Shown: positions 1-64,000 of the stretch, one piece after another
Layout of the letters: every line of letters starts with the position of its first letter
Position numbering within the stretch: the first letter of the stretch is position 1
The notes under the pieces: generated by a model
The model's input: only the letters and a program-made list of their open reading frames with translations
What the model was told of the DNA's origin: nothing
Database searches by the model: none
Program-made: the position numbers and the translations under genes
NCBI RefSeq assembly: GCF_903969135.1
Contig: NZ_LR824569.1
Span: 310,001 to 374,000 of the forward strand
Source of the DNA: Chryseobacterium sp. JV274
GTDB taxonomy: Bacteria > Bacteroidota > Bacteroidia > Flavobacteriales > Weeksellaceae
Reading direction: 5' to 3'
Length of the DNA: 64,000 nucleotides

Positions 1-1
1 C

Positions 2-2236
2 AAAGCCTATCTGAAATCAGCCGAGGGAACTTTTCCAAAAGGCGTAAAATATACTTTCAACTTTGATACCAACGAATTCCTGGAAGCTTCTATTGAAAAG
101 GTAGTACACACCCTGATTGAAGCCTTCATTCTGGTATTTATTGTAGTATATATTTTCCTACAGGATTTCAGATCTACCCTGATTCCGGCCATCGCGGTTC
201 CGGTATCTATTGTAGGGGCGTTCTTCTTCCTGAATCTTTTCGGATATTCATTAAACCTCTTAACCTTATTTGCATTGGTGCTGGCGATTGGTATTGTAGT
301 GGATGACGCCATCGTCGTCGTCGAGGCCGTTCACGCGAAGATGGAACATGGTATTTCAGATGCTAAAAAAGCAACGGTAGAAGCAATGGATGAGATTACA
401 GGGGCTATTATCTCTATTACTTTGGTAATGGCAGCAGTATTTATCCCGGTAACGTTCATTACAGGACCTACAGGGGTATTCTACCAGCAGTTTGGTATTA
501 CGCTGATTATAGCAATTATCATTTCTGCTATTAATGCATTAACGCTGAGTCCGGTTTTATGTTCATTATTCCTAAAACCTCACGCAGAGCATCATAAAGA
601 GTATAAAAATTTAAATCTGTTACAGAAGTTTTTCTATAAGTTTAATATCGCTTTTAAAACAACTACTGAACGTTACGGAAGAGGATTTGTATTCCTGTTA
701 AGACATAAATGGGTAACCCTGATTATTTTTGCTGTTACCGGAGGTATCTTATTCTGGGCAAGCAGCAGTATGAAAAAAGGATTTGTACCTACAGAAGACA
801 GAGGGATTATCTTTACCGATGTTCAGCTTCCTCCGGGAGCTTCTATGGAAAGAACTTACAACGCATTGAAAACACTTCAGGCTAAAGCATTGAAAGTTCC
901 GGGAGTGCAGAATGTAACGATTTCTACGGGAAGAGGGTTCTTATCCGGAAACGGAAGTAACAACGGTCTTGCCTTTGTTAAGCTAAAACCATTTGAAGAA
1001 AGAAAAAAAGACGGACAGACTTCTGAAGATATCACCAAAAAATTATTTGGAATTGTAGGAGCTGTTCCTGATGCTAAAGTTGTATTCTTCCAACCGCCAA
1101 GTGTACCTGGATTTGGTAACAGTGCAGGTTTTGAAATGGTATTACTGGATAAGTCAGGGGGAGAATATGCTGATCTGGATAATAAAACCAATGAATTTAT
1201 CGGTAAGCTGATGGAGAGACCGGAAATTCAGTTTGCGCAGACTTCATTCAATACTAAATATCCTCAGTATCAGATGGAGATTAATGTTCCTTTGAGCAAA
1301 CAGCTTGGAGTTTCTGTAAATGACATTCTGTCTACCATGCAGGGATATATTGGTGGTATTTATACTGCCGACTTTACCAAGTATGGAAAACAGTTCAGAG
1401 TGATGGTTCAGGCTCTTCCTGAAAACAGAAAAAATATCGAAAACCTGAACCAGCTTTATGTCAGAACAGGATCAGGCATCATGTCTCCGATTTCACAGTT
1501 TGTAACATTGACAAAAGCATACGGACCACAATCTGTTAGCCGTTATAACCTGTTTACTTCAGTGAAGGTGACAGGAGCAAACTCAGACGGATACAGTTCC
1601 GGGGATGCAATTGCAGCGGTACAGCAGGTAGCTAATGAAACTCTGAATCAAAACTATGCAGTAGAATTTACAGGGTTGACCAGAGAAGAATTAAATTCAG
1701 GATCTCAGACGCTTTTGATTTTCGGGCTAAGTTTGATCTTCGTTTACTTCATTCTTTCTGCACAGTATGAGAGTTATATTCTTCCGCTGATCGTTATTAT
1801 TTCTCTTCCTCTTGGGGTAATGGGAGCCTATTTCGGACAGAAGATTATGGGATTGGAAAATAATATTTACTTCCAGATTGCCCTGATCATGCTCGTGGGA
1901 TTATTGGCGAAAAATGCGATCCTTATTGTTGAATTTGCTGTTCAGAGAAGACATCATGGTGAAACCATTGTAATGTCGGCCATCAATGCAGCGAAAGCCA
2001 GAGTAAGACCTATTCTAATGACATCATTCGCCTTTATCTTCGGTTTATTACCGTTAGTGCTGGCAAGTGGAATTGGTGCAGTAGGTAACAGATCTATTGC
2101 TACGGGTGCGGCAATCGGGCTATTGATAGGAACTATTTTGGGATTATTTGTAATTCCGGTTCTGTATGTGATCTTTGAAACACTGCAGGAAAAAATTAAA
2201 CCTATCAAAAAAGAAGAGATCAATTTAGCAGAATAA
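2..2236 (+). CDS. RND efflux pump inner-membrane subunit (5' partial)
   Basis: Proton-driven multidrug exporter of the AcrB/HAE1 type in the inner membrane; the reading frame is already open at base 2, so the N-terminal part lies outside the window and 744 residues are visible. The TM4 segment carries the proton-relay pair Asp-Asp (visible residues 101-102, GIVVDDAIVVVE), and the C-terminal half has the matching TM10 stretch LLAKNAILIVEFAVQRR. The porter-domain region lies between the two membrane blocks. The next gene on the same strand encodes the outer-membrane factor, 78 bases downstream, so this is the end of a typical periplasmic adaptor-pump-OMF operon with the adaptor outside the window. 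Substrates cannot be read from the sequence. Family assignment is secure. Confidence 0.95.
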   Translation, partial: KAYLKSAEGTFPKGVKYTFNFDTNEFLEASIEKVVHTLIEAFILVFIVVYIFLQDFRSTLIPAIAVPVSIVGAFFFLNLFGYSLNLLTLFALVLAIGIVVDDAIVVVEAVHAKMEHGISDAKKATVEAMDEITGAIISITLVMAAVFIPVTFITGPTGVFYQQFGITLIIAIIISAINALTLSPVLCSLFLKPHAEHHKEYKNLNLLQKFFYKFNIAFKTTTERYGRGFVFLLRHKWVTLIIFAVTGGILFWASSSMKKGFVPTEDRGIIFTDVQLPPGASMERTYNALKTLQAKALKVPGVQNVTISTGRGFLSGNGSNNGLAFVKLKPFEERKKDGQTSEDITKKLFGIVGAVPDAKVVFFQPPSVPGFGNSAGFEMVLLDKSGGEYADLDNKTNEFIGKLMERPEIQFAQTSFNTKYPQYQMEINVPLSKQLGVSVNDILSTMQGYIGGIYTADFTKYGKQFRVMVQALPENRKNIENLNQLYVRTGSGIMSPISQFVTLTKAYGPQSVSRYNLFTSVKVTGANSDGYSSGDAIAAVQQVANETLNQNYAVEFTGLTREELNSGSQTLLIFGLSLIFVYFILSAQYESYILPLIVIISLPLGVMGAYFGQKIMGLENNIYFQIALIMLVGLLAKNAILIVEFAVQRRHHGETIVMSAINAAKARVRPILMTSFAFIFGLLPLVLASGIGAVGNRSIATGAAIGLLIGTILGLFVIPVLYVIFETLQEKIKPIKKEEINLAE

Positions 2237-2248
2237 AATTAAAAATTT

Positions 2249-2288
2249 GAGGTAGTGGAAGCTAGTCATTCATCCAGCTTCCAACCTC
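2249..2288. repeat. Intergenic imperfect inverted repeat
   Basis: Between the pump and outer-membrane-factor genes, GGAAGCT is mirrored by AGCTTCC, and flanking GAGGT is mirrored by ACCTC with a small bulge. It resembles short dispersed hairpins of flavobacterial intergenic DNA and is not followed by a T-run, so it is probably an mRNA structure inside the operon rather than a terminator. Confidence 0.45.
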
Positions 2289-2314
2289 TTATTTCTAACT
2301 TCTAATTTTACATA

Positions 2315-3730
2315 ATGAAGAGTTTATTAAACATCATAAAAGGAATCACTTTTTCAGTTTTCATACTCGGGGCCATTTCATCTTGTATGGCAAGAAAAGA
2401 ATATGAAAGACCGAAGAACGTTGTGGACGAAAAGCTTTTCCGTACGGATATGCTTCCTTCTGACAGTACCAGTATCGCAGATATTTCATGGAAAGAGATA
2501 TTTACAGATCCAATATTGCAGGGGCATATTTCTAAAGCACTGGCAAACAACCTTGATATCAGAATCGCTTTAGAGAGCATTAATTCTGCAGAAGCATATC
2601 TTAAACAAAGCAAAGCTGCTTATCAGCCGACACTTTCTATTGGGCCCAACTATACCTTTCAGACCCAGTCTATCAACACCCAGTTTGGGCAGATCATTGG
2701 AGAAAGACGTTATGTAAACCAGTTTGACATTACGGCGAGTATTGGATGGGAAGCAGATATCTGGGGGAAATTAAGAGCACAGGAAAAAGCACAGCTGGCT
2801 ACCTATTTAGGAACTGTTGCTGCTCATAAGGCGGTAAAAAGCAGTCTGGTATCTTCCATCGCTTCTGCTTACTATCAATTGTTAACTTTTGATGCGCAGA
2901 AGAGGATTATTACAGAAACCATTGCGGTAAGAGAGAAAAACCTGGAAGCTACAAAGGCTTTAAAAATTTCAGGAACAGTTACAGAAGTTGCGGTACAGCA
3001 GAGTGAGGCTCTTGTGTTCAATGCGAAATCATTACTGATTGATATTGATACACAGATCCAGCTTCTTGAAAATACCATGAGTCTTTTAATGGGAGAACCT
3101 TCTCATTCTATTGAAAGATCTACATTAGAAGGACAGAACCTTCCGATTGATTTAAAATTGGGATACCCAACTCAGCTGTTGGCTAACCGTCCGGATGTAA
3201 TGAGAGCAGAATACAGCTTAATGAATGCTTTTGAACTGACAAATTCTGCCAAAGCTCAGTTTTACCCAACTTTAAAATTGACAGGAAGCGGAGGACTTCA
3301 GTCTGTGGATATTGATCACTTATTCAGTGTAAATTCATTATTTGCGAATGTAGTAGCAGGCCTGGCTCAGCCGATTCTAAATAAAAGACAGATCAAGACC
3401 AACTATGATGTAAGTCTTGCCAATCAGGAAACGGCTTATTTAAACTTCAGAAAAACAGTTCTTACTGCTGGAAAAGAAGTTTCGGATGCCATCAGAGTCT
3501 TCTCTGTACAGGATTCATTTATTGAATTAAAACAAAAAGAACTGGATGCCTATAAAAAATCGGTTGACTATTCTCAGGAATTGGTGAACTACGGTATGGC
3601 CAACTATCTTGAAGTATTAAATGCAAGCGTAAATTCATTGAATGCAGAGTTGAACATCTCAAATGCAAGATACAGTAAAATGAAAGCTGCTGTAGAGCTT
3701 TATCAGGCTTTAGGCGGAGGCTGGAAGTAA
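2315..3730 (+). CDS. RND efflux outer-membrane factor, NodT/TolC-type lipoprotein
   Basis: Forms the trimeric outer-membrane and periplasmic channel that docks on the RND pump encoded just upstream. The 471-residue protein starts with a lipoprotein signal (hydrophobic residues 11-23, then Cys24 after ISS). Two outer-membrane-efflux repeats follow, each rich in helical heptads; the motif LLANRPDVMRAEYSL, shared by NodT-type factors, starts the second repeat, and a conserved-looking SYSQELVNYG-like segment (here DYSQELVNYGMANYLEVLNA) lies near the C-terminus. Length fits the family. It is followed by an intrinsic terminator, so it is the last gene of the efflux operon. Confidence 0.93.
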   Translation: MKSLLNIIKGITFSVFILGAISSCMARKEYERPKNVVDEKLFRTDMLPSDSTSIADISWKEIFTDPILQGHISKALANNLDIRIALESINSAEAYLKQSKAAYQPTLSIGPNYTFQTQSINTQFGQIIGERRYVNQFDITASIGWEADIWGKLRAQEKAQLATYLGTVAAHKAVKSSLVSSIASAYYQLLTFDAQKRIITETIAVREKNLEATKALKISGTVTEVAVQQSEALVFNAKSLLIDIDTQIQLLENTMSLLMGEPSHSIERSTLEGQNLPIDLKLGYPTQLLANRPDVMRAEYSLMNAFELTNSAKAQFYPTLKLTGSGGLQSVDIDHLFSVNSLFANVVAGLAQPILNKRQIKTNYDVSLANQETAYLNFRKTVLTAGKEVSDAIRVFSVQDSFIELKQKELDAYKKSVDYSQELVNYGMANYLEVLNASVNSLNAELNISNARYSKMKAAVELYQALGGGWK

Positions 3731-3754
3731 GCGTATTTTGTAATCTAATATCAT

Positions 3755-3787
3755 AAAAACGTATGTCAGTAATGGCATACGTTTTTT
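3755..3787 (+). terminator. Intrinsic terminator of the efflux operon
   Basis: AAAACGTATG pairs exactly with CATACGTTTT across a 10-base loop and runs into six T residues, 25 bases after the outer-membrane-factor stop codon. Confidence 0.85.
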
Positions 3788-3878
3788 CATATAGATAGAT
3801 GTTTAAAGGTTATTGCATGTAATTATTGATCATGCTAAAACTATTTAATAGGTAAAATCAATTTGTATATATGTATTT

Positions 3879-3890
3879 AACTACGTAGTT
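3879..3890. promoter_or_regulatory. Perfect 12-bp palindrome, candidate MarR operator
   Basis: AACTACGTAGTT is a perfect dyad 24 bases upstream of the acetyltransferase-MarR gene pair. MarR proteins commonly bind short palindromes overlapping their own promoter, so autoregulation is a reasonable inference. It is not proven by the sequence. Confidence 0.35.
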
Positions 3891-3913
3891 TTATACTTTA
3901 AAATGCAGACACT

Positions 3914-4402
3914 ATGAAACTAGAAATACAACCCATAGGAAATTCTTATTCGGAGCAGGCCATTGATTTGATTTTGACCATTCAACAGAAAGAGTTTAAT
4001 ATTCCGATTACAATAAAAGATCAGCCTGATCTTTTACAGATTGAAAGTTTTTATACGGAAGCAGGAGGTAACTTTTGGGGAGCTTTCGTGGATGGTGAAC
4101 TGGTAGGTTCCATTGCACTGGTTAAGTTTGATGAAAGGGCAGGAGCAATCAGAAAAATGTTTGTTAAAAAAGAATTCAGAGGCAAAGAACTGAATATTGC
4201 CCAGGAACTATTGGAAGTTTTAATTTCTTTCTGCCGCGAAAACGAAATTGATGATTTATATTTGGGAACCATAACGGTACTGAAAGCAGCACAGCGTTTC
4301 TACGAAAGGAATCAGTTCGTAAAGATTGAAAAAGGAAATCTTCCTGTAAAATTCCCTTTGATGAGCGCTGATAATATTTTTTACCATTTAAATATTGACT
4401 GA
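3914..4402 (+). CDS. GNAT-family N-acetyltransferase
   Basis: Predicted acetyl-CoA-dependent N-acetyltransferase of 162 residues, cytoplasmic. The fold is recognisable from the beta-4 segment GSIALVKFDERAGAIRKMF, the acetyl-CoA pyrophosphate-binding loop with Arg89-Gly90-Lys91 followed by a long helix, and the late AAQRFYERNQFV segment that is typical of GNAT C-termini. The acceptor substrate is unknown. It lies two bases upstream of a MarR gene and is surely co-transcribed with it; GNAT-MarR pairs and fusions are common in bacteria, often linked to small-molecule stress. No signal peptide is seen. Confidence 0.85.
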   Translation: MKLEIQPIGNSYSEQAIDLILTIQQKEFNIPITIKDQPDLLQIESFYTEAGGNFWGAFVDGELVGSIALVKFDERAGAIRKMFVKKEFRGKELNIAQELLEVLISFCRENEIDDLYLGTITVLKAAQRFYERNQFVKIEKGNLPVKFPLMSADNIFYHLNID

Positions 4403-4404
4403 AT

Positions 4405-4884
4405 ATGAATGTGATCAACGAAGCAGGGATTCTTGCTATATCAACGAGACTTCATCGTCTCAGTGAACAATTGAGAAAAGATGGAGCGCTTATCTATAAA
4501 GCATTCGGAATCGATTTTGAGCTTAAATGGTTTCCGGTGATCTTTACCATTTATAAAAAAGAGATCGCAAGCGTTGTCGAAATTGCTAATGAGATCGGGT
4601 ACACCCATCCATCTACCATAACCCTGCTCAAAGAACTCGAAAAACTGGAGTTGATACAATGGGAAAAAGATAAACAGGACGAACGGAAAAGATTATTTAT
4701 CCTGACTTCAAAAGGAAAAGAACTCATTGAGAAAATGAAACCGGTTTGGCAACTGATGTCCCAGATTCTGGGAGATATTACCGATAACAATAATAATCTG
4801 CTGGCAGCTATTGATGAAGCCGAGGAGAAAATTGCAAGCCAGTCTTTTTATCAGAGGGCATTTCAGGCGAAGAATTCGAAATAA
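4405..4884 (+). CDS. MarR-family transcriptional regulator
   Basis: Winged-helix DNA-binding protein of 159 residues. The helix-turn-helix and wing lie at about residues 49-105: the recognition segment contains YTHPSTITLLKELEKLELI, and the wing has the family pattern DERKRLFILTSKG, close to the classic DxRxxxxxLTxxG. Helices at both ends would form the dimer interface. It starts two bases after the acetyltransferase stop, so the two genes are one transcript. The palindrome at 3879-3890 is a candidate binding site. The ligand is unknown. Confidence 0.88.
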   Translation: MNVINEAGILAISTRLHRLSEQLRKDGALIYKAFGIDFELKWFPVIFTIYKKEIASVVEIANEIGYTHPSTITLLKELEKLELIQWEKDKQDERKRLFILTSKGKELIEKMKPVWQLMSQILGDITDNNNNLLAAIDEAEEKIASQSFYQRAFQAKNSK

Positions 4885-4897
4885 AATAATACCTATG

Positions 4898-4930
4898 AAA
4901 GAGTTGTACCCAATCAGTAAAACTCTTTTA
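4898..4930. terminator. Bidirectional terminator between convergent genes
   Basis: AAAGAGTT pairs with AACTCTTT between the MarR gene and the convergent zinc-ribbon gene; T residues follow on the plus strand, and the 3' arm overlaps the stop codon of the minus-strand gene. Confidence 0.55.
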
Positions 4931-5557
4931 TTCTATCATGATATCAACCGGATTTCTGGTAGGCATTATATTTTTTAAATATTCTTTGTCTTCTTCAGTT
5001 AATTCATTGGTGGCAAGAGCAATATCTTCCCAGGCTTTTCCATCTTTGCGTTTCAGGGCAAATTCAATGGAGTTAATTACTGGTTTTTTATTCAGCCCTA
5101 AAGGCCTTAAATCTATTCGTTGCCCTTCATTAATTTCGCCCTCTGTAATTTGTCCTAGTAAGAAAAACGGTCTTCCTGTAATTTGGATAGTATCATTGAG
5201 CTTAAACTGAGCAACAATTAAATGATGCCAGCTATTTCCACAATATCTACATTGTTTTGCATATGGAGTACGGGCAAGTTTGTTGCATTTCGGACAATTA
5301 TTGAAAAAAACTTTTTCAGGAGTTTCAGTCATTATCCGAGTTATAATGTTTTGTTTAAAAACTTCATATCCATTTTCTAATAGATTGGTGATTTTAGGAT
5401 CAGAACTTATCCAGTTCTTTTCTATCATTATCTTTCTGAATTTTGGATTTTCATTACTCTTGAAAGAAGAAATTTGATGTTTTAGGGCTAACTTTTCATG
5501 TTTCGTCATCAATTCACTGAAATAGTTGATAATATAATTCGTCGTTTCCTGATCCAT
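4928..5557 (-). CDS. Hypothetical protein with zinc ribbon
   Basis: A 209-residue protein without close functional assignment. Residues 88-106 hold two CxxC pairs (Cys88, Cys91, Cys103, Cys106; CPKC and CRYC), so a zinc-ribbon knuckle is very likely. The region after it, with GQITEGEINEGQRIDLRPLG, resembles the second beta-barrel domain of translation GTPases such as EF-Tu, but no GTPase domain is present. The N-terminal 80 residues are helical and charged. I place the start at the ATG for MDQETT rather than at a TTG two codons upstream. It is a single gene between two terminators. No function can be claimed. Confidence 0.7.
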   Translation of the reverse strand: MDQETTNYIINYFSELMTKHEKLALKHQISSFKSNENPKFRKIMIEKNWISSDPKITNLLENGYEVFKQNIITRIMTETPEKVFFNNCPKCNKLARTPYAKQCRYCGNSWHHLIVAQFKLNDTIQITGRPFFLLGQITEGEINEGQRIDLRPLGLNKKPVINSIEFALKRKDGKAWEDIALATNELTEEDKEYLKNIMPTRNPVDIMIE

Positions 5558-5640
5558 ACCCAATTGAAAAGAGTTAAATGATTTTGATTATTTTTCTTGT
5601 CTAATGTATTATTTATTTCTTTAAAATAGCTATATAATAT

Positions 5641-5672
5641 AAAAGAACCCGCCAGAATTGGCGGGTTCTTTT
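5641..5672 (-). terminator. Strong terminator of the TonB-dependent receptor gene
   Basis: A perfect 13-bp stem, AAAAGAACCCGCC with GGCGGGTTCTTTT and a 6-base loop, lies 26 bases beyond the receptor stop codon; the symmetric A/T ends could let it work in both directions. Confidence 0.9.
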
Positions 5673-5697
5673 AATTCATTATTGAAATGATGCTGTA

Positions 5698-8307
5698 TTA
5701 GAATCTTAAAGTCGCTGCAACAGACCACGTTCTTCCAAAACCAAGGAATCCTGTGTTACCATCAGCAATACCCTGATAAACTCTTCCGGTTTCCTGGTAA
5801 GTTTTTCCGGCATTTGGGCCGCTGGCAATTTTGTCCCCTGCGAAAATATTGGAGCTTAATTCAGAAATATAATATTTGTTGAATAAGTTGTACACATTCG
5901 CTCTCAATGTTAAAGACTTTTTCGCATCAAGTGTGAATTTGTAAGAAGCACCTACGTCAAATAAATTATAACTTGGCAGTTTTACAATTCCTTTTTCTCT
6001 TGCTGCTTCAGTAAGGAAGTTGATTGGGTTAAACTGCGCATATAGCTTGTCATAATATTCCCAGTTGGCATCAATACTGAAAGCTTTGGTAATGTTATAA
6101 TCAACTCCAAGGCTTGCTGTAGTTTGTGCAGCATCTCCCACCTTTAGATCTTTGATATTGATAACTCCTGTAGCTCCTGCCACCTCCTGATTGTTTTGAA
6201 CATCAAGAATATTGAAATTTGCATTTCCTTTGTACTTCCAGTTCCCCAATGATAACATCCCTCTCAGTCTAAGGTTAGCAAATGGTCTTGCCTTCGCTTC
6301 CAGTTCAACACCCTGGTGTATCTGTCCAACGTTCAGTGCGTTGTAGAAATAAGCATTTCCAAGCTGTAATTGTGAGAAGTTGGCTACGTCTGCAGCTCCT
6401 GCATTAAAGGTTCTTGAAATAAATCTGTCATCCCACTGCGTTCTGTAGGCATTGATATTTACATCTACATAACGGGATTTGAAACCATATCCTAACTCCA
6501 CAGAGAAGATTCTTTCATTCTTTGCATCGTTATAGATATTTTGGTTTGAAGGGAACAGAGCATTGAATAATGGCTGCCTTGAAATAACTCCTGTATTGAA
6601 AAATACATTATGATGCTCATCTATATTATAGTTGGCACCTCCTTTTACAATATAACCCGTTTTGTGGTACCATTTTGTTTCCTGGTTTCCTGGAGTATAC
6701 AGCATATAGTCTCTTCTTTTGTAGTACTGTTCAGAAACTGATCCCTGAACGGATGCACTTAGTTTTTCAGAGCTGTATTCAACCATTCCATATAAACCTG
6801 CCCATTTTACCAGACCTTCGTTGTGTATAGATACCTTTTGAGCATCCTTAAGTTTAGTAAGAGGTTCCGGTTTTACGGTACTGTTGATATAATAACCTTT
6901 TGGAGCGTTTGCCGTACTGGAAACAAATAATGCATCAGATCCCAACATGTCAGTCACAATATCGTAAAGTGCTCCTTTGTAAGTTTTAAGATCAATACCT
7001 CCGTTAAAGGTCCAGTTATTTTTTTTGTAATTAAGATCTGCGATTACTCCATACCAGTCATGAGCATTGATACTCTGTTTTCTTACGATACCATTGGTAC
7101 CGTTCAGTGTAGCCACATATTGTCCGTTATAATCAGTAGGAGAGCCTGCAGGTGCAGTAAAGGTTGATTTCTGGAAAGTGTTTCCGTTATAATCTGTTAC
7201 AATACCCCCTCTGTTATAGCGGTAAATCATATCCCAGTTGATAGTACCGTCACCGCCTGCACCGTAATTCATAAAATTCATGGTTTGTCCGCTGCCGTTT
7301 TTGATAGAACCGTTCAATCCGGTACCACCGCCGCCACGTCCCCATGAACCATAAAGAACGGTAGATAGTTTCAGGTTATCATTCATCGTCCAGTCCCAGT
7401 TCAATGATGCAATAGGCTTATGATAGAAGTTAGGAGCCAGATTGAACTGAGAACCATTCAACATCCCTGTCTGAGGGTTGTATCTTCTTCCATACGTATC
7501 AAATTGCTGTAGAGTAGCCACATTCGCTCCGGTTGCTGAAGACCTTCTCGTATCATGTACCTGTGGTGCTCCGGTTGCAATTAAATTAAACGCATGCTTT
7601 TCATTGGGCTTAAACCCTGTTGAGAAAAACCATGAATAACCTTCTCCTTTCGTTCCGTTGATGTAGCCGTCACCTTGCCAGCGGGAAAGCAATACGGTTG
7701 TTCCCCATTTGTTTTTTAAGCCGGAAGAGTACATCGCAGATATTCTGGAGTAGTTATCGTTACCCACTTCTCCTTTGATCATTGCTTTCTGCTCAGAATC
7801 TGTAGCTTTGGTCACAATATTGATCGTTCCTCCTACAGAAGGAACTACAAATTTAGAAGCTCCCAAACCTCTCTGAATCTGGATGTTGCTCGCAATGTCT
7901 GCCAACCCGGTCCAGTTAGACCAGTATACAGTTCCTCCCTGCATGTCATTCACCGGCTGTCCGTTGATGATCACTGCAATGTTAGCCCCATCGAAACCTC
8001 TCATATTGATTCTGCTGTCTCCAAAACCTCCGCCCACTTTGGTAACGTACACGGATGGGGTAGACTTCATAATCTCAGGAAATTCTCTGTTTCCTAACTT
8101 CTCCTGAATTTCCGCTGCCTTGATGGTGGAAACTGCAACAGGAGTTTTTCTTTCTTTGGCTGTTTGGGAAAGGTTTCTACCTACCAACATCACCTCATCA
8201 ATAGATTTTGATTTCTCTAAAGAATCCTTCGTACTCTGCCCGTAATAAAGGGCGGCCGTAGGTAATACAAGCGCTATAATTAGTCGCTTTTTAAAAATAA
8301 TGCTCAT
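5698..8307 (-). CDS. TonB-dependent outer-membrane receptor
   Basis: Ligand-gated outer-membrane transporter of 869 residues energised by TonB-ExbBD. A signal peptide (residues 1-24, ending YYGQ) is followed by a TonB-box-like IDEVMLVG, a plug domain (about 50-170, with the segments INMRGFDGANIAVIINGQPVND and VGGTINIVTK) and a beta barrel ending in the terminal aromatic strand WSVAATLRF. Unlike many Bacteroidetes receptors it lacks an N-terminal carboxypeptidase-like domain, and it has no SusD partner, so it looks like a siderophore or small-molecule receptor rather than a SusC glycan importer. Substrate is unknown. It is monocistronic. Confidence 0.92.
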   Translation of the reverse strand: MSIIFKKRLIIALVLPTAALYYGQSTKDSLEKSKSIDEVMLVGRNLSQTAKERKTPVAVSTIKAAEIQEKLGNREFPEIMKSTPSVYVTKVGGGFGDSRINMRGFDGANIAVIINGQPVNDMQGGTVYWSNWTGLADIASNIQIQRGLGASKFVVPSVGGTINIVTKATDSEQKAMIKGEVGNDNYSRISAMYSSGLKNKWGTTVLLSRWQGDGYINGTKGEGYSWFFSTGFKPNEKHAFNLIATGAPQVHDTRRSSATGANVATLQQFDTYGRRYNPQTGMLNGSQFNLAPNFYHKPIASLNWDWTMNDNLKLSTVLYGSWGRGGGGTGLNGSIKNGSGQTMNFMNYGAGGDGTINWDMIYRYNRGGIVTDYNGNTFQKSTFTAPAGSPTDYNGQYVATLNGTNGIVRKQSINAHDWYGVIADLNYKKNNWTFNGGIDLKTYKGALYDIVTDMLGSDALFVSSTANAPKGYYINSTVKPEPLTKLKDAQKVSIHNEGLVKWAGLYGMVEYSSEKLSASVQGSVSEQYYKRRDYMLYTPGNQETKWYHKTGYIVKGGANYNIDEHHNVFFNTGVISRQPLFNALFPSNQNIYNDAKNERIFSVELGYGFKSRYVDVNINAYRTQWDDRFISRTFNAGAADVANFSQLQLGNAYFYNALNVGQIHQGVELEAKARPFANLRLRGMLSLGNWKYKGNANFNILDVQNNQEVAGATGVINIKDLKVGDAAQTTASLGVDYNITKAFSIDANWEYYDKLYAQFNPINFLTEAAREKGIVKLPSYNLFDVGASYKFTLDAKKSLTLRANVYNLFNKYYISELSSNIFAGDKIASGPNAGKTYQETGRVYQGIADGNTGFLGFGRTWSVAATLRF

Positions 8308-8687
8308 GAAATAAACTAGCGTTTTTGAATTTAAGGCTGCAAAGATGGATAATTATTTTTGAATTAAGTATTAAATCTTCACGAAGTGACTTCCTACTGT
8401 GTGCTTGTAATGCATTATTATTCATTTTTTTGAGTGTATTAATTATTTCAGATATTTAATTTACAATTTGTTATAAAAGTGAATTATTATAAACTGGAAA
8501 TGTATTTAAATGAATAAAATAATTATGCGATTCCTATAAACTTCATCATTGCCTGTCTTTTACTGAATGATTTCAATTATTTTTGATTTGATTTGTATCA
8601 TTTTTAATATTTTTGCAGATATTATTTGTATCAGTTTCATTTCGTCAGATAACATAAGATTTTCTGCTATTTTAAAAATGTGAAAAA
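8308..8687. other. Divergent intergenic region
   Basis: This AT-rich 380-base spacer separates the TonB receptor (minus) from the AlkB-like gene (plus). A -7-like box CATCTTTG is readable on the minus strand at 8340-8347 for the receptor; a good promoter for the plus strand is listed separately. I see no Fur-type or other operator with confidence and no small gene. Confidence 0.5.
8588..8615 (+). promoter_or_regulatory. Flavobacterial promoter for the AlkB-like gene
   Basis: TTG at 8588-8590 and TATTTTTG at 8608-8615 are separated by 17 bases, matching the Bacteroidetes -33/-7 consensus. The predicted transcript starts about 65 bases before the ATG. Confidence 0.65.
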
Positions 8688-9299
8688 ATGACCCAACTCA
8701 GTTTATTCGACTCAGAAGATTTATATGAATTTCCAAAAGACCTTCTGGAATACAGAGAACATTTCCTGAATCAGGAAGAAGCTGATAACCTTAAAGATCA
8801 TCTGCTTGAAACAGCTCCCTGGAAACAACGGACCCAGAAAATGTATGATAAAACGGTTTTGACACCACGCCTAACAGCTTGGTATGGTGATCAGAAAACG
8901 GCTTACCCATTGGGAGATGTTGAAGTGGAGAATAATCTCTGGACTCCTGAGCTGTTTTCTTTAAAACAAAGGATAGAAAAAGAGTTTAAATATAAATTCA
9001 ATTCCGTATTGCTTAATCTCTACAGAAATCAGAATGATTCTGTTGCCTGGCATCGTGATAAGGAAAGCAGATATGGAAAACGCCCGGTAATTGCTTCTTT
9101 AAGTTTAGGACAAACCAGAAATTTTGATTTCCGGAAAAAAGATCATCATCAGAGTAAATACAGCCTGCCTCTTCCTCATGGCTCATTACTGATTATGAAA
9201 GGAGATCTGCAGGAAAACTGGGAACACCGGATCGCTAAATCTGTAACTTCTATGAAAGAACGTATAAATCTTACATTCCGGCTAGTTCATAAAGAATGA
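8688..9299 (+). CDS. alkB: AlkB-type 2-oxoglutarate/Fe(II) dioxygenase
   Basis: Predicted oxidative demethylase that removes alkyl lesions from nucleic-acid bases using Fe(II), O2 and 2-oxoglutarate. In the 203-residue sequence the iron ligands are visible as His122-x-Asp124 (WHRDKE) and His180 (NWEHRI), and the 2-oxoglutarate-binding arginines lie in ERINLTFR (Arg192, Arg198). The nucleotide-recognition lid segment LTPRLTAWYGD and the overall length are closer to the eukaryotic ALKBH2/3-like and bacterial AlkB-like group than to E. coli AlkB itself. It stands alone, with a convergent hypothetical gene seven bases downstream, so no operon partner helps to define the substrate. Confidence 0.9.
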   Translation: MTQLSLFDSEDLYEFPKDLLEYREHFLNQEEADNLKDHLLETAPWKQRTQKMYDKTVLTPRLTAWYGDQKTAYPLGDVEVENNLWTPELFSLKQRIEKEFKYKFNSVLLNLYRNQNDSVAWHRDKESRYGKRPVIASLSLGQTRNFDFRKKDHHQSKYSLPLPHGSLLIMKGDLQENWEHRIAKSVTSMKERINLTFRLVHKE

Positions 9300-9306
9300 G
9301 GTTAAT

Positions 9307-9900
9307 TTATTCCTGAGACAGGTTCTGTTTAAAATTAGTTAGTAAATCCTCCGCGCTTGGGAGATTTCCTAGATTACTTTTAATTCTTTCCAGAAGATCG
9401 CTGAATAAAGCTTCTCCGTTTAAGACTTTCAATGAATATTCGAAAGGATATAAAGAAATAACACCTCCGTTATTGTCATATTTTAAGGTCATGAATCGTA
9501 AAGGAAATTCCGGAGTTTTATCTCTGTACAGTTTAAATCCAAATTCATGGATCATATAGTATGAAAATGCTATCGTTAGCATCAGTCCAATCTGTTTGTC
9601 TTCCTGATCAAATGATTTACAATACTGATAAAATCCTGGTTCTGTAGTAACGGCCTTGTCTATATTGTTAGGGTGGTAGACAGGGTTCTCTATAGCCAGT
9701 GTTACTTTATTATCGATAAAAAAGCTGCTTAACATTCTGAATGAACCGTCAACCAGAACATCCTCTGACAAAAGCTCATCTTCAGTATATCTGTTCCTGA
9801 AATATTCATCTGTATATATTCCGTCTATTCCTGGACTTTCAGACTGCTGCTGACCAGTTGTATCTGGATTTTTTGAAAAAAATTTTTTGAAGAAGTTCAT
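9307..9900 (-). CDS. Hypothetical cytoplasmic protein
   Basis: A 197-residue protein of unknown function. I choose the ATG giving MNFFKKFFSKNP, because the longer frame upstream adds a poor hydrophobic stretch and runs into the riboswitch-promoter region. The short amphipathic basic N-terminus is followed by a Ser/Gln/Gly-rich linker and then a mixed alpha/beta acidic domain without Cys clusters or membrane segments. It ends seven bases from the convergent alkB gene with no terminator between them. No family is recognised. Confidence 0.65.
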   Translation of the reverse strand: MNFFKKFFSKNPDTTGQQQSESPGIDGIYTDEYFRNRYTEDELLSEDVLVDGSFRMLSSFFIDNKVTLAIENPVYHPNNIDKAVTTEPGFYQYCKSFDQEDKQIGLMLTIAFSYYMIHEFGFKLYRDKTPEFPLRFMTLKYDNNGGVISLYPFEYSLKVLNGEALFSDLLERIKSNLGNLPSAEDLLTNFKQNLSQE

Positions 9901-10006
9901 GGTTATCGTTTCTATAGTGTATCTGACAAATATAAAAAATATTCGTAATCCCAATAAAAAGCAGGATGCATTTTATTTTTCCGTAAAAAAGCTGCACCTT
10001 TGCCCA

Positions 10007-10099
10007 ACAATGGGGTGCTACAGATAACGCTGGCTGAGATGATACCCAGGAATATATTTCCACACCTGATCCGGATAATGCCGGCGTAGGGATTGCTTA
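10007..10099 (+). promoter_or_regulatory. TPP (THI-box) riboswitch
   Basis: The aptamer core is clear: GGGGTGC at 10012-10018, CTGAGATGATACCC starting at 10034, and ACCTGATCCGGATAATGCC followed by GCGTAGGGA ending at 10092. These are the invariant pyrimidine- and pyrophosphate-binding segments of thiamine pyrophosphate riboswitches. No T-rich terminator follows before the ATG at 10135, so control is more likely translational. A -7-like box CACCTTTG lies at 9995-10002. The element predicts that the downstream transporter is repressed when TPP is plentiful. Confidence 0.95.
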
Positions 10100-10134
10100 C
10101 TTATCATCTCATCATTTGATTTCTAACAATTAAT

Positions 10135-10731
10135 ATGATGCAGGACATTTTAAAACAAATTACCTTACCGGAATGGTTTGGAGTCTTATTTTCAGTCATT
10201 CAGGTCTTACTGGCCCGTAAAAACAATGTCAATAATTATCTTTTCGGGATTGCAGGTATTCTGCTTACGCTGTATGTGATGCTTACTTCCAAGCTTTATG
10301 CTGAGTTTACCTTAAATCTTTATTATCTGGTCATGAGCATCTACGGATGGATGTATTGGAAATTCGGGAAACAAAAATCTGAAATGGAAATTTCTGTTAC
10401 CTCAACTACCGAAAAATGGATTACCGGAGGAATTGTTTTGGGAACCTTTATCTTATTCTGGTCTTTTCTGACGCATTTTACCGATTCGGATGTCCCGGTT
10501 TGGGATTCTCTGGTAAGTGCTTTTGCCTGGGCAGGGATGTGGCTGATGGCAAGACGGAAAATTGAAAATTGGGTGATCCTCAATGTCAGCAATATCATTT
10601 CAATCCCTTTAATGATTCATAAAGAATTATATCTGTATGCTGTTTTAACGTCATTCTTATTTTTAGTGGCGATCTCAGGATATATCGAATGGCAAAAAAT
10701 TATTAAAACCAAAGCGAATGCTGAGTACTAA
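10135..10731 (+). CDS. pnuC: PnuC-family transporter, probably for thiamine (PnuT)
   Basis: An inner-membrane facilitator of 198 residues with about seven membrane segments, including the PnuC signatures NNVNNYLFGIAGILLTLYV and YLVMSIYGWMYWKFG with its clustered Trp/Tyr residues. PnuC members carry nicotinamide riboside, but members controlled by TPP riboswitches are assigned to thiamine (PnuT); the riboswitch 36 bases upstream makes thiamine the likely cargo here. Two ATG codons are adjacent (10135 and 10138) and either may start. The gene overlaps the next gene by 14 bases, so they are translationally coupled. Substrate is inferred from the riboswitch, not from a binding-site residue. Confidence 0.9.
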   Translation: MMQDILKQITLPEWFGVLFSVIQVLLARKNNVNNYLFGIAGILLTLYVMLTSKLYAEFTLNLYYLVMSIYGWMYWKFGKQKSEMEISVTSTTEKWITGGIVLGTFILFWSFLTHFTDSDVPVWDSLVSAFAWAGMWLMARRKIENWVILNVSNIISIPLMIHKELYLYAVLTSFLFLVAISGYIEWQKIIKTKANAEY

Positions 10732-11749
10732 AGACATCAGACAAGACCTTCAGGGTGCTTCTATAGTTTCTGATAAGGTGATCCAACATATACATGAAGA
10801 AGGATGGCTTAAGATCTGGGTACCGAAAAAATATGGTGGCTTGGGTTATCGTTTTGAAGAAGGACTTAAAGCATTATTTGGCTGGGCCGAAACCGATGGA
10901 AGCTTTGGCTGGATGCTGACATTGTGTGCCGGAGCCAATTACTTTTCCAGAAATATAAAACCTGAAATTGCTGAATTACTGTTTACCAATTCTAACATTT
11001 GTTTTGGAGGAAGCGGAATGGTTGGCGGAACTGCGGAAAAGCAAAATGATAATACCTATATCATCAATGGATTATGGAATTTCGCAACCGGAGCTCCCCA
11101 TCTGACCCATTTTACGCTGAATGCCAGGATTACAGAAAACGGTAAACCAATAATTGATAACAATGGAAATGAAATCATCCGCTCATTCATAGTTCCTAAA
11201 GAGCAGGCTGAAATTATCCCCAACTGGAGATCTATGGGAATGAAAGCCAGCGGGACCTATTCCTTTACCCTTAAAAATCTTATAGTAAGCGAAGATTACA
11301 GTTTTGTTTACGATCATTTTTTCACGGATGATATTCTGGACAGCATTCCGTTTCGGGTTTTTGCAGATTTGACACTTTTGGTGAATTATCTGGGAACGGC
11401 TTCTCATTTTATTGAAGAAGCAGAACTTATTCGTCCTGAGATCAGTTTCAAAAGTTTTGCAGAGTCTGTTGAAAAGCATTTAAGAAAAGTATTAAGTATT
11501 GCCAGAGACATAGAAAATATACTCAGCGATCACAAAGAGATTTCTGATGATCAACAGAATGAGATTCATACTTATGGAACAGAATTAACCAAGCAATTAT
11601 CCCATCAGATCCTTACTGTTTATATACAGCTGGGAATCAGGGCAACAGATACCAATTCTGCAGTTTATCAGGTATTCTGTGATTATTTTACGGCAGCAAT
11701 GCATTCCAATTTCAGGCCTTCAGCGGATGATTTAAACTTTTCTTTCTGA
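10718..11749 (+). CDS. Acyl-CoA-dehydrogenase-like flavoprotein in the TPP operon
   Basis: A 343-residue protein of the acyl-CoA dehydrogenase / flavin monooxygenase superfamily. Visible are the N-terminal helical motif IWVPKKYGGLGYRFEEGLKA, a FAD-site-like block in GMVGGTAEKQNDNTYIINGLWNFATGAP and the central segment WRSMGMKASGTYSFTLKNLIV that normally lines FAD. The C-terminal domain is divergent and I cannot identify the catalytic Glu of true acyl-CoA dehydrogenases, so it may be a group D flavoprotein monooxygenase or another activity. It starts inside the last codons of the PnuC-type gene and therefore should be under the TPP riboswitch, which suggests a link to thiamine or its precursors. 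The reaction is not known. Confidence 0.75.
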   Translation: MLSTKDIRQDLQGASIVSDKVIQHIHEEGWLKIWVPKKYGGLGYRFEEGLKALFGWAETDGSFGWMLTLCAGANYFSRNIKPEIAELLFTNSNICFGGSGMVGGTAEKQNDNTYIINGLWNFATGAPHLTHFTLNARITENGKPIIDNNGNEIIRSFIVPKEQAEIIPNWRSMGMKASGTYSFTLKNLIVSEDYSFVYDHFFTDDILDSIPFRVFADLTLLVNYLGTASHFIEEAELIRPEISFKSFAESVEKHLRKVLSIARDIENILSDHKEISDDQQNEIHTYGTELTKQLSHQILTVYIQLGIRATDTNSAVYQVFCDYFTAAMHSNFRPSADDLNFSF

Positions 11750-11847
11750 AAAATAGGCGGAAAATATTTCTGTGAAAATCCGGAGAATAGTTATTGCTGA
11801 GAATTTAAACTTAATATAAATTTAATGTGATTACGATAGCTTTTAGA

Positions 11848-11855
11848 TACTTTTG
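11848..11855 (+). promoter_or_regulatory. -7 box upstream of the ECF sigma gene
   Basis: TACTTTTG matches TAnnTTTG and lies 36 bases before the ATG. No convincing TTG is found 17-19 bases upstream. Confidence 0.45.
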
Positions 11856-11890
11856 TACCATCAGTTTTGAGTTCAAAGACGTATTAAAGG

Positions 11891-12385
11891 ATGGATCATT
11901 TTAAAGAAATATATTCCGGTTACAAGCACAGGGTGTATTTTTTTGTGGCCAAATACCTTTCGGAAGAAGAAGATATTGAAGAAATTGTTCAGGATATTTT
12001 TATGCATGTCTGGAAGTACTTATCCAAAACCAACTCACCTTCAGAAATTGAAGCACTTATTTTTAAATCTGCCAAACAGGAAATCTCCAATTTCTACCGT
12101 AAAAGAAAAATGATCTTCGTTCCTCTTGAAAACTTTCCGGAAAATCAGGATGAAGAAAGTGCTGAAATCGAAAAACAGCTACAGCAGGAAGATCAGCTCA
12201 AAAAAATAGAAAATCTTCTGGAGCAGGTTCCCGAAAGAAGCCGTGAATTTTTCATCCAAAATAAAATCCAGAATCTCAGTCTTTTTACCATCGCTCAGGA
12301 AAATGATATTTCCAAAACAGCTGTTGAGAAGCATGTTAATAAGGTACTGAAGTTTCTGAGATCCAACTTGAGTTTTTTCTTTTAA
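11891..12385 (+). CDS. ECF-type RNA polymerase sigma factor (FecI-like)
   Basis: A 164-residue extracytoplasmic-function sigma factor. Region 2 lies at about residues 5-70 (FKEIYSGYKHRVYFFVAKY, then EEDIEEIVQDIFMHVW, the region 2.2 core that binds polymerase), and region 4 at about 105-160 with a helix-turn-helix in LSLFTIAQENDISKTAVEKHVNKVLKFLR. The order sigma, FecR anti-sigma, STN-containing SusC receptor, SusD is the classic Bacteroidetes trans-envelope signalling arrangement: ligand binding outside releases this sigma to transcribe the uptake genes. Confidence 0.93.
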   Translation: MDHFKEIYSGYKHRVYFFVAKYLSEEEDIEEIVQDIFMHVWKYLSKTNSPSEIEALIFKSAKQEISNFYRKRKMIFVPLENFPENQDEESAEIEKQLQQEDQLKKIENLLEQVPERSREFFIQNKIQNLSLFTIAQENDISKTAVEKHVNKVLKFLRSNLSFFF

Positions 12386-12718
12386 CTTTCGTTTATATTG
12401 ATAACAAACTTCACTTCAAATCTCTTTCTAAACGGGTGTAAAATTGTCATTGATTACGTCGAATCTTCGATTTCTGACGAAGGAAGAATCTCATATACAG
12501 CCTGGATTCTTCATTTCACTGCGTTACATTCAGAATGACAGAGTCATCATAATAAGATAGCAGGATTAATGTAAAATTGTATATAATTATCTTAAATAAA
12601 ATCAATTTTAACTTTAACCCAATAGCAACCAATATGAACAAATCGTTAAATCAAAAAAATAGAGGTTGACGATTCTACACTTCCTGCGTATTCTCTAATA
12701 AAGATCAAAAAGGAGCGT
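12386..12718 (+). other. Spacer between sigma and FecR genes, with a possible frame-shifted FecR start
   Basis: The first part holds a dispersed-repeat-like hairpin (listed separately). The last part holds an ATG at 12634 starting an 11-codon frame that stops at 12667-12669. The FecR frame itself is open from 12650 with no usable start before 12719. Removing one A from the 7-A run at 12653-12659 would fuse the two and lengthen FecR by 28 residues. Confidence 0.4.
12450..12552. repeat. Dispersed-repeat-like intergenic hairpin element
   Basis: GAAGAATC (12484-12491) is mirrored by GATTCTTC (12506-12513), and ATGAC/GTCAT form a second small dyad at 12536-12548. The G/C-richer text containing TTCACTGCGTTACATTCAGAATGACA differs from the surrounding AT-rich spacer and resembles repeats scattered through intergenic DNA of this group; a second copy is not present in this window. 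Confidence 0.5.
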
Positions 12719-13531
12719 ATGGATTTCGACAATCAATGGAAATCAGTTAAAGAAGAAAACCGGAAAATGAAAGATTCGGCAGATCAGCGAATCTGGAATG
12801 GGCTTGAGAATAAAATCAGATTCAGAAACCATACAAAAAGGTTTTTGTGGGCTGCGGCTGTTCTTTTGCCCTTATTTACCGTGATGACTCTGTTCTTTAC
12901 TGAAAATGCTCTAAGCTCTTCATCTCATCAGCAAATGGTTTTCAGAACGGAAACGATGCAAAAGGAATTCACCTTGCCGGACGGAAGTATTATTATCCTG
13001 CAACCAGAAAGTGAATTGATGCTGACAGATGATTTCGGAAAGAAAACCAGAAATGTCTCCTTTAAAGGGAAAGCTTTTTTCAGTGTTGCTAAAAATAAAG
13101 CGCTGCCGTTTATCATTGATGCCAATGGATTTAAAGTAAAAGTGTTGGGAACTCAGTTTTTGCTTGATCAGAGATCCACAGATAAGAAAGTCTATCTGAA
13201 GGAAGGAAAAGTAAAAATTGATTTCAAAGGGAATACAACATTTCTTCTGCCCAAAGAAACCTGGCTTGCTGACAAAGACGGAACCGAGAAACATTTCTAC
13301 GATCAGGATGTTGTAAGAACATTTGATTTTAATGAAATGAAATTTGGGCAGGCCATTTCTCAACTGGAGAAGACTTACAATGTTTCCATAACATATCCTC
13401 AGCATTACAAAGAGAATGTGATAAATGGAGACATCACCGGAGATCTGGATAAAGTTATTAAAACAATAGGGTTTCCATTTAATCTTACTGCAGGAAAACA
13501 ATCAGCAAATCATATCATTTTAGAAAAATAA
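12719..13531 (+). CDS. FecR-family anti-sigma factor
   Basis: Inner-membrane anti-sigma regulator, 270 residues from this ATG. The cytoplasmic N-terminus is short, one membrane helix spans about residues 42-60 (FLWAAAVLLPLFTVMTLFF), the FecR domain follows (about 75-190, including FTLPDGSIIILQPESELML and the closing VLGTQF), and a C-terminal DUF4974/STN-like domain spans about 200-268. It senses the STN domain of the receptor encoded next and holds the ECF sigma factor inactive. The ATG has an AGGAG only three bases upstream, too close to be informative; an upstream in-frame extension without start codon suggests that the real N-terminus may be longer or frame-shifted. Confidence 0.88.
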   Translation: MDFDNQWKSVKEENRKMKDSADQRIWNGLENKIRFRNHTKRFLWAAAVLLPLFTVMTLFFTENALSSSSHQQMVFRTETMQKEFTLPDGSIIILQPESELMLTDDFGKKTRNVSFKGKAFFSVAKNKALPFIIDANGFKVKVLGTQFLLDQRSTDKKVYLKEGKVKIDFKGNTTFLLPKETWLADKDGTEKHFYDQDVVRTFDFNEMKFGQAISQLEKTYNVSITYPQHYKENVINGDITGDLDKVIKTIGFPFNLTAGKQSANHIILEK

Positions 13532-13602
13532 TGCACCAGTAATTGGGGTTACCGATGCATTGAAAATAAATCAGTCAAATAACAACTAATTTCAGCAAAG
13601 CT

Positions 13603-16600
13603 ATGAAAAAAACAACAATTAGCATGATGTTGTTGGGTCTTTTGTGTGCGCCACAGTTTACCTACGCAGAGGCTAACAAATGTTTTCAACAGTCCGTTAT
13701 TCAGCGGAAAACGCCTTTGATTAAAATCTTTGAAAAACTTTCAAAAGAGCATGGCGTAAAATTCTTTTATTCGGTTTCAGATCTGAAAGATATCCAGGTG
13801 GATGAATCTCAGATGAACTATCAGTCATTATCAGCATCTTTAGACTATCTGAAGAAAAATGTCGGTCTGGATTTTAATGTAGATCAGAAAACGGTAACCG
13901 TTCGTCTCAATGCAAGAGCGATGGCAAAAATTCAGAGAACCAATGCTCAACAGTCTGCAGAGTATGTAAATTCAATTAAAGACACGGTAAAATCAAGAGA
14001 AAAAAATATTGATGAGGTTGTTTTGGTCGGGTATGGGAAGCAGAGTAAGAAAAACAATTCAGGTTCTATTTCTTCCATTGACGAGAAGCAGATGAAAGGA
14101 GTGGCTTCCAGTAATTTTGGAGATATTATTGCAGGAAAAGCAACCGGAGTTCAGATTACTCAGGCTAATGCAACGCCGGGAGGTTCACCATCAATAAGAG
14201 TAAGAGGTATCGGGACGTTGACAGCAGGGTCCAATCCTTTGATCGTCGTAGACGGGCTTCCATTAACTGAAGGTTCTAACCTGAATGCTATTGATCCTAA
14301 TTCCATTGCCAAAATTGATATCTTAAAGGATGCTGCCTCTGCCGCAATCTACGGTTCCAGAGGAGCAAACGGAGTAATTATCATTGAAACAAAGCAGGGG
14401 AAAAAGGGGAGAATGGCAGTTTCTTTCGATTCCTATTACGGAATGCAGATGAGAAGTGATAATGTGAAACTGGTCAACGCTTATGATATGGCCACTTTTC
14501 TGAAGGAAGCCAGAGACAATAATTATCTTTCTAAAGGTAGTAACAGAAGTATTTCCGATAATAATGCCACAAGAATTAGCAAAGGTGCTTCTTTAAGAGA
14601 ATTAATTCCCGATTATTTGGCTCCTTATCTTGCAAAGCAGCCGGGATTAACAGATACCGACTGGTTGAATACTGTTATGAAACCAGCACCTATCAGTCAG
14701 ACTTCACTGAATGTTACCGGAGGAAGCGATAAGAGCAAATACGCTTTTACCATAAGCTATTTTAACCAAAAAGGACTGGTCATCGGGACAGATTACGAAA
14801 AATTTTCAACCAGTATCAACCTTTCAACTGAACTTACAGATAAATGGAAAGTGGGTGTAACCATGACACCGTCTTATGCAACGGGGACAATCAATGCTGC
14901 AGAAAATTCAAGAAGTTACAATCCTTTGCAGATGGCTACGGCAATGTATCCTTTTTTTAAACCTTATAATGATGACGGAAGCCTTGCCATTTCTCAGCAG
15001 ATTTTGGGAAATACAGCAACGGACGGAGCTTTGGTAGAAAATCCGGTTGCTGTTCAGGAAATGACCAACAGAAAGTATACATTATTTAAAACATTCGGGA
15101 ATATTTTCACCGAGCTTGAATTGCTGAAAGGTCTGAAATACAGATTGTCTGTAGGCGGAGATTATTCAAATTACGAATATAATTTCTTCGATCCTTCTAC
15201 CGTGGGAGCGTACAGAGCGGCAGCTCCGGATGTGACTTTTGCCAACAGAACAGAATATATCCGCAAAAATTATTTAATTGAAAACTTACTTTCATTTGAT
15301 CAGAAATGGGGTTCTCACCGGGTGGATGCCATTGCCGGACAGTCTTTCCAGCAGGAAGATAATACACAGCTTTTAACCGAAGCCACTGCATTTCCAGATA
15401 ACAGCATCCGAAATATTGCAGGCGGAACTTCATTTAAAAATACATTGACACAGTACAAATGGCGGCTGATGTCTTATTTTACCAGAGTTAATTACACGTT
15501 TGACAATAAATATAACCTGATGGCTTCCTATCGTAGAGATGGTTCTTCGCGTTTCGGGAAAAACTCTAAGTGGGGAAATTTCTATGCTTTTTCTGCAGGC
15601 TGGACCGTCAGTAATGAAAATTTCTTTCCTGAAAACAATTTCGTAACGGATTTAAAACTCAGATACAGTCTGGGAAGCAACGGAAATAATCAGATTCCTA
15701 ATTTTGGGGCACTTTCATTGATGAATCCGGATAATTATAATTTTGGTGGAACTTTAATACCTGGTTACACAACGGCAACCGCTCCCAACCCGAATATTTC
15801 CTGGGAAAAGTCCAGATCAAACAATTTCGGAATTGATTTTTCTTTGTTTAAGAATATACTGAACATTTCTGCAGATTATTATATCCTGAACAGAGACGGT
15901 TTGTTATTGGATGTTCCTGTTCCGCAGCAATCCGGATTCAGTACTTCACTTCAAAATATTGGTAAGATCAAAAATTCAGGATTTGAATTACAGATTGCGT
16001 CAAAAACGTTTACTATCGCTAAAGATTTTACGTATTCGGGAAGCTTTAATTTTTCAACTAATAAAAATGAAGTGTTAGCATTGGCCAACGGGCAGAACCA
16101 GATTATCACAGGAGAAAATAACTTCTCTGTAACCAAAGTAGGAGGTTCAATTGGTGAAATGTATGGCTATAATATCCTTGGAATCTATAAAACTCAGGAA
16201 CAGATCAACAATTCGCCACACATTACCGGAACAATGGTAGGAGATTATATTATGGAAGATCTGAATGGTGACGGAAAAATTGATACCAACGATAAAAGAA
16301 GTTTTGGAAGCGGTGTTCCGAAATACATTCTCGGTTTCAATAATAACTTCAGGTATGGACTTTTTGAATTAAGCTTTTCATTGTACAGCGAAATTGGTAA
16401 GAAAATCTATAATGCTGATGCGGTCACCACTTTAGAATCAGGAGAAGGGTTCGGAATGGCTTCTCAATACTATTTTGATAACCGTTATAATGCAGTAACA
16501 AATCCTGATGGTTTTTTTGGGATGCCGAATATGAACTTTTCCAACAACAGAAAAGAGGCCAGAACTTCAAATTTATACTTTAAAAATGCAGATTATGTAA

Positions 16601-16827
16601 GATTAAGATCGCTTCGTGTGGCTTTTAATTTCCCTAAATCTATGCTTCGAAATATCGGGATAGAAAACGCACAGATCTATCTGGTAGGAAACAATCTTTT
16701 CACCCTGTCAAAATACAAGGGAATGAATATCGATGCCACTTCAGATAATGTTCTTACACAGGGATTTGATCAGGCTTACTATCCGGTCGCTAAAATTTAT
16801 TCTATGGGCTTTAACCTTAAATTTTAA
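13603..16827 (+). CDS. SusC/RagA-family TonB-linked outer-membrane protein with STN signalling domain
   Basis: Nutrient importer barrel of 1074 residues that pairs with the SusD lipoprotein encoded next. A signal peptide (1-24) is followed by an STN secretin/TonB short N-terminal domain (about 33-103), which contacts the FecR anti-sigma factor, then the TonB box IDEVVLVGYG (136-145), a plug with PSIRVRGIGTLTAGSNPLIVVDG and the SusC hallmark SAAIYGSRGANGVIIIETK-like stretch, and a long barrel ending at the terminal Phe. The usual carboxypeptidase-regulatory-like domain between STN and TonB box is missing; only a short linker is present. The neighbouring phosphodiesterase suggests a phosphodiester cargo. 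Confidence 0.95.
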   Translation: MKKTTISMMLLGLLCAPQFTYAEANKCFQQSVIQRKTPLIKIFEKLSKEHGVKFFYSVSDLKDIQVDESQMNYQSLSASLDYLKKNVGLDFNVDQKTVTVRLNARAMAKIQRTNAQQSAEYVNSIKDTVKSREKNIDEVVLVGYGKQSKKNNSGSISSIDEKQMKGVASSNFGDIIAGKATGVQITQANATPGGSPSIRVRGIGTLTAGSNPLIVVDGLPLTEGSNLNAIDPNSIAKIDILKDAASAAIYGSRGANGVIIIETKQGKKGRMAVSFDSYYGMQMRSDNVKLVNAYDMATFLKEARDNNYLSKGSNRSISDNNATRISKGASLRELIPDYLAPYLAKQPGLTDTDWLNTVMKPAPISQTSLNVTGGSDKSKYAFTISYFNQKGLVIGTDYEKFSTSINLSTELTDKWKVGVTMTPSYATGTINAAENSRSYNPLQMATAMYPFFKPYNDDGSLAISQQILGNTATDGALVENPVAVQEMTNRKYTLFKTFGNIFTELELLKGLKYRLSVGGDYSNYEYNFFDPSTVGAYRAAAPDVTFANRTEYIRKNYLIENLLSFDQKWGSHRVDAIAGQSFQQEDNTQLLTEATAFPDNSIRNIAGGTSFKNTLTQYKWRLMSYFTRVNYTFDNKYNLMASYRRDGSSRFGKNSKWGNFYAFSAGWTVSNENFFPENNFVTDLKLRYSLGSNGNNQIPNFGALSLMNPDNYNFGGTLIPGYTTATAPNPNISWEKSRSNNFGIDFSLFKNILNISADYYILNRDGLLLDVPVPQQSGFSTSLQNIGKIKNSGFELQIASKTFTIAKDFTYSGSFNFSTNKNEVLALANGQNQIITGENNFSVTKVGGSIGEMYGYNILGIYKTQEQINNSPHITGTMVGDYIMEDLNGDGKIDTNDKRSFGSGVPKYILGFNNNFRYGLFELSFSLYSEIGKKIYNADAVTTLESGEGFGMASQYYFDNRYNAVTNPDGFFGMPNMNFSNNRKEARTSNLYFKNADYVRLRSLRVAFNFPKSMLRNIGIENAQIYLVGNNLFTLSKYKGMNIDATSDNVLTQGFDQAYYPVAKIYSMGFNLKF

Positions 16828-16831
16828 AATC

Positions 16832-18235
16832 ATGAAAAAAATATTCATTACAATATTCAGTATTTCGGTGATGTGCTCATGCTCGTCTGATCTTTTGGAT
16901 GTGAACCCTGAAGCGCAGAAAGTATCATCACAATTTTATACCAATTCCTCTGAAATTGAGCAGGGTATCATCTCAGTGTACAGCGCTCTTCAATACACGG
17001 GACAATATCAGCTGGCAATGCCGGCTTTCGGAGAATTGCCTTCAGATAACACCTATGATGAGGTTCCTGCCAATGATTCTTTTACATATGGTGAAATGGA
17101 TTTTTTCACGATTCAGCCTAATAACAGTCTTATTGCAAGTGCATGGAAGGATCATTATATCGGTATTCAGCAGGCTAATATTATTCTTACCAGAATTGGA
17201 AAAATTCCTGATATGACTGATGCTCTGAAGAATACAAGAATTGGCGAAATGAAATTTCTTCGCGCATTGATGTATTTTAACCTCGTAAGAATTTATGGTG
17301 ATGTTCCATTGGTTTTAAAAGAAACTACAAATGTTAACGATTATTTCGGACAGGCAAGAACTCCTGTTGCAGAGGTGTATTCTGCCATAGAAAAGGATTT
17401 GAAAGAAGCTATTGATCTTTTACCGGCAACGACCTCGCAAAAGGGAAGAGTGACTAAAGGAGCGGCATTGGGAATTATGGGAAAAGTGCTTCTGACACAA
17501 AAGAAATTTGGTGAATCATTGACTTATTTAAATCAGGTTGAATCTTTAGGCTACCAGCTTTTGCCTGACGTCAATAAAATTTTTGATGTCACCAATGAAA
17601 ATAATGCTGAAATTGTTTTTGATGTACAGTTTACTTCCGGGTTGAATGGAAATTCGGAAGGAAGTACGGCATTTCAAATGTTCAGCCCTTCCGGATCGGT
17701 TTCGGGAGCGAAAGGACACAATCTTCCCACCAAAGAAGTCTACAATCTTTATTCAGCCGGAGATACCAGACGTTCTGCCTATATTGGTCTTACTTCAAAC
17801 GGAATTCCTTTCAGTAAGAAATTGGTGAAAACATCCAATACCATTGCAGATGGAGGAAGCAATTTTGTGGTGCTGAGATTAGCCGATGTTTTCCTGATGA
17901 TGGCAGAGTGTTTTGCAGAGCAGAATGACATTGCTAATGCCAATTTATATCTGAATAAAATTAAAACCAGAGCAGGAATTGCTCCCGTAAACCTTTCAAC
18001 AAAAGATCTTCTGCTTAATGAAATTGATCGTGAAAGGAGACTTGAATTTGTAGGAGAGGGCCACCGTTGGTTTGACCTTTTAAGAACCGGAAAGGCTATT
18101 TCTGTGATGACTGCTCATTTTACTAATAATGCAGGTTACAGTACTGCACAGATCAAACCTCATCATCTTCTGATGCCGGTTCCACAGGGACAGATCAATA
18201 CAGACCCTGCCATTAAACAAAATCCCGGATATTAA
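16832..18235 (+). CDS. SusD/RagB-family nutrient-binding outer-membrane lipoprotein
   Basis: Surface lid that captures substrate for the SusC channel; 467 residues from the ATG giving MKKIFITIFS. The start is chosen because it begins a lipoprotein signal with Cys at positions 15 and 17 and lies four bases after the SusC stop, whereas the longer frame overlaps SusC. The N-terminal SusD region includes the TPR-like helical units (for example MKFLRALMYFNLVRIYGDVPLV) and the C-terminal RagB motif NEIDRERRLEFVGEGHRWFDLLRTGKA, which is characteristic of the family. It is co-transcribed with SusC and the following phosphodiesterase. Confidence 0.95.
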   Translation: MKKIFITIFSISVMCSCSSDLLDVNPEAQKVSSQFYTNSSEIEQGIISVYSALQYTGQYQLAMPAFGELPSDNTYDEVPANDSFTYGEMDFFTIQPNNSLIASAWKDHYIGIQQANIILTRIGKIPDMTDALKNTRIGEMKFLRALMYFNLVRIYGDVPLVLKETTNVNDYFGQARTPVAEVYSAIEKDLKEAIDLLPATTSQKGRVTKGAALGIMGKVLLTQKKFGESLTYLNQVESLGYQLLPDVNKIFDVTNENNAEIVFDVQFTSGLNGNSEGSTAFQMFSPSGSVSGAKGHNLPTKEVYNLYSAGDTRRSAYIGLTSNGIPFSKKLVKTSNTIADGGSNFVVLRLADVFLMMAECFAEQNDIANANLYLNKIKTRAGIAPVNLSTKDLLLNEIDRERRLEFVGEGHRWFDLLRTGKAISVMTAHFTNNAGYSTAQIKPHHLLMPVPQGQINTDPAIKQNPGY

Positions 18236-18251
18236 TTAAACATTTGAAATT

Positions 18252-19130
18252 ATGCTAAACAATAAATTATTACAAGTATTCCTTTTTTCTTTTTCTTCAC
18301 TGTTCATTGCGCAACAAAAGAAAATTTCACTTTCTGATTTTCCTGATGATAAAGTAATGGTGGTTGCCCACCGTGGGGATTGGAGAGAAGCTCCGGAAAA
18401 CTCAGTATGGGCAGTAAAAAAAGCAATTGAAAAAGGAGTGGATATGGCTGAAATAGATCTTGCCATGACCAAAGACAGTGTCTTGATCCTGATGCACGAC
18501 AATACCATTGACAGGACGACAACAGGAAAAGGAAAGCCGTCTGATTTTACACTGGACGAAATCAAAAAACTCCATCTGAGAGACGGTCTGGGAGTGGAAA
18601 CGCAAATGAAAGTTCCCACATTACAGGAAATTCTGGAAATCTCAGACGGAAAAATTCTTCTGAATCTGGATAAAGGTTTTGATTACATCAAACAGGTATA
18701 TCCTTTGGTAAAAAAACGAAATATGCTTGATCAGATTTTGTTTAAAGGCCACGAATCTTACCCTGAATTCAATCAGAAATACGGCGATATTAAAAATGAG
18801 ATTCACTATATGCCGATTATTCAGTTAGGCAAAAGTGAAGATCTTAAAAAAATCTCAGATTATATCAGAAACTATAAAATCTACGGCTTTGAATTTACAG
18901 TAGGAACAACGGAAAAGGATCTGATTGATTTTAAATCTTTAAGAGAAAAAAAGGTCAAAATCTGGGTCAATTCATTGTGGCCACACCATAACGCCGGAAA
19001 TAATGATGATCTGGTCCTGGAAAATGCGGATGTTTATGATTGGTATATAACTAAAGGGGTCAACGTTATTCAGACGGACCGACCGAAAGAGCTTATCAAT
19101 TATCTGAAACGTAAAAAGCTTTATTTTTAA
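18252..19130 (+). CDS. Secreted glycerophosphodiester phosphodiesterase
   Basis: Hydrolyses glycerophosphodiesters to glycerol-3-phosphate and an alcohol; 292 residues with an N-terminal signal peptide (1-20, ending FIAQ) that places it in the periplasm or outside. The GDPD catalytic motifs are intact: His40-Arg41-Gly and Glu49 in HRGDWREAPEN, Glu67-x-Asp69 (EIDLAMTKD) and His82-Asp83 (LMHD). Position 17 bases after the SusD stop makes it the third gene of the susCD operon, so the imported or surface-bound substrate is probably a phosphodiester such as a deacylated phospholipid or a teichoic-acid-like compound. The TIM-barrel length fits the family. Confidence 0.92.
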   Translation: MLNNKLLQVFLFSFSSLFIAQQKKISLSDFPDDKVMVVAHRGDWREAPENSVWAVKKAIEKGVDMAEIDLAMTKDSVLILMHDNTIDRTTTGKGKPSDFTLDEIKKLHLRDGLGVETQMKVPTLQEILEISDGKILLNLDKGFDYIKQVYPLVKKRNMLDQILFKGHESYPEFNQKYGDIKNEIHYMPIIQLGKSEDLKKISDYIRNYKIYGFEFTVGTTEKDLIDFKSLREKKVKIWVNSLWPHHNAGNNDDLVLENADVYDWYITKGVNVIQTDRPKELINYLKRKKLYF

Positions 19131-19175
19131 TAGACAAAGCGCTGAAATCAAAGATTTCAGCGCTTTGTCTATTAA
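19129..19175. terminator. Very long perfect terminator stem after the SusCD-GDPD operon
   Basis: A perfect 21-bp stem (19129-19149 with 19153-19173, core AGACAAAGCGCTGAAATC) closes on a three-base loop and overlaps the phosphodiesterase stop codon. The T-run after it is weak, but the stem strength makes it a clear 3' end or mRNA stabiliser. Confidence 0.8.
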
Positions 19176-19301
19176 ATAATGATTTTATGGAGAATAAAGG
19201 ATTTGAATTTGATTATCGTAAGTAATAATGGGAAAAAGCTCGATAGAAGAAAAAATATTTCCTGTTTGGTAATGAAGTGTTAATGTAAGATGAGTGCTGA
19301 T

Positions 19302-19329
19302 TTGTTATTAACTTATTTCTCTACATTTG
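19302..19329 (+). promoter_or_regulatory. Flavobacterial consensus promoter of the lipoprotein gene
   Basis: TTG at 19302-19304 and TACATTTG at 19322-19329 are 17 bases apart, a full match to the -33/-7 consensus, 19 bases before the ATG. Confidence 0.75.
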
Positions 19330-19348
19330 GTGAATAAACTAAATAACT

Positions 19349-19996
19349 ATGAAAAAACTATTACTTATCGCAAGTAGTGTATTATTGTTTTCTTGTACAA
19401 CCGGCGAAGAATTAGAAACTTCGGCAAATACAGAATCAAACTCAAAACAAATTACTTTACAGAAGGCTAAATCTGGAGCCAGTCTTTTGGTAGGTGAAAA
19501 CATCACATTAAAATGTAATGGATCATCAAATTTCCAAAATCCTATTAATGTAAATCCTAACTATCCTTACATAAGTTCTTATGAAGTGCTTTATCGTGAT
19601 TTAGCACCATTGTATGGAAGAAATCAACTCAGGCTTTCAGAGTTTGTTGCAAAACATATTTGGGGATATGGCGGGCCTTTTACCAGTCTCACTGAGATTT
19701 ATATTGGATACAATGCCATGAATGATTTTAATAACTCAAGTGTGAATTATAGTTATATTCAAGATTATACAATAGGTCAGGACGGAGATAATGCGCAAAT
19801 ATATGGAGATATGTTTGGAAGCAACAGCGTTCCTATGACAAATGATGCAGCCAATACAGTTTATCATGGTTTTAAAGCTAAGATAGACCAATTAACTTCC
19901 CAAGGAAAGCAAATAACAGCTGTTCACCTTTACACTGACGGCCTGCTATGCATTCCCAGTGTGAGATTTATTAAAATGACTGTAAAAGTATTATAA
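19349..19996 (+). CDS. Hypothetical secreted lipoprotein
   Basis: A 215-residue exported protein. The start is fixed by a lipoprotein signal: MKKLLLIASSVLLFSCTTGEE, with the lipidated Cys at position 16. The mature part begins with a Ser/Thr/Asn-rich linker, then an Asn- and Tyr-rich region without recognised catalytic motifs and only two further Cys residues (the first in TLKCNGSS, the second in LLCIPSVR), which could form a disulphide. It has its own promoter and terminator. Function is not recognised. Confidence 0.75.
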   Translation: MKKLLLIASSVLLFSCTTGEELETSANTESNSKQITLQKAKSGASLLVGENITLKCNGSSNFQNPINVNPNYPYISSYEVLYRDLAPLYGRNQLRLSEFVAKHIWGYGGPFTSLTEIYIGYNAMNDFNNSSVNYSYIQDYTIGQDGDNAQIYGDMFGSNSVPMTNDAANTVYHGFKAKIDQLTSQGKQITAVHLYTDGLLCIPSVRFIKMTVKVL

Positions 19997-20014
19997 ATAG
20001 TTCTGTTAAAAATC

Positions 20015-20040
20015 AAGCTCCTTAATTGGAGCTTTTTTAT
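20015..20040 (+). terminator. Terminator of the lipoprotein gene
   Basis: AAGCTCC pairs with GGAGCTT around a six-base loop and is followed by six T residues. Confidence 0.85.
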
Positions 20041-20057
20041 TTACTGTTCTATCAAAA

Positions 20058-20087
20058 ACAAAAGGTGGACTGCAATAATCCACCTTT
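20058..20087 (-). terminator. Terminator of the alpha/beta-hydrolase gene
   Basis: AAAGGTGGA pairs with TCCACCTTT; read on the minus strand it is followed by a T-rich tract and lies 22 bases after the hydrolase stop codon. Confidence 0.75.
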
Positions 20088-20108
20088 CTTTATAATAGCT
20101 GTCTTCTG

Positions 20109-20930
20109 TTAAGACTGGATAAATTCCAAAAGATCTTTGTTGATCGTTTCATGTTCTGTAGTTGGCATTCCGTGAGGGAAACCTGGGTAAGTAATCAGTT
20201 TACCGTTCTTTAATAACTTCGCTGATTTTATAGCAGAATTTTCGATTGGAACAATCTGATCATCCTCTCCATGTAATACCAAAACAGGAATATCAACTGC
20301 TTTCAAATCTTCTGTAAAATCAGTTTCAGAAAATGCTTTAATACCGTCATAGTGAGCAACAATTCCACCCATCATTCCTTGTCTCCACCAGTTTCTCTGA
20401 ATTCCGTCTTTGATATTTGCACCTTCTCTGTTGTAACCGTAGAAAGGAAACGTCAGATCAAAATAAAACTGGTTTCTGTTGTTCAAAGTCTGCTCTCTGA
20501 TACCATCAAAAACTTCCATTGGAACTCCGTCAGGATTGTTTTCACTTTTTACCATAACCGGAGGAACAGCGCTGATTAATACAGCTTTTTTTGCTCTGCC
20601 GTTAGCATATTTATGTACATATCGGATCACTTCTCCACCACCTGTAGAGTGTCCTATATGAACAACATCTTTCAAATCAAGAAATTCTACAAGTTCCGCA
20701 GCATCAGAAGCATATTGTTCAATGGTATGGTTATAGATATTCTGGCTTGAACGGCCGTGGCCTCTTCTGTCATGAGAAATTACTCTGTAGCCTCTCTGTA
20801 AGAAAAAGATAACCTGTGCATCCCAATCGTCAGATGATAATGGCCATCCATGGTGAAACATTAATACTGGTCCTTGTCCTTGGTCTTTGTAAAAAATTTC
20901 AGTTCCGTCTTTTAATGTAAGTGTGCTCAT
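20109..20930 (-). CDS. Alpha/beta hydrolase, cofactor-free haloperoxidase/esterase type
   Basis: A 273-residue cytoplasmic alpha/beta-fold hydrolase closely resembling the non-haem chloroperoxidase/aryl-esterase group. The catalytic triad can be read: nucleophile Ser95 in GHSTGGG, Asp224 in HGEDDQIVP and His253 in FPHGMP. The oxyanion-hole motif HHGWPLSSDDW and the SHDRRGHGRS segment are the usual ones for this group. Such enzymes hydrolyse esters and can make peracids; the natural substrate is unknown. It is monocistronic with a terminator and a minus-strand -7 box. Confidence 0.92.
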   Translation of the reverse strand: MSTLTLKDGTEIFYKDQGQGPVLMFHHGWPLSSDDWDAQVIFFLQRGYRVISHDRRGHGRSSQNIYNHTIEQYASDAAELVEFLDLKDVVHIGHSTGGGEVIRYVHKYANGRAKKAVLISAVPPVMVKSENNPDGVPMEVFDGIREQTLNNRNQFYFDLTFPFYGYNREGANIKDGIQRNWWRQGMMGGIVAHYDGIKAFSETDFTEDLKAVDIPVLVLHGEDDQIVPIENSAIKSAKLLKNGKLITYPGFPHGMPTTEHETINKDLLEFIQS

Positions 20931-20995
20931 AGTTTTAAATTTTTAATGTTAATGATTAATTTGTATAATAATTTTTTGTTGTCTTAATTCTTTAG

Positions 20996-21003
20996 CAAAT
21001 GTA
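20996..21003 (-). promoter_or_regulatory. -7 box for the alpha/beta hydrolase
   Basis: Reads TACATTTG on the minus strand, 66 bases upstream of the ATG; no clear TTG is found at the expected distance. Confidence 0.5.
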
Positions 21004-21126
21004 GGACAGTTTGAGTTCTCTGAAATTAATCTAGTTTAATTTCGTTCATATTTAATAAAAAATTTTTATTGGGATGTCAGATCTGTTTTTTGCCTGCATT
21101 CTTTTGGATAACCAAATTTTTACAGG

Positions 21127-21161
21127 AAAGGCACTAACCAAGGATGATTAATGCCTTTTTT
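21127..21161. terminator. Weak terminator-like hairpin after the PhzF-like gene
   Basis: AAAGGCA pairs with TGCCTTT. It has T residues on both strands, with the better run on the plus strand, where no gene ends; it more probably ends the minus-strand PhzF-like gene. Confidence 0.4.
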
Positions 21162-21227
21162 GCTGTCATTTCAATATATCCTTCTCTAGAACGAGTTGTT
21201 TGACTATTCAGTTGGATAGGGATAATA

Positions 21228-22016
21228 TTATTCTATCCATAAATGTCCCATAGAATAGGTTTTACCTTTACCCGCAACGATAACTCTTTCATTTTTATTT
21301 TCGCAATACAGCTGTCCACCTCTTTCAGACAGCTGGCGGGCAAAAAGTGTATCTTTTCCTAATCTTGAAGACCAGAACGGAATGAGCGAGCAGTGGGCAG
21401 AACCGGTTACAGGATCTTCGAGAATAGAGGACTGCGGAGTAAAATATCTTGAGACAAAATCACTGTCTGTACCGGCTGCCGTTACAACAAGACCGCCAGG
21501 ATCCAGATTGATAAGGTCAAAAACAGATCTTTCAATTTTGATATTTTTGATGTCGTCCTCAGAATCATAGAGCAGAATATAATCTCTTGATTTGAAAACT
21601 TCTTTGGGCTGTATATTGAGTGCTTCGGATATGCTGTCCGGAAGAGCAGCTGCTTCAGGCATTCTTGAAGGAAAATTCATATAGTAAACACCATCTTTAA
21701 CCTCAACCGTTAACTCACCGCTTTTAGTTTCAAAAATGATTGTATTACTCTGATAGTTTAAGATCGAGATGAGGCAGTGCGCTGTAGCAAGAGTAGCATG
21801 TCCACATAAGTCCATCTCTATTTCGGGCGTAAACCATCTCAGGTGAACAGTACTGCCATTGTTGATAAAGAAAGCTGTTTCGGCTACGGCATTTTCGCGG
21901 GCAATTTTTAAAAGTAACTCATCGGGTAACCAGTTTTTTAAAGGAACAACACAGGCAGGATTTCCATGGAAAATTTTTTCAGTAAATGCATCTATTTGAT
22001 ATAATTCTAACTTCAT
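21228..22016 (-). CDS. PhzF-family isomerase-like protein
   Basis: A 262-residue member of the PhzF/diaminopimelate-epimerase fold. The N-terminal motif DAFTEKIFHGNPACVV, the catalytic-type Glu46 in NAVAETAFF, the WFTPEIEMDLCGHATLA block and the C-terminal DPVTGSAHC loop are all present, as in PhzF where the Glu shifts protons during phenazine synthesis. No other phenazine genes are nearby, so it is a generic PhzF-like protein of unknown substrate. It lies 65 bases downstream of the AraC-type regulator on the same strand and may be co-transcribed with it. Confidence 0.9.
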   Translation of the reverse strand: MKLELYQIDAFTEKIFHGNPACVVPLKNWLPDELLLKIARENAVAETAFFINNGSTVHLRWFTPEIEMDLCGHATLATAHCLISILNYQSNTIIFETKSGELTVEVKDGVYYMNFPSRMPEAAALPDSISEALNIQPKEVFKSRDYILLYDSEDDIKNIKIERSVFDLINLDPGGLVVTAAGTDSDFVSRYFTPQSSILEDPVTGSAHCSLIPFWSSRLGKDTLFARQLSERGGQLYCENKNERVIVAGKGKTYSMGHLWIE

Positions 22017-22081
22017 GATTGATAAAAATTTCTGTCTCTAACGAAGATACTCTATTTTTCAGACAATTGTTGACAGATTCA

Positions 22082-23704
22082 TCACTCTGCTGTTTTTTCT
22101 TTTTTCAGCTGACTGATAAAATAGGAAGGACTTACCCCGGTTTCTTTTTTAAATATAACCGCAAAAACTTCTCTTGAAGAGAAACCGCAAGCTTCTGCCA
22201 GATAGCTTATTTTATATTCTCTGAAGATAGGAGTATCATATAACTTATTTGTAATGAATTGAATCCGAAGCCCATTAATATAATTATTGAAGCTTTTATT
22301 TTTATACTGTTTGATAATCTCTGACAGATATCTTGGGTTGGTAGCCAGTGAATTGGATAAAGAGGTTAGTGTCAGATCTTTTTTCAGGAACTTTTCAGAT
22401 TTTTCAAATTTTGAAAGTTTACTCAGTAACAGAGTCGTAGTTTCTTCAGAGATGATTAGATTATTTTCTGGTCCTTTATTTTCTGGTTTGATTTCAGTGT
22501 ATTGCTTTTCAGTAACCTGTACTTCTTTTTTCAGATTCTCAATAATTGTTTCATATCGCTGATGAAGCTTATTTTGATTTCGTTTCCAATACCACCATCC
22601 TCCTGTAACAAGAACCAGGGCTATGATAAAAAAAACGGCGGCGAACTGTAAGATATTATTCTGATGAACTTTATCTTTTTGCAGATTTATTTTTTTAATA
22701 GTTTTATCAGCAGACATCTTGTTTGAATGGGCTAAACTATCGCTAAGGTTTGAATAAAGAGCCATATATTTGATGGTAGAATCTTTATTTTTAAGACTTT
22801 CAAAAGAATTGGTCAAAGTAGCATATGCAGCTACTCTGCTGGCAGGGGAATGTGTTCTCTTTTCTAATTGTAAAACTTCCTGTGCATACTCAATGGCTTC
22901 TGTATTTTTACCCTGTTCCGAATAGAAGTGTCCCAGATAATTTAATATAGGAATTTTATCAACTTTCATCTGAGTAAATTTCCTTTGATTCAGGATGTTT
23001 AAAGATTTTTGCAGGTATTCTTCAGCAATATCCAGTCGTTTGGGATTTGAAATCATCGCATAATACATTCCTATATTCATATAAAGATATGAGATCATGT
23101 CATACTTTTGATCTGTCTGCCGGGTATTTTCAAGATCACTTATTTTTTCTGCTTCCTGCAGGCTTTTTTTGAAATACAATAGAATAGTGTCCTGATGAGC
23201 TTTTTTAGGAATATAATAGCCGGCCGTTAAACCCTGGTAAATATGTGCCCTGTTAAAGTGTTTTTTGTTTTCATCGGTAAGTTTATTAACGAAATATTCT
23301 GCCTTATGAAGTTCTTTATAGTTTTCATCAAAAAGACCAAGTGCTGAAAGAGCAGTTCCTCTCTCAATATATGCCATAGCAATAGATTCGTTATCGCCAG
23401 CTGCCTTGGCTGCCTTTTCTACTTCATAAGAGTATTCAATAGACTTTTCATTTTCATCAATATTATGATAGAGCATCATTATGTTCTTTACGCTTGTAAG
23501 GATAGATTCTCTGTCATTAATGTCTTTAGCATCTTGTAATATCTGTAAATAAAGCTGAATCTTTTTCTTAGGATCAAGAGATATATTTTTAGCGGATGCT
23601 AATTTCTTGTTGATACTTTGTTTGGTAATGGTTCGGTTATCTATTTGGGCGTGGTAAAAACCGAAAATGATACAGGCGAACAAAAGAATAATGTTGTTTT
23701 TCAT
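22082..23704 (-). CDS. Membrane-anchored TPR protein with AraC-type DNA-binding domain
   Basis: A 540-residue regulator with an unusual layout: signal peptide (1-20, ending FYHAQ), a periplasmic TPR superhelix (about 60-330, with repeated A-E-YLQKSL-type units), one membrane helix near residues 345-365 (AAVFFIIALVLVTGGWWYW), a charged linker, and a C-terminal AraC double helix-turn-helix (about 435-535, including ISYLAEACGFSSREVFAVIFKKETGVSPSYFI). This topology would let a periplasmic signal control a DNA-bound cytoplasmic domain. Such proteins recur in Flavobacteriia. The target and the ligand are unknown; the PhzF-like gene downstream is one candidate target. Confidence 0.9.
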   Translation of the reverse strand: MKNNIILLFACIIFGFYHAQIDNRTITKQSINKKLASAKNISLDPKKKIQLYLQILQDAKDINDRESILTSVKNIMMLYHNIDENEKSIEYSYEVEKAAKAAGDNESIAMAYIERGTALSALGLFDENYKELHKAEYFVNKLTDENKKHFNRAHIYQGLTAGYYIPKKAHQDTILLYFKKSLQEAEKISDLENTRQTDQKYDMISYLYMNIGMYYAMISNPKRLDIAEEYLQKSLNILNQRKFTQMKVDKIPILNYLGHFYSEQGKNTEAIEYAQEVLQLEKRTHSPASRVAAYATLTNSFESLKNKDSTIKYMALYSNLSDSLAHSNKMSADKTIKKINLQKDKVHQNNILQFAAVFFIIALVLVTGGWWYWKRNQNKLHQRYETIIENLKKEVQVTEKQYTEIKPENKGPENNLIISEETTTLLLSKLSKFEKSEKFLKKDLTLTSLSNSLATNPRYLSEIIKQYKNKSFNNYINGLRIQFITNKLYDTPIFREYKISYLAEACGFSSREVFAVIFKKETGVSPSYFISQLKKEKTAE

Positions 23705-24134
23705 CCTAGTTAAATTGTTTTTTCTGTTTGCAATTTTAGCGTTATTTTAAGTAATTATCTTTCATTTAAATGTAATTATTTCGGAATTTATATGGCTGTT
23801 TTTATAGATAAATGTCTGATTATTAATTTTATCCGTGTTAATCGGTGTTTTCATACATTGTCATTTCTTTTTATTCTATTATGTGATTTTAACCCTGGAT
23901 TTTGCCTGTTTCGGGAATGTAATATAAACCGAATTTCTTACTACACACACTCATTTGGTGTATGCCAATCATCTACATTTGCGATTGAAGAATACTTTAT
24001 GCTGTGATAAAGATTTAAAAAAATATATCAGTTAAATTTAAATAAATGTGCAATAAAACAGCCTTTGATATAAACACAAAATTCTAAAACAAAAACCTGA
24101 ATGATGAAAAAAATAACTGTAAAAATCTTCCGCA
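23705..24134. other. Divergent intergenic region before the HTH/C1q cluster
   Basis: This 430-base spacer is AT-rich. It contains the plus-strand promoter at 23974-23981 and no credible gene; a 71-codon frame at 23792-24007 ends just after that promoter and looks accidental. A 17-codon frame from 24101 is also unsupported. Confidence 0.5.
23955..23981 (+). promoter_or_regulatory. Promoter for the HTH/C1q-like cluster
   Basis: TTG at 23955-23957 and TACATTTG at 23974-23981 with a 16-base spacer fit the flavobacterial consensus and leave a leader of about 145 bases before the first HTH gene. Confidence 0.6.
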
Positions 24135-24572
24135 ATGATTCTGGATCTTAAAAATATTCATATAGGATCTTTGATAAAGCTGCGTATTGAAGAATGGAAT
24201 ATCAATGTACTCCGGATATGTAAATTTCTGAAATGTACAGAAGACGAATTGAATTCTATGTTATCAGAAAAGTCTCTGGATTCTGAAATCATATTGAAAC
24301 TAAGTACACTGCTGGAATATGATTTTTTCAGGCTTTATTCTCAGTATCTGATCCTTTATGCTCCTCAAGCAATTTCAAATGATTCTGAAAAGAAAACCGC
24401 CCTTCCCCAATACCGGAAAAACATATATACAAAAGAGATGGTAGACTTTATTTTGGATCAAATTGATAGTGGAGGTAAAACACAAATGCAAATTGTAAAA
24501 GAGTATAGAATTCCAAGATCTACTTTGTACAAATGGGTGAGCAAATATGCACAATCAAAAAAGAAAGATTAA
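24135..24572 (+). CDS. Small helix-turn-helix protein, transposase-HTH type
   Basis: A 145-residue protein. Residues about 95-140 hold a helix-turn-helix of the kind seen in IS3-type OrfA proteins (YTKEMVDFILDQIDSG, then QIVKEYRIPRSTLYKWVSKY). The N-terminal half has a second, weaker helical element (IEEWNINVLRICKFLKCTEDELNSML) reminiscent of an XRE-like fold. No transposase catalytic domain follows, and the next gene is another small HTH protein, so it is more likely a domesticated regulator than a mobile element. It precedes three secreted C1q-like genes on the same strand. Confidence 0.7.
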   Translation: MILDLKNIHIGSLIKLRIEEWNINVLRICKFLKCTEDELNSMLSEKSLDSEIILKLSTLLEYDFFRLYSQYLILYAPQAISNDSEKKTALPQYRKNIYTKEMVDFILDQIDSGGKTQMQIVKEYRIPRSTLYKWVSKYAQSKKKD

Positions 24573-24576
24573 TTAA

Positions 24577-24900
24577 ATGAAGAACACGCCTGATTATAAA
24601 AAAATTTTTAATGATATAATCAATATAAAATTCCCTGAAAAAAAAGAGATATGCAGCCATTTATTAGATAAATCAGATTTATCGGTACTTGATATTATAG
24701 ATCTTAATGAGCTTCTTTTCAGAAACAGTTCCAAAGAAAACAGTGTTTTTAACCAGAAACACCGCTCTTATAATGAATCCGTGATTTATCAAATATTAGA
24801 ATATCAGAAAAAGAACCGGCTGAACAATTCCCAACTTGCCGGACATTTTAAATTAAGCAGGAATACTGTTACTAAATGGAAAAGTCTTTTTCCGATCTAA
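24577..24900 (+). CDS. Small helix-turn-helix protein
   Basis: A 107-residue protein starting four bases after the previous HTH gene. The C-terminal 45 residues form a helix-turn-helix (ILEYQKKNRLNNSQLAGHFKLSRNTVTKWKSLF), while the N-terminus is helical and acidic. It shares general design but little sequence with its neighbour. The tight spacing implies co-transcription and perhaps a hetero-oligomeric DNA-binding unit for the adjacent C1q-like operon. Exact role is unknown. Confidence 0.65.
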   Translation: MKNTPDYKKIFNDIINIKFPEKKEICSHLLDKSDLSVLDIIDLNELLFRNSSKENSVFNQKHRSYNESVIYQILEYQKKNRLNNSQLAGHFKLSRNTVTKWKSLFPI

Positions 24901-24969
24901 TATTTTTTAACCTTTTAAAAGATCTGTCATGGATCAAACTTCAATAGTTCAATTAAAAATATAAAACAG

Positions 24970-25869
24970 ATGAATAAAAAAATGATCATAGTAATACTGG
25001 GGGGTATGCATGGTTTTTTTTCTCCGGTAGATGCCCAAACAGGGATAGGTACCTCTAATCCTCAGGGTATTTTACATGTAGATGGTGCCCAAGATAATGC
25101 TGCTGCCGGAATGCCAACAGTTACCCAGGCTGCAAACGATTTTATTATCAATAAGACTACAGGTTTTTTAGGGCTGGGAGTTCTTGCACCTAGAGTAAAG
25201 CTTGATATGAGGTCTGCAGGCCCGGAAAATGCTCTGGGCCTAAATACCACCACAATGAGTGCGGCTTCGGCAGGAGCAGGAGCTGTACGGTACGATGTCA
25301 TCAACGCACCTGTAGGAGCAAAGATTGAAGTATCAGATGGTTCGGTGTGGAGTAAGGCCTATGTTGCTCCCCAGAAGGCGGTTGTAGTGGCACGTAAAAT
25401 TACAAGCCAGTCAATAACACAGGGCTCGGCAACTAATATTGGTAACTGGAATGTGGTACGTGATATGAGCAATAGTTTTGATGCCAATTTTGGAGTTTTT
25501 ACAGCTCCCCGCGATGGTACCTATACTTTTTTGTTAACCTTTAATTTTAATGGAGTAGTTATTAATGACGGCTCCAGAGTTGAATCACAATTTTACAATA
25601 CAACAACAAACACTGTTCTGGCGAGTGTGTATAAAACCTTCGGGCAATCAATGACAGGTACTTCTGATGATGCTAATGCAACCCGGTCTACACAAGCCGG
25701 GGGATCAAGTACGGTTACACTTACATTGAGTGCAGGTACAAAAGTAGTGACGAGGCTCTGGCATAATCTTATTTCGAGCGGTGCTGTTACACTCAGGGTC
25801 ACAAGTAACTCTACAGATCCCACCAATCCGGATGATGGGTTTAATAATTTAACAATTATCGAACATTAA
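24970..25869 (+). CDS. Secreted C1q-like protein, paralogue 1
   Basis: A 299-residue exported protein with a signal peptide ending near PVDAQ (residue 23). The N-terminal module starts with GIGTSNPQGILHVDG and continues with GLGVLAPRVKLDMRSAG, a repeated head-like motif seen in flavobacterial surface and tail-fibre-like proteins. The C-terminal about 140 residues match the C1q/TNF-like jelly roll: FTAPRDGTYTFLLTFNF corresponds to the F-x-A-P-x-x-G-x-Y-x-F signature, and the protein ends NNLTIIEH. Trimeric assembly is inferred from the fold. Two similar genes follow, and the ligand is unknown. Confidence 0.8.
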   Translation: MNKKMIIVILGGMHGFFSPVDAQTGIGTSNPQGILHVDGAQDNAAAGMPTVTQAANDFIINKTTGFLGLGVLAPRVKLDMRSAGPENALGLNTTTMSAASAGAGAVRYDVINAPVGAKIEVSDGSVWSKAYVAPQKAVVVARKITSQSITQGSATNIGNWNVVRDMSNSFDANFGVFTAPRDGTYTFLLTFNFNGVVINDGSRVESQFYNTTTNTVLASVYKTFGQSMTGTSDDANATRSTQAGGSSTVTLTLSAGTKVVTRLWHNLISSGAVTLRVTSNSTDPTNPDDGFNNLTIIEH

Positions 25870-25879
25870 AAAAATCAAT

Positions 25880-26734
25880 ATGATGAAAAAGAATAGAAAT
25901 ATACTCTATACACTGCTTGCCTATATTTTATGTTTTTCCTCAGGTAATCTCGTTGCGCAGGTAGGTATTTTTACTCATAATCCTGCACAGACTTTACATA
26001 TAGATGCCGCAAAAGACAACGGTAATACCCCGGATGCATTGAAATTATCTAATGATATCGTTGTAAGCACAACAGGCAACATGGGAATTGGTCTGCTGAA
26101 TCCTGTTACTAAGCTGGATCTTCGTTCTGCAGATAATAAAGGAATTATAGGGCTGGGAACAAGTGTACAAACACCGGTTGAGGCCGGTGCCGGTGCTATA
26201 CGTTATAATACAAGTGGATTTTTAGAATACTCAGATGGAGAGCAATGGATTGCCCTGCCTCTTACAGCGCCAACCAAAGCACTTGTGAATGCCAATAAGA
26301 CCTCTGTGCAAAGTATTGGAAATAATACATCCACTCCAATATCAGGCTGGAATGAGACTGTTGATTTAGGTACTGCTGTTCCCAATGGGGACTTTGATCC
26401 TTCCAATGGTACTTTTACAGCTCCCCGCGACGGATTTTATCTGGTGTCTTTTAATATTACACTAGCTAATGGAAACATTCCTAAAAATACTTTTATAGAA
26501 ACCGCAATAGAAAGTAATCAGAGCACTGAGAATATTCCCATATTCAAAACATTAAACTCTTATCCTGCGTTTCAGGCAGGAGCAGTAAGCAATTTTATAA
26601 GCGGAAACTGTAACGCCATTTTCAACCTGAAGACAGGTAATACGATTAAATTCAGCGTTAAACATAATCTAGGTTCTGCAAGGAATACCTTAAATGATGG
26701 AAAATTAAATAATCTAAGTATTAGTGAGCTATAA
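25880..26734 (+). CDS. Secreted C1q-like protein, paralogue 2
   Basis: A 284-residue exported protein (signal peptide about 1-26, ending NLVAQ), 10 bases after paralogue 1. It keeps the same order: head motif VGIFTHNPAQTLHIDAA, second repeat MGIGLLNPVTKLDLRSA, a GAGAIRYN-containing linker, and a C1q-like domain with FTAPRDGFYLVSFNI and the C-terminal NNLSISEL. Similarity to its neighbours is clear in these blocks but low between them, so the duplication is old. Confidence 0.8.
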   Translation: MMKKNRNILYTLLAYILCFSSGNLVAQVGIFTHNPAQTLHIDAAKDNGNTPDALKLSNDIVVSTTGNMGIGLLNPVTKLDLRSADNKGIIGLGTSVQTPVEAGAGAIRYNTSGFLEYSDGEQWIALPLTAPTKALVNANKTSVQSIGNNTSTPISGWNETVDLGTAVPNGDFDPSNGTFTAPRDGFYLVSFNITLANGNIPKNTFIETAIESNQSTENIPIFKTLNSYPAFQAGAVSNFISGNCNAIFNLKTGNTIKFSVKHNLGSARNTLNDGKLNNLSISEL

Positions 26735-26741
26735 AAATAAA

Positions 26742-27653
26742 ATGATGATACAGCCATATAAAATCAAAGAAATATCCTTAGTCTTCACTCTTCTGCTTCT
26801 GGGAGTGCTTCATGTGAGTGCACAAATAGGATTTGGAGTAGGAAATCCTACAAATCCCGTTGAAATCAATACCGATGCCGGGAAGGTTGTTATAGACAAT
26901 ACGGGAAGGTTGGGAGTAATGGTTCCCAGTCCCAGGGTTGCTGTAGATTTACGCAGTGGAAATAATGGTTCAGTGGCAATAGGCAATACAGATAAAATGG
27001 CCAGCCAGGCTGGGGCAGGAGCTTTACGGTATGTTGCAAGTCCGGCCATTGGGGTAAAAGGATATTTAGAATTTTCTGATGGTATAAACTGGGTAAGTTT
27101 TTTTCCTAAAGGTAAACCCCGTATTGTAGTAATGGCCAATAAGGTAACCCAGGATACCTATCTGTTTGAAAGTGCAACACCCTCAGAAATAGGAACTAAA
27201 CCTGGTATTGTACAGCGCAGGTCGTCCTACTTAACCAATTGGGTAGAAAAACTTGACTCAGATTCAGGGGTGCCTACAAACAATTTTGATCCGGCTACAG
27301 GAGAGTTTGTTGCTCCCCGAACCGGAGTATATTTTGCGACCTTTACTTTTGCACTGCAGTCCAGCCAGGTTAATACTGGAGGAAATAACCAGACAGAAGC
27401 CATTTGGGAGGTCAGAAATCAGGGAGGTACAATCACTCAAAGGGTAAAAACAAATAATGGATATGCTTCTGATACAGGAGCCAGTCCCAATGCTGTGGCA
27501 GTAGGTTCTGCATGTACCGTAAGTGTTTATTTGAACAAAGGAGACCGGTTAAGACCTTTTACCTGGATCACAGTAGCGTTTGACGGTACAATAAGCCAAT
27601 TTGATATATCAGGAAGCGGAGCATACAATTCTCTGACGATCGTAGAACAATAG
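26742..27653 (+). CDS. Secreted C1q-like protein, paralogue 3
   Basis: A 303-residue exported protein, started at the ATG giving MMIQPYKIKE rather than at an upstream GTG that overlaps the preceding gene. The signal peptide ends near HVSAQ. The head module (IGFGVGNPTNPVEINTD, then LGVMVPSPRVAVDLRSG) and the C1q-like domain (FVAPRTGVYFATFTF to the terminal NSLTIVEQ) follow the same plan as the two upstream paralogues, with an insertion in the middle of the jelly roll. It is last in the operon and is followed by a terminator. Confidence 0.8.
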   Translation: MMIQPYKIKEISLVFTLLLLGVLHVSAQIGFGVGNPTNPVEINTDAGKVVIDNTGRLGVMVPSPRVAVDLRSGNNGSVAIGNTDKMASQAGAGALRYVASPAIGVKGYLEFSDGINWVSFFPKGKPRIVVMANKVTQDTYLFESATPSEIGTKPGIVQRRSSYLTNWVEKLDSDSGVPTNNFDPATGEFVAPRTGVYFATFTFALQSSQVNTGGNNQTEAIWEVRNQGGTITQRVKTNNGYASDTGASPNAVAVGSACTVSVYLNKGDRLRPFTWITVAFDGTISQFDISGSGAYNSLTIVEQ

Positions 27654-27778
27654 CGATATTGATTCATAAACAGGTTCTGAAAATATAAATTTTAATTATG
27701 GGAATCTTGCTGCTTTATCATTGTTTGACTAACAGCAATTGACTGAAAACAATACACAAATGTCTTAATATATGTTTA

Positions 27779-27802
27779 GAGGCATCCTTTTCAGGGTGCC
27801 TC
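27779..27802. terminator. Bidirectional terminator between C1q-like operon and Crp gene
   Basis: GAGGCATCC pairs with GGGTGCCTC (one G-T pair) around a six-base loop; AT-rich tracts flank both sides of the convergent gap. Confidence 0.7.
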
Positions 27803-27841
27803 TCAAATTATTTTTATCTGTTATTACTGAATTCCTGATTT

Positions 27842-28435
27842 TTAATAAAATATCTTCCTGTTCTGAACTTTTATTAAATGTGCATTATGCATTTTTTTTA
27901 TTGTTCTGATAACTGTTTCCACGCGTAGTCCCGTTAAATTAGCTAACTGCTGTCTGGTGAGGGGAATCTGGAATGAATATTTGTTATTATCATTATTACC
28001 CTTCAGATAATCCATTACCGTTTTGAGCTTATTTAAGGGATTCGGTGAGGAAACATTAAATAACATCACATATTTGTAATATAGCCGCTCAGCCAGGCAT
28101 TTAAACATTTTGGAGGAAACTTCCGGATTTTGTTCCAGTAAACTGAAGAAATCCGTTTTGGATAATTTAAGAACAGTACAGGTAGTTTTAGCTGTAGCAT
28201 TGGTAGGATATACCTTTTCATCAAAGAGAAAAGATTCTCCAAAACTTTCTCCGTCATACAAAATGTTTTGAATAAATTCTTTGCCGTCTTCGTGATAATT
28301 GTTTAGTTCAACAATACCATTAATAATCTGATAATAAAACTTTGGCAAATTTCCTTCATGAAAAATCGTTTGATTCGCTTCAAAACTTTCATAATTTGCA
28401 CCGTAGGCTAATAATAAATCTTTACTTATTATCAT
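27842..28435 (-). CDS. Crp/Fnr-family transcriptional regulator
   Basis: A 197-residue regulator with an N-terminal cyclic-nucleotide-binding-type beta roll (about 15-120, including YQIINGIVELNNYHEDGKEF and GESFGESFLFDEKVYPTNATA) and a C-terminal winged helix (about 145-195, with LTRQQLANLTGLRVETVIRTIKKM). No Fnr-type cysteine cluster is present, so oxygen sensing through an iron-sulphur cluster is unlikely; the effector is unknown. It has no obvious operon partner. Confidence 0.9.
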   Translation of the reverse strand: MIISKDLLLAYGANYESFEANQTIFHEGNLPKFYYQIINGIVELNNYHEDGKEFIQNILYDGESFGESFLFDEKVYPTNATAKTTCTVLKLSKTDFFSLLEQNPEVSSKMFKCLAERLYYKYVMLFNVSSPNPLNKLKTVMDYLKGNNDNNKYSFQIPLTRQQLANLTGLRVETVIRTIKKMHNAHLIKVQNRKIFY

Positions 28436-28583
28436 GTCTTTAAATTTTATAAGTTAATAATGAATTATTTTTAAAAAATTTATAAAACGCACAACAAAAA
28501 GCAAACCATATTCAGCAATTTTTGGAAAAAAAATACCACATTTTTTGCTTGCTTTTTTTAATTCCTTCACGACCATCTAGAAT

Positions 28584-28609
28584 AAAAAAATCCCTGCCAG
28601 AAGGGATTT
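28584..28609 (-). terminator. Orphan minus-strand terminator
   Basis: AAATCCCT pairs with AGGGATTT, and the T-run (seven A on the plus strand at 28584-28590) serves only leftward transcription; no convincing leftward gene lies to its right. Confidence 0.6.
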
Positions 28610-28752
28610 AATATATTTTAACATAAGTTTTATGATCTAAGTCATAATGTCAGAACTCATATTTCACTATATTTGGAATAATAAAACTAACCATGAAATA
28701 AGGATAACATAAAAGCTTGTTAAACTAAAATTATTAAAGATTATCAAAGATT

Positions 28753-28977
28753 ATGAAAGACTTATTTTCATTAAAAGGAAAGAGGAAGGAACATATTATG
28801 AGGTATTTCAAGAAAAAGATGTACCAATTGATCGAAAAGGGTGACTGGATTACCTTTACAATTAAAAAATGGTACAGGACCATGACTATATCCTGTTTGA
28901 TATGTAATGATTTAGTTACTTTAATTATTGTGAGAATAAAGATAACTCCATTTTATGAAAAATACACAGTGTTGTAG
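28753..28977 (+). CDS. Possible small basic protein
   Basis: A 74-codon frame, 78 bases after a TATATTTG box. The product is very basic at the start (MKDLFSLKGKRKEHIMRYFKKK) and hydrophobic later (SCLICNDLVTLIIVRIKI). No family is recognised; base composition does not distinguish it from noise. It could be a degraded gene. Confidence 0.25.
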   Translation: MKDLFSLKGKRKEHIMRYFKKKMYQLIEKGDWITFTIKKWYRTMTISCLICNDLVTLIIVRIKITPFYEKYTVL

Positions 28978-29112
28978 TTTTATATATACAGCGGTATTCT
29001 ACGCGTATTAAGTAAAAATGAAATCCCAAAATATTTTGTTCTTCGATGGGCAGGTTGTATGTGATCAAAGGCTCCAGTTTTTTATTCCTCGCTGTTTTCT
29101 GTGGAGTAGATG

Positions 29113-29244
29113 CTACTTAAAAAAGAGATAATAAACTAAAACAATCCATCCTATTGGGGAACATAGCCAAGTGATGATTCCGAATAGTTTTTCAAGCCAA
29201 TCCGAACTTTGAAATAATAAGCAGTCTATAATAAATTCTTTCAT
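29113..29244 (-). CDS. Possible 43-residue membrane peptide
   Basis: The frame begins MKEFIIDCLLFQSS and continues with a hydrophobic helix (residues about 20-42, containing GIITWLCSPIGWIVLVYYL) ending in Lys. Its length and single membrane span recall small immunity or toxin-like peptides, and it sits 123 bases from a bacteriocin-like peptide gene on the opposite strand. No promoter is recognised, so support is weak. Confidence 0.3.
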   Translation of the reverse strand: MKEFIIDCLLFQSSDWLEKLFGIITWLCSPIGWIVLVYYLFFK

Positions 29245-29337
29245 ATTTCTAAGTTACTTTTATAGAATGTATTCTGGTTACGGAAACCCATAACGATTAT
29301 TTTTTTTATGTTAAATCTCTTATTTAGGAATAATTTT

Positions 29338-29345
29338 TATATTTG
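29338..29345 (+). promoter_or_regulatory. -7 box for the first GG-leader peptide
   Basis: TATATTTG matches the flavobacterial -7 consensus, 22 bases upstream of the ATG of the peptide gene. Confidence 0.5.
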
Positions 29346-29367
29346 ATCCTAAACTAAAATCAAAACC

Positions 29368-29523
29368 ATGAAAAATTTAAAGAAAATTTCTAAGGAGAAA
29401 TTAAGAAGTATTAATGGGGGGCAAAAGGTATGTTTACCGGGACAAAGAGAAATGCATTGCCCTAACAGTCCGATACCACAATGCTACTGGAGAGAAAATA
29501 CAATGGAATGTCCAGATTTTTAA
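29368..29523 (+). CDS. GG-leader bacteriocin-like peptide 1
   Basis: A 51-residue precursor peptide. The leader MKNLKKISKEKLRSINGG is a typical double-glycine secretion leader (Lys/Leu/Ile pattern ending Gly-Gly at residues 17-18), and the 33-residue core contains four Cys (residues 22, 31, 39 and 48) and several Pro. Such peptides are exported and cleaved by peptidase-containing ABC transporters or become RiPPs; no transporter or modification enzyme is present in the window. The gene is short but is backed by a -7 box and a strong terminator immediately after it. Confidence 0.75.
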   Translation: MKNLKKISKEKLRSINGGQKVCLPGQREMHCPNSPIPQCYWRENTMECPDF

Positions 29524-29528
29524 AATAC

Positions 29529-29555
29529 AATCCCTCATCAAGAGGGATTTTTTAT
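29529..29555 (+). terminator. Terminator of peptide gene 1
   Basis: AATCCCTC and GAGGGATT enclose a five-base loop and lead into a T-run, six bases after the stop codon. Confidence 0.88.
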
Positions 29556-29768
29556 TATGGGTATTTACTTATGCTTTATGAAATGATCTTTATTCCATGC
29601 TGAAATATTGATAGTTCATCTTTTACAAGATTCAAATAATAATTCCAACGTTTTTATGATTTTGGTTATTTGATTACACTTATTGTCTATCCATTCACAC
29701 TTACTAATTGTTTCTTGCCTTGGATTTTGTCCATCTTTAATTTTACAGCCTAATCAAAAATTTTTATT

Positions 29769-29924
29769 ATGAAAAAATTATCAAGAAATGCCTTAAAAAC
29801 AATTGGAGGAGGCTTTGCATGTAACTGTGGTACCAGATATATTGGAGAATTTGGCTCAATGGAATCTTGTATTTTTGCTTGTAGCGTTATTATTAAAGCG
29901 CCATGGGATCCGGAAGTTCATTAA
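29769..29924 (+). CDS. GG-leader bacteriocin-like peptide 2
   Basis: A second 51-residue precursor. The leader MKKLSRNALKTIGGG ends in a Gly triplet (residues 13-15). The core begins FACNCGTRY and has four Cys at residues 18, 20, 34 and 38, the last two spaced as CxxxC (CIFAC). Its leader matches that of peptide 1 in pattern while the core is unrelated, as expected for diversifying secreted peptides. It has its own terminator six bases downstream. A TTG at about 29729 with TAATTTTA further on may be its promoter. Confidence 0.75.
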   Translation: MKKLSRNALKTIGGGFACNCGTRYIGEFGSMESCIFACSVIIKAPWDPEVH

Positions 29925-29930
29925 ATCATA

Positions 29931-29954
29931 AAGGTCGGTTATCCGGCCTTTTTT
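29931..29954 (+). terminator. Terminator of peptide gene 2
   Basis: AAGGTCGG pairs with CCGGCCTT (one G-T pair) across a four-base loop and runs into a T tract. Confidence 0.88.
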
Positions 29955-30000
29955 ATACTCCTACAGCTGGTGTTTATTGGATTCATTTGCTGTTTTATAA

Positions 30001-30049
30001 CGCGTTTTACTGGCAGTCAAAAGGTCACGGGTTCGAATCCCGTATTCTC
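30001..30049 (+). repeat. 3' fragment of tRNA-Ala, direct repeat of the intact tRNA gene
   Basis: Positions 30001-30049 match 31253-31301 of the intact tRNA-Ala at 48 of 49 bases, with 41 consecutive identical bases from 30009. The copy covers the 3' side of the D arm, the anticodon arm, T arm and 3' acceptor strand, but lacks the 5' acceptor and D loop, so it cannot be a functional tRNA. Such 3' tRNA copies are the usual form of attachment-site repeats left by integrases. Confidence 0.9.
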
Positions 30050-30138
30050 TATAGAATACATTTTTTTTCTAAAAAAGCAAAACCCCAGTTTTAAGTGGGG
30101 AAAGACTAATAAGGTACTCAGTGATGACAATTTTTTTA

Positions 30139-30786
30139 TTAATGATTAAAATACGTCTGTAAACAGCTATGTAGTTCTGCTTTTCCTTTGTCAATAAGTG
30201 CTGGTCTATGATTAGATCTTAAATCCAATCCTTCAACACGGATCAACTGAAGTTGGTTTATTCCCATAAAACTTAATATGGTTCTGACATATTGGGTGGA
30301 ATGATCTGCATTCACATATCTGAAATCACGGCTGTATTCACTTCCGCTGCACTGCACATACATAATCTTTTTATCGTCGGACAATAAACCTACTGAACCA
30401 TTTGAAGTGTATTTAAACGTACGCCCTGCAATAAGAATGTTATCAACAAGATCTTTGAACTTTGAAGTGATGTTGAAGTTGTGCAGGGGAGAGTATATGA
30501 GAATATAATCAGCCTCAATCCACTGCTGCAATAGTTTTTCCTGTGCTTTTTGCAAAACCGTTTCCTCTTCATTGGGCGTCTCACTATTTTTTTTCCATAA
30601 AGAAAGCAATGTTTCATCTATTCTGGGAATAATGGCCTCAGTACTGTCGTACAAATTAAGAGTATTGATTTCAATTTTTTCAATCTGGGATAAAAATTCC
30701 AAGCCACAATCCGATAACTGAACCGTTGCATGGGTGTTATCATTAAAAAGTGGATGGCAGTTTATATGTAAAACCTTTTTTTTCAT
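30139..30786 (-). CDS. FMN-dependent NADH-azoreductase-like flavodoxin-fold protein
   Basis: A 215-residue enzyme of the AzoR / NAD(P)H-quinone oxidoreductase group that reduces azo bonds or quinones with FMN. The phosphate-binding start VLHINCHPLFNDNTHA, the segment ADYILIYSPLHNFNITSKFKDLVDNILIAGRTFKY (the AzoR P-x-x-N-x-x-x-P-x-x-L-K pattern, slightly altered) and VQCSGSEYS are all present. It is the only gene between the tRNA fragment and the intact tRNA-Ala. It has a minus-strand -7 box 56 bases upstream. Confidence 0.85.
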   Translation of the reverse strand: MKKKVLHINCHPLFNDNTHATVQLSDCGLEFLSQIEKIEINTLNLYDSTEAIIPRIDETLLSLWKKNSETPNEEETVLQKAQEKLLQQWIEADYILIYSPLHNFNITSKFKDLVDNILIAGRTFKYTSNGSVGLLSDDKKIMYVQCSGSEYSRDFRYVNADHSTQYVRTILSFMGINQLQLIRVEGLDLRSNHRPALIDKGKAELHSCLQTYFNH

Positions 30787-30841
30787 GTGGTATAAAATAG
30801 ATTGTTAAAAAATGAATCTCCAGTACTTAATTTCTGTGCGA

Positions 30842-30849
30842 CAAAGTTA
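30842..30849 (-). promoter_or_regulatory. -7 box for the azoreductase gene
   Basis: Reads TAACTTTG on the minus strand and fits TAnnTTTG. Confidence 0.45.
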
Positions 30850-30900
30850 TAAAGAGAACACTGGAATATACTTAAGCTGGTTTAAGAAAGGAATTTTCTT

Positions 30901-30930
30901 AAAAAGAAAAACCTCCCGGACATCAGGAGG
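30901..30930 (-). terminator. Orphan minus-strand terminator near tRNA-Ala
   Basis: CCTCC (30912-30916) and GGAGG (30926-30930) form the stem; leftward transcription meets a T-rich tract. No leftward gene exists between here and the tRNA, so it may mark a lost gene. Confidence 0.5.
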
Positions 30931-31172
30931 CAAAAAAATGTATGTTTTCAGAAAATAAATTTCTGGAATTCAAATTTAATTAATGGAGATGCATTAAGCT
31001 ATGACTGTGATCATAATACTGTTTGGTTTATAGGGAGGATTTACATAAAAAAAATTTGGGGTAAACCAGATATATAGGGGATATTGAGACGTTATTCGAT
31101 GATTAATAGTGGCTTTTATTGTCTTTGCGCATCATTCTATTTAATTTTAGTTCAATAAAAATTACAAAATAG

Positions 31173-31202
31173 TTGGAAATATCATTTAAATACTTACTTT
31201 TG
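31173..31202 (+). promoter_or_regulatory. Promoter of tRNA-Ala
   Basis: TTG at 31173-31175 and TACTTTTG at 31195-31202 have a 19-base spacer; the tRNA begins 28 bases downstream. Confidence 0.65.
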
Positions 31203-31229
31203 TACCCGCTTCGCAATTAGAGAAGACAT

Positions 31230-31303
31230 GGGGGATTGGCGCAGTTGGCTAGCGCGTTTGACTGGCAGTCAAAAGGTCACGGGTTCGAATCCCGTATTCT
31301 CCA
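31230..31303 (+). tRNA. tRNA-Ala (anticodon GGC)
   Basis: Complete cloverleaf of 74 bases: acceptor GGGGGAT/ATTCTCC with the Ala identity pair G3-U70, D stem GCGC/GCGC, anticodon stem TTTGA/TCAAA with loop CTGGCAG (anticodon GGC), T arm ACGGG-TTCGAAT-CCCGT and discriminator A. The 3' CCA is not encoded. It has its own promoter and a strong terminator. Its 3' part is duplicated at 30001-30049. Confidence 0.95.
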
Positions 31304-31759
31304 CTTGGTGTATTTGAAAAAATCTTCAAAATGCGCTAAAAGCTGATTAATCCTGCAAAATTTAATTTTTTGCAGGATTTTTTTATCTCCCAATGAACAA
31401 AATTTTCAAAGAACTCATAAAAATTGCAGCTATTCCATTTGTTTTATAAACAGTTGAACAAAGCAGTTGACCTGGATGATTTGTAAAGTTTATCACAACT
31501 ATCAGACAATTATTTTCTGTGATTGATATAGATATCGTAATATAGAATTAACTGTTTTAATAGTATTTTTTAATTTTAATAATCTATCTTTAACACTAGA
31601 AATATAAGATGATGTTTTCTTTATGGAATCACGCTAATTGATCTTTTTATTCCTTAAAAGAATTTAAATAAGTTATATGTATTGTTTTATATTCAATTAC
31701 ATTATTTTCTATTAATGAACATCTAAGTTTTATCCTTTATTTGTTCACTGACCTATATT
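31304..31759. other. Spacer downstream of tRNA-Ala
   Basis: Apart from the tRNA terminator at 31349-31384, I see no gene, repeat or convincing regulatory site in this AT-rich 456-base stretch. Confidence 0.5.
31349..31384 (+). terminator. Terminator of tRNA-Ala
   Basis: AATCCTGCAAAA pairs exactly with TTTTGCAGGATT around a seven-base loop, followed by a T-run. Confidence 0.92.
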
Positions 31760-32560
31760 ATGGAGCATATTAAATTAATTGTTACTGACATGGACGGAAC
31801 TTTTCTGAATTCCAGTCATGAAATGAGCCCTGAATTTTCGGATGTTTACAAAGAACTGAAAAAAAGAAATATTTTATTTGTACCGGCAAGCGGAAGGCAG
31901 ATGCCTGGAATTACCCATTATTTCGGGGATATAGAGAGTGAGATAGGTTTTATTGCTGAAAATGGTGGCTATGTGGTTTATAAAGATCAGGAACTTTTTG
32001 CTGATACTCTGGAGTATGAACATATTGTGGAGATCATAAAGACTGTTCGTGAAATACCGGGAGCCAAAGCTGTATTGTCAGCTAAGAAATATGCTTATTA
32101 TGAAACCGATGATCAGCAGTTCGTGGATTTTTTCTCAAAGTACTATACCCAAAATATGAAAAAAGATGATCTGACGGAAAAGATTGATGATACAGCCTTT
32201 AAAATTGCTGTTTATCATCCTGATGGTTCTGAAAAGTATCTTTATCCTGCCCTTAAAAAATTTGAAGACCTGGGCCTCGAAGTTGTTATTTCCGGAGCGC
32301 ATTGGCTTGATGTCATGAATAAAGATATCAATAAAGGAAATGCCCTGAAAATACTCCAGAAGTCTCTGGGAATTTCTTCTGAAAACACGATGGCTTTCGG
32401 AGATTATATGAACGATATAGAAATGCTGAAGAATGCCAAATATTCCTATGCAATGAAAAATGCCCATCCTCATGTGAAACAGATCGCTAATTTTGAAGCT
32501 TCTACTAACGATAGTTTTGGGGTATTGAAAACAATTAAGGATTTCCTGCAATTGAATTAG
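31760..32560 (+). CDS. Cof-type HAD-IIB family phosphatase
   Basis: A 266-residue cytoplasmic haloacid-dehalogenase-like sugar or metabolite phosphatase. Motif I is TDMDGTFLN with nucleophile Asp10 and acid/base Asp12, motif II is PASGRQ, and motif IV is FGDYMNDIEML close to the C-terminus. The central cap of subclass IIB lies between. Members dephosphorylate sugar phosphates, FMN or related compounds; specificity is unknown. It appears to be monocistronic. Confidence 0.92.
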   Translation: MEHIKLIVTDMDGTFLNSSHEMSPEFSDVYKELKKRNILFVPASGRQMPGITHYFGDIESEIGFIAENGGYVVYKDQELFADTLEYEHIVEIIKTVREIPGAKAVLSAKKYAYYETDDQQFVDFFSKYYTQNMKKDDLTEKIDDTAFKIAVYHPDGSEKYLYPALKKFEDLGLEVVISGAHWLDVMNKDINKGNALKILQKSLGISSENTMAFGDYMNDIEMLKNAKYSYAMKNAHPHVKQIANFEASTNDSFGVLKTIKDFLQLN

Positions 32561-32652
32561 TTCATCTATAAAAAAATAATAATACCAGAACTATATCTTG
32601 ATGAGAAGTCTTATCCATTACAGAAGTTAAGAGATTTTAAGGTAGAAGTTGT

Positions 32653-32660
32653 TATTTTTG
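32653..32660 (+). promoter_or_regulatory. -7 box for a probably leaderless Crp-type mRNA
   Basis: TATTTTTG lies only eight bases before the ATG at 32668, so transcription would begin almost at the start codon. Confidence 0.4.
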
Positions 32661-32667
32661 TCATATT

Positions 32668-33243
32668 ATGCATGATCAGCTGTACCAACTTATTTCGAAA
32701 AACGTAAAGCTCTCAGATTCAGACAGAGAGCTGTGTACTCAATATTTCGAACCTGTCTCGTATCTAAAAAATAGAGTAATTGAGGAAGAAGAAAAAATAC
32801 CACAGTACTTGTATTTTGTGGTTTCTGGATTTGTCCGGCTTTTCCATTATAATGATAGAGGAGATGAGATAACCACCCATATCAACTGTCCTCCCGGCTT
32901 CATTACCTCTTATTCTAACTTTGCCAATCAGAGTAAATCTGATGAGAATCTGGAGTGCATTACTGAATGTGAGCTTTTACGAATTACAAAGACTGATCTT
33001 GATCTGCTTATGCAGCAAAGTCCTGCATTTAAAGACTTTAGTTTTTTGATATTGCAGCAATCATTATCCTACAATGAAAAACGTGCAAAGGAGCTGGCAA
33101 CGCTTACTGCCGAAAAACGTTATTTAAAGCTGATGGCTCAAAACCCTGAAATTTTACACAATGTCCCTATGCAGTATATTGCATCTTTTTTAGGGATGAA
33201 TCCTAAAAGTTTGAGCCGTATCCGAAAACAGATTGTTAAGTAA
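32668..33243 (+). CDS. Crp/Fnr-family transcriptional regulator
   Basis: A 191-residue regulator. The N-terminal cyclic-nucleotide-binding fold (about 20-115) includes IPQYLYFVVSGFVRLFHYNDRGDEI, as is common in Bacteroidetes Crp-like proteins that respond to unknown cues. The C-terminal helix-turn-helix is short: PMQYIASFLGMNPKSLSRIRKQ. It lies 65 bases upstream of an SDR-type oxidoreductase on the same strand, which it may regulate; such pairs are frequent. No iron-sulphur ligands are seen. Confidence 0.9.
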   Translation: MHDQLYQLISKNVKLSDSDRELCTQYFEPVSYLKNRVIEEEEKIPQYLYFVVSGFVRLFHYNDRGDEITTHINCPPGFITSYSNFANQSKSDENLECITECELLRITKTDLDLLMQQSPAFKDFSFLILQQSLSYNEKRAKELATLTAEKRYLKLMAQNPEILHNVPMQYIASFLGMNPKSLSRIRKQIVK

Positions 33244-33308
33244 CATTTGTGAAGTGATTTTGAATGGGCAACACTGAACTTTGCAGTATCATTTAAAATC
33301 AAAAAGAT

Positions 33309-34319
33309 ATGACAAGCAGAAACTTAGTATTGGTGTCAGGAGCCAATGGACATTTGGGCAACAACCTTGTAAGGTTACTCATCAATAAAGGATTTCAGGT
33401 CCGGGCATCTGTCCGCAACATCAAAAATAGAGAATGTTTCAAGGATTTAGACTGCGAAGTAGTACAGGCTGATATTACGGACAAAGTTTCATTTATTAAG
33501 GCTCTTCAGGATGTTCATACGTTTTATGCTGTAGGAGCTTCATTCAAATTGTGGGCAAAAGATCCTAAAAAGGAAATCTACGACGTAAATATAAATGGAA
33601 CCCGGAATACTATTCAAGCCGCTGCTGAAGCGGGTGTAAAAAGAATTGTCTATGTAAGTTCTATTGCGGCTTTAGATTACACCAATCTCCCTACTAAAGA
33701 AAACAATGGGTATAATCCAGACCGCCGAGATATGTATTATAATTCCAAAAACGATGGTGAAAAACTGGCCTTTCAACTTGCCAAAGAATTAGGAATAGAA
33801 CTGGTATCCGTAATGCCTGGTGCGATGATAGGTGGTGAGGCATTTCTTCCTTTGAATGTCTCTTATGGTGTACTGAAGCTAATTTTAAATAAGCAAATTC
33901 CAATGGATACCAAAATAACACTTAATTGGATAGATGTAAAAGATGTCGCCGAAGGATGCTATCTTGCTGCACAAAAAGGGCGCTCAGGGGAACGATATAT
34001 TTTAGCTCATGAAAAATGCATGACTATTACTGACACGACCAAATTGGCTCAGAAACTTTATCCGGAATTGAAAATCAAAATACCAGGCTCTGTTCCTAAG
34101 TTTATACTATATGCAATTGCAGGGTTAATGGAATTTTCAGCTAAAATAACTGGAAAACCTCCGTTATTAACTACAAAAGAGATTGCAATGTTTTCGGGAT
34201 TACAACAGAACTTTGATATATCTAAATCCAGAAATGAACTAGGCTTTTATCCAAAAAATTCTGAGCAAACAGTGAAGGAAGCTTTCTCTTTTCTCATGGA
34301 AAATAAGAATTTGTTGTAA
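33309..34319 (+). CDS. NAD(P)-dependent epimerase/dehydratase, dihydroflavonol-reductase-like
   Basis: A 336-residue extended short-chain dehydrogenase. The Rossmann glycine motif GANGHLG is at residues 11-17, VSSIAALDY supplies the active-site Ser region, and the catalytic Tyr143-x3-Lys147 pair is in MYYNSKNDGE. The arrangement matches dihydroflavonol-4-reductase-like and 3-beta-hydroxysteroid-dehydrogenase-like enzymes, which reduce carbonyls on bulky substrates. The substrate is unknown. It follows the Crp-type regulator and ends four bases before the convergent membrane-protein gene. Confidence 0.9.
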   Translation: MTSRNLVLVSGANGHLGNNLVRLLINKGFQVRASVRNIKNRECFKDLDCEVVQADITDKVSFIKALQDVHTFYAVGASFKLWAKDPKKEIYDVNINGTRNTIQAAAEAGVKRIVYVSSIAALDYTNLPTKENNGYNPDRRDMYYNSKNDGEKLAFQLAKELGIELVSVMPGAMIGGEAFLPLNVSYGVLKLILNKQIPMDTKITLNWIDVKDVAEGCYLAAQKGRSGERYILAHEKCMTITDTTKLAQKLYPELKIKIPGSVPKFILYAIAGLMEFSAKITGKPPLLTTKEIAMFSGLQQNFDISKSRNELGFYPKNSEQTVKEAFSFLMENKNLL

Positions 34320-34323
34320 ATGA

Positions 34324-34806
34324 TTAGTTTGCATGACAGTTAGTAAGATATTGACGACGGATCGCTTGATATTGTTCTGTAAATAGTTCCGGTGCGGTCT
34401 TCATTTCCAGCAATGATAAGATTCTATTGAAATTTCCTTTTAAATAAAAACCTCTATGGAGTTCCAGTGATTTTTTGCCATAATATACAGTACAGACTGG
34501 AGTTTGATATTTCCCAACTATTTTCATATCTATTCCTGTAATGTCAGTCCAGAGAAATTGATGCCGTTTCAGACCTCCAGTAAATCGGATATTTGTATTT
34601 GAAATAATTAATTTTAGTCGGGTATACATTAACATACTCACAGCAATCAGCAAAAGTATAGGTACCAGAAAAATAATCTCCTTTGGAAGGTCTTTCTGCA
34701 TGAGAAGACCAAATCCGGTCACAATTAAGAGAGGTCCGAAAAAATAACAGATTATTTTTAACCATTGCGGTGAGGAAAAAATTTCTTCAGTCAGTATCTG
34801 TTTCAT
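34324..34806 (-). CDS. Two-TM membrane protein with PH-like domain
   Basis: A 160-residue protein with two membrane helices (about 19-35 and 44-60) followed by a soluble domain starting LKLIISNTNIRFTGGLKRHQFLWTDITGIDMK, which has the pattern of bacterial PH-like domains of the STM3941 type. The function of this group is unknown. It ends four bases from the convergent SDR gene, and its promoter probably uses the minus-strand -7 box TATTTTTG at 34854-34861. Confidence 0.7.
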   Translation of the reverse strand: MKQILTEEIFSSPQWLKIICYFFGPLLIVTGFGLLMQKDLPKEIIFLVPILLLIAVSMLMYTRLKLIISNTNIRFTGGLKRHQFLWTDITGIDMKIVGKYQTPVCTVYYGKKSLELHRGFYLKGNFNRILSLLEMKTAPELFTEQYQAIRRQYLTNCHAN

Positions 34807-34853
34807 AGTATAATAGTACGATTTTTAAGTGATGTATTCTGTTTTCGTTCAAA

Positions 34854-34861
34854 CAAAAATA
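34854..34861 (-). promoter_or_regulatory. -7 box for the PH-like membrane protein gene
   Basis: Reads TATTTTTG on the minus strand, 48 bases upstream of the start codon; the -33 element is unclear. Confidence 0.45.
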
Positions 34862-34961
34862 GGATGATTATCTACAGCTTAAAACAAGAATTATTAAAGT
34901 CTTTGATTAAAACATGAAAGTTAAAGTTATTAAACTAAATGGAAATGTTTGATTCTTAGAT

Positions 34962-34992
34962 AAAAAAACAGCCACAATTGAATTGTAGCTGC
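34962..34992 (-). terminator. Terminator of the secreted protein gene at 35018-35701
   Basis: On the minus strand CAGCTACAATT pairs with AATTGTGGCTG (one G-T pair) and is followed by seven T residues. Confidence 0.8.
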
Positions 34993-35017
34993 CTCTTTTG
35001 AAATCAAATATCGACTA

Positions 35018-35701
35018 TTATAAAGATCTGGAACGAGCAATGTTGATGAGATACACAAGATGTGCAAACATGTTTCGTTTCACAGACTCTACTTTTATAT
35101 CTCCGGTGGTCTGGTTAATCGTTGTTACAAGATCTGTATTACATTGACCATTGAAGTTACCGCTTCCTAAATAGTTTACATTATTAGCTGTTGGGTAGGA
35201 GATTCTTGGATAATCCGGTGCAACCTGGTTGGCAACAGCAGTTGTTCCACTGAATCCTTTATTATCAACATATCGGGCTGTCCAGGTTCCTAAAAACTGT
35301 CCGTTACCCGTATTGATGCTCTGTCCCACAATAATTTGGGTGTCTACAGGATTGGTAAATCCGGAACAGGAGGTATAGTGATTTAAAGAAACGGTGCAGG
35401 AAGAAGCGTTATCAATAGGTTGAAAGCATTTTCCTTCATAGATGGTCAGCCTTTGTTCAGTGGAAGAAGTAGACGTGTTCAATAAAGCTTTCGGAGCAAA
35501 AATTTCTTCAGGAGATATAAGGGTTAAAACTCCTTGTGCATCCGCAGCAACAATTTTTTTTTCAGCATTTGAAAGTCCTCTTACTCTTACCAGACCATTG
35601 ACATCTAGTGTATGAGAAGGAGTAGATGTATTAATCCCAACCTGTGCTGTTAAACTCCCGCCAATAGCAAGTGCTGCCAAAAAGAATGTTTTTGTTTTCA
35701 T
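35018..35701 (-). CDS. Secreted protein with the VGINTSTP head module
   Basis: A 227-residue exported protein, started at the ATG for MKTKTFFLAALAIGG (signal peptide ending LTAQ, residue 20) rather than at an upstream GTG. The first mature segment VGINTSTPSHTLDVNGLV is the same kind of head module as in the three C1q-like proteins at 24970-27653, but the C-terminal domain differs: it has four Cys residues (in GKCFQP, SSCTVS, TSCSGF and GQCNTD) that may form disulphides and no C1q signature. A surface or fibre role is possible; no function is known. Confidence 0.7.
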   Translation of the reverse strand: MKTKTFFLAALAIGGSLTAQVGINTSTPSHTLDVNGLVRVRGLSNAEKKIVAADAQGVLTLISPEEIFAPKALLNTSTSSTEQRLTIYEGKCFQPIDNASSCTVSLNHYTSCSGFTNPVDTQIIVGQSINTGNGQFLGTWTARYVDNKGFSGTTAVANQVAPDYPRISYPTANNVNYLGSGNFNGQCNTDLVTTINQTTGDIKVESVKRNMFAHLVYLINIARSRSL

Positions 35702-36085
35702 GTTATTATTTGAAAAGGTTAAATTTTTCACGAATATAGGAAATAACTTTAAAACTGGTGTAGAAATCGTCTGAAATCTAATATAAAGTAATTGTAAACA
35801 GATATTGAATAAAATAATATCAAATTTCAGATAGCGTTTTTTAAATAACTCAAAGCTGATACACCTTGTATTTGTTTGAAAAATATTTGTATTTTAGCCA
35901 AAATATGTTGTTTTTTAATAAACATATTGGGTGCTAATTAAAATTCAGATAATTTGAATGAAAAAATTAGTAGATTTGCACGGAACAAAAAAATAATAAA
36001 TATTAAGCACTATTCTCTGTGACGGAATTTTTAGGAGGGAAGTACATTGAGAATAACAGGATTTTAGGTTAAAACTACTGAAACT
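35702..36085. other. Divergent intergenic region
   Basis: This AT-rich spacer between two exported-protein genes includes the plus-strand -7 box TAGATTTG at 35971-35978 for the downstream lipoprotein. No gene or repeat is seen. Confidence 0.5.
35971..35978 (+). promoter_or_regulatory. -7 box for the small lipoprotein gene
   Basis: TAGATTTG fits TAnnTTTG and gives a leader of roughly 100 bases. Confidence 0.4.
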
Positions 36086-36454
36086 ATGAAGAAACTTTTT
36101 TTACTTTTATTAATGGCGTTTTTATTTATCGGTTGCAGCTCTGATGATGATACTATCTATGATTATGTAGGAACATGGTCAGGTTCTTATGAAGGAAATG
36201 ATAAAGGAGTTTGGAACTTCGTGGTAGATGAGAGTGGTAAAGTGGTAGGAACAATGCATTCCGATGTTAATAATGAAAACTACAGTATTTCCGGGAATTT
36301 AAGTGAGACAGGAGATCTTAACGCAAGAGTAGGACTTCCTTCACAAGGAGATTTCAAAGGAACGTTAACGACGGAAAAAAAAGGAAACGGAAACTGGTCC
36401 AACTCACTTCCTACACCTGCACAGTCAGGAACCTGGAAAGGAGAGAAAAAATAA
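36086..36454 (+). CDS. Small lipoprotein
   Basis: A 122-residue exported lipoprotein: signal MKKLFLLLLMAFLFIGC with lipidated Cys17, then an acidic SSDDD sorting-type linker that in Bacteroidetes often directs lipoproteins to the surface. The mature domain (YVGTWSGSYEGNDKGVWNFVVDE and later GNGNWSNSLP) is rich in beta-strand and aromatic-Gly pairs and resembles small lipocalin-like barrels. Function is unknown. A strong terminator follows. Confidence 0.75.
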   Translation: MKKLFLLLLMAFLFIGCSSDDDTIYDYVGTWSGSYEGNDKGVWNFVVDESGKVVGTMHSDVNNENYSISGNLSETGDLNARVGLPSQGDFKGTLTTEKKGNGNWSNSLPTPAQSGTWKGEKK

Positions 36455-36460
36455 AACAAG

Positions 36461-36492
36461 AAAGTCTGCAGAATCTACTGCAGACTTTTTTA
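36461..36492. terminator. Bidirectional terminator between convergent genes
   Basis: AAAGTCTGCAG pairs with CTGCAGACTTT across a six-base loop and is followed by T residues; it separates the small lipoprotein gene from the convergent hypothetical gene. Confidence 0.88.
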
Positions 36493-36493
36493 T

Positions 36494-37126
36494 TTAAACA
36501 AATCCCATGTGGGTAATCTCATCGTGATCATTCTTCAGGATCATAAAATAAAGGAGAACATCATTTTCTGAAAAATATTTTTTAAAAGGCTGTTGCTGAT
36601 TCCAGCTGATTATTTCTTCAGCATATTCTGTGCTGTAATTTTCAGAATCTAATTTTATAGTCATAATGACGGCTTTATCAGCACTACAATCTTCACTTTG
36701 ATAGAGGATCTGATCCTCAATTCTGATACAATCCGAAATATTAGGGAAAGTACCCAGCTGAAATTCTCTCAGAAGCTTTTTCCCTTCTTCAGTCTTTAAT
36801 CCATTTTCAACCGTTCGTTTTCCCCTTCCGGAAATCATATCCAGGTCTTTGATCGTTGTCATAACCTTTGCAAACTTCTGGTAGAGGAGGGGATCACCTG
36901 CTTTCCTGATATAGACTTCCAGGGTATTCCTTATAATCTTTCCAATTTTGGAGCAATGCCCGAATTCCGAACTGTTCTGCCGGACTTTCTCATACGACGG
37001 ATCCTTTTTAAAAGCCGCTTTATTGAACCCGCTTTTCTTCCGAACCACATTTTTGCCGTTCAGAGTATAAAATACAAGGTCGCCTACAGCCCCTGTGATC
37101 TTGATGAGACTTTCATATGTTGCCAT
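36494..37126 (-). CDS. Hypothetical protein
   Basis: A 210-residue protein without signal peptide or membrane segments. The N-terminal block reads ITGAVGDLVFYTLNGKNVVR, then basic KKSGF, and DPSYEKVRQNSSEFGHCSKI; this Gly/aromatic start followed by a dP-x-[YF]-x-x-x-R-x-N-x-x-E-F-G pattern is one I associate with flavobacterial hypothetical proteins of unknown role. The C-terminal half is an ordinary mixed alpha/beta domain. A good minus-strand promoter lies just upstream. No function is claimed. Confidence 0.7.
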   Translation of the reverse strand: MATYESLIKITGAVGDLVFYTLNGKNVVRKKSGFNKAAFKKDPSYEKVRQNSSEFGHCSKIGKIIRNTLEVYIRKAGDPLLYQKFAKVMTTIKDLDMISGRGKRTVENGLKTEEGKKLLREFQLGTFPNISDCIRIEDQILYQSEDCSADKAVIMTIKLDSENYSTEYAEEIISWNQQQPFKKYFSENDVLLYFMILKNDHDEITHMGFV

Positions 37127-37143
37127 ATATTCAAAATAGAGAT

Positions 37144-37172
37144 CAAATATACCAATAAATACTTGAAATCAA
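37144..37172 (-). promoter_or_regulatory. Promoter of the hypothetical gene at 36494-37126
   Basis: On the minus strand TTG (37170-37172) and TATATTTG (37144-37151) are 18 bases apart, a full consensus promoter. Confidence 0.7.
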
Positions 37173-37235
37173 AATTTTAACATATATTTATAATATAGTT
37201 GTAGTATAGTTATATTATAATTAAAATATAAAATG

Positions 37236-37243
37236 TATATTTG
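37236..37243 (+). promoter_or_regulatory. -7 box for the NlpC/P60-LytTR pair
   Basis: TATATTTG, 38 bases before the ATG; the DNA between the two divergent promoters is a very AT-rich TATA-repeat-like tract. Confidence 0.5.
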
Positions 37244-37280
37244 TTGAAGAATTACTTAACCGAGTATAAATCAGACGAAT

Positions 37281-37853
37281 ATGGGATTGGGGTTATTTGA
37301 ACAAAAAATAAGAATAAAGCAGTGGTCTGTTTTACTGATTGCTTCTGCTTTTGTAGTGTCATGCGGATCATCGAAAAGTGTTTCCGGCAATAAAAAATCA
37401 AATACGAAAACAGTTGCAAAATCTGAAAATCTTAGAAAACTGGATTCAAAATTTGACGGAAATGTATCCAGATCAATTAATGATATTCTGAAAGATGCTG
37501 AAAAATACATCGGAACACCCTATAAATTCGGAGGAAATACATCATCAGGATTCGACTGTTCCGGGTTTACCGTAAAAGTATTTGAAGAAAATGATTTTAA
37601 CCTTCCAAGAAGATCTTCTGACCAGGCTGAAGCTGGAAAAAATATTGATATCAGAGACGTAAAACCTGGGGATCTTTTGTTTTTTGCAACAGCAGGAGGA
37701 AGCAGAGTGTCTCATGTAGGCATCGTCCATGATATTGGCCCAGATGGAGAAGTAAAGTTCATTCATGCTTCTACCTCAAAAGGAGTAATGATTTCATCTC
37801 TGAATGAAAAATACTGGAATAAAGCATACCTTCATGCCCAAAGAGTTCTGTAA
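37281..37853 (+). CDS. NlpC/P60-family peptidoglycan endopeptidase lipoprotein
   Basis: A 190-residue lipoprotein predicted to cut stem peptides of peptidoglycan. The signal runs to Cys28 (AFVVSC), followed by a Ser/Lys/Asn-rich linker. The C40 catalytic residues are Cys93 in SGFDCSGF, His145 in SHVGIV and His162 in IHAS. Length and domain order match Spr/NlpC-type hydrolases. A LytTR DNA-binding gene starts 14 bases downstream and is probably co-transcribed. Confidence 0.93.
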   Translation: MGLGLFEQKIRIKQWSVLLIASAFVVSCGSSKSVSGNKKSNTKTVAKSENLRKLDSKFDGNVSRSINDILKDAEKYIGTPYKFGGNTSSGFDCSGFTVKVFEENDFNLPRRSSDQAEAGKNIDIRDVKPGDLLFFATAGGSRVSHVGIVHDIGPDGEVKFIHASTSKGVMISSLNEKYWNKAYLHAQRVL

Positions 37854-37867
37854 AAATATCTTTTAAA

Positions 37868-38197
37868 ATGATAGAGAACCGGACATTTGCCTTCATTAAA
37901 ACAGATAAAAAGCTGGTTAAGCTTTTCTTTAAAGATATTAATGTCATCAAGGGACTCGGAAATTATGTAGAAGTTCATACCGTAGACCATAAAAGATATA
38001 TTTACTACAAAACACTTAAAGACCTTATTGCAACCCTTCCGGAAGAATTTATGCGGGTTCACAATTCATACATTGTCAATCTTACCAATATAGAATCTTT
38101 TGAAGACAATCACCTCATATGCGGCGAATTGAAAATTACCGTGGCCAAAAGTTATAAAGAATGTCTCCATTCTGCGCTCGGTAAAATGATGCTTTAA
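37868..38197 (+). CDS. Stand-alone LytTR DNA-binding protein
   Basis: A 109-residue protein that consists of a LytTR domain only. The typical pattern is visible: DINVIKGLGNYVEVHTVDHK, then TLKDLIATLPEEFMRVHNSYIVNLTNIESF, where the R-V-H-x-S-Y-x-V-N segment is the domain hallmark. No receiver domain precedes it, so it must be controlled by level or by partner proteins. Coupling to an NlpC/P60 hydrolase gene suggests a role in cell-wall gene control, by inference. Confidence 0.88.
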   Translation: MIENRTFAFIKTDKKLVKLFFKDINVIKGLGNYVEVHTVDHKRYIYYKTLKDLIATLPEEFMRVHNSYIVNLTNIESFEDNHLICGELKITVAKSYKECLHSALGKMML

Positions 38198-38305
38198 AAT
38201 TCATCAACATCAGAAAAAGAGTCATCTGCATTCTATTTCTTACCCCATACATAAAAAAGTTTTTATTCCTGTTTTCTTATTCTAGTTTTACCAAAAACTT
38301 ATATA

Positions 38306-38677
38306 ATGAATAAAGACAGTGCATTAGATTACATTCAAAACAATTCAATTATCGGAGTAAAAGCAGGACTTCAAAGACCGGACTTTCTGGAAATTTGGAT
38401 GGTTGTTGTCCAGAACAGAGTATTTGCAAGATCATGGGGTCTCGCCGAAAGAAGCTGGTACAATACATTTTTAGAAAACCCGATAGGAGAGATCCAATGT
38501 GGTAAAACTATTTATTCCATAAAAGCGCTCATCCCACAAGATATCAATGATCTTACTGAGGAAATTAATGAAGCGTATTTAACAAAATACAATACCGGTC
38601 ACAATATCCCATATTCACAGGGAATTATTCAGGAAAAACATGTTGCCAGAACAATGGAGTTCGTTATTCTGGATTAA
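38306..38677 (+). CDS. DUF2255-like protein
   Basis: A 123-residue cytoplasmic protein. The segment FLEIWMVVVQNRVFARSWGLAERSWY fits the DUF2255 pattern (small proteins with a split-barrel-like fold and a conserved R-S-W/W-Y cluster). No catalytic function is established for the group. It has its own spacer on both sides, and no operon partner is evident. Confidence 0.65.
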   Translation: MNKDSALDYIQNNSIIGVKAGLQRPDFLEIWMVVVQNRVFARSWGLAERSWYNTFLENPIGEIQCGKTIYSIKALIPQDINDLTEEINEAYLTKYNTGHNIPYSQGIIQEKHVARTMEFVILD

Positions 38678-38734
38678 ATAGATTTAAAAATGGTGTAATT
38701 ATCCTCAAAAATAGTAGATAAAGCATTCAATAGA

Positions 38735-38796
38735 AACGGGCTTTAGCCCGTTCAATAAAAGATCAAACAATCAACTGGCTTTAGCCTAAAATTGTT
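38735..38796. repeat. Paired GGCTTTAGCC hairpins, dispersed intergenic repeat
   Basis: AACGGGCTTTAGCCCGTT (38735-38752) is a compact hairpin, followed by TGGCTTTAGCC inside an outer AAACAAT/ATTGTTT pair (38766-38796). Both share the GGCTTTAGCC core. This double-hairpin form is typical of repeat families scattered through flavobacterial intergenic regions; no other copy was seen in this window. Confidence 0.65.
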
Positions 38797-38942
38797 TTAC
38801 GATATTCTTTAACTATCCCGTCAAAAATTTATTCCCCTCCAAAAGAACAGAATTTTTATGTTTGTAATTGTAATCTTTCTGCAGTTAATTGCAATAGCAT
38901 TGCACCACGAAACTCAGGAAATTTGTCCAAAACTATTATCAT

Positions 38943-39554
38943 ATGGCAGATTTTATCAGATTCTTTATTCCTTTATACTTCATACTTTTCTTTGCTGTTT
39001 CCTTTGTAGGTATCAGCTACAAAGTGGCAAAACAGATTGGTAAAAGCCCAAATGTTCTGCCCAGGGACGATTCTGCATATGGGCTTGTAGGGCTGTGTTT
39101 TAAGATCGTTTTATTCGCACTGTTTATGTATGTAATACTTCTTTCATTTTTTTATAACGATATTTCTTCTGCTTTTAAAATCAATTTTCTGGAGAATATT
39201 ACCATTCAATTTACAGGATTTATTTTAATGATTCTGGCTTTAATTTGGGTGATCACAGCTCAGATTCAAATGAAAAACTCCTGGCGGATCGGAATTGATA
39301 ATACAACAAAAACAGACTTGGTAACTCGTGGACTGTTCAGGTTTTCCAGGAATCCTATATTTCTGGGAATGACGGTAAGCCTTGTTGGTTTTTTCCTTGT
39401 TATCCCAACTGTCATTGCTCTGACTTTCCTTTTGATCGGAAGTATTTTGATGCAGATCCAGATACGCCTTGAAGAGGAGTATTTGATGAAAGTACACGGA
39501 CAAAATTACCTGACCTATAAAAATAGGGTTAAACGTATGTTGAGCCTTTATTAA
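38943..39554 (+). CDS. Isoprenylcysteine-carboxyl-methyltransferase-like membrane protein
   Basis: A 203-residue integral membrane protein with about five helices. The C-terminal region carries the ICMT/PEMT cofactor-site pattern: LVTRGLFRFSRNPIFLGMTVSLVG (the R-N-P motif) and LEEEYLMKVHGQNYLTYKNRVKRML (the E-E and Y-x-x-Y-x-x-x-V-x-R motif). Bacterial members methylate unknown, often lipid-like, acceptors with S-adenosylmethionine. It is separated from dapD by its own spacer. Confidence 0.85.
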   Translation: MADFIRFFIPLYFILFFAVSFVGISYKVAKQIGKSPNVLPRDDSAYGLVGLCFKIVLFALFMYVILLSFFYNDISSAFKINFLENITIQFTGFILMILALIWVITAQIQMKNSWRIGIDNTTKTDLVTRGLFRFSRNPIFLGMTVSLVGFFLVIPTVIALTFLLIGSILMQIQIRLEEEYLMKVHGQNYLTYKNRVKRMLSLY

Positions 39555-39592
39555 AAGCATAACGTTAAAAACCGTTTTGCTGAACTTTTTTG

Positions 39593-39600
39593 TATCTTTG
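39593..39600 (+). promoter_or_regulatory. -7 box for dapD
   Basis: TATCTTTG fits the consensus, 37 bases before the ATG. Confidence 0.5.
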
Positions 39601-39637
39601 GCCGGTATAATTTTTCAAACTAATTTAAATAAGAAAC

Positions 39638-40450
39638 ATGTCGTTACAACAAACTATTGAAAATATTTGGGATAATAGAGAACTATTACAAAATGAAGAC
39701 AGCCAGAAGGCGATCAGAGAGGTTATTTCTTTAGTTGATAAAGGTGAACTTCGTACTGCTGAACCTACAGAAAACGGATGGCAGGTAAATGAATGGGTGA
39801 AAAAAGCTGTAGTAATGTATTTTCCGATCCAAAAAATGGAAACTATTGAAGTAGGTCCGTTTGAATTTCATGATAAAATGCCTTTGAAAAGAAACTATGC
39901 TGAAAAAGGGGTGAGAGTTGTACCACATGCAGTGGCAAGAGAAGGAGCTTACATTGCTCCGGGAGTTATTTTAATGCCATCTTACGTAAATATTGGAGCT
40001 TATGTAGACTCTGGAACGATGGTAGATACTTGGGCTACAGTAGGAAGCTGTGCACAGATCGGTAAAAATGTTCACCTGAGTGGTGGTGTAGGTATCGGTG
40101 GAGTATTGGAGCCGTTACAGGCAGCTCCGGTAATCATTGAAGATGACTGCTTTATCGGTTCAAGATGTATCGTTGTAGAAGGAGTTCATGTAGAAAAAGA
40201 AGCAGTATTGGGTGCAAACGTAGTATTGACAGCTTCTACAAAAATTATTGATGTTACAGGAGATACCCCTATCGAAATCAAAGGAAGAGTTCCTGCACGT
40301 TCAGTAGTAATTCCTGGAAGCTATACGAAACAATATCCGGCTGGAGAATATCAGGTTCCATGTGCATTGATCATTGGTCAGAGAAAAGAATCTACAGACA
40401 AGAAAACATCTCTGAATGATGCATTGAGAGAGAATAATGTAGCAGTTTAA
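39638..40450 (+). CDS. dapD: 2,3,4,5-tetrahydropyridine-2,6-dicarboxylate N-succinyltransferase
   Basis: Lysine/diaminopimelate pathway enzyme that succinylates tetrahydrodipicolinate using succinyl-CoA. The 270-residue sequence has the helical N-terminal domain, the linker MPLKRNYAEKGVRVVPHAVAREGAYIAPGV, a left-handed parallel beta-helix with hexapeptide repeats (GAYVDSGTMVDTWATVGSCAQIGKNVHLSGG) and the loop CFIGSRCIVVEGV. Length is standard. It is 29 bases upstream of the membrane glycosyltransferase gene; whether they share a transcript is unclear. Confidence 0.97.
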   Translation: MSLQQTIENIWDNRELLQNEDSQKAIREVISLVDKGELRTAEPTENGWQVNEWVKKAVVMYFPIQKMETIEVGPFEFHDKMPLKRNYAEKGVRVVPHAVAREGAYIAPGVILMPSYVNIGAYVDSGTMVDTWATVGSCAQIGKNVHLSGGVGIGGVLEPLQAAPVIIEDDCFIGSRCIVVEGVHVEKEAVLGANVVLTASTKIIDVTGDTPIEIKGRVPARSVVIPGSYTKQYPAGEYQVPCALIIGQRKESTDKKTSLNDALRENNVAV

Positions 40451-40479
40451 GATTAATATTGTAAGCTAATACCACAATC

Positions 40480-41649
40480 TTGAAAGAAAAATTCCTTAAA
40501 ATACTATTAAACCCTAAATATATATTTGGGGTTTATCTTATTATATCGGTTGTTACAGCAATTTCCAAATACCTGAGAGGAGATTATGCGATCAATAACT
40601 ATCTGATTTTTAAAAATGTATTCTTTAATACCATCCATCAGAAAAATTTATTTATCCATTATCCCGATCTTTATTTTGATTTAAACCATTATGGCGTATT
40701 TTTCAGTGCATTGATTGCACCGTTTGCCATGATGCCGGATTGGCTGGGAATTTCACTATGGAATATTGGCAATACTTTTATCTTCATCTATGGTATTTAT
40801 AAACTGCCTTTTTCAGATAGCAAGAAAGCTATTTTTGGATTGCTTTGTCTTCAGGAATACATTACAGCGGCTTTAAGTTTACAGTTCAATGTAGCACTTA
40901 CAGGGCTTTTGCTGCTATCTGCAGTATACATTTACGAAAGAAAAGAAGTAAAATCAGTAACAGCCATTTTAATAGGAATATTCGTCAAAATCTACGGAAT
41001 AGTAGGATTAACGCAGTTTTTCTTTATTAAAAATAAAGTCAAATTTATTCTTTCAGGAATAGCCATTGCAGTATTGTTTTTCGTACTTCCGATGGCGTAT
41101 TCAAGCCCACAATTTGTGATTCAGTGCTATTCAGACTGGTTTCAGTCTATTGTAGAAAAAAACAGTGAAAATCAGGTATTGGGAAATATGCAGGATATCT
41201 CTCTGATGGGCTTTGTAAGAAGAGTTTTAGGAGATGCTTCCATTTCCAACCTTATATTTTTAGCAGGTGGATTACCTCTTTTTGCTTTACCTTATATCAG
41301 AATTAAGCAATACAAACACTATGCTTTCCAACTGATGATTCTGGCTTCAACCTTATTATTTTTAGTATTGTTCAGCTCCAGTTCAGAATCTCCAACCTAT
41401 ATTATTGCGGTTGTAGGAGTTCTGATATGGTTTTTCCTTCAGAAAGAAAGAACACCACTTATTATAGGATTGCTTGTTTTTGTTATTATTTTCACTTGTT
41501 TTTCCACTTCCGATCTATTCCCGAAATTTGTAAAAGAAAACTATATCATCAAATATTCATTAAAAGCTGTACCTTGTATTGTGATCTGGTTGAGAGTAAC
41601 TTATGAACTCCTGACTAAAGATTTTGAGAAAAATTACAGCCTGAATTAA
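40480..41649 (+). CDS. Multi-spanning membrane protein, probable GT-C/GT87-type glycosyltransferase
   Basis: A 389-residue integral membrane protein with about ten helices and few polar loops. The start is a TTG at 40480: an in-frame stop lies 18 bases upstream, and the next Met is over 70 residues in, beyond the first helix and the FKNVFFN loop. The first periplasmic loop contains Asp residues in LRGDYAINNYLIF and YPDLYFDLNHYG, as in GT-C mannosyltransferases that use lipid-phosphate sugars. The three following genes encode a polyprenyl-phosphate sugar transferase, a deacetylase and a GT4 enzyme, supporting a glycan-synthesis role. Confidence 0.75.
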   Translation: MKEKFLKILLNPKYIFGVYLIISVVTAISKYLRGDYAINNYLIFKNVFFNTIHQKNLFIHYPDLYFDLNHYGVFFSALIAPFAMMPDWLGISLWNIGNTFIFIYGIYKLPFSDSKKAIFGLLCLQEYITAALSLQFNVALTGLLLLSAVYIYERKEVKSVTAILIGIFVKIYGIVGLTQFFFIKNKVKFILSGIAIAVLFFVLPMAYSSPQFVIQCYSDWFQSIVEKNSENQVLGNMQDISLMGFVRRVLGDASISNLIFLAGGLPLFALPYIRIKQYKHYAFQLMILASTLLFLVLFSSSSESPTYIIAVVGVLIWFFLQKERTPLIIGLLVFVIIFTCFSTSDLFPKFVKENYIIKYSLKAVPCIVIWLRVTYELLTKDFEKNYSLN

Positions 41650-41654
41650 TAAAT

Positions 41655-42584
41655 ATGAAGAAAATTTCAATTGTAATTCCCGCCTATAACGAAGAAGGAA
41701 ATGTCGCTATGATCCATCAGAAAATTAAAGAAGTTTTTGATGGCTTACATAATTACGACTTTGAAATCATATTTGTAAATGATGGCAGCAGAGACAATAC
41801 ACAACAAAAATTAGAAGAACTTTCCAACCAATATGATGAAGTGAAATTCATTGAGTTTTCGAGAAATTTTGGCCATCAGCCCGCTGTAAAAGCAGGAATG
41901 GATAACGCTCAGGGAAATGCAGTTATTTCGATGGACGGAGACCTGCAGCATCCGCCAGAGCTTATTCCGGAAATGATTCAGAAATGGGAAGAAGGTTATG
42001 ATGTAGTTTTTACTTTCAGAACTTATCCTAAAGAGATATCCTTTTTTAAAAGAAAAACATCAGACATATTTTACAAGCTTTTATCAAGTCTGTCAGACGT
42101 TAATTTGACGAAAGGAGGCGGATCAGATTTCAGATTACTGGATGCGAGGGCAGTGGAAGTGATGAGAAACTTTAATGAAGATGATTTATTCCTCAGAGGA
42201 CTGACAAGCTGGATGGGTTTCAAACAAACAGGAATTGATTTTACCGCAGCAGAAAGGCTTTCAGGAAAAAGCAGCTACAATCTTAAGAAAATGTTCACTT
42301 TTGCCTTTACGGGAATCACAGCTTTCAGTGTAAAACCATTGTATTTGGCAGCTTATCTGGGGTTTTTATTTTCAGCACTTTCAGTAATCGGATATGGCAC
42401 CTATGTGGTTCATTCTTTCATTGCAAAGACGGAGATCTCTGGTTGGGCATCATTGATTATGACCATTGTTTTCTTCGGAGGACTTCAGTTGATTATCCTC
42501 GGAATTATGGGGATTTATTTAGGTAAAATATTTAAACAGGTGAAAGAAAGACCTAATTATATTATTAAAAACAAAAAATTTTAG
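41655..42584 (+). CDS. GT2 glycosyltransferase, polyprenyl-phosphate sugar transferase type
   Basis: A 309-residue GtrB/DPM1-like enzyme that loads a sugar on undecaprenyl phosphate at the inner membrane. The GT-A domain has IVIPAYNEEGNV, the FVNDGSRDNT nucleotide site and the metal/catalytic SMDGDLQHPPE motif; GGGSDFRLLD and two C-terminal membrane helices (about 225-245 and 260-290) complete the family layout. It follows the membrane glycosyltransferase by five bases and is one base before the deacetylase gene, so all are one operon. The sugar is unknown. Confidence 0.93.
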   Translation: MKKISIVIPAYNEEGNVAMIHQKIKEVFDGLHNYDFEIIFVNDGSRDNTQQKLEELSNQYDEVKFIEFSRNFGHQPAVKAGMDNAQGNAVISMDGDLQHPPELIPEMIQKWEEGYDVVFTFRTYPKEISFFKRKTSDIFYKLLSSLSDVNLTKGGGSDFRLLDARAVEVMRNFNEDDLFLRGLTSWMGFKQTGIDFTAAERLSGKSSYNLKKMFTFAFTGITAFSVKPLYLAAYLGFLFSALSVIGYGTYVVHSFIAKTEISGWASLIMTIVFFGGLQLIILGIMGIYLGKIFKQVKERPNYIIKNKKF

Positions 42585-42585
42585 A

Positions 42586-43362
42586 ATGGTTTTATTGAGT
42601 TTTGATATTGAAGAATTTGATATGCCATTAGAATATAAGGGTGAAATTCCCTTTGAAAAGCAGATTTCAATTTCACAGACAGGATTAGAGAGAATACTTG
42701 ACATCCTTAAAAAACATAATGCCAAAGCTACTTTCTTTTCCACAGTAGTTTTTGCAGAAAACAGCAGACACCTTATTGAAAGGTTATTAAATGAAGGCCA
42801 TGAACTGGCTTCTCACACATGGTTTCATTCAGAATTTGAAAACAAACACCTGAAGGAATCAAGAGAAAAACTGGAAGAACTATTTTCCACAAAGGTGACA
42901 GGATTAAGAATGCCGAGAATGATGCCTGTAGATGAAAAAGAAGTAGAAAGAGCAGGGTATTCATACAATTCATCCATCAACCCTACGTTTTTGCCGGGAA
43001 GATATAATAATTTAAAAGTATCCAGAACCTATTTTAAGAAAGGAAATGTTACCCAGGTTCCGGCCTCTGTATCACCAAACTTCAGAATTCCTTTGTTTTG
43101 GCTGAGTTTTCACAACTTTCCGTTATCTTTCTATAAAAAGCTGGCTTCAGATACCTTGAAAAAGGACCATTATCTTAATATTTATTTCCATCCATGGGAA
43201 TTTGAGGAAATCAAAGATGAAGCTTTTAAACTTCCTGGATTTACTGTAAAAAACTCAGGAAAAGATATGGTAGAAAGATTTGATTCGTTTGTAGGCTGGC
43301 TAAAACAAAAAGGACATACATTCGGTACATTCCAGGAATTCCAAAAACAGATACAACGATGA
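42586..43362 (+). CDS. Polysaccharide deacetylase
   Basis: A 258-residue NodB-fold carbohydrate esterase family 4 enzyme. Motif 1 is LSFDIEEFD, motif 2 is SHTWFHSEF with the two zinc-binding His, and motif 3 appears as TGLRMPRMM. The late HPWEFEEIK motif resembles members acting on surface polysaccharides. No signal peptide is present, so it would act on cytoplasmic lipid-linked intermediates. The last four bases overlap the start of the next glycosyltransferase gene (ATGA). Confidence 0.92.
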   Translation: MVLLSFDIEEFDMPLEYKGEIPFEKQISISQTGLERILDILKKHNAKATFFSTVVFAENSRHLIERLLNEGHELASHTWFHSEFENKHLKESREKLEELFSTKVTGLRMPRMMPVDEKEVERAGYSYNSSINPTFLPGRYNNLKVSRTYFKKGNVTQVPASVSPNFRIPLFWLSFHNFPLSFYKKLASDTLKKDHYLNIYFHPWEFEEIKDEAFKLPGFTVKNSGKDMVERFDSFVGWLKQKGHTFGTFQEFQKQIQR

Positions 43363-44456
43363 AGATTGCCTTTGATGCAAAACGGTTTTTCCACAATACC
43401 TCAGGTCTGGGAAATTACTCAAGAGATCTTGTAAGAATTCTCTCCGAATACAAACCGGATAACGAATATCTGTTACTCAACAAAAATAAATCGGAGAGAG
43501 GGAAAGGTATTCTGGAACGCCCTAATGTTCAATTTATTGAAACCTCAAAAGGGAACTTTTCACGTCAGTTGAAAATGGGTAAAGATGCCCAAAAACAAGA
43601 AGCTGATATTTTCCATGGATTATCTGGCGAACTTCCTTTAAAATGGGATTCAAGACCTATTAAAAAGGTCGTTACCATTCATGATCTGATCTTTGTAAGA
43701 TATCCGCAGTATTATTCTTTTTTTGACAGGAAAATCCATTTCTGGAAATTTAAAAAAGCGGCTGATATGGCTGATAAAATCATCGCTATTTCAGAACAGA
43801 CCAAAAGAGATATTATTCAGTATTTAAAAGTTCCTGAGACAAAGATTGAAGTTATTTATCAGGGATGTCATCATGCTTTTAAAGAACAGCAGTCTCCGGA
43901 ACTGATGCAGGTTGTAAAAGAAAAATTTAAGCTTCCGGAAAGGTTTATACTTAATGTTGGAACCATCGAAGAGCGCAAAAATCTTTTGAATGTTGTAAAA
44001 GCAGTCAACGGTACGGAAATTCCTCTTGTAGTTGTGGGACGAAAGACCAAATATTATCAGAAAATAGAACGTTTCCTGAAAAAAAACAAAATGGAAAAGC
44101 AAGTGCTCTTCCTTGAAGGAGTTTCTATGGACGAGCTGGCTTGTCTTTATAAACTGGCAGATATTTTTGTCTATCCGAGTTTCTTTGAAGGCTTTGGAAT
44201 CCCTGTGATTGAGGCGCTTTTTTCTAAAACTGTTGTCGTTACCAGCAATACCAGTTGTCTGCCGGAAGCCGGAGGAAAAGACTCTGTGTATGTGAATCCG
44301 GATAATGATCTTGATATCATGGCTAAACTAAAATTTCTCTGGGAAAATGAATCCGAGAGAAAACGCCGTGAGGAAAAGGGTTTCGAGTTTGTTCAGAAGT
44401 TTAATGACGAACCCATTGCAAAAGAGCTGATGAATTTTTATCAAAAAATTATCTGA
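43359..44456 (+). CDS. GT4-family glycosyltransferase
   Basis: A 365-residue retaining glycosyltransferase of the GT-B fold. The N-terminal acceptor domain starts MKIAFDAKRFFHNTSGLGNYSRDL; the C-terminal donor domain has GTIEERKNLLNVVKA and the E-x7-E motif in SFFEGFGIPVIEAL. It is translationally coupled to the deacetylase gene by a four-base overlap and is the last gene of the glycan cassette. The his leader promoter follows immediately. Donor sugar is unknown. Confidence 0.93.
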   Translation: MKIAFDAKRFFHNTSGLGNYSRDLVRILSEYKPDNEYLLLNKNKSERGKGILERPNVQFIETSKGNFSRQLKMGKDAQKQEADIFHGLSGELPLKWDSRPIKKVVTIHDLIFVRYPQYYSFFDRKIHFWKFKKAADMADKIIAISEQTKRDIIQYLKVPETKIEVIYQGCHHAFKEQQSPELMQVVKEKFKLPERFILNVGTIEERKNLLNVVKAVNGTEIPLVVVGRKTKYYQKIERFLKKNKMEKQVLFLEGVSMDELACLYKLADIFVYPSFFEGFGIPVIEALFSKTVVVTSNTSCLPEAGGKDSVYVNPDNDLDIMAKLKFLWENESERKRREEKGFEFVQKFNDEPIAKELMNFYQKII

Positions 44457-44463
44457 AAAAACT

Positions 44464-44492
44464 TTGCATTTTAAAAATAAATCCTACATTTG
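44464..44492 (+). promoter_or_regulatory. Promoter of the histidine operon
   Basis: TTG at 44464-44466 and TACATTTG at 44485-44492 have an 18-base spacer, a strong flavobacterial promoter 17 bases before the leader peptide ATG. Confidence 0.8.
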
Positions 44493-44509
44493 CATCATAA
44501 TTCAATACA

Positions 44510-44560
44510 ATGAAACCAGTATTTTTAGCATTACATCATTACTATCATCATCTCTGTTAG
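44510..44560 (+). CDS. hisL: Histidine-operon leader peptide
   Basis: A 16-codon frame reading MKPVFLALHHYYHHLC. Four of six consecutive codons are His (44534-44539 and 44546-44551), the hallmark of his attenuation: scarcity of charged tRNA-His would stall the ribosome here. It lies between a strong promoter and a terminator in front of hisG. The peptide itself needs no other function. Identification rests on position and His density rather than on homology. Confidence 0.88.
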   Translation: MKPVFLALHHYYHHLC

Positions 44561-44637
44561 GCGGAATTGATTGATATAAGTTTGTGCTAAAATCAAAAAA
44601 TAATTAAAACCGTCTGAGTAAATAGACGGTTTTTTTG
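44560..44637 (+). promoter_or_regulatory. Histidine attenuator (antiterminator and terminator)
   Basis: The terminator is AAAACCGTCT (44606-44615) paired with AGACGGTTTT (44624-44633) plus a T-run. GGCGG at 44560-44564, directly after the leader codons, can instead pair with CCGTC (44610-44614) and would block the terminator. A ribosome stalled on the His codons leaves GGCGG free, whereas one that reaches the stop covers it. hisG starts at 44706. Confidence 0.8.
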
Positions 44638-44705
44638 TTTCCTGAATTCTCCTCAGAAATTTCAATAGATCAGTTTTTATTTACTCGGACCCCAAAAAAG
44701 GCAAA

Positions 44706-45563
44706 ATGAGTAAATTAAAAATTGCAATCCAAAAAAGCGGCCGGCTTTACGAAGAATCTCTACAGCTTCTCAAAGACTGCGGAATCTTTGTCAACAATGG
44801 TAAAGACCAACTCAAAGTTTCAGTAGATAACTTTCCGATGGAAATCATGTATCTTCGGAATTCAGACATCCCGCAATATCTGGAAGATGGAGTGGTAGAT
44901 GTTGCTATTCTTGGCGAAAATCTTCTGATTGAAAAAGGTAAAAATATCACCACAATCCAGAAACTTGGATTTTCAAAATGCCGTGTTTCACTGGCTGTTC
45001 CCAAAGAAGTAGAGACCGACGAAATCTCTTATTTTCAGGGTAAAAAAATTGCTACCTCTTATCCTAATACTCTCAAAAGCTTTTTAGAAAAAAAAGGAAT
45101 TGTATCAGACATTCACGTTATTTCAGGTTCTGTGGAAATTGCCCCTAATATTGGTCTGGCAGATGGAATATGTGATATTGTAAGCTCCGGAAGTACCTTA
45201 TTTAAAAACGGATTAAGAGAAACCGTTACTTTGCTGAAATCGGAGGCTGTTTTGGCTCAAACGCCTCAGTTGTCAACTGAAAAAGAAGCCATTCTTGAAA
45301 AATTCGTATTCAGAATTGAAGCCGTTTTAAAAGCAAAAAATTCAAAATACATTCTGATGAATGTTCCCAACGAAAAAATCCAGAAAGTCGCTGAAGTTCT
45401 TCCCGTATTAAAGAGTCCTACAGTCATTCCATTGGCAGAAGAAGGCTGGAGCAGTATTCATTCTGTTATTGATGAAGAGCGCTTCTGGGAAGTGATTGAT
45501 GAACTGAAAGACAATGGAGCCCAGGATATTTTAATCATCCCGATTGATAAAATGGTTATTTAG
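44706..45563 (+). CDS. hisG: ATP phosphoribosyltransferase, long form
   Basis: First enzyme of histidine synthesis; it joins ATP and PRPP to phosphoribosyl-ATP. The 285-residue protein is the long, homo-hexameric form with a C-terminal regulatory domain (about 210-285) that binds histidine, so no HisZ partner is required. IAIQKSGRLYEESLQLLKDCG, DVAILGENLL and the PRPP loop GLADGICDIVSSGSTLFKNG are visible. It is first in the operon behind the attenuator. Confidence 0.97.
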   Translation: MSKLKIAIQKSGRLYEESLQLLKDCGIFVNNGKDQLKVSVDNFPMEIMYLRNSDIPQYLEDGVVDVAILGENLLIEKGKNITTIQKLGFSKCRVSLAVPKEVETDEISYFQGKKIATSYPNTLKSFLEKKGIVSDIHVISGSVEIAPNIGLADGICDIVSSGSTLFKNGLRETVTLLKSEAVLAQTPQLSTEKEAILEKFVFRIEAVLKAKNSKYILMNVPNEKIQKVAEVLPVLKSPTVIPLAEEGWSSIHSVIDEERFWEVIDELKDNGAQDILIIPIDKMVI

Positions 45564-45839
45564 AAAAATGATAATGGTGAACGTTGGTTAACGCAAGGGA
45601 GCAATGAAAATGAATTTGATACTGCTTTAAGGCGCAAAGATTTTATCTGCGATAAAATTGAATGCTGTTGTAAGTCACAAAGCCATACTCGCATATTTGC
45701 TGAAAATTTTAGATTTCCTAGCGCCTTAAAAAAGTATAAGAATTAAAAACTTTGCGCTTTGTATTTTTAAAAAGCATTTAAAACCCTATAAATTAACAAC
45801 CTAACAGTTAAAAAAGGCATTTAAATTTAAAATAATACA
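45564..45839. repeat. Repeat element A, copy 1, between hisG and hisD
   Basis: The spacer holds text shared with the hisD-hisC spacer: AACGTTGG near the start, TTTGCTGAAAA followed by TTAGATTT, and AAAACTTTGCGC near the end (45580-45770). GCGCAAAG and CTTTGCGC form an inverted pair within it. It does not code for protein and shows no clear terminator. Confidence 0.6.
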
Positions 45840-47114
45840 ATGAAAATATACAGATATCCTACAAAAAAAACCTGGAAAGATTTAGTAAAACGTCCTGTTC
45901 TTGAACAGAAAGAAATTTCGGGTTTGATCACAGAGATTTTTGCAGAAGTTGAAGCGAACGGAGATAAAGCTTTAATAGAATTCAACAGAAAGTTTGATAA
46001 AGCAGAAACGGTAACTATTAAAGTATCTGATGCAGAAATTCAGGATGCTGAAAAACAGATAAGTGATGAATTGAAACAGGCAATTCAGCAGGCAAAAGAA
46101 AATATTTCCAGATTTCACGCTTCTCAAAAACAGGATATTCAAAAAATAGAGACGACAAAAGGGGTGATTTGCTGGCGCGAAAACCGCGCTGTAGAGAAAG
46201 TAGGGATTTATATTCCCGGAGGAACTGCTCCTTTATTTTCTACAGTACTGATGCTGGCGGTGCCTGCAAACCTGGCGGGTTGTAAAGAAATCATTCTGTG
46301 TACACCACCGGATAAAAACGGAAATATTAATCCTGCGATTCTGTATGCAGCAAAGCTTTGCGGAATTTCAAAAATCTTTAAAACAGGCGGCGCTCAGGCT
46401 GTAGCAGCTATGACTTTAGGTACAGAGAGTATTCCTGCGGTGTATAAAATTTTCGGTCCGGGAAATCAGTTTGTTGTAGCTGCCAAAGAATATGCTCAGC
46501 GTTACGGAGTCGCCATCGATATGCCTGCAGGTCCGAGTGAAGTTCTTATCATAGCTGATGAGCAGGCTGTTCCTGAGTTTTGTGCAGCCGATCTTCTTTC
46601 ACAGGCAGAACACGGAAGTGATAGCCAGGTTGTTTTTATTACTACAGACCTTAAAGTGTTTAAAGAGACGATAGAGGCTGTTGAACAGCAAATCAAAGAC
46701 TTACCCAGAAATGAATTTGCAGGTCAGGCTTTAGAAAACAGCTCTTTTATTGTAGTGAATTCGTTGGAAGAAGCCCTTGAATTCAGTAATCTTTATGCTC
46801 CGGAACACCTTATTCTTGCCATTGATGATTTTGAAAAATATATTCCGGAGGTTCAGAATGCAGGTTCCGTTTTCCTTGGTAACTATTCTTGTGAAAGTGC
46901 AGGAGATTATGCCAGCGGAACCAATCACACGCTTCCTACCAATGCTTATGCAAAAAATTACAGTGGCGTATCGCTGGATAGCTTTGTAAAGAAAATAACA
47001 TTTCAGCAGCTTTCAAAAGAAGGTCTTCAGAATCTAGGAAAAACAATAGAACTCATGGCAGAAGCAGAAGGCCTGTTTGCCCACAAAAATGCAGTATCCA
47101 TAAGATTAAAATAA
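45840..47114 (+). CDS. hisD: Histidinol dehydrogenase
   Basis: Catalyses the last two oxidation steps from histidinol to histidine with NAD+ and zinc; 424 residues. The NAD-site region KIFGPGNQFVVAAKEYA, AGPSEVLIIAD, the zinc-ligand motif SQAEHGSDSQ, YAPEHLIL with the catalytic Glu-His pair and SAGDYASGTNHTLPT are all intact. It is flanked on both sides by repeat elements within the his operon. Confidence 0.97.
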   Translation: MKIYRYPTKKTWKDLVKRPVLEQKEISGLITEIFAEVEANGDKALIEFNRKFDKAETVTIKVSDAEIQDAEKQISDELKQAIQQAKENISRFHASQKQDIQKIETTKGVICWRENRAVEKVGIYIPGGTAPLFSTVLMLAVPANLAGCKEIILCTPPDKNGNINPAILYAAKLCGISKIFKTGGAQAVAAMTLGTESIPAVYKIFGPGNQFVVAAKEYAQRYGVAIDMPAGPSEVLIIADEQAVPEFCAADLLSQAEHGSDSQVVFITTDLKVFKETIEAVEQQIKDLPRNEFAGQALENSSFIVVNSLEEALEFSNLYAPEHLILAIDDFEKYIPEVQNAGSVFLGNYSCESAGDYASGTNHTLPTNAYAKNYSGVSLDSFVKKITFQQLSKEGLQNLGKTIELMAEAEGLFAHKNAVSIRLK

Positions 47115-47116
47115 TA

Positions 47117-47222
47117 AACGTTGGAAAACGCAAAATAATACTCATGCCTTTGCTGAAAATCTTAGATTTTCTTACGTCTAAAAAAAATGTATGAATAAAA
47201 AACTTTGCGCCTTTGTGTTTAC
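47117..47222. repeat. Repeat element A, copy 2, between hisD and hisC
   Basis: It shares AACGTTGG, TTTGCTGAAAAT followed by TTAGATTT, and AAAAACTTTGCGC with the hisG-hisD spacer in the same order and orientation, but is shorter. Confidence 0.6.
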
Positions 47223-47236
47223 CCAAAAAAGAATTG

Positions 47237-47365
47237 AACCATTAAGAAAATAAAGACTTTAAGTAAAGTTAAGATTCAAATACATTTGAATTCAGCTTAC
47301 TGCTTAATAAAGATCTGAAGATATTTTCTTCACTATTCTTAATAACTCAATTCATCTTAATGGTT
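47237..47365. repeat. Repeat element B, copy 1, with AACCATTAAG inverted ends
   Basis: It is bounded by AACCATTAAG (47237-47246) and its inverse CTTAATGGTT (47356-47365). An inner dyad ATTCAAAT/ATTTGAAT lies at 47274-47291. It is a non-coding palindromic unit of 129 bases directly upstream of hisC. Confidence 0.65.
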
Positions 47366-47383
47366 TAAAATTAATTTCAAAAA

Positions 47384-48424
47384 ATGAAAAGCAATACAAT
47401 GAAAAATAATAGTATCAAAACTTTAGTAAGAGAAAATATATTACAATTACAGCCCTACATTAGTTTCAGGGATCACAATGAATTTAATGCTCCTGTTATG
47501 CTGGATGCCAATGAAAGTCCTTTCGGAGAATGCAACCGTTACCCGGATTCTACCCAGAAAAAGCTTAAAAGCAGGCTTGCGGTACTTAAAAATGTTTCTC
47601 CCTCACAGATTGCCATAGGAAACGGAAGCGATGAGCTGATAGACCTTATCATTAAAATTTTCTGTGAGCCTAAAAAAGATGCCATTCTGATGATGAATCC
47701 TTCTTTTGCAATGTATGGTTTCTATGCAACAATTAATGAAAATAAGGTCTTGAAACTAGATTTGGATGAAAATTTTGAAATCGTAAAAGACAATTTCTTA
47801 AAGACGGCCGCAGATCCTTCATTGAAGATTTTCTTTTTATGCTCGCCCAATAACCCTACCGGAAACAGTATTGATGATATTGAATTTTATCTTCAGAATT
47901 TCAACGGAATTGTTGTGGTAGATGAAGCTTATATAGAATTTTCTGAGAAAAAGTCAAGTTTGGAGCTTTTGAATAAATACCCCAATCTGATTGTTTTGCA
48001 AACTTTTTCTAAAGCGTGGGGAATTGCTGGAGCGAGAGTAGGAATGGCTTATTCATCCGAAGAAATTACCAGTCTGATCAATACGGTTAAAGCACCTTAT
48101 AACGTAAATATATTGAGCCAGGAACTCATTTTAAATACACTGGATCAGGAAAACAGACTTCAGGAAAATGTAAACCGTATTTTGGAAGAAAGAGCATGGC
48201 TGAAGCAACAGTTTGAAGGAATTACGTGTATTTCTAAAGTATTTTCAACGGATGCCAATTTCTTCCTGATTAAAATGGAAAATGTAGACAATGTGTATGG
48301 AAAAATGCTTGAAGAAGAGATTTTAACCAGCAGAAGAGATCCTGCCATTCCGGGATGTATCAGAATCAATGTAGGAAATCGTGCAGAAAATGAAAAATTA
48401 ATTAATCTTTTAAAAGGAATATAG
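47384..48424 (+). CDS. hisC: Histidinol-phosphate aminotransferase
   Basis: PLP enzyme that transfers the amino group of glutamate to imidazole-acetol phosphate; 346 residues. The class-II-type HisC motifs VMLDANESPFG, IAIGNGSDELIDLIIKIF, CSPNNPTGN, VVVDEAYIEFS and the Schiff-base region TFSKAWGIAGARVG (PLP lysine in SKAW) are present, and the final CIRINVGNRAEN holds the substrate arginine. A second ATG five codons in could also serve as start. It is preceded by element B copy 1 and followed by copy 2. Confidence 0.97.
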   Translation: MKSNTMKNNSIKTLVRENILQLQPYISFRDHNEFNAPVMLDANESPFGECNRYPDSTQKKLKSRLAVLKNVSPSQIAIGNGSDELIDLIIKIFCEPKKDAILMMNPSFAMYGFYATINENKVLKLDLDENFEIVKDNFLKTAADPSLKIFFLCSPNNPTGNSIDDIEFYLQNFNGIVVVDEAYIEFSEKKSSLELLNKYPNLIVLQTFSKAWGIAGARVGMAYSSEEITSLINTVKAPYNVNILSQELILNTLDQENRLQENVNRILEERAWLKQQFEGITCISKVFSTDANFFLIKMENVDNVYGKMLEEEILTSRRDPAIPGCIRINVGNRAENEKLINLLKGI

Positions 48425-48443
48425 AATAGCTTGTTAAAATATA

Positions 48444-48569
48444 AACCATTAAGGAAAAATAAGATGATAAGAAAACTTAAGTTTTATCAAAGATAAATAC
48501 ATATAGCTGAATGAATAGCTTCAGCTATATACTTAATAATCCTTAATCACTTAAAAAAGCTTAATGGTT
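48444..48569. repeat. Repeat element B, copy 2, with AACCATTAAG inverted ends
   Basis: Bounded by AACCATTAAG (48444-48453) and CTTAATGGTT (48560-48569), with a central perfect hairpin ATATAGCTGAA/TTCAGCTATAT (48501-48511 and 48520-48530). It has the same ends and nearly the same length (126 bases) as copy 1, but the interior differs. Confidence 0.65.
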
Positions 48570-48590
48570 AAAAATAATTTATAAAAACAT

Positions 48591-49685
48591 ATGAAAAAAG
48601 TACTCTTTATAGACCGCGACGGAACGCTGATTGTTGAACCACCCACAGATTTTCAGGTAGATTCTCTGGAAAAGCTTGAGTTTTATCCGGGAGTTTTTCA
48701 AAATCTTTCAAAAATTGTTAATGAGCTGGATTATGAATTGGTGATGGTAACTAATCAGGATGGGCTGGGAACGGGCAGTTTTCCCGAAGAAGATTTCATA
48801 AAACCTCATGAAAAAATGATACAGGCATTTGAAAACGAAGGGATTATTTTTAGTGATATTTTAATAGATAAAAGCTTTGAATATGAAAATCTTCCTACCA
48901 GAAAACCAGGAATCGGAATGCTGGGAAAATACATGTATGGCAACTATGATCTGGAAAATTCGTATGTAATTGGTGATAGAGCTACGGATATACAACTTGC
49001 TAAAAATATGAAGTCTAAAGCTATTTATCTTAATCAAAACTTTAATAATGAAGCTGAACTGTCTACAACAAAATGGTCTGAGATTTATAAGTTCTTAAAA
49101 TCAGGAATGAGGAAGGCTGAAGTCTCCCGTAAAACCAATGAAACAGATATTAAAATTGAAGTTAATCTTGATGGAAACGGACGTTCAGATATTTCAACAG
49201 GGCTTCACTTTTTTGATCATATGTTGGACCAGATTGCGAGACACGGGAATATGGATCTTACGGTTAAAGTAAACGGAGATCTTGCCGTAGATGAGCACCA
49301 CACGATAGAAGATACAGGAATTGTGCTGGGAGAAGCTGTTTTAAAAGCTTTAGGAAAGAAAAAAGGGATCGAACGATATGGTTTCCTGCTTCCAATGGAT
49401 GACTGTCTTTCTCAGGTGGCTATTGATTTCGGCGGCAGACCCTGGTTAGTATGGGATGCTCCGTTTAAAAGAGAAAAGATTGGGGATATGCCTACCGAAA
49501 TGTTTTTTCACTTCTTTAAATCCTTTACAGATGCTTCAAAATGCAACCTGAATATCAAAGCGGAAGGAGACAATGAGCACCACAAAATTGAATCTATCTT
49601 TAAAGCCTTTGCAAAAGCCGTTAAAATGGCAGTGAATCAATCAGATACTAATTACAGCCTGCCTTCTACAAAAGGAAGTTTATAA
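48591..49685 (+). CDS. hisB: Bifunctional histidinol-phosphatase / imidazoleglycerol-phosphate dehydratase
   Basis: A two-domain, 364-residue enzyme. The N-terminal HAD phosphatase (about 1-165) has the DxD nucleophile motif FIDRDGTL and [15 protein letters not shown]; the C-terminal dehydratase (about 170-364) has the manganese-binding [14 protein letters not shown] and [19 protein letters not shown]. This fusion is the form found in enterobacteria and many Bacteroidetes. It is followed two bases later by hisH. Confidence 0.97.
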
Positions 49686-49687
49686 AT

Positions 49688-50266
49688 ATGATAGCCATAA
49701 TAAAATACAACGGCGGAAATGTAAACTCTGTTCAGAATGCCCTCAACAGACTCAATATTGACTCTGTGATTACTGATGACCCTGAAAGGATTTTAAAAGC
49801 TGATAAAGTAATCTTTCCCGGAGTTGGAGAAGCTTCCTCAACAATGAAGCTGTTGAAAGAAAGAGAACTTGATCTCCTGATTCCGAGCCTTACACAGCCT
49901 GTTTTAGGAATATGTTTAGGAATGCAGCTGATGTGCAAAGAGAATGAAGAAGGAAATACGGAAGGGATGGGGATCTTTGATATCAATGTCAGAAAATTTC
50001 CAGCAAAAGATATTGTTCCGCATATGGGCTGGAATACAGTTTCAGGGCAGACCTCACCACTGTTTTCTGGAATTGAAAAGAGCAGTGATGTTTATTTTGT
50101 TCACAGCTATTATTGTGAGCTTTCAGACTTTACAACATCTGTTTGTGATTATATCCTGCCATTCAGTGCATCATTACAGAAAGATAATTTCTATGCGGTG
50201 CAGTTTCACCCTGAAAAATCGGGAATTATAGGAAATCAGATAGTTAAGAACTTTATAAATTTATAA
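49688..50266 (+). CDS. hisH: Imidazole glycerol phosphate synthase, glutamine amidotransferase subunit
   Basis: Releases ammonia from glutamine and channels it to HisF; 192 residues. The class-I glutaminase triad is readable: the Cys nucleophile in [11 protein letters not shown] and His and Glu in QFHPEKSG. The oxyanion strand segment [13 protein letters not shown] is present. The stop codon shares one base with the start of hisA (TAATG). Confidence 0.96.
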
Positions 50267-50991
50267 TGATGAAAATAATTCCGGCTATTGATATTATTGA
50301 CGGGAAATGTGTCCGTTTATCAAAAGGAGATTACAACACAAAGAAAATATACAATGAAGATCCTGTAGAAGTGGCAAAAGAATTTGAGAGTTTTGGTATT
50401 CAGTTTCTTCATTTGGTGGATCTTGACGGGGCGAAATCAAAGCATATTGTCAATCAAAAGGTTCTGGAAAATATTGCTAATTCTACTTCGCTGCATATCG
50501 ACTTTGGAGGTGGCTTAAAAACCCAGGAGGATATTGAAACAGCCTTTAATTCCGGAGCAAAACAGATCACTTTAGGAAGTATTGCAGTTCAGAACCCGGA
50601 ATTCTGTTTTGAAATGTTACAAAAGTATGGTACTGAGAAAGTTATTCTTGGAGCTGACTGTGAAAACAGAAAGATTAAAACTTCAGGCTGGCTGGAAGAA
50701 AGTGACAATGACATCATTGATTTTATTCTTCAGTATCAGGAAAAAGGAATACAGACCACCATATGTACTGATATCGCAAAAGATGGTATGCTGGAAGGTC
50801 CTTCAACTGGACTTTATATTGAGATTTTATATAAAACTTCAGTTCAGTTGGTGGCAAGCGGAGGGATTTCAGGGATTGCTGATGTCTATAAAATGAAAGA
50901 TATCGGCTGTGCAGGGACAATCATCGGAAAAGCAATTTACGAGGGAAAAATAAGCTTACAACAACTTCAAAACTTTATTGAAAATGCTTAA
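50266..50991 (+). CDS. hisA: ProFAR isomerase (1-(5-phosphoribosyl)-5-[(5-phosphoribosylamino)methylideneamino]imidazole-4-carboxamide isomerase)
   Basis: A 241-residue TIM barrel that performs an Amadori rearrangement. The catalytic Asp lies in [14 protein letters not shown], and the second acid in [13 protein letters not shown]; phosphate sites are FGGGLKT and ASGGISG. It overlaps hisF by eight bases. Two adjacent ATG codons are possible starts. Confidence 0.96.
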
Positions 50992-51736
50992 GAAAAGAAT
51001 TATTCCATGTCTTGATATAAAAGACGGAGCTACGGTGAAAGGAGTCAATTTTGAAGGTCTTAAAAATGCAGGAGATCCGGTAGTTCTCGCTAAAAAGTAT
51101 GAGCAGGAAGGCGCTGATGAACTTGTCTTCCTTGATATTACCGCTACTATTGAGGATAGAAAAACATTTATAGAGCTGGTAAAAGAAATTGCAAAAGAAC
51201 TTAGTATTCCTTTTACGGTAGGAGGTGGAATTTCATCTATAGAAGATGTTAGGAGGCTTTTGGAAGCCGGTGCAGACAAGATCAGCATCAATTCTTCGGC
51301 TGTAAAAAACCCCATGCTTATTTCCGATCTGGCCAAAGAATTCGGAAGCCAGTGCGTTGTGGTAGCGATTGATACAAGACAGGTTGGTGATAAAGACCTG
51401 GTTCATATCAAAGGAGGAAGGGAAGCAACCGAACTTCTTACGGTAGAATGGGCAAAAGAAGCAGAACGTCTGGGAGCAGGAGAAATTCTGCTGACTTCGA
51501 TGGATGGAGATGGCACAAAAAACGGTTTTGACCTTCGTATTACAAAGTTGGTTTCAGAAAATATCAGTATTCCGGTCATTGCTTCCGGAGGTGCTGGCAC
51601 TGCAAATGATTTTGTTCAAGTATTTAATGAAACAAAGGCTACAGGAGGCCTGGCAGCCAGTATTTTCCATTTTAATGAAATAGGGATTCCGGATTTGAAA
51701 CAACAATTAAAAACTCAAAAAATTGAAGTACGATGA
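50984..51736 (+). CDS. hisF: Imidazole glycerol phosphate synthase, cyclase subunit
   Basis: A 250-residue TIM-barrel cyclase that joins ammonia to PRFAR, giving imidazole glycerol phosphate and AICAR. I start it at the ATG giving [15 protein letters not shown], the usual HisF N-terminus, not at the TTG two codons upstream. Asp11 in CLDIKDG and the second catalytic Asp in VAIDTRQVG are present, as are phosphate loops VGGGISS and ASGGAGT. It overlaps hisA by 8 bases and hisI by 4. Confidence 0.96.
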
Positions 51737-52320
51737 AAATAGATTTTAATAAAGATAATGGCCTTGTTCCTGTAGTTATCCAGGATAACAGAACTTTACA
51801 GGTACTGATGCTGGGTTACATGAATGAAGTGGCTTTTGAAAAAACGAAAAAAGAAGGCATTGTTACTTTTTTCAGCCGTTCCAAAAACAGACTCTGGACA
51901 AAAGGTGAAGAATCGGGTAATTTTTTAACGGTAAAAAGCATTGATATAGACTGTGATCAGGATACCCTATTAATTAAAGTTGTTCCTAAAAATGTGGTCT
52001 GTCATACAGGAAGTTTCAGCTGTTTCGGAGAAAAGAATACTAAGGGATTTTTATATGAACTGGAAGAGAAAATATCTCAGAGAATAGATAACAAAACAGA
52101 AGATTCTTATACTTATTCATTATACCAGAGAGGAATCAATAAAATGGCTCAAAAAGTAGGAGAGGAAGCTGTAGAATTGGTGATAGAAGCAAAAGATAAT
52201 AACGAAGATCTTTTTAAAAATGAAGCTGCAGATCTGCTGTATCACTTTTTGATTTTATTGAAAGCAAAAGGATTTACATTGGAAGAAATAGAGGAGATTC
52301 TTCAGGACAGGAATAAATAA
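51733..52320 (+). CDS. hisIE: Bifunctional phosphoribosyl-AMP cyclohydrolase / phosphoribosyl-ATP pyrophosphatase
   Basis: A 195-residue fusion catalysing steps two and three of histidine synthesis. The HisI part (1-105) has the metal-binding [13 protein letters not shown] and [11 protein letters not shown] cysteines; the HisE part (about 115-195) has [21 protein letters not shown] and [18 protein letters not shown]. It starts within the last codon of hisF and closes the his operon; no terminator is evident directly after it. Confidence 0.96.
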
Positions 52321-52374
52321 GACCTTTGAAAATAATGTTTTTTAATTAAAAAAAATAAACCAATCTCTTAACTC

Positions 52375-52797
52375 ATGACTCCTTTACAAAAAGCTAAAGA
52401 TTTGATGGATAGTGGACAATACATGCCCTCACTTACTATTTTAAATACATTAAATGGTTTATCCTCAAAGTCTGAAAGCTACAGGTTGTTATTCATGGCA
52501 AATTGCTGGTATCATTTGGAAGAATATGATTGGGCAATTGATATCGCTGATAAATTGTTGCAAAATGATGAACATAATGAACTGGCTTCTCAAATAAAAT
52601 ATCTGTCTTTTTGTAAATTGAAAGATTATGATAGGGCTTTTGATGAGATAATAGAGTTCTTATCAAATAATGATGCAGAGCTTTATAAAGTAACTCTGGA
52701 AGAATTATTAACAGATATCAAAGAGGGGTTTATTAATGATAAAGAGATAATTTCTAAAATTAAAGAATTAGCATTACAAAATAACTGTTTAAAGTAA
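52375..52797 (+). CDS. Small TPR-like protein
   Basis: A 140-residue helical protein. Segments KDLMDSGQYMPSLTILNTL and FMANCWYHLEEYDWAIDIADKLL have the spacing of tetratricopeptide repeats (a small residue and aromatic alternation), followed by a charged C-terminal helix bundle. There is no signal peptide. It lies 54 bases after hisIE and could be read from the his transcript, but no functional link is known. A strong bidirectional terminator follows. Confidence 0.65.
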   Translation: MTPLQKAKDLMDSGQYMPSLTILNTLNGLSSKSESYRLLFMANCWYHLEEYDWAIDIADKLLQNDEHNELASQIKYLSFCKLKDYDRAFDEIIEFLSNNDAELYKVTLEELLTDIKEGFINDKEIISKIKELALQNNCLK

Positions 52798-52823
52798 GGT
52801 AAGACCTGAATAATGGTTTTCAT

Positions 52824-52856
52824 AAAAACAGCAGGAGAGTTCCTCCTGCTGTTTTC
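52824..52856. terminator. Bidirectional terminator between the his region and peptidases
   Basis: AAAACAGCAGGA pairs exactly with TCCTGCTGTTTT around a seven-base loop, with T-rich DNA on the exit sides, between convergent genes. Confidence 0.9.
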
Positions 52857-52879
52857 TTTACTATCAATATGGAGATATT

Positions 52880-54049
52880 TTATCTTTCAATCATAATATT
52901 CTTCACAAGAGTTTCTTCACCTATTTTCAAAACTCCAATATACACTCCGTTCTGAAGCCCTGAAACATTAATTTTCTTTTCATTATTTACTTTAAGCATT
53001 GTTCTTCCTATAGAATTGCTGAGTTCAAAGCTGAAATTGCTTTCTTTAGCATCCGGTAATTCAATATTGAGAATATTACTGGCTGGGTTAGGGTAGATTT
53101 TTACAGCTTCCAATGAGTTTTTAGAAGCGGGTTTGCTCATGGTAGTAGTTGCCGTTGCAAAATGCTGTAATGCCCCTACAGTTGCTTTTCCAATCTTATA
53201 TACATAGACAGGATCCATGTTGGTGAAGGTGTCTTTAGAGCTGTGAGGATAGCTGCTTCTTATCCTTTCAAAAAATCCGGTAATCACTTCACCTTTCTGT
53301 TCAAAAGGAATATAATCCGTATCAGCAGCCGGATCTACCGCTGTAAGAAGAGGAGAGTAGAGTGCTGTACAGTTTCTCAACTGTTGAGTGACTACTGCAG
53401 AAGCTGCATTGTTGCTGGAAACTCCTCCCTGGTCTTCGTCACAATATACGGTTGTGTTATTATTTCCTTTCACACCTCCTACCTGATCAAGATTGAAGAC
53501 AAGTTTGATATCCAATTTACGTACACCTCCCTGATATACCACATTATTCACATAATGGCTGCTTCCTTTTAATCCCTGCTCTTCACCAGAAAAATGGATG
53601 AACTTTATAGAATATTCAGTAGGCACATTTCTCAGAATTCTTGCGGCTTCAAGAATAATAGATGTTCCGCTGCCGTTATCATTCACTCCCGGGCCGTAGA
53701 TGGTATCGAAATGCCCGCAGATAATGACATATTTGTTAGGATAAAGCGTTCCTGTTTTGGTAATGATTAAGTTTTTTGAGCTGGTACTTCCAAAAGTAAA
53801 AGGACTTTCTTCTATCTGACTGGCAGTATAGCCGTACGAAATATACTTGTTTTTGATCCAATTCAGTGTATTGGTGTTTGCTGCTGAGCCTGTAGTTTTT
53901 ACACCTAAATTACTAAACTCCTGAAGATTTGTAGTGATATTGGCTTGGGTGACCATATCCGCTCTGTCTTTATAAGCCTGGATAAAACTTTGAGCCCCGA
54001 TACTCTGCATCATCAATGCAGTGCATAATACTGTGGTAAATTTTTTCAT
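52880..54049 (-). CDS. Secreted M28 metallopeptidase with type IX sorting domain, paralogue 1
   Basis: A 389-residue exported zinc aminopeptidase. Signal peptide 1-19 (ending SIGAQ); metal ligands His113-x-Asp115 (CGHFDT), Asp124 (GVNDNGSG), Glu156-Glu157 (HFSGEEQG), the Asp of FNLDQVGG and His of SYPHSSKDT. The last 75 residues start VKIYPNPASNILNIEL and end in a basic IMIER, matching the type A C-terminal sorting domain of the Bacteroidetes type IX secretion system. Two close paralogues lie upstream on the same strand. Confidence 0.93.
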   Translation of the reverse strand: MKKFTTVLCTALMMQSIGAQSFIQAYKDRADMVTQANITTNLQEFSNLGVKTTGSAANTNTLNWIKNKYISYGYTASQIEESPFTFGSTSSKNLIITKTGTLYPNKYVIICGHFDTIYGPGVNDNGSGTSIILEAARILRNVPTEYSIKFIHFSGEEQGLKGSSHYVNNVVYQGGVRKLDIKLVFNLDQVGGVKGNNNTTVYCDEDQGGVSSNNAASAVVTQQLRNCTALYSPLLTAVDPAADTDYIPFEQKGEVITGFFERIRSSYPHSSKDTFTNMDPVYVYKIGKATVGALQHFATATTTMSKPASKNSLEAVKIYPNPASNILNIELPDAKESNFSFELSNSIGRTMLKVNNEKKINVSGLQNGVYIGVLKIGEETLVKNIMIER

Positions 54050-54204
54050 ATATAATATTATTTTGGTAACACTAATGTAGTAAATAAATCACAATGAAGT
54101 GTTTAATGTTTTAAGATAAAATGAAATTTTTATTATGCTGTCAATATATTTCGCATTGAAAGATGTATGAATGTTGTAAATTCTTTAATATTGGTGATTG
54201 ACAG

Positions 54205-54239
54205 AAAAAGAAAAACCTCTGAACAGTTTCAAAGGTTTT
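54205..54239 (-). terminator. Terminator of M28 paralogue 2
   Basis: AAAACCT and AGGTTTT form the stem with a long loop; on the minus strand a T-rich tract follows. It lies 26 bases after the paralogue 2 stop codon. Confidence 0.6.
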
Positions 54240-54265
54240 ATAATTTAATGATATTGAATTGCGAA

Positions 54266-55441
54266 CTATTTTTCGATCATTACTTTTCTTACTACAGTCT
54301 GATCTCCGACTTTTAAAATTCCAAGATAAGCACCATTCTCCAATCCGGAAGCATTGATTTTTGTTTCATTGGTTCTCTTGAAAATAGATCTTCCCTGGAA
54401 ATCAGTAATCTCAAAAGTGAAATTCTTGATTCCGAAATCGGGAAGCTCAATATTGATGACATCCTTTACTGGATTTGGGTAGATTTTTACAGTTTCCAAT
54501 GTGTTTTTTGCGACAGCTTCATGCGTTCCCAATGTTCCTGTAGCAACTGCGAAATGCTGAAGTGCTCCCACAGCTGCTTTTCCTATATTATAAATGTATA
54601 CGGGATCTGTATTGGCAAAAGTATCATTTACCGTATGCGGATATGTACTTCTGATCCTTTCAAAGAACCCTGTGATCACTTCGCCTTTCTGTTCAAAAGG
54701 GATATAATCCGTGTCTTCTGCCGGATCTACAGCGGTCAGAAGAGGAGAATAGAGTGCTGTACAGTTTCTCAGTTCCTGGGTCACCACTGCAGAAGCCGCA
54801 TTATTGGATGGAAGTCCTCCCTGATCTTCATCACAGTAAACGGTATTGTTATTATTTCCCATTACACCGCCCACCTGATCAAGGTTAAAGACCAGTTTTA
54901 TATCTAAAACACGGTTACCGCCTTGATACGCTACTGTATTGGCATAGTGGCTGCTTCCCAGAAGCCCTTGTTCTTCTCCGGAAAAATGAATGAATTTTAT
55001 AGAATATTCCGTTGGTATATCTTTCAGAATTCTGGCTGCTTCAAGGATAATAGAAGTTCCGCTTCCGTTATCATTAACTCCCAAACCGGTAATGCTGTCG
55101 AAATGCCCGCAAATGATAACATATTTATTAGGATATACTGTTCCTGTCTTTGTAATCACCAGATTTTTAGAATTATAACTTCCTGCAGTAAAAGGATCTT
55201 CTGCGATCTGACTGGCTGTATATCCATAGGAAAGATATTTTGTTTTAAGCCACTCAAGAGCGTTATTGTTTGCTGTTGTGCCTGTTTTTTTGACCCCTAA
55301 ATTAGCGAACTCCTGAAGGTAAGTCGTAATATTGGTCTGAGTTACCATATTCGCTCTGTCCTGATAAGCCTGAATGAAACTTTGAGCTCCAAGACTTTGC
55401 AAGGCGATGGAAGCCAGTAAAAAAGTAGCGATTTTCTTCAT
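54266..55441 (-). CDS. Secreted M28 metallopeptidase with type IX sorting domain, paralogue 2
   Basis: A 391-residue exported peptidase. I use the inner ATG giving MKKIATFLLASIALQSLGAQ, which aligns with its paralogues; the upstream in-frame ATG adds 15 residues that spoil the signal peptide. All zinc ligands match paralogue 1 (CGHFDS, GVNDNGSG, HFSGEEQG, FNLDQVGG, TYPHTVNDT), and the sorting domain begins VKIYPNPVKDVINIEL. It is the closest relative of paralogue 1 over the catalytic domain. Confidence 0.93.
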   Translation of the reverse strand: MKKIATFLLASIALQSLGAQSFIQAYQDRANMVTQTNITTYLQEFANLGVKKTGTTANNNALEWLKTKYLSYGYTASQIAEDPFTAGSYNSKNLVITKTGTVYPNKYVIICGHFDSITGLGVNDNGSGTSIILEAARILKDIPTEYSIKFIHFSGEEQGLLGSSHYANTVAYQGGNRVLDIKLVFNLDQVGGVMGNNNNTVYCDEDQGGLPSNNAASAVVTQELRNCTALYSPLLTAVDPAEDTDYIPFEQKGEVITGFFERIRSTYPHTVNDTFANTDPVYIYNIGKAAVGALQHFAVATGTLGTHEAVAKNTLETVKIYPNPVKDVINIELPDFGIKNFTFEITDFQGRSIFKRTNETKINASGLENGAYLGILKVGDQTVVRKVMIEK

Positions 55442-55505
55442 TTTTATGATTGTAATACATGAAATACTGATAAAATTAACCTTCATCTGTATTTTAAACT
55501 TGACA

Positions 55506-56687
55506 TTATTTATTAATGATTATTTTCTTTGTTGTATTTCCCTTATCAGTCTTGATGGTAAATGTATAAACTCCGTTTTTAAGACCTGAAGTATTTATTT
55601 TTTCCTGATTTTCAAGGGTTAAAATAGTGTTTCCGGCCATGTCGTTTACTTCAATTTTGAATTGTTTTACTTTTTGCTGAAACTCTACGGTTACAAGATC
55701 TTTCGCAGGATTAGGATAAATTCTGATTTCTTCTGCTGATTTCTGTACCGCAGCTTCATGGGTGTTTAAAAGATTATTCGATGTTGTGGCAACGGCAAAA
55801 TGCTGTAGTGCTCCCACAGCTGCTTTTCCGACATTGAAGACATACACAGGGTCAATATTGGCATAGGTGTCACTTACCGTATGCTCATTATTACTTAGGA
55901 TCGTTTCATAAAATCCGGTAATCGTATATCCTTTAGCTTCAAAAGGCATATAATCTGAGCTGTAAGCATAAGAAAGATTCGTCTGAAGAGGAGAGTAAAG
56001 GGTAGTACATGTCATCAATTCCTGTGTTATGGTATTAGATGCAGCGTTATTGGAAGATATTCCTCCGGTATCTCTTTCACAAGTGATGGTATTGTTATTA
56101 TTTCCTATAAGGCCTCCTACCTGGTCAATATTTAAAACAAGTTTTATATCCAGAACCTTTGTACCTCCTTGGTAAGCTACATTGTTTACATAATGATTAC
56201 TTCCCACCAAGCCTTGCTCTTCCCCGGAAAAATGAATAAACTTAATAGAATACTCTGTAGGGATATCTTTCAGAATTCTTGCTGCTTCAAGAATAATAGA
56301 AGTTCCGCTGCCATTATCACTTACGCCAGGTCCTACGATGGTGTCGTAATGCCCGCAGATAATGACATATTTGTTGGGATATAAAGTTCCGGTTTTAGTG
56401 ATAATCAGGTTTTTTGACGGATTGCCTCCGTGGGTGAAAGCATCTTCAGAAAAGTCATTGGCTGTATATCCATAAGACAGATATTTGTTTTTAAGCCAGT
56501 CTAGCGCATTATTATTAGCTGTTGTTCCCGTCTTTTTTATTCCAAACCCGGCAAATTCCTGAAGGTTGGTATTGATATTGGCTTGCGTGACCATATCAGC
56601 CCGGTTTTTATAAGCCTGAATAAAACTCTGTGCACCAATATTTTGCACTGCAATGGAAGTCAGCAAAAAAACTACAGCTTTTTTCAT
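55506..56687 (-). CDS. Secreted M28 metallopeptidase with type IX sorting domain, paralogue 3
   Basis: A 393-residue exported peptidase with signal peptide MKKAVVFLLTSIAVQNIGAQ. Zinc ligands are again complete (CGHYDT, GVSDNGSG, HFSGEEQG, LNIDQVGG, NEHTVSDT), and a sorting domain begins IRIYPNPAKDLVTVEF and ends IIINK. It is the most divergent of the three: the segment around residue 240 that holds ITCERDTGGISSN replaces the YCDEDQGG form of the other two, which may change specificity. It is 64 bases upstream of paralogue 2 without a terminator, so they may be one transcript. Confidence 0.93.
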   Translation of the reverse strand: MKKAVVFLLTSIAVQNIGAQSFIQAYKNRADMVTQANINTNLQEFAGFGIKKTGTTANNNALDWLKNKYLSYGYTANDFSEDAFTHGGNPSKNLIITKTGTLYPNKYVIICGHYDTIVGPGVSDNGSGTSIILEAARILKDIPTEYSIKFIHFSGEEQGLVGSNHYVNNVAYQGGTKVLDIKLVLNIDQVGGLIGNNNNTITCERDTGGISSNNAASNTITQELMTCTTLYSPLQTNLSYAYSSDYMPFEAKGYTITGFYETILSNNEHTVSDTYANIDPVYVFNVGKAAVGALQHFAVATTSNNLLNTHEAAVQKSAEEIRIYPNPAKDLVTVEFQQKVKQFKIEVNDMAGNTILTLENQEKINTSGLKNGVYTFTIKTDKGNTTKKIIINK

Positions 56688-57068
56688 TTTGATACTTTAT
56701 TTTAAGAATTGTAAATATAGCAATAAATCATTATTTATTATCAATAATTAAGTCTTATTCTCTGTAATTGTTTGTTTTTTTAACAATAATATATCTTTTT
56801 ATATTGTTTATTGTTATGCTAGATTGGTATTCATTAAATGAATTGTATTTATTTATATTTTTCTGTTATTTCAAATATTTATGTTAAAAATTTTATCAAT
56901 TCATTATCCAACTAGGTAAATGTTACTAATGATATATCAAATAGCCCTGAAATCTGAAAGATCTGAAACTGGATTTCACCCTGAAAACACACGAAAAGGA
57001 AAGATATAAAAACAAAAAAATCCCGGGAAAACCCGGGACTTTATATTGATAACAAAATCTATTCTACA
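56688..57068. other. Spacer between the peptidase cluster and rplT
   Basis: An AT-rich 381-base stretch. On the minus strand TATATTTA near 56710 may be the -7 box of the peptidase cluster. The only other structure is the rplT terminator at 57014-57038. Confidence 0.45.
57014..57038 (-). terminator. Terminator of rpmI-rplT
   Basis: TCCCGGG and CCCGGGA form a tight stem on a four-base loop, followed on the minus strand by seven T residues. Confidence 0.92.
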
Positions 57069-57413
57069 TTATTTTACTTGATCTACAACAGCTTTGAAAG
57101 CTTCAGGGTGATTCATTGCTAAATCTGCTAAAACTTTTCTGTTAAGTTCGATGTTGTTCTTTTTAAGAGCTCCCATAAATTGAGAGTAAGACATTCCGTG
57201 CTCTCTAGTTCCCGCGTTGATACGAGTGATCCAAAGTGCTCTGAAGTTTCTCTTTTTCTCTTTTCTACCACGGTAAGCATATTGCATTGCTTTTTCTACC
57301 GCGTTTTTAGCTACAGTCCAAACGTTCTTTCTTCTACCGAAAAAACCTTTAGCTTGCTTAAAAATTTTCTTTCTGCGAGCTCTTGAAGCTACGGCATTTA
57401 CTGATCTTGGCAT
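57069..57413 (-). CDS. rplT: Large-subunit ribosomal protein L20
   Basis: A 114-residue basic protein that binds 23S rRNA early in large-subunit assembly. The N-terminal [20 protein letters not shown] and the core [26 protein letters not shown] are diagnostic. It is the second gene of the rpmI-rplT pair. In many bacteria L20 also represses its own operon by binding the leader. Length is standard. Confidence 0.98.
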
Positions 57414-57532
57414 AATTTAAATTGTTTTTTTGAAAAGGGCGGCAACTGATGTTACTCTTATTTGCACCGTTTCAGGGTTAAAATGTTGAATTTGTTTTGA
57501 ATTCTTATAAACCGAATATAGATTTATAAAAA

Positions 57533-57730
57533 CTACTTAATTGCTAATTGACGTTGTACGCTTTTCTCGTCCACTTTAGCTACGTAAGAAGTAGTAGTAA
57601 GATTTCTCTTCTGCTTAGTTTCTTTCTTAGTTAAGATGTGGCTTTTGTAAGCGTTTTTTCTTTTGATCTTACCAGAACCGGTAAGAGCAAAACGTTTCTT
57701 AGCACCTGATTTCGTTTTTAATTTTGGCAT
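57533..57730 (-). CDS. rpmI: Large-subunit ribosomal protein L35
   Basis: A 65-residue basic protein with the L35 signature [20 protein letters not shown] and the [16 protein letters not shown] tail. It lies 119 bases upstream of rplT. The usual partner infC (IF3) is not next to it: the adjacent upstream gene is on the opposite strand, and a -7 box lies directly before rpmI. Confidence 0.97.
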
Positions 57731-57805
57731 TGTTCTGCTTTTTTATTGTTTTTGTTATCAATATCTGTTTTGGTTACTCCTAAAGACATTAGGAATAATA
57801 GTGTG

Positions 57806-57813
57806 CAAAATTA
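57806..57813 (-). promoter_or_regulatory. -7 box for rpmI-rplT
   Basis: Reads TAATTTTG on the minus strand, 75 bases before the rpmI ATG. The leader in between has a small TCCTAA/TTAGGA hairpin; whether L20 binds it is unknown. Confidence 0.5.
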
Positions 57814-58025
57814 CGAAAAAAAAGTGACACATGAAAGTAATTTTTAATGCATACGAATGGGGTTGTCTTTTCTATAGCCTCTTACGGTCAGTTATTCTTA
57901 TATACTATGATTTGAAAAGGGCCAAAAGATCTCTGTTAATGGTTTAGCTTCCTTAAAATATAGCTGATAATCGGGATTGCAGTGTTTTTCCATTCTCCCT
58001 AATTTTAATCTCTTAATTACAAAAT

Positions 58026-58244
58026 ATGTTATCATCTGCAGACTTACACCTGGAAAGAGCATTGTTTCTTGCTGTTTTGATCGTGTTTTTCGGAACAGGA
58101 TTTTTATGTACGCTCACCACTTTTATATTTAATTCTATAAGAAAGGAAAATAAAAGCGGACGGTATTATATGCTCTTATTTCTCATCTCCGGAACTATTG
58201 GAGTTGCTTTAGCTGCATTTTATTTTTGTATGATATTGTTATAA
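58026..58244 (+). CDS. Small two-TM membrane protein
   Basis: A 72-residue protein with two hydrophobic helices (about 12-34 and 48-70) joined by a basic loop (NSIRKENKSGRYY). No family is recognised. Its regular two-helix shape and positive-inside loop argue for a real gene, but there is no operon partner. A weak hairpin follows at 58313-58335. Confidence 0.5.
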   Translation: MLSSADLHLERALFLAVLIVFFGTGFLCTLTTFIFNSIRKENKSGRYYMLLFLISGTIGVALAAFYFCMILL

Positions 58245-58683
58245 AAGCTGTAATTCAGGTGTTTTAAGGAGTTTTCTAAAAAGGCGCAAATGATTAAAAA
58301 ACCACTGGTATCAGGGATGTTTTTTTATAATCCCTATTTTTATCTTTGATTCAAAAGTTTACTAAAGATAAAACGGTTAAAAATTCATGGTTTTGATGAT
58401 AGCTGTTGACAGTCTTTCCCTTAGATAAACATTAATTTATAACTTTTATAGCTTTCTTTTTCACACCCAATTAAAAGATAAATTCTTATTTCGAACAAAC
58501 ACTAAAAAAGTATGGGTAAAAACACTAGCCAAATAAAATTGAGTGAAGGAGAAGCTGTAAAAGTAATAGCTGATCCCGTCCGGATTGTTGTTTTATTCGA
58601 CAAAATAAAATTATTTTGCAGAAGAAACCGATGTTCAGAAGCAAAACGCTTAGTGAATATGTATAAAACTATGGAATAGCCTC
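58245..58683. other. Spacer with a weak terminator-like hairpin and a short frame
   Basis: AGGGAT/ATCCCT with T-rich loop and tail (58313-58340) may end the small membrane protein gene. A 55-codon frame occupies 58512-58679 (listed separately). The remainder is AT-rich without features. Confidence 0.4.
58512..58679 (+). CDS. Possible short or remnant gene upstream of the lipoprotein
   Basis: A 55-codon frame starting MGKNTSQIKLSEGEAVKVIA and ending four bases before the next ATG, the spacing expected within an operon. The first 30 residues look like the beginning of a normal soluble protein, whereas the Cys/Arg-rich end (FCRRNRCSEAKR) looks like a read-through after a frame change, so it may be a truncated gene. 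No family is recognised. Confidence 0.35.
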   Translation: MGKNTSQIKLSEGEAVKVIADPVRIVVLFDKIKLFCRRNRCSEAKRLVNMYKTME

Positions 58684-59136
58684 ATGAATAAGACTCTTAC
58701 TTTTATATTGTTGAGTATCATATTGGCACTGTTCACCAGCTGCAAGAATCCCGAGAGAAAAAAAATGAATTTTCCGAATGAGTTGAAAAATACCCATTGG
58801 ATTGTTGATAGTGGAGGACTTATTGCTCCGGGTGGTGATAAAATTTATAAACTGTCAAAGAGAATAGATTCTACATTAATTCTTAATTTTTATGCTGTAA
58901 ACTTTTTAGATGAAGAAAAATTTGAAAGTTATGACAGTTGGGAATGTGGAAATGATTGCTTTACAGAAGTATATGGCAGATATTATTTTACGCAGGCCGA
59001 TCAAATAGAAATGGAAGTTGACAGTATCCGCAAGACAGGAACCTGTGAAGCTCCTACAAAGACTTTCAAACCGGCAAAAGACATGGCCTTTGATATTGTG
59101 AAAAAAGGAAAGCAGTTACAACTCATAAGAAAATAG
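58684..59136 (+). CDS. Hypothetical lipoprotein
   Basis: A 150-residue exported lipoprotein with signal MNKTLTFILLSIILALFTSC (Cys20). The mature part is a compact beta-rich domain starting ELKNTHWIVDSGG and with three Cys residues (SWECGNDCF and GTCEAP), two of them spaced CxxxC. No function is recognised. It is two bases upstream of the next hypothetical gene and clearly in operon with it. Confidence 0.7.
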   Translation: MNKTLTFILLSIILALFTSCKNPERKKMNFPNELKNTHWIVDSGGLIAPGGDKIYKLSKRIDSTLILNFYAVNFLDEEKFESYDSWECGNDCFTEVYGRYYFTQADQIEMEVDSIRKTGTCEAPTKTFKPAKDMAFDIVKKGKQLQLIRK

Positions 59137-59138
59137 AA

Positions 59139-59903
59139 ATGAACGACTTAATAAAAATTTTTCCGGAATATGAAGACGTATTTTATGATGATATTGAAAA
59201 TCATAAGAAATATTTTCTGCCGATTTGTTCAATTAATCTAAAACTTATAGATCCTCAGGATGATACGTGGCTGCACATGGTATCGGTAAAAGAACTTTTT
59301 GACGGACAAATTGGTTCTTCTACATCCCAATACCACACCCGGTTTACAAAAGCAGATATGGTTGGTTTTGATGTCATTGATGGCAAATATAAATTTGACG
59401 CAGACTGGAATTATTTTACTTTTTCCAAAGAAATTGATCTGGCAAATTATAGCGATCAGTATTCAGAGGATGAAATTGAATATAATATGAATAGTGCCAT
59501 GTATTCATTATTAAAAGAATACTTCAATAAAAATGGAAAGCTCTATGACCGGGATTTTAATCGGCCGGGATTGGAGGTAGAAGATATAAGAAGGCTAGAG
59601 CGGCTTCGTAAATTGACAGTGCAGGATCTGGAAACAGATGAGCCTAATGAATATTTACATGAAAGAATTCAGGCAAAAACAGGAGGGATCTTTGATGAAA
59701 TCAATACAAGTCAACTTCCTTTTGAATTATGTAACTATTCTGGATGTAACCTCTTGGAGAAACCTTATAAAACCGATAATATATTGATGGACTATATTGC
59801 GTGCCTGGAGGGATACGATTTTCAAAAAACAGCAGCAGACCAATTGTATTTATTTCATGACAAAGAGCTGCAAAAAGCAGTGATTTGTTTCGAATATACT
59901 TAA
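59139..59903 (+). CDS. Hypothetical cytoplasmic protein
   Basis: A 254-residue acidic, Asp/Glu/Tyr-rich protein without signal or membrane segments. It starts MNDLIKIFPEYEDVFYDDIE and has no recognisable catalytic motif; a late segment CNYSGCNLLEKPYKTDN is Cys-containing but lacks a zinc-ribbon pattern. It lies two bases after the lipoprotein gene. Acidic proteins of this type are sometimes immunity or contact-system partners, but nothing in the sequence proves that. Confidence 0.65.
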   Translation: MNDLIKIFPEYEDVFYDDIENHKKYFLPICSINLKLIDPQDDTWLHMVSVKELFDGQIGSSTSQYHTRFTKADMVGFDVIDGKYKFDADWNYFTFSKEIDLANYSDQYSEDEIEYNMNSAMYSLLKEYFNKNGKLYDRDFNRPGLEVEDIRRLERLRKLTVQDLETDEPNEYLHERIQAKTGGIFDEINTSQLPFELCNYSGCNLLEKPYKTDNILMDYIACLEGYDFQKTAADQLYLFHDKELQKAVICFEYT

Positions 59904-60011
59904 TAACAAGCTCTTTGGAAGACAGTTTTACAAATTACTGTTATTTAATTTCAATAAAATTATTGTAATCAGGAATGTTTTAATGCTTTCCGACGGGATA
60001 AAATTTAACAA

Positions 60012-62480
60012 ATGGCACACCGGATTTATTTATACAATTACGATCAAAAATCAAATCAGACATTCGATACCTATCTGGGCGAGTGGAACTATGAAATTCC
60101 ATTATTGCTGTATCCTCTGCTGGCAGAAGATATCAGAGTGGAAGGTGTTGAATTTTTCTCTGATAAATACCAGGGAATTGTTCAGTTACGCTACTTTTTC
60201 AATCTGCTGGCCGATACTTATCAGCTGCATTACAAAAAAGCTTACTACGAACCTGTCAACAAAATGTTTGAGTTCCTGGAGGCCTTGCCTTACGACTCTT
60301 TCGTATTGAATGCAACGGATGTTTTCAATATGAACGAAGAAAAACATAGGGTACAGGCAAAGGAATGGCTGGTGGAAATTCAGCAGAAAAGTAAGCTGTA
60401 TAAAAAGGCTGTGGAAGCTCAGAATCTTTCGTTGTTGGATTCCTTATTCTCGCAGACAGGGTATTCTTCATTTCTCGAAATTTTACAAACCGACTGGATT
60501 AATTACGGGTTGGGATATTTTGAGGAACTTGCTTATAAAAAAGCCGCATCTTCTATATATGAAGAAGGCGGAAAATTTGGACTGAAGGATGCAAAAGGAG
60601 GTATTTTAGCTCCTGCTGTTTATGATGAGATTTTTGAAGCAGACTATAATTACAGTATATCTGTGATTCAAAAAGATACTTTATTCGGTTACCTGCAAAG
60701 TGATGGAAAAGAATGGATTCCTCCCATATATGAAGATGCTTTTGATGTATTCGATTTTATGCAGGAACCTTTAGGTGAAGTAAAAGTGAATGGAAAATCA
60801 GGTATTTTAAAAATCTATTCAAACACATGGATGATTCCTCCCGATTATGATGCTGTTGAAAGAGTAGCCTATGGATTCTTAGGCGTAGAAAAAGGTGGGG
60901 AATTTGGGATTTACAACGATGAAAATGGACTGATTATTCCTGTTGAAAGCGAAAGTCCTTATGAATATGATTATTTCCCTGAGCTATTTTTCACCAAACA
61001 AAAAGGAACCGGCAAACGTAGATATTATACAAGGGAAGGGAACTATCTGGGTGATTTTCTGGAAGGAAGTATCTTAAAAACAAGTACCTGTTTCTGGATT
61101 AAACCGAATAAATTTGACAAGAAAGGAAAATTAATAGATGAAAAAGGCAGTCTTATCATAGACGAAGCGGATCAACTGATTTTAATAGATAATTTTGAAA
61201 CTCTCGCTGTTCGTAAAGATAAAAACTGGAAGATTTATCACGCCTTAAAACATCAGTTTCTGTTAGAAAATGAATCTATTATTAAAGTAAAAGCAGAATC
61301 AAATGTCGGGTATAAAACGAATGTCTTTATCCTTGAAACCCAAGTCGGATCAGGACTTTTTGATGCAGACAATGAACGTTGGTTAATCGCTCCCCAGTCA
61401 GAAATTAAACAGATCCATTATGTGGAAAATGGATTTTTATCGGTCCAAAAAAATGAAGGTTGTCAGTTATTTGATTTTGAGAATGGTCTGTCAACCGAAT
61501 TGTACGACTATATTTCCAATCCTTTGAATTACAGAACAGAAGAAGGTCTTTTGTTTCTATATCAGGGTGAAAATATGTTTAGAATGAATGAAGATAAAAG
61601 CATCCATCGGGTAGAGGCTTCCGGATATGGTGCTATTTATTTGGATCGGTATTCATTCCGGGGGAAAGATTTAGAATACTTTATTTCCTTTTATAAACGT
61701 TGGAAGAGCCAGGCAGGTAAAAACTCCGAACAATTCATGGAGGTTGGAATCATTAAAAAAATGGCTTTTGACGCAAAAGAAAATCAAAATTACCACGAAG
61801 CGCTTCGTTTGTTTGAGTTATCTGCTCAGAAAGACGACTTGGATAGCTTGGTGGAAATAGGGATATTACTCACTGATCCTGAGATTGAATCATTGTTTGA
61901 TCTACAAAAAGGAATTATATATTACGAAAAAGCAGCACAAAAAAATCATCCTGTAGCCTGGAACAATATTGGGGCTTTGTATCACAACGGAACAGGATAT
62001 TCTTTTAATATCAAAAAGGCGATTCAGGCTTATGGGAAAAGCGCTGATCTGGGTGACGGAATGGCGCTTGCCAATTTAGGTGACCTGTATTATTTTGGAG
62101 AACATGTACTACAGGATTATGATAAAGCTTTGGATTTTTATCAGAAAGCAGAGAAAAAATACTATTATAATTACGATAAAATCTCAGAAATCTATTATCA
62201 GTTAAGAGATTATAAAAACCTTTTGGTGTATTTAAAGAAAGACTATGATCAGTCTTATTCAGGTATTTATTATGGTATTATCTACGAACTCGGAATGGGA
62301 GTAAAAGCAGATTTGAAGAAAGCCATCAAGTATTTTGAACAAGCCAATGCTTATAGTGCCTACGAATATGCAGCTCAACGTTTGGTGTATTACTATGGTG
62401 AAGATCCGACTTTTAAAAATGAAAAGAAATTTCAGAAATGGAGATCTTTTGCTGAAAAGCATGGTTTCAAGATAGATTAG
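60012..62480 (+). CDS. WG-repeat and Sel1-repeat protein
   Basis: An 822-residue cytoplasmic scaffold-like protein. The first 170 residues are helical and unassigned. From about 180 to 530 there are WG-type beta repeats, for example GGKFGLKDAKGGILAPAVYDE and GGEFGIYNDENGLIIPVE, recurring every 35-60 residues. From about 590 to the end come Sel1/TPR-like units, such as AWNNIGALYHNGTGYSFNIKKAI and ALANLGDLYYFGEHVLQDYDKAL. WG-Sel1 combinations suggest protein-protein contact; the partners are unknown. It follows the two hypothetical genes on the same strand with a 108-base gap. Confidence 0.85.
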   Translation: MAHRIYLYNYDQKSNQTFDTYLGEWNYEIPLLLYPLLAEDIRVEGVEFFSDKYQGIVQLRYFFNLLADTYQLHYKKAYYEPVNKMFEFLEALPYDSFVLNATDVFNMNEEKHRVQAKEWLVEIQQKSKLYKKAVEAQNLSLLDSLFSQTGYSSFLEILQTDWINYGLGYFEELAYKKAASSIYEEGGKFGLKDAKGGILAPAVYDEIFEADYNYSISVIQKDTLFGYLQSDGKEWIPPIYEDAFDVFDFMQEPLGEVKVNGKSGILKIYSNTWMIPPDYDAVERVAYGFLGVEKGGEFGIYNDENGLIIPVESESPYEYDYFPELFFTKQKGTGKRRYYTREGNYLGDFLEGSILKTSTCFWIKPNKFDKKGKLIDEKGSLIIDEADQLILIDNFETLAVRKDKNWKIYHALKHQFLLENESIIKVKAESNVGYKTNVFILETQVGSGLFDADNERWLIAPQSEIKQIHYVENGFLSVQKNEGCQLFDFENGLSTELYDYISNPLNYRTEEGLLFLYQGENMFRMNEDKSIHRVEASGYGAIYLDRYSFRGKDLEYFISFYKRWKSQAGKNSEQFMEVGIIKKMAFDAKENQNYHEALRLFELSAQKDDLDSLVEIGILLTDPEIESLFDLQKGIIYYEKAAQKNHPVAWNNIGALYHNGTGYSFNIKKAIQAYGKSADLGDGMALANLGDLYYFGEHVLQDYDKALDFYQKAEKKYYYNYDKISEIYYQLRDYKNLLVYLKKDYDQSYSGIYYGIIYELGMGVKADLKKAIKYFEQANAYSAYEYAAQRLVYYYGEDPTFKNEKKFQKWRSFAEKHGFKID

Positions 62481-62541
62481 CAGTGATTTACCTATATTTA
62501 CGTTCTTTAATGGAATGAATTTTAATAGAGATAAGGGTTTG

Positions 62542-64000
62542 ATGTACAGGTTATTATTTATATTTATTGTATGTGTTTGTCCGTTTTTTGCTCAGGCGCA
62601 GGATGTTTTAAGTAAATTAGAAAAGGAATACAGCCATGCATCAAACAATACAGCAGAACAGCTCAATCTGGCTCCCAAATACGCGACTGCCTTATTTTTT
62701 CATAACCTTAAACCGAAGTCTTATCAGGTTTTAGAAACCAATATTTCCATTGCATCAAAACAGGCAGATGGAAAGTATGCCACGATTTTATACGCTGTAC
62801 AAGCCATGAACTATCGGTTGGATAATAAAACAGCAGAGTCTTCAAAAAGTCTTGACATGGCAAAGGTCTATAGCTTAAAAACCAATAGTAACGAGGCTAA
62901 AGGCTATTTTAATTACGCAAAAGGCTGGATTCTGACCCGTAATAACAAAACAACTGATGCTGTTGCGGCTTATCTGAAAGCGATCGACTATTACGAAAAC
63001 TCACCAACAACCTCCACGCTGTACGGGAGATTTGGCAACGTAGCGAAAGAATTGTCCACTATTTATTCCAACCTCAATGAATATCAGCTGGAAGAGAAAT
63101 ATAGTAAGCAGTTTCTGTTCCTCGCATCCAAACAAAATGATCCCAATCTTATCTTCGATGCCTATATGCGAATGGGGTATGTGTATGAACAAAAATACAT
63201 TCAAAATCAATCAAATACGGAGCTGAGAAATAAAACAGAGCAGTATTATCTGCAGGCTATTGCGACTTTCAACAAAAATAAAGACAGAATGCTCAACAGA
63301 AGCAGTCTTTCTTATGCAGCCATCAATTTAGCCAATTTATATACCGAGTTTGACAGTGATAAGGCGATGCAATACGCTCAGCTGGCCAATAAAGTGAGCC
63401 TGGAAACCGGTGATGCCATTCATATCGCTTCTTCATTTGGGATTCTGGCAGAACTGGCGCTGCAGAATAAGAATTATAATTTAGCCAAATCTTATTTTCT
63501 AAAAGCCTCCATGGAAATTGGGAAAAGTCCGGTCCGAGATCATAATATTGAATTGTCTATTCTTGAATCTTTATCCAGAATTAGTGAAGAGCAGGGGAAT
63601 TACAAAGAAGCGCTGACTTATTATAAAAGTTATGTAGATAAATACAAAAGCGTTTACGATCAGGAAAAACTGGATATTACCAAAAGATTAGAATCACAGT
63701 TTGATAAAGAACGACAGGAACAGAAATATATCAAGTTGCAGCTGGAAAGTGACAAGAAAGCACAGGAAATTAAGTTGATTAACATTTTGCGTGCACAGCG
63801 CGAACAGGTCTACAACAACTTAAAGCTGGTGGAAGAAAACCAGCGTGAGCGATTGAAATTTTCAGAACTTGAATCGGAAAAAAAAGAACAGCAGCTTCGT
63901 TTAGCAAAACTGGAAACCCGGCAGAAGAATAATGATATTAACAACTTTAAAAAGCTCTTGGCATTCAAAGAGAAGATCAATACGTACTACATTTTCTTTA
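62542..64000 (+). CDS. Exported TPR protein, probable signalling protein (3' partial)
   Basis: The frame is open to the window end; 486 residues are visible. A signal peptide (MYRLLFIFIVCVCPFFAQAQ) is followed by a TPR array (about 40-370; for example YFNYAKGWILTRNNKTTDAVAAYLKAIDYYENS) and then a long Gln/Glu/Lys-rich coiled coil (about 380-475). This is the usual N-terminal design of Bacteroidetes sensor kinases and LuxR-type regulators, whose membrane helix and output domain would lie beyond the window; the last residues YYIFF may begin that helix. An in-frame ATG nine codons upstream is an alternative start. Confidence 0.75.
   Translation, partial: MYRLLFIFIVCVCPFFAQAQDVLSKLEKEYSHASNNTAEQLNLAPKYATALFFHNLKPKSYQVLETNISIASKQADGKYATILYAVQAMNYRLDNKTAESSKSLDMAKVYSLKTNSNEAKGYFNYAKGWILTRNNKTTDAVAAYLKAIDYYENSPTTSTLYGRFGNVAKELSTIYSNLNEYQLEEKYSKQFLFLASKQNDPNLIFDAYMRMGYVYEQKYIQNQSNTELRNKTEQYYLQAIATFNKNKDRMLNRSSLSYAAINLANLYTEFDSDKAMQYAQLANKVSLETGDAIHIASSFGILAELALQNKNYNLAKSYFLKASMEIGKSPVRDHNIELSILESLSRISEEQGNYKEALTYYKSYVDKYKSVYDQEKLDITKRLESQFDKERQEQKYIKLQLESDKKAQEIKLINILRAQREQVYNNLKLVEENQRERLKFSELESEKKEQQLRLAKLETRQKNNDINNFKKLLAFKEKINTYYIFF

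Follow-up and report, generated by a model that had tools for sequence, protein, structure and literature searches.

Leader-peptide attenuation is usually taught from Proteobacteria, and the mechanism of the enterobacterial his attenuator (Rfam RF00514, His_leader) is well described. The Bacteroidia are a major lineage of gut, soil, and water in which RNA regulation has been little studied. The mechanism of his attenuation is summarised in PMC9413887, the accessible sections of which also describe His-leader attenuators in Firmicutes, with a short leader, three to five His codons, and alternative hairpins; the string "bacteroid" occurs nowhere in its main text. In Flavobacterium psychrophilum, a structured 5' element lies before hisG, recurs in other Flavobacteriaceae genera, and gave no Rfam hit, and the same paper reports strong clues for leader-peptide attenuation before amino acid biosynthesis operons (PMC9723704). 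The existence of a hisG 5' element is therefore already in print; the portions of that paper at hand describe no peptide, helices, or start-codon pairing. In the LEU element and the translational T-boxes of Actinobacteria, the start or Shine-Dalgarno region is sequestered, as described in the portions of PMC1262725 available to us. Among the matches listed in a search of open-licence titles and abstracts, we recognised no Bacteroidota his leader besides that of PMC9723704 and no terminator that copies the start of its own gene.

We analysed a 64,000-nucleotide stretch (the window) of the 5.23-Mb, single-contig genome of Chryseobacterium sp. JV274. Like the enterobacterial his attenuator, its hisG upstream region has a tandem-His leader peptide, an antiterminator, and a terminator before the his operon. 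Unlike the enterobacterial case, the antiterminator strand (AT) overlaps the leader stop codon, there is an additional downstream element (DN), the terminator loop copies the hisG start, and RF00514 does not match. An Rfam scan gave no family at gathering score, RF00514 was absent from the E ≤ 1 list for positions 44400 to 44800, and no described family of T-box or metabolite riboswitch was matched. The Firmicutes attenuators share the short His leader and the alternative hairpins; they belong to another phylum, and the accessible sections of PMC9413887 describe no DN-type downstream element for them. With the actinobacterial LEU element and translational T-boxes, the region would share the hiding of the regulated gene's start region by an RNA strand. 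There, as far as the available portions of PMC1262725 go, the sequestor replaces the terminator, whereas in Chryseobacterium both are present and use one shared strand. We consider it probable that histidine attenuation by a stalled ribosome is joined here by a second tier that acts on translation.

The His leader and its distribution

The following features precede and open the his operon, which extends from hisG to about position 52320 in the ORF list.

44464..44492, + strand: promoter TTG-N18-TACATTTG, from reading the sequence (TTG at 44464-44466, TACATTTG at 44485-44492)
44510..44560, + strand: leader ORF of 16 codons, MKPVFLALHHYYHHLC (ATG at 44510, stop codon TAG at 44558-44560)
44523..44531, + strand: 5' side of the outer anti-antiterminator, in leader codons 5 to 8 (partner 44584-44592, minimum free energy fold)
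44544..44556, + strand: 5' side of the inner anti-antiterminator, ATCATCA plus TCTG, in Tyr, His, Leu, and Cys codons (RNAalifold)
44557..44564, + strand: antiterminator strand AT, TTAGGCGG, pairing with CCGTCTGA at 44610-44617
44562..44575, + strand: 3' side of the inner anti-antiterminator, CGGA plus TGATTGAT, predicted to sequester AT when no ribosome is present (RNAalifold)
44608..44636, + strand: intrinsic terminator (stem 44608-44616/44623-44631, loop, seven T residues at 44630-44636)
44706..45563, + strand: hisG, 285 amino acids, first gene of the his operon (ORF list and homologues)

The TTG-N18 promoter, the 17-base gap between TACATTTG and the leader ATG, the 16-codon leader, and the order His-His-Tyr-Tyr-His-His were all found where the original prediction had placed them, and so was the terminator between leader and hisG. 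The four His codons occupy 44534-44539 and 44546-44551, and GGCGG at 44560-44564 overlaps the leader stop codon. The promoter is of the Bacteroidetes type; a TAcaTTTG block in the promoter region is kept across the genus alignment. We take hisG, a name also given in the original prediction, to encode ATP phosphoribosyltransferase. Its 80 closest named loci are 81 to 98% identical, and all carry Chryseobacterium titles save two Weeksellaceae MAGs. The fold of the leader was more stable than that of shuffled sequences (z = −3.38, 0/200 shuffles).

hisG was found in 93/98 genomes of a genus sample, 186/246 of a family sample, 104/196 of an order sample (presumably Flavobacteriales), 128/295 of a class sample, and 171/198 of a phylum sample; these samples overlap. 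The genus upstream regions came from 90 of the 93 genomes with hisG (G039, G063, and G090 were left out). We examined the DNA upstream of 249 hisG loci (L001 to L249, 245 of them distinct) from a subset of the genomes with a match, and scored as a leader any ATG-initiated ORF of 6 to 45 codons within 300 nt that had at least three His codons in seven. Such a leader was present in 235 of the 245 distinct regions, all sampled within class Bacteroidia, compared with 1/245 reverse strands and 24/2450 shuffles. At least four His codons in seven were found in 216 of the 245 regions and in a single shuffle. The same criterion picked out no leader before pheA (22 regions), ilvD (19), or trpE (24), 65 regions in all. 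Under residue criteria for these operons, single short-ORF matches at a pheA, a thrA, and an ilvD locus (L346, L377, and L391) were not counted as leaders; the thrA flank, about 85 nt for most loci, is too short to judge.

In other classes of the phylum, 13 of 20 hisG loci had a His-rich short ORF upstream, opened by ATG in 11, a count without a matched control. These are L441 and L444 to L455; two have only GTG or TTG starts, and some are very His rich. The leader count bore out the original prediction overall. The design is not confined to this lineage: the leader recurs throughout the class sample, and a His-rich short ORF is present in those 13 loci outside it. Judged by sequence comparison, we regard as real both the recurrence of a his attenuator through the sampled Bacteroidia and the concentration of a covarying start-codon element, described below, in Flavobacteriales.

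Several loci depart from the common layout. Ten of the 245 regions lacked a leader, among them L210 and L211 (family f16), two tiny genomes of 0.6 Mb that retain hisG yet have no His-rich leader by our criterion. At L089 (genome G065) and L090 (G093), the hisG frame is interrupted and the His leader is intact. In genus g35, seven loci (L180, L191, L194, L196, L197, L199, and L203) have a second His mini-ORF between leader and hisG. It reads MHVNHHILKPV or a variant (MHVNHHI in L197), and, where it is complete, it ends at the TGA in the terminator arm. This mini-ORF was considered as a candidate second sensor.

Alternative helices and the control of termination

We measured pairing in an alignment of 68 sequences, made up of 64 non-genus loci that passed a loose filter (6 of 11 matches to the modal DN, passed by 182/183) with duplicates removed, plus four genus loci. 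The terminator stem was paired in 97.9% of cells, and a terminator-like hairpin was present in 236 of the 239 loci with a leader. Its 5' arm and loop (44610-44622, CCGTCTGAGTAAA) form the strand common to the alternative pairings and copy the hisG start (TGAGTAAA). The pairing of AT with this arm held in 82.6% of cells, compared with 22.8 to 39.5% in controls slid out of register; the GGCGG/CCGTC type of pairing is thus kept among relatives, as had been asked of it.

Two further helices are the anti-antiterminators. In the outer one, a change between AGCA/TGCT and AACA/TGTT is visible by eye in the genus alignments, uncounted. In the inner one, RNAalifold on 25 genus sequences found two pairs with double changes. 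The picture of a simple two-state switch must be given up, with at least five alternative helices supported. The single competing helix of the original prediction does exist as the AT:arm pairing; the anti-antiterminator and the pairings of DN with the arm and with the hisG start had been missed.

We then modelled stalls by folding, for every codon position of the ribosome, the RNA that it left free as far as the end of the terminator loop, with a program in which pseudoknots are impossible. In the window, the predicted probability of the AT pairing, P(AT), was 0.98 to 0.999 with codons 9 to 13 in the A site, 0.37 to 0.43 at the last His codon, and at most 0.001 at the Leu codon, at the stop codon, or with the ribosome absent. 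Averaged over the longer, 8-bp AT, it was 0.74 at the third His codon and 0.28 at the fourth. Across 20 modelled loci, P(AT) was at least 0.85 at the first two His codons and 0.00 at the stop. The spacing recurred too: the first His codon lay 21 to 26 nt upstream of AT in all 20 loci, and the last lay 8 to 12 nt upstream in 17 loci; of the other three, two had 3 nt and one had 15 nt. Without a ribosome, P(AT) was high in some relatives (0.98 in L162, 0.85 in L139, 0.77 in L164, 0.74 in L240, and 0.68 in L117), so the strength of the anti-antiterminator is uneven among them. Once the 3' arm of the terminator was included, the equilibrium fold was the terminator at every ribosome position tried. 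The order of transcription must therefore decide, as in other attenuators.

The region has the clustered-His leader ORF and the intrinsic terminator of a ribosome-mediated his attenuator, and for the window the modelling predicts an antiterminator that excludes the terminator and is exposed only by a stall on the His codons. When histidine is scarce, a ribosome stalled on those codons would open the anti-antiterminator and free AT (UUAGGCGG), which would pair with the terminator 5' arm and let RNA polymerase continue into hisG. When histidine is plentiful, a ribosome at the stop codon would mask AT, the terminator arms would pair, and transcription would stop. The conserved His codons, the mutual exclusion of AT and terminator pairing, and the codon-to-antiterminator spacing in relatives all agree with the attenuation originally proposed. 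On this comparative and modelled evidence, the region is very probably a ribosome-mediated his attenuator of classical logic.

The Tyr codons within the His tract had been called unexplained. The 106 distinct genus loci have the tracts HHYYHH (45 loci), HHYHHH (41), HHYHH (15), and others (5). Of the six-codon tracts in the genus, 46 have Tyr and 43 have His at position 4, and the near-equal numbers of HHYYHH and HHYHHH show that it flips between the two by one transition. At position 5, a His-to-Tyr change in L039 is offset by a change in its anti-antiterminator partner, and the same change in L060 and L067 is retained as a G-U pair. These changes explain the Tyr pair only in part; position 3 (window, 44540-44545) is nearly invariant in the genus, with Tyr in 104 of the 106 loci, and mostly His elsewhere. 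In the stall model of the window, a stall on either Tyr codon would expose AT too. Cross-sensing of tyrosine was considered and is not claimed, because position 4 flips between His and Tyr.

A downstream element matching the terminator arm and the hisG start

The second set of pairings involves DN, about 15 nt upstream of hisG, and the start of the gene itself.

44680..44690, + strand: DN element, TTTACTCGGAC, with 11 bp to the terminator arm and loop and 8 bp to the hisG start
44706..44714, + strand: hisG start, ATGAGTAAA, complementary to DN and repeated in the terminator loop

With the terminator arm and loop (GUCUGAGUAAA; GTCTGAGTAAA), DN can form 11 base pairs. A duplex between the arm and downstream sequence was better than in shuffles (p ≤ 0.05) in 171 of 226 distinct loci with leader and terminator. 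These belong mainly to the genus, family, and order samples; outside the order they are L165, L166, L240, and L248. Among the loci listed, those of the class sample whose terminator has the form AGGCTTACC...GGTAAGCCT had no such duplex at p ≤ 0.05. A match of 7 of 8 between loop and DN was absent in 15 of 189 arm-motif loci. In 78 named loci with sufficient upstream DNA, the DN motif was found in 76 and an exact copy of the start in the loop in 60.

In the 68-sequence alignment, the arm:DN helix was paired in 90.1% of cells, compared with 20.8 to 41.0% when slid, and it had 67 double-change cells against 22.0 in shuffles, a comparison that ignores kinship. A second alignment of 71 sequences combined 19 hand-picked genus loci with 52 from outside the genus in which loop and DN formed 7 or more of 8 pairs; the arm:DN figure there, 95.8%, is biased upward because its rows were selected by the loop:DN match or by hand.

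Two observations fit a system that attenuates transcription alone, in which DN would pair with arm and start for other ends, for instance to rid the mature mRNA of its terminator hairpin or to shield the 5' end against decay. When the hisG coding sequence was excluded from the fold, RNAalifold chose the arm:DN helix over the terminator. DN also ends 23 to 33 nt upstream of the ATG in 13 of the 16 g35 loci listed, and the usual 30S footprint ends downstream of such a position. The transcription tier would then account for the whole leader. This reading accounts neither for the complementarity of DN to the hisG start nor for a loop that looks like that start and tends to track it from genus to genus, and we hold it to be unlikely.

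The complementarity to the start took several forms. In the predicted fold of the read-through RNA, DN was paired with the hisG start (AUGAGUAAA), which the terminator loop resembles, and P(DN:hisG) exceeded 0.5 in 152 of 166 loci. DN:hisG was paired in 93.1% of cells of the 71-sequence alignment. It had 36 double-change cells against 11.5 in shuffles, kinship again being ignored; the pairs carrying double changes numbered four in these 71 sequences, not above shuffles. By prediction and covariation only, the hisG start is thus paired with an upstream strand, as in start-sequestering systems. Of 161 distinct DN loci, 138 had a hisG start complementary to its upstream region (p ≤ 0.05), compared with 7 of 60 others. 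DN also fitted its own hisG start better than the starts of other loci, with 396 Watson-Crick pairs against a mean of 361.5 and a maximum of 388 after permutation (p = 2e-4; 65 triples, DN sites picked by the loop alone, relatedness ignored).

Loop and start varied broadly together. Both were TGAGTAAA in 91 of the 189 arm-motif loci. MNK starts (TGAACAAA) accompanied the loops TGAACAAA or TGAGCAAA, the MST starts of g35 accompanied TGAGTACA, and MSS starts (TGAGTTCA) accompanied TGAGTTTT. Over 36 combinations, their likeness was above that of permuted sets (p = 2e-4, relatedness ignored). The copy is not strict: in the genus, 15 loci whose hisG opens with MST or MSI (TGAGTACA in 7, TGAGTATA in 8) keep the loop TGAGTAAA. 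Where loop and hisG disagree, DN fitted the loop better in 34 cases and hisG in 15, with 7 ties. hisG opened with MS or MN in 170 of 174 DN loci, compared with 9 of the 15 arm-motif loci that lack a good DN.

Codon choice at the start was also skewed. In 79 named Chryseobacterium hisG genes (L322 was dropped, its match beginning at residue 6), the Ser2 codon was AGT wherever Ser occurred (share 1.00), against top-codon shares of 0.30 to 0.94 in 18 other conserved Ser columns. AT-rich codons are common at gene starts in general, and we therefore take the Ser2 bias as supporting only. The AAA share of 1.00 at Lys3 says little, because Lys5 is also at 1.00 and other Lys columns reach 0.99. At one locus, L248, hisG opens with ML, TGAGCA overlaps the ATG, and a matching DN is present, as might be expected if the start region, and not a codon, were what is locked.

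The trpE genes served as a control. All 24 genus genomes (L399 to L422) have a leader with WWW and a terminator upstream of trpE, and this is a trp attenuator. Its leaders have 25 to 26 codons and a similar tail, mostly SNSSSGL..LSCC, before the terminator. The trpE start paired with its upstream region at p ≤ 0.05 in none of the 24, so a start copy is not a general trait of attenuators in the genus. Pairing of the trpE attenuator arm reached this threshold in two, L400 (p = 0.03) and, from the genome that holds the window, L403 (p = 0.05).

That result bears on whether DN, start, and loop are alike through chance or shared ancestry, with no function. In favour of this, the sequences are AT rich and related, and the shuffle and permutation tests take no account of the tree. 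Such an explanation must contend with the negative trp control for start pairing, with matched changes in several genera (AACAA/TTGTT, GTACA/TGTAC, GAGTTTT/AGAACTC, and AATAA/TTATT), and with slid controls for arm:DN and DN:hisG that paired in 20 to 46% of cells against 90 to 93% in register. We find it hardly credible. The network of arm:DN, DN:hisG, and loop copy is well supported.

Energetics and a possible lock on hisG translation

By energies, the resting state would be the terminator together with DN:hisG, which lay below arm:DN in 153 of 166 loci. Read-through RNA carries DN, which would pair with the hisG start (UGAGUAAA) and hide it. The terminator arm and loop amount to a copy of that start plus about three extra DN-complementary bases, and might thereby compete for DN. 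Before hisG is transcribed, arm:DN was lower in energy than AT:arm in 169 of 174 loci and near the terminator, which was the lower in 80 of 174. On these energies, a stalled ribosome would let DN seize the arm and hisG would emerge open: with AT holding the arm out of the terminator, DN, made before hisG, may take it over through 11 bp. Where the terminator had formed, DN would close the start. A single stall would then switch transcription and translation jointly, and leaky read-through RNA would be silent.

Which way this translational step runs is an inference, and the equilibrium folds are in part against it. With hisG present, just 61 of 174 loci had the open state (arm:DN) below the closed one (AT with DN:hisG), so that an open start during starvation would depend on kinetics or on translating ribosomes. 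AT, 8 to 10 bp long, covered much of the arm used by DN in 15 of the 20 modelled loci. A state combining AT with partial loop:DN pairing was modelled and not favoured (mean −26.7 against −31.4 kcal/mol). Both the 61 of 174 loci and the coverage of the arm by AT would suit the opposite wiring, in which AT keeps the arm and a free DN closes hisG during the stall, delaying or damping expression until the ribosome moves. Such wiring would repress the pathway at histidine shortage, and it runs against the lower energy of arm:DN than of AT:arm before hisG is made; we judge it improbable.

The complementarity of loop and DN could also operate between molecules, the terminated leader RNA binding through its copy of the hisG start to the DN of a read-through mRNA. 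An attenuator RNA, rnTrpL, reportedly acts in trans elsewhere. Here part of the complementary stretch lies in the terminator stem, where its bases are tied up in the hairpin, and binding to DN would open hisG at high histidine, which makes action in trans very improbable.

On a translational lock on the hisG start as the function of the second tier, we stand slightly on the favourable side. The fuller proposal is a relay within a single RNA, passing by strand displacement from the leader ribosome to AT, the arm, DN, and the hisG start, so that read-through and access to the start are set together and leaky RNA is silent. In such a relay, evolution would hold copy, DN, and start broadly together across Flavobacteriales and in a few relatives outside the order, and we put the relay at evenly balanced.

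Bacteria of this lineage rarely use Shine-Dalgarno sites. Leader-peptide attenuation before hisG reaches across the sampled Bacteroidia. If the translational tier is true, the region would be a compact natural design in which a start-copying strand links termination to translation initiation, and it would offer a concrete handle, simple to mutate, on translation control in bacteria that seldom rely on such sites.
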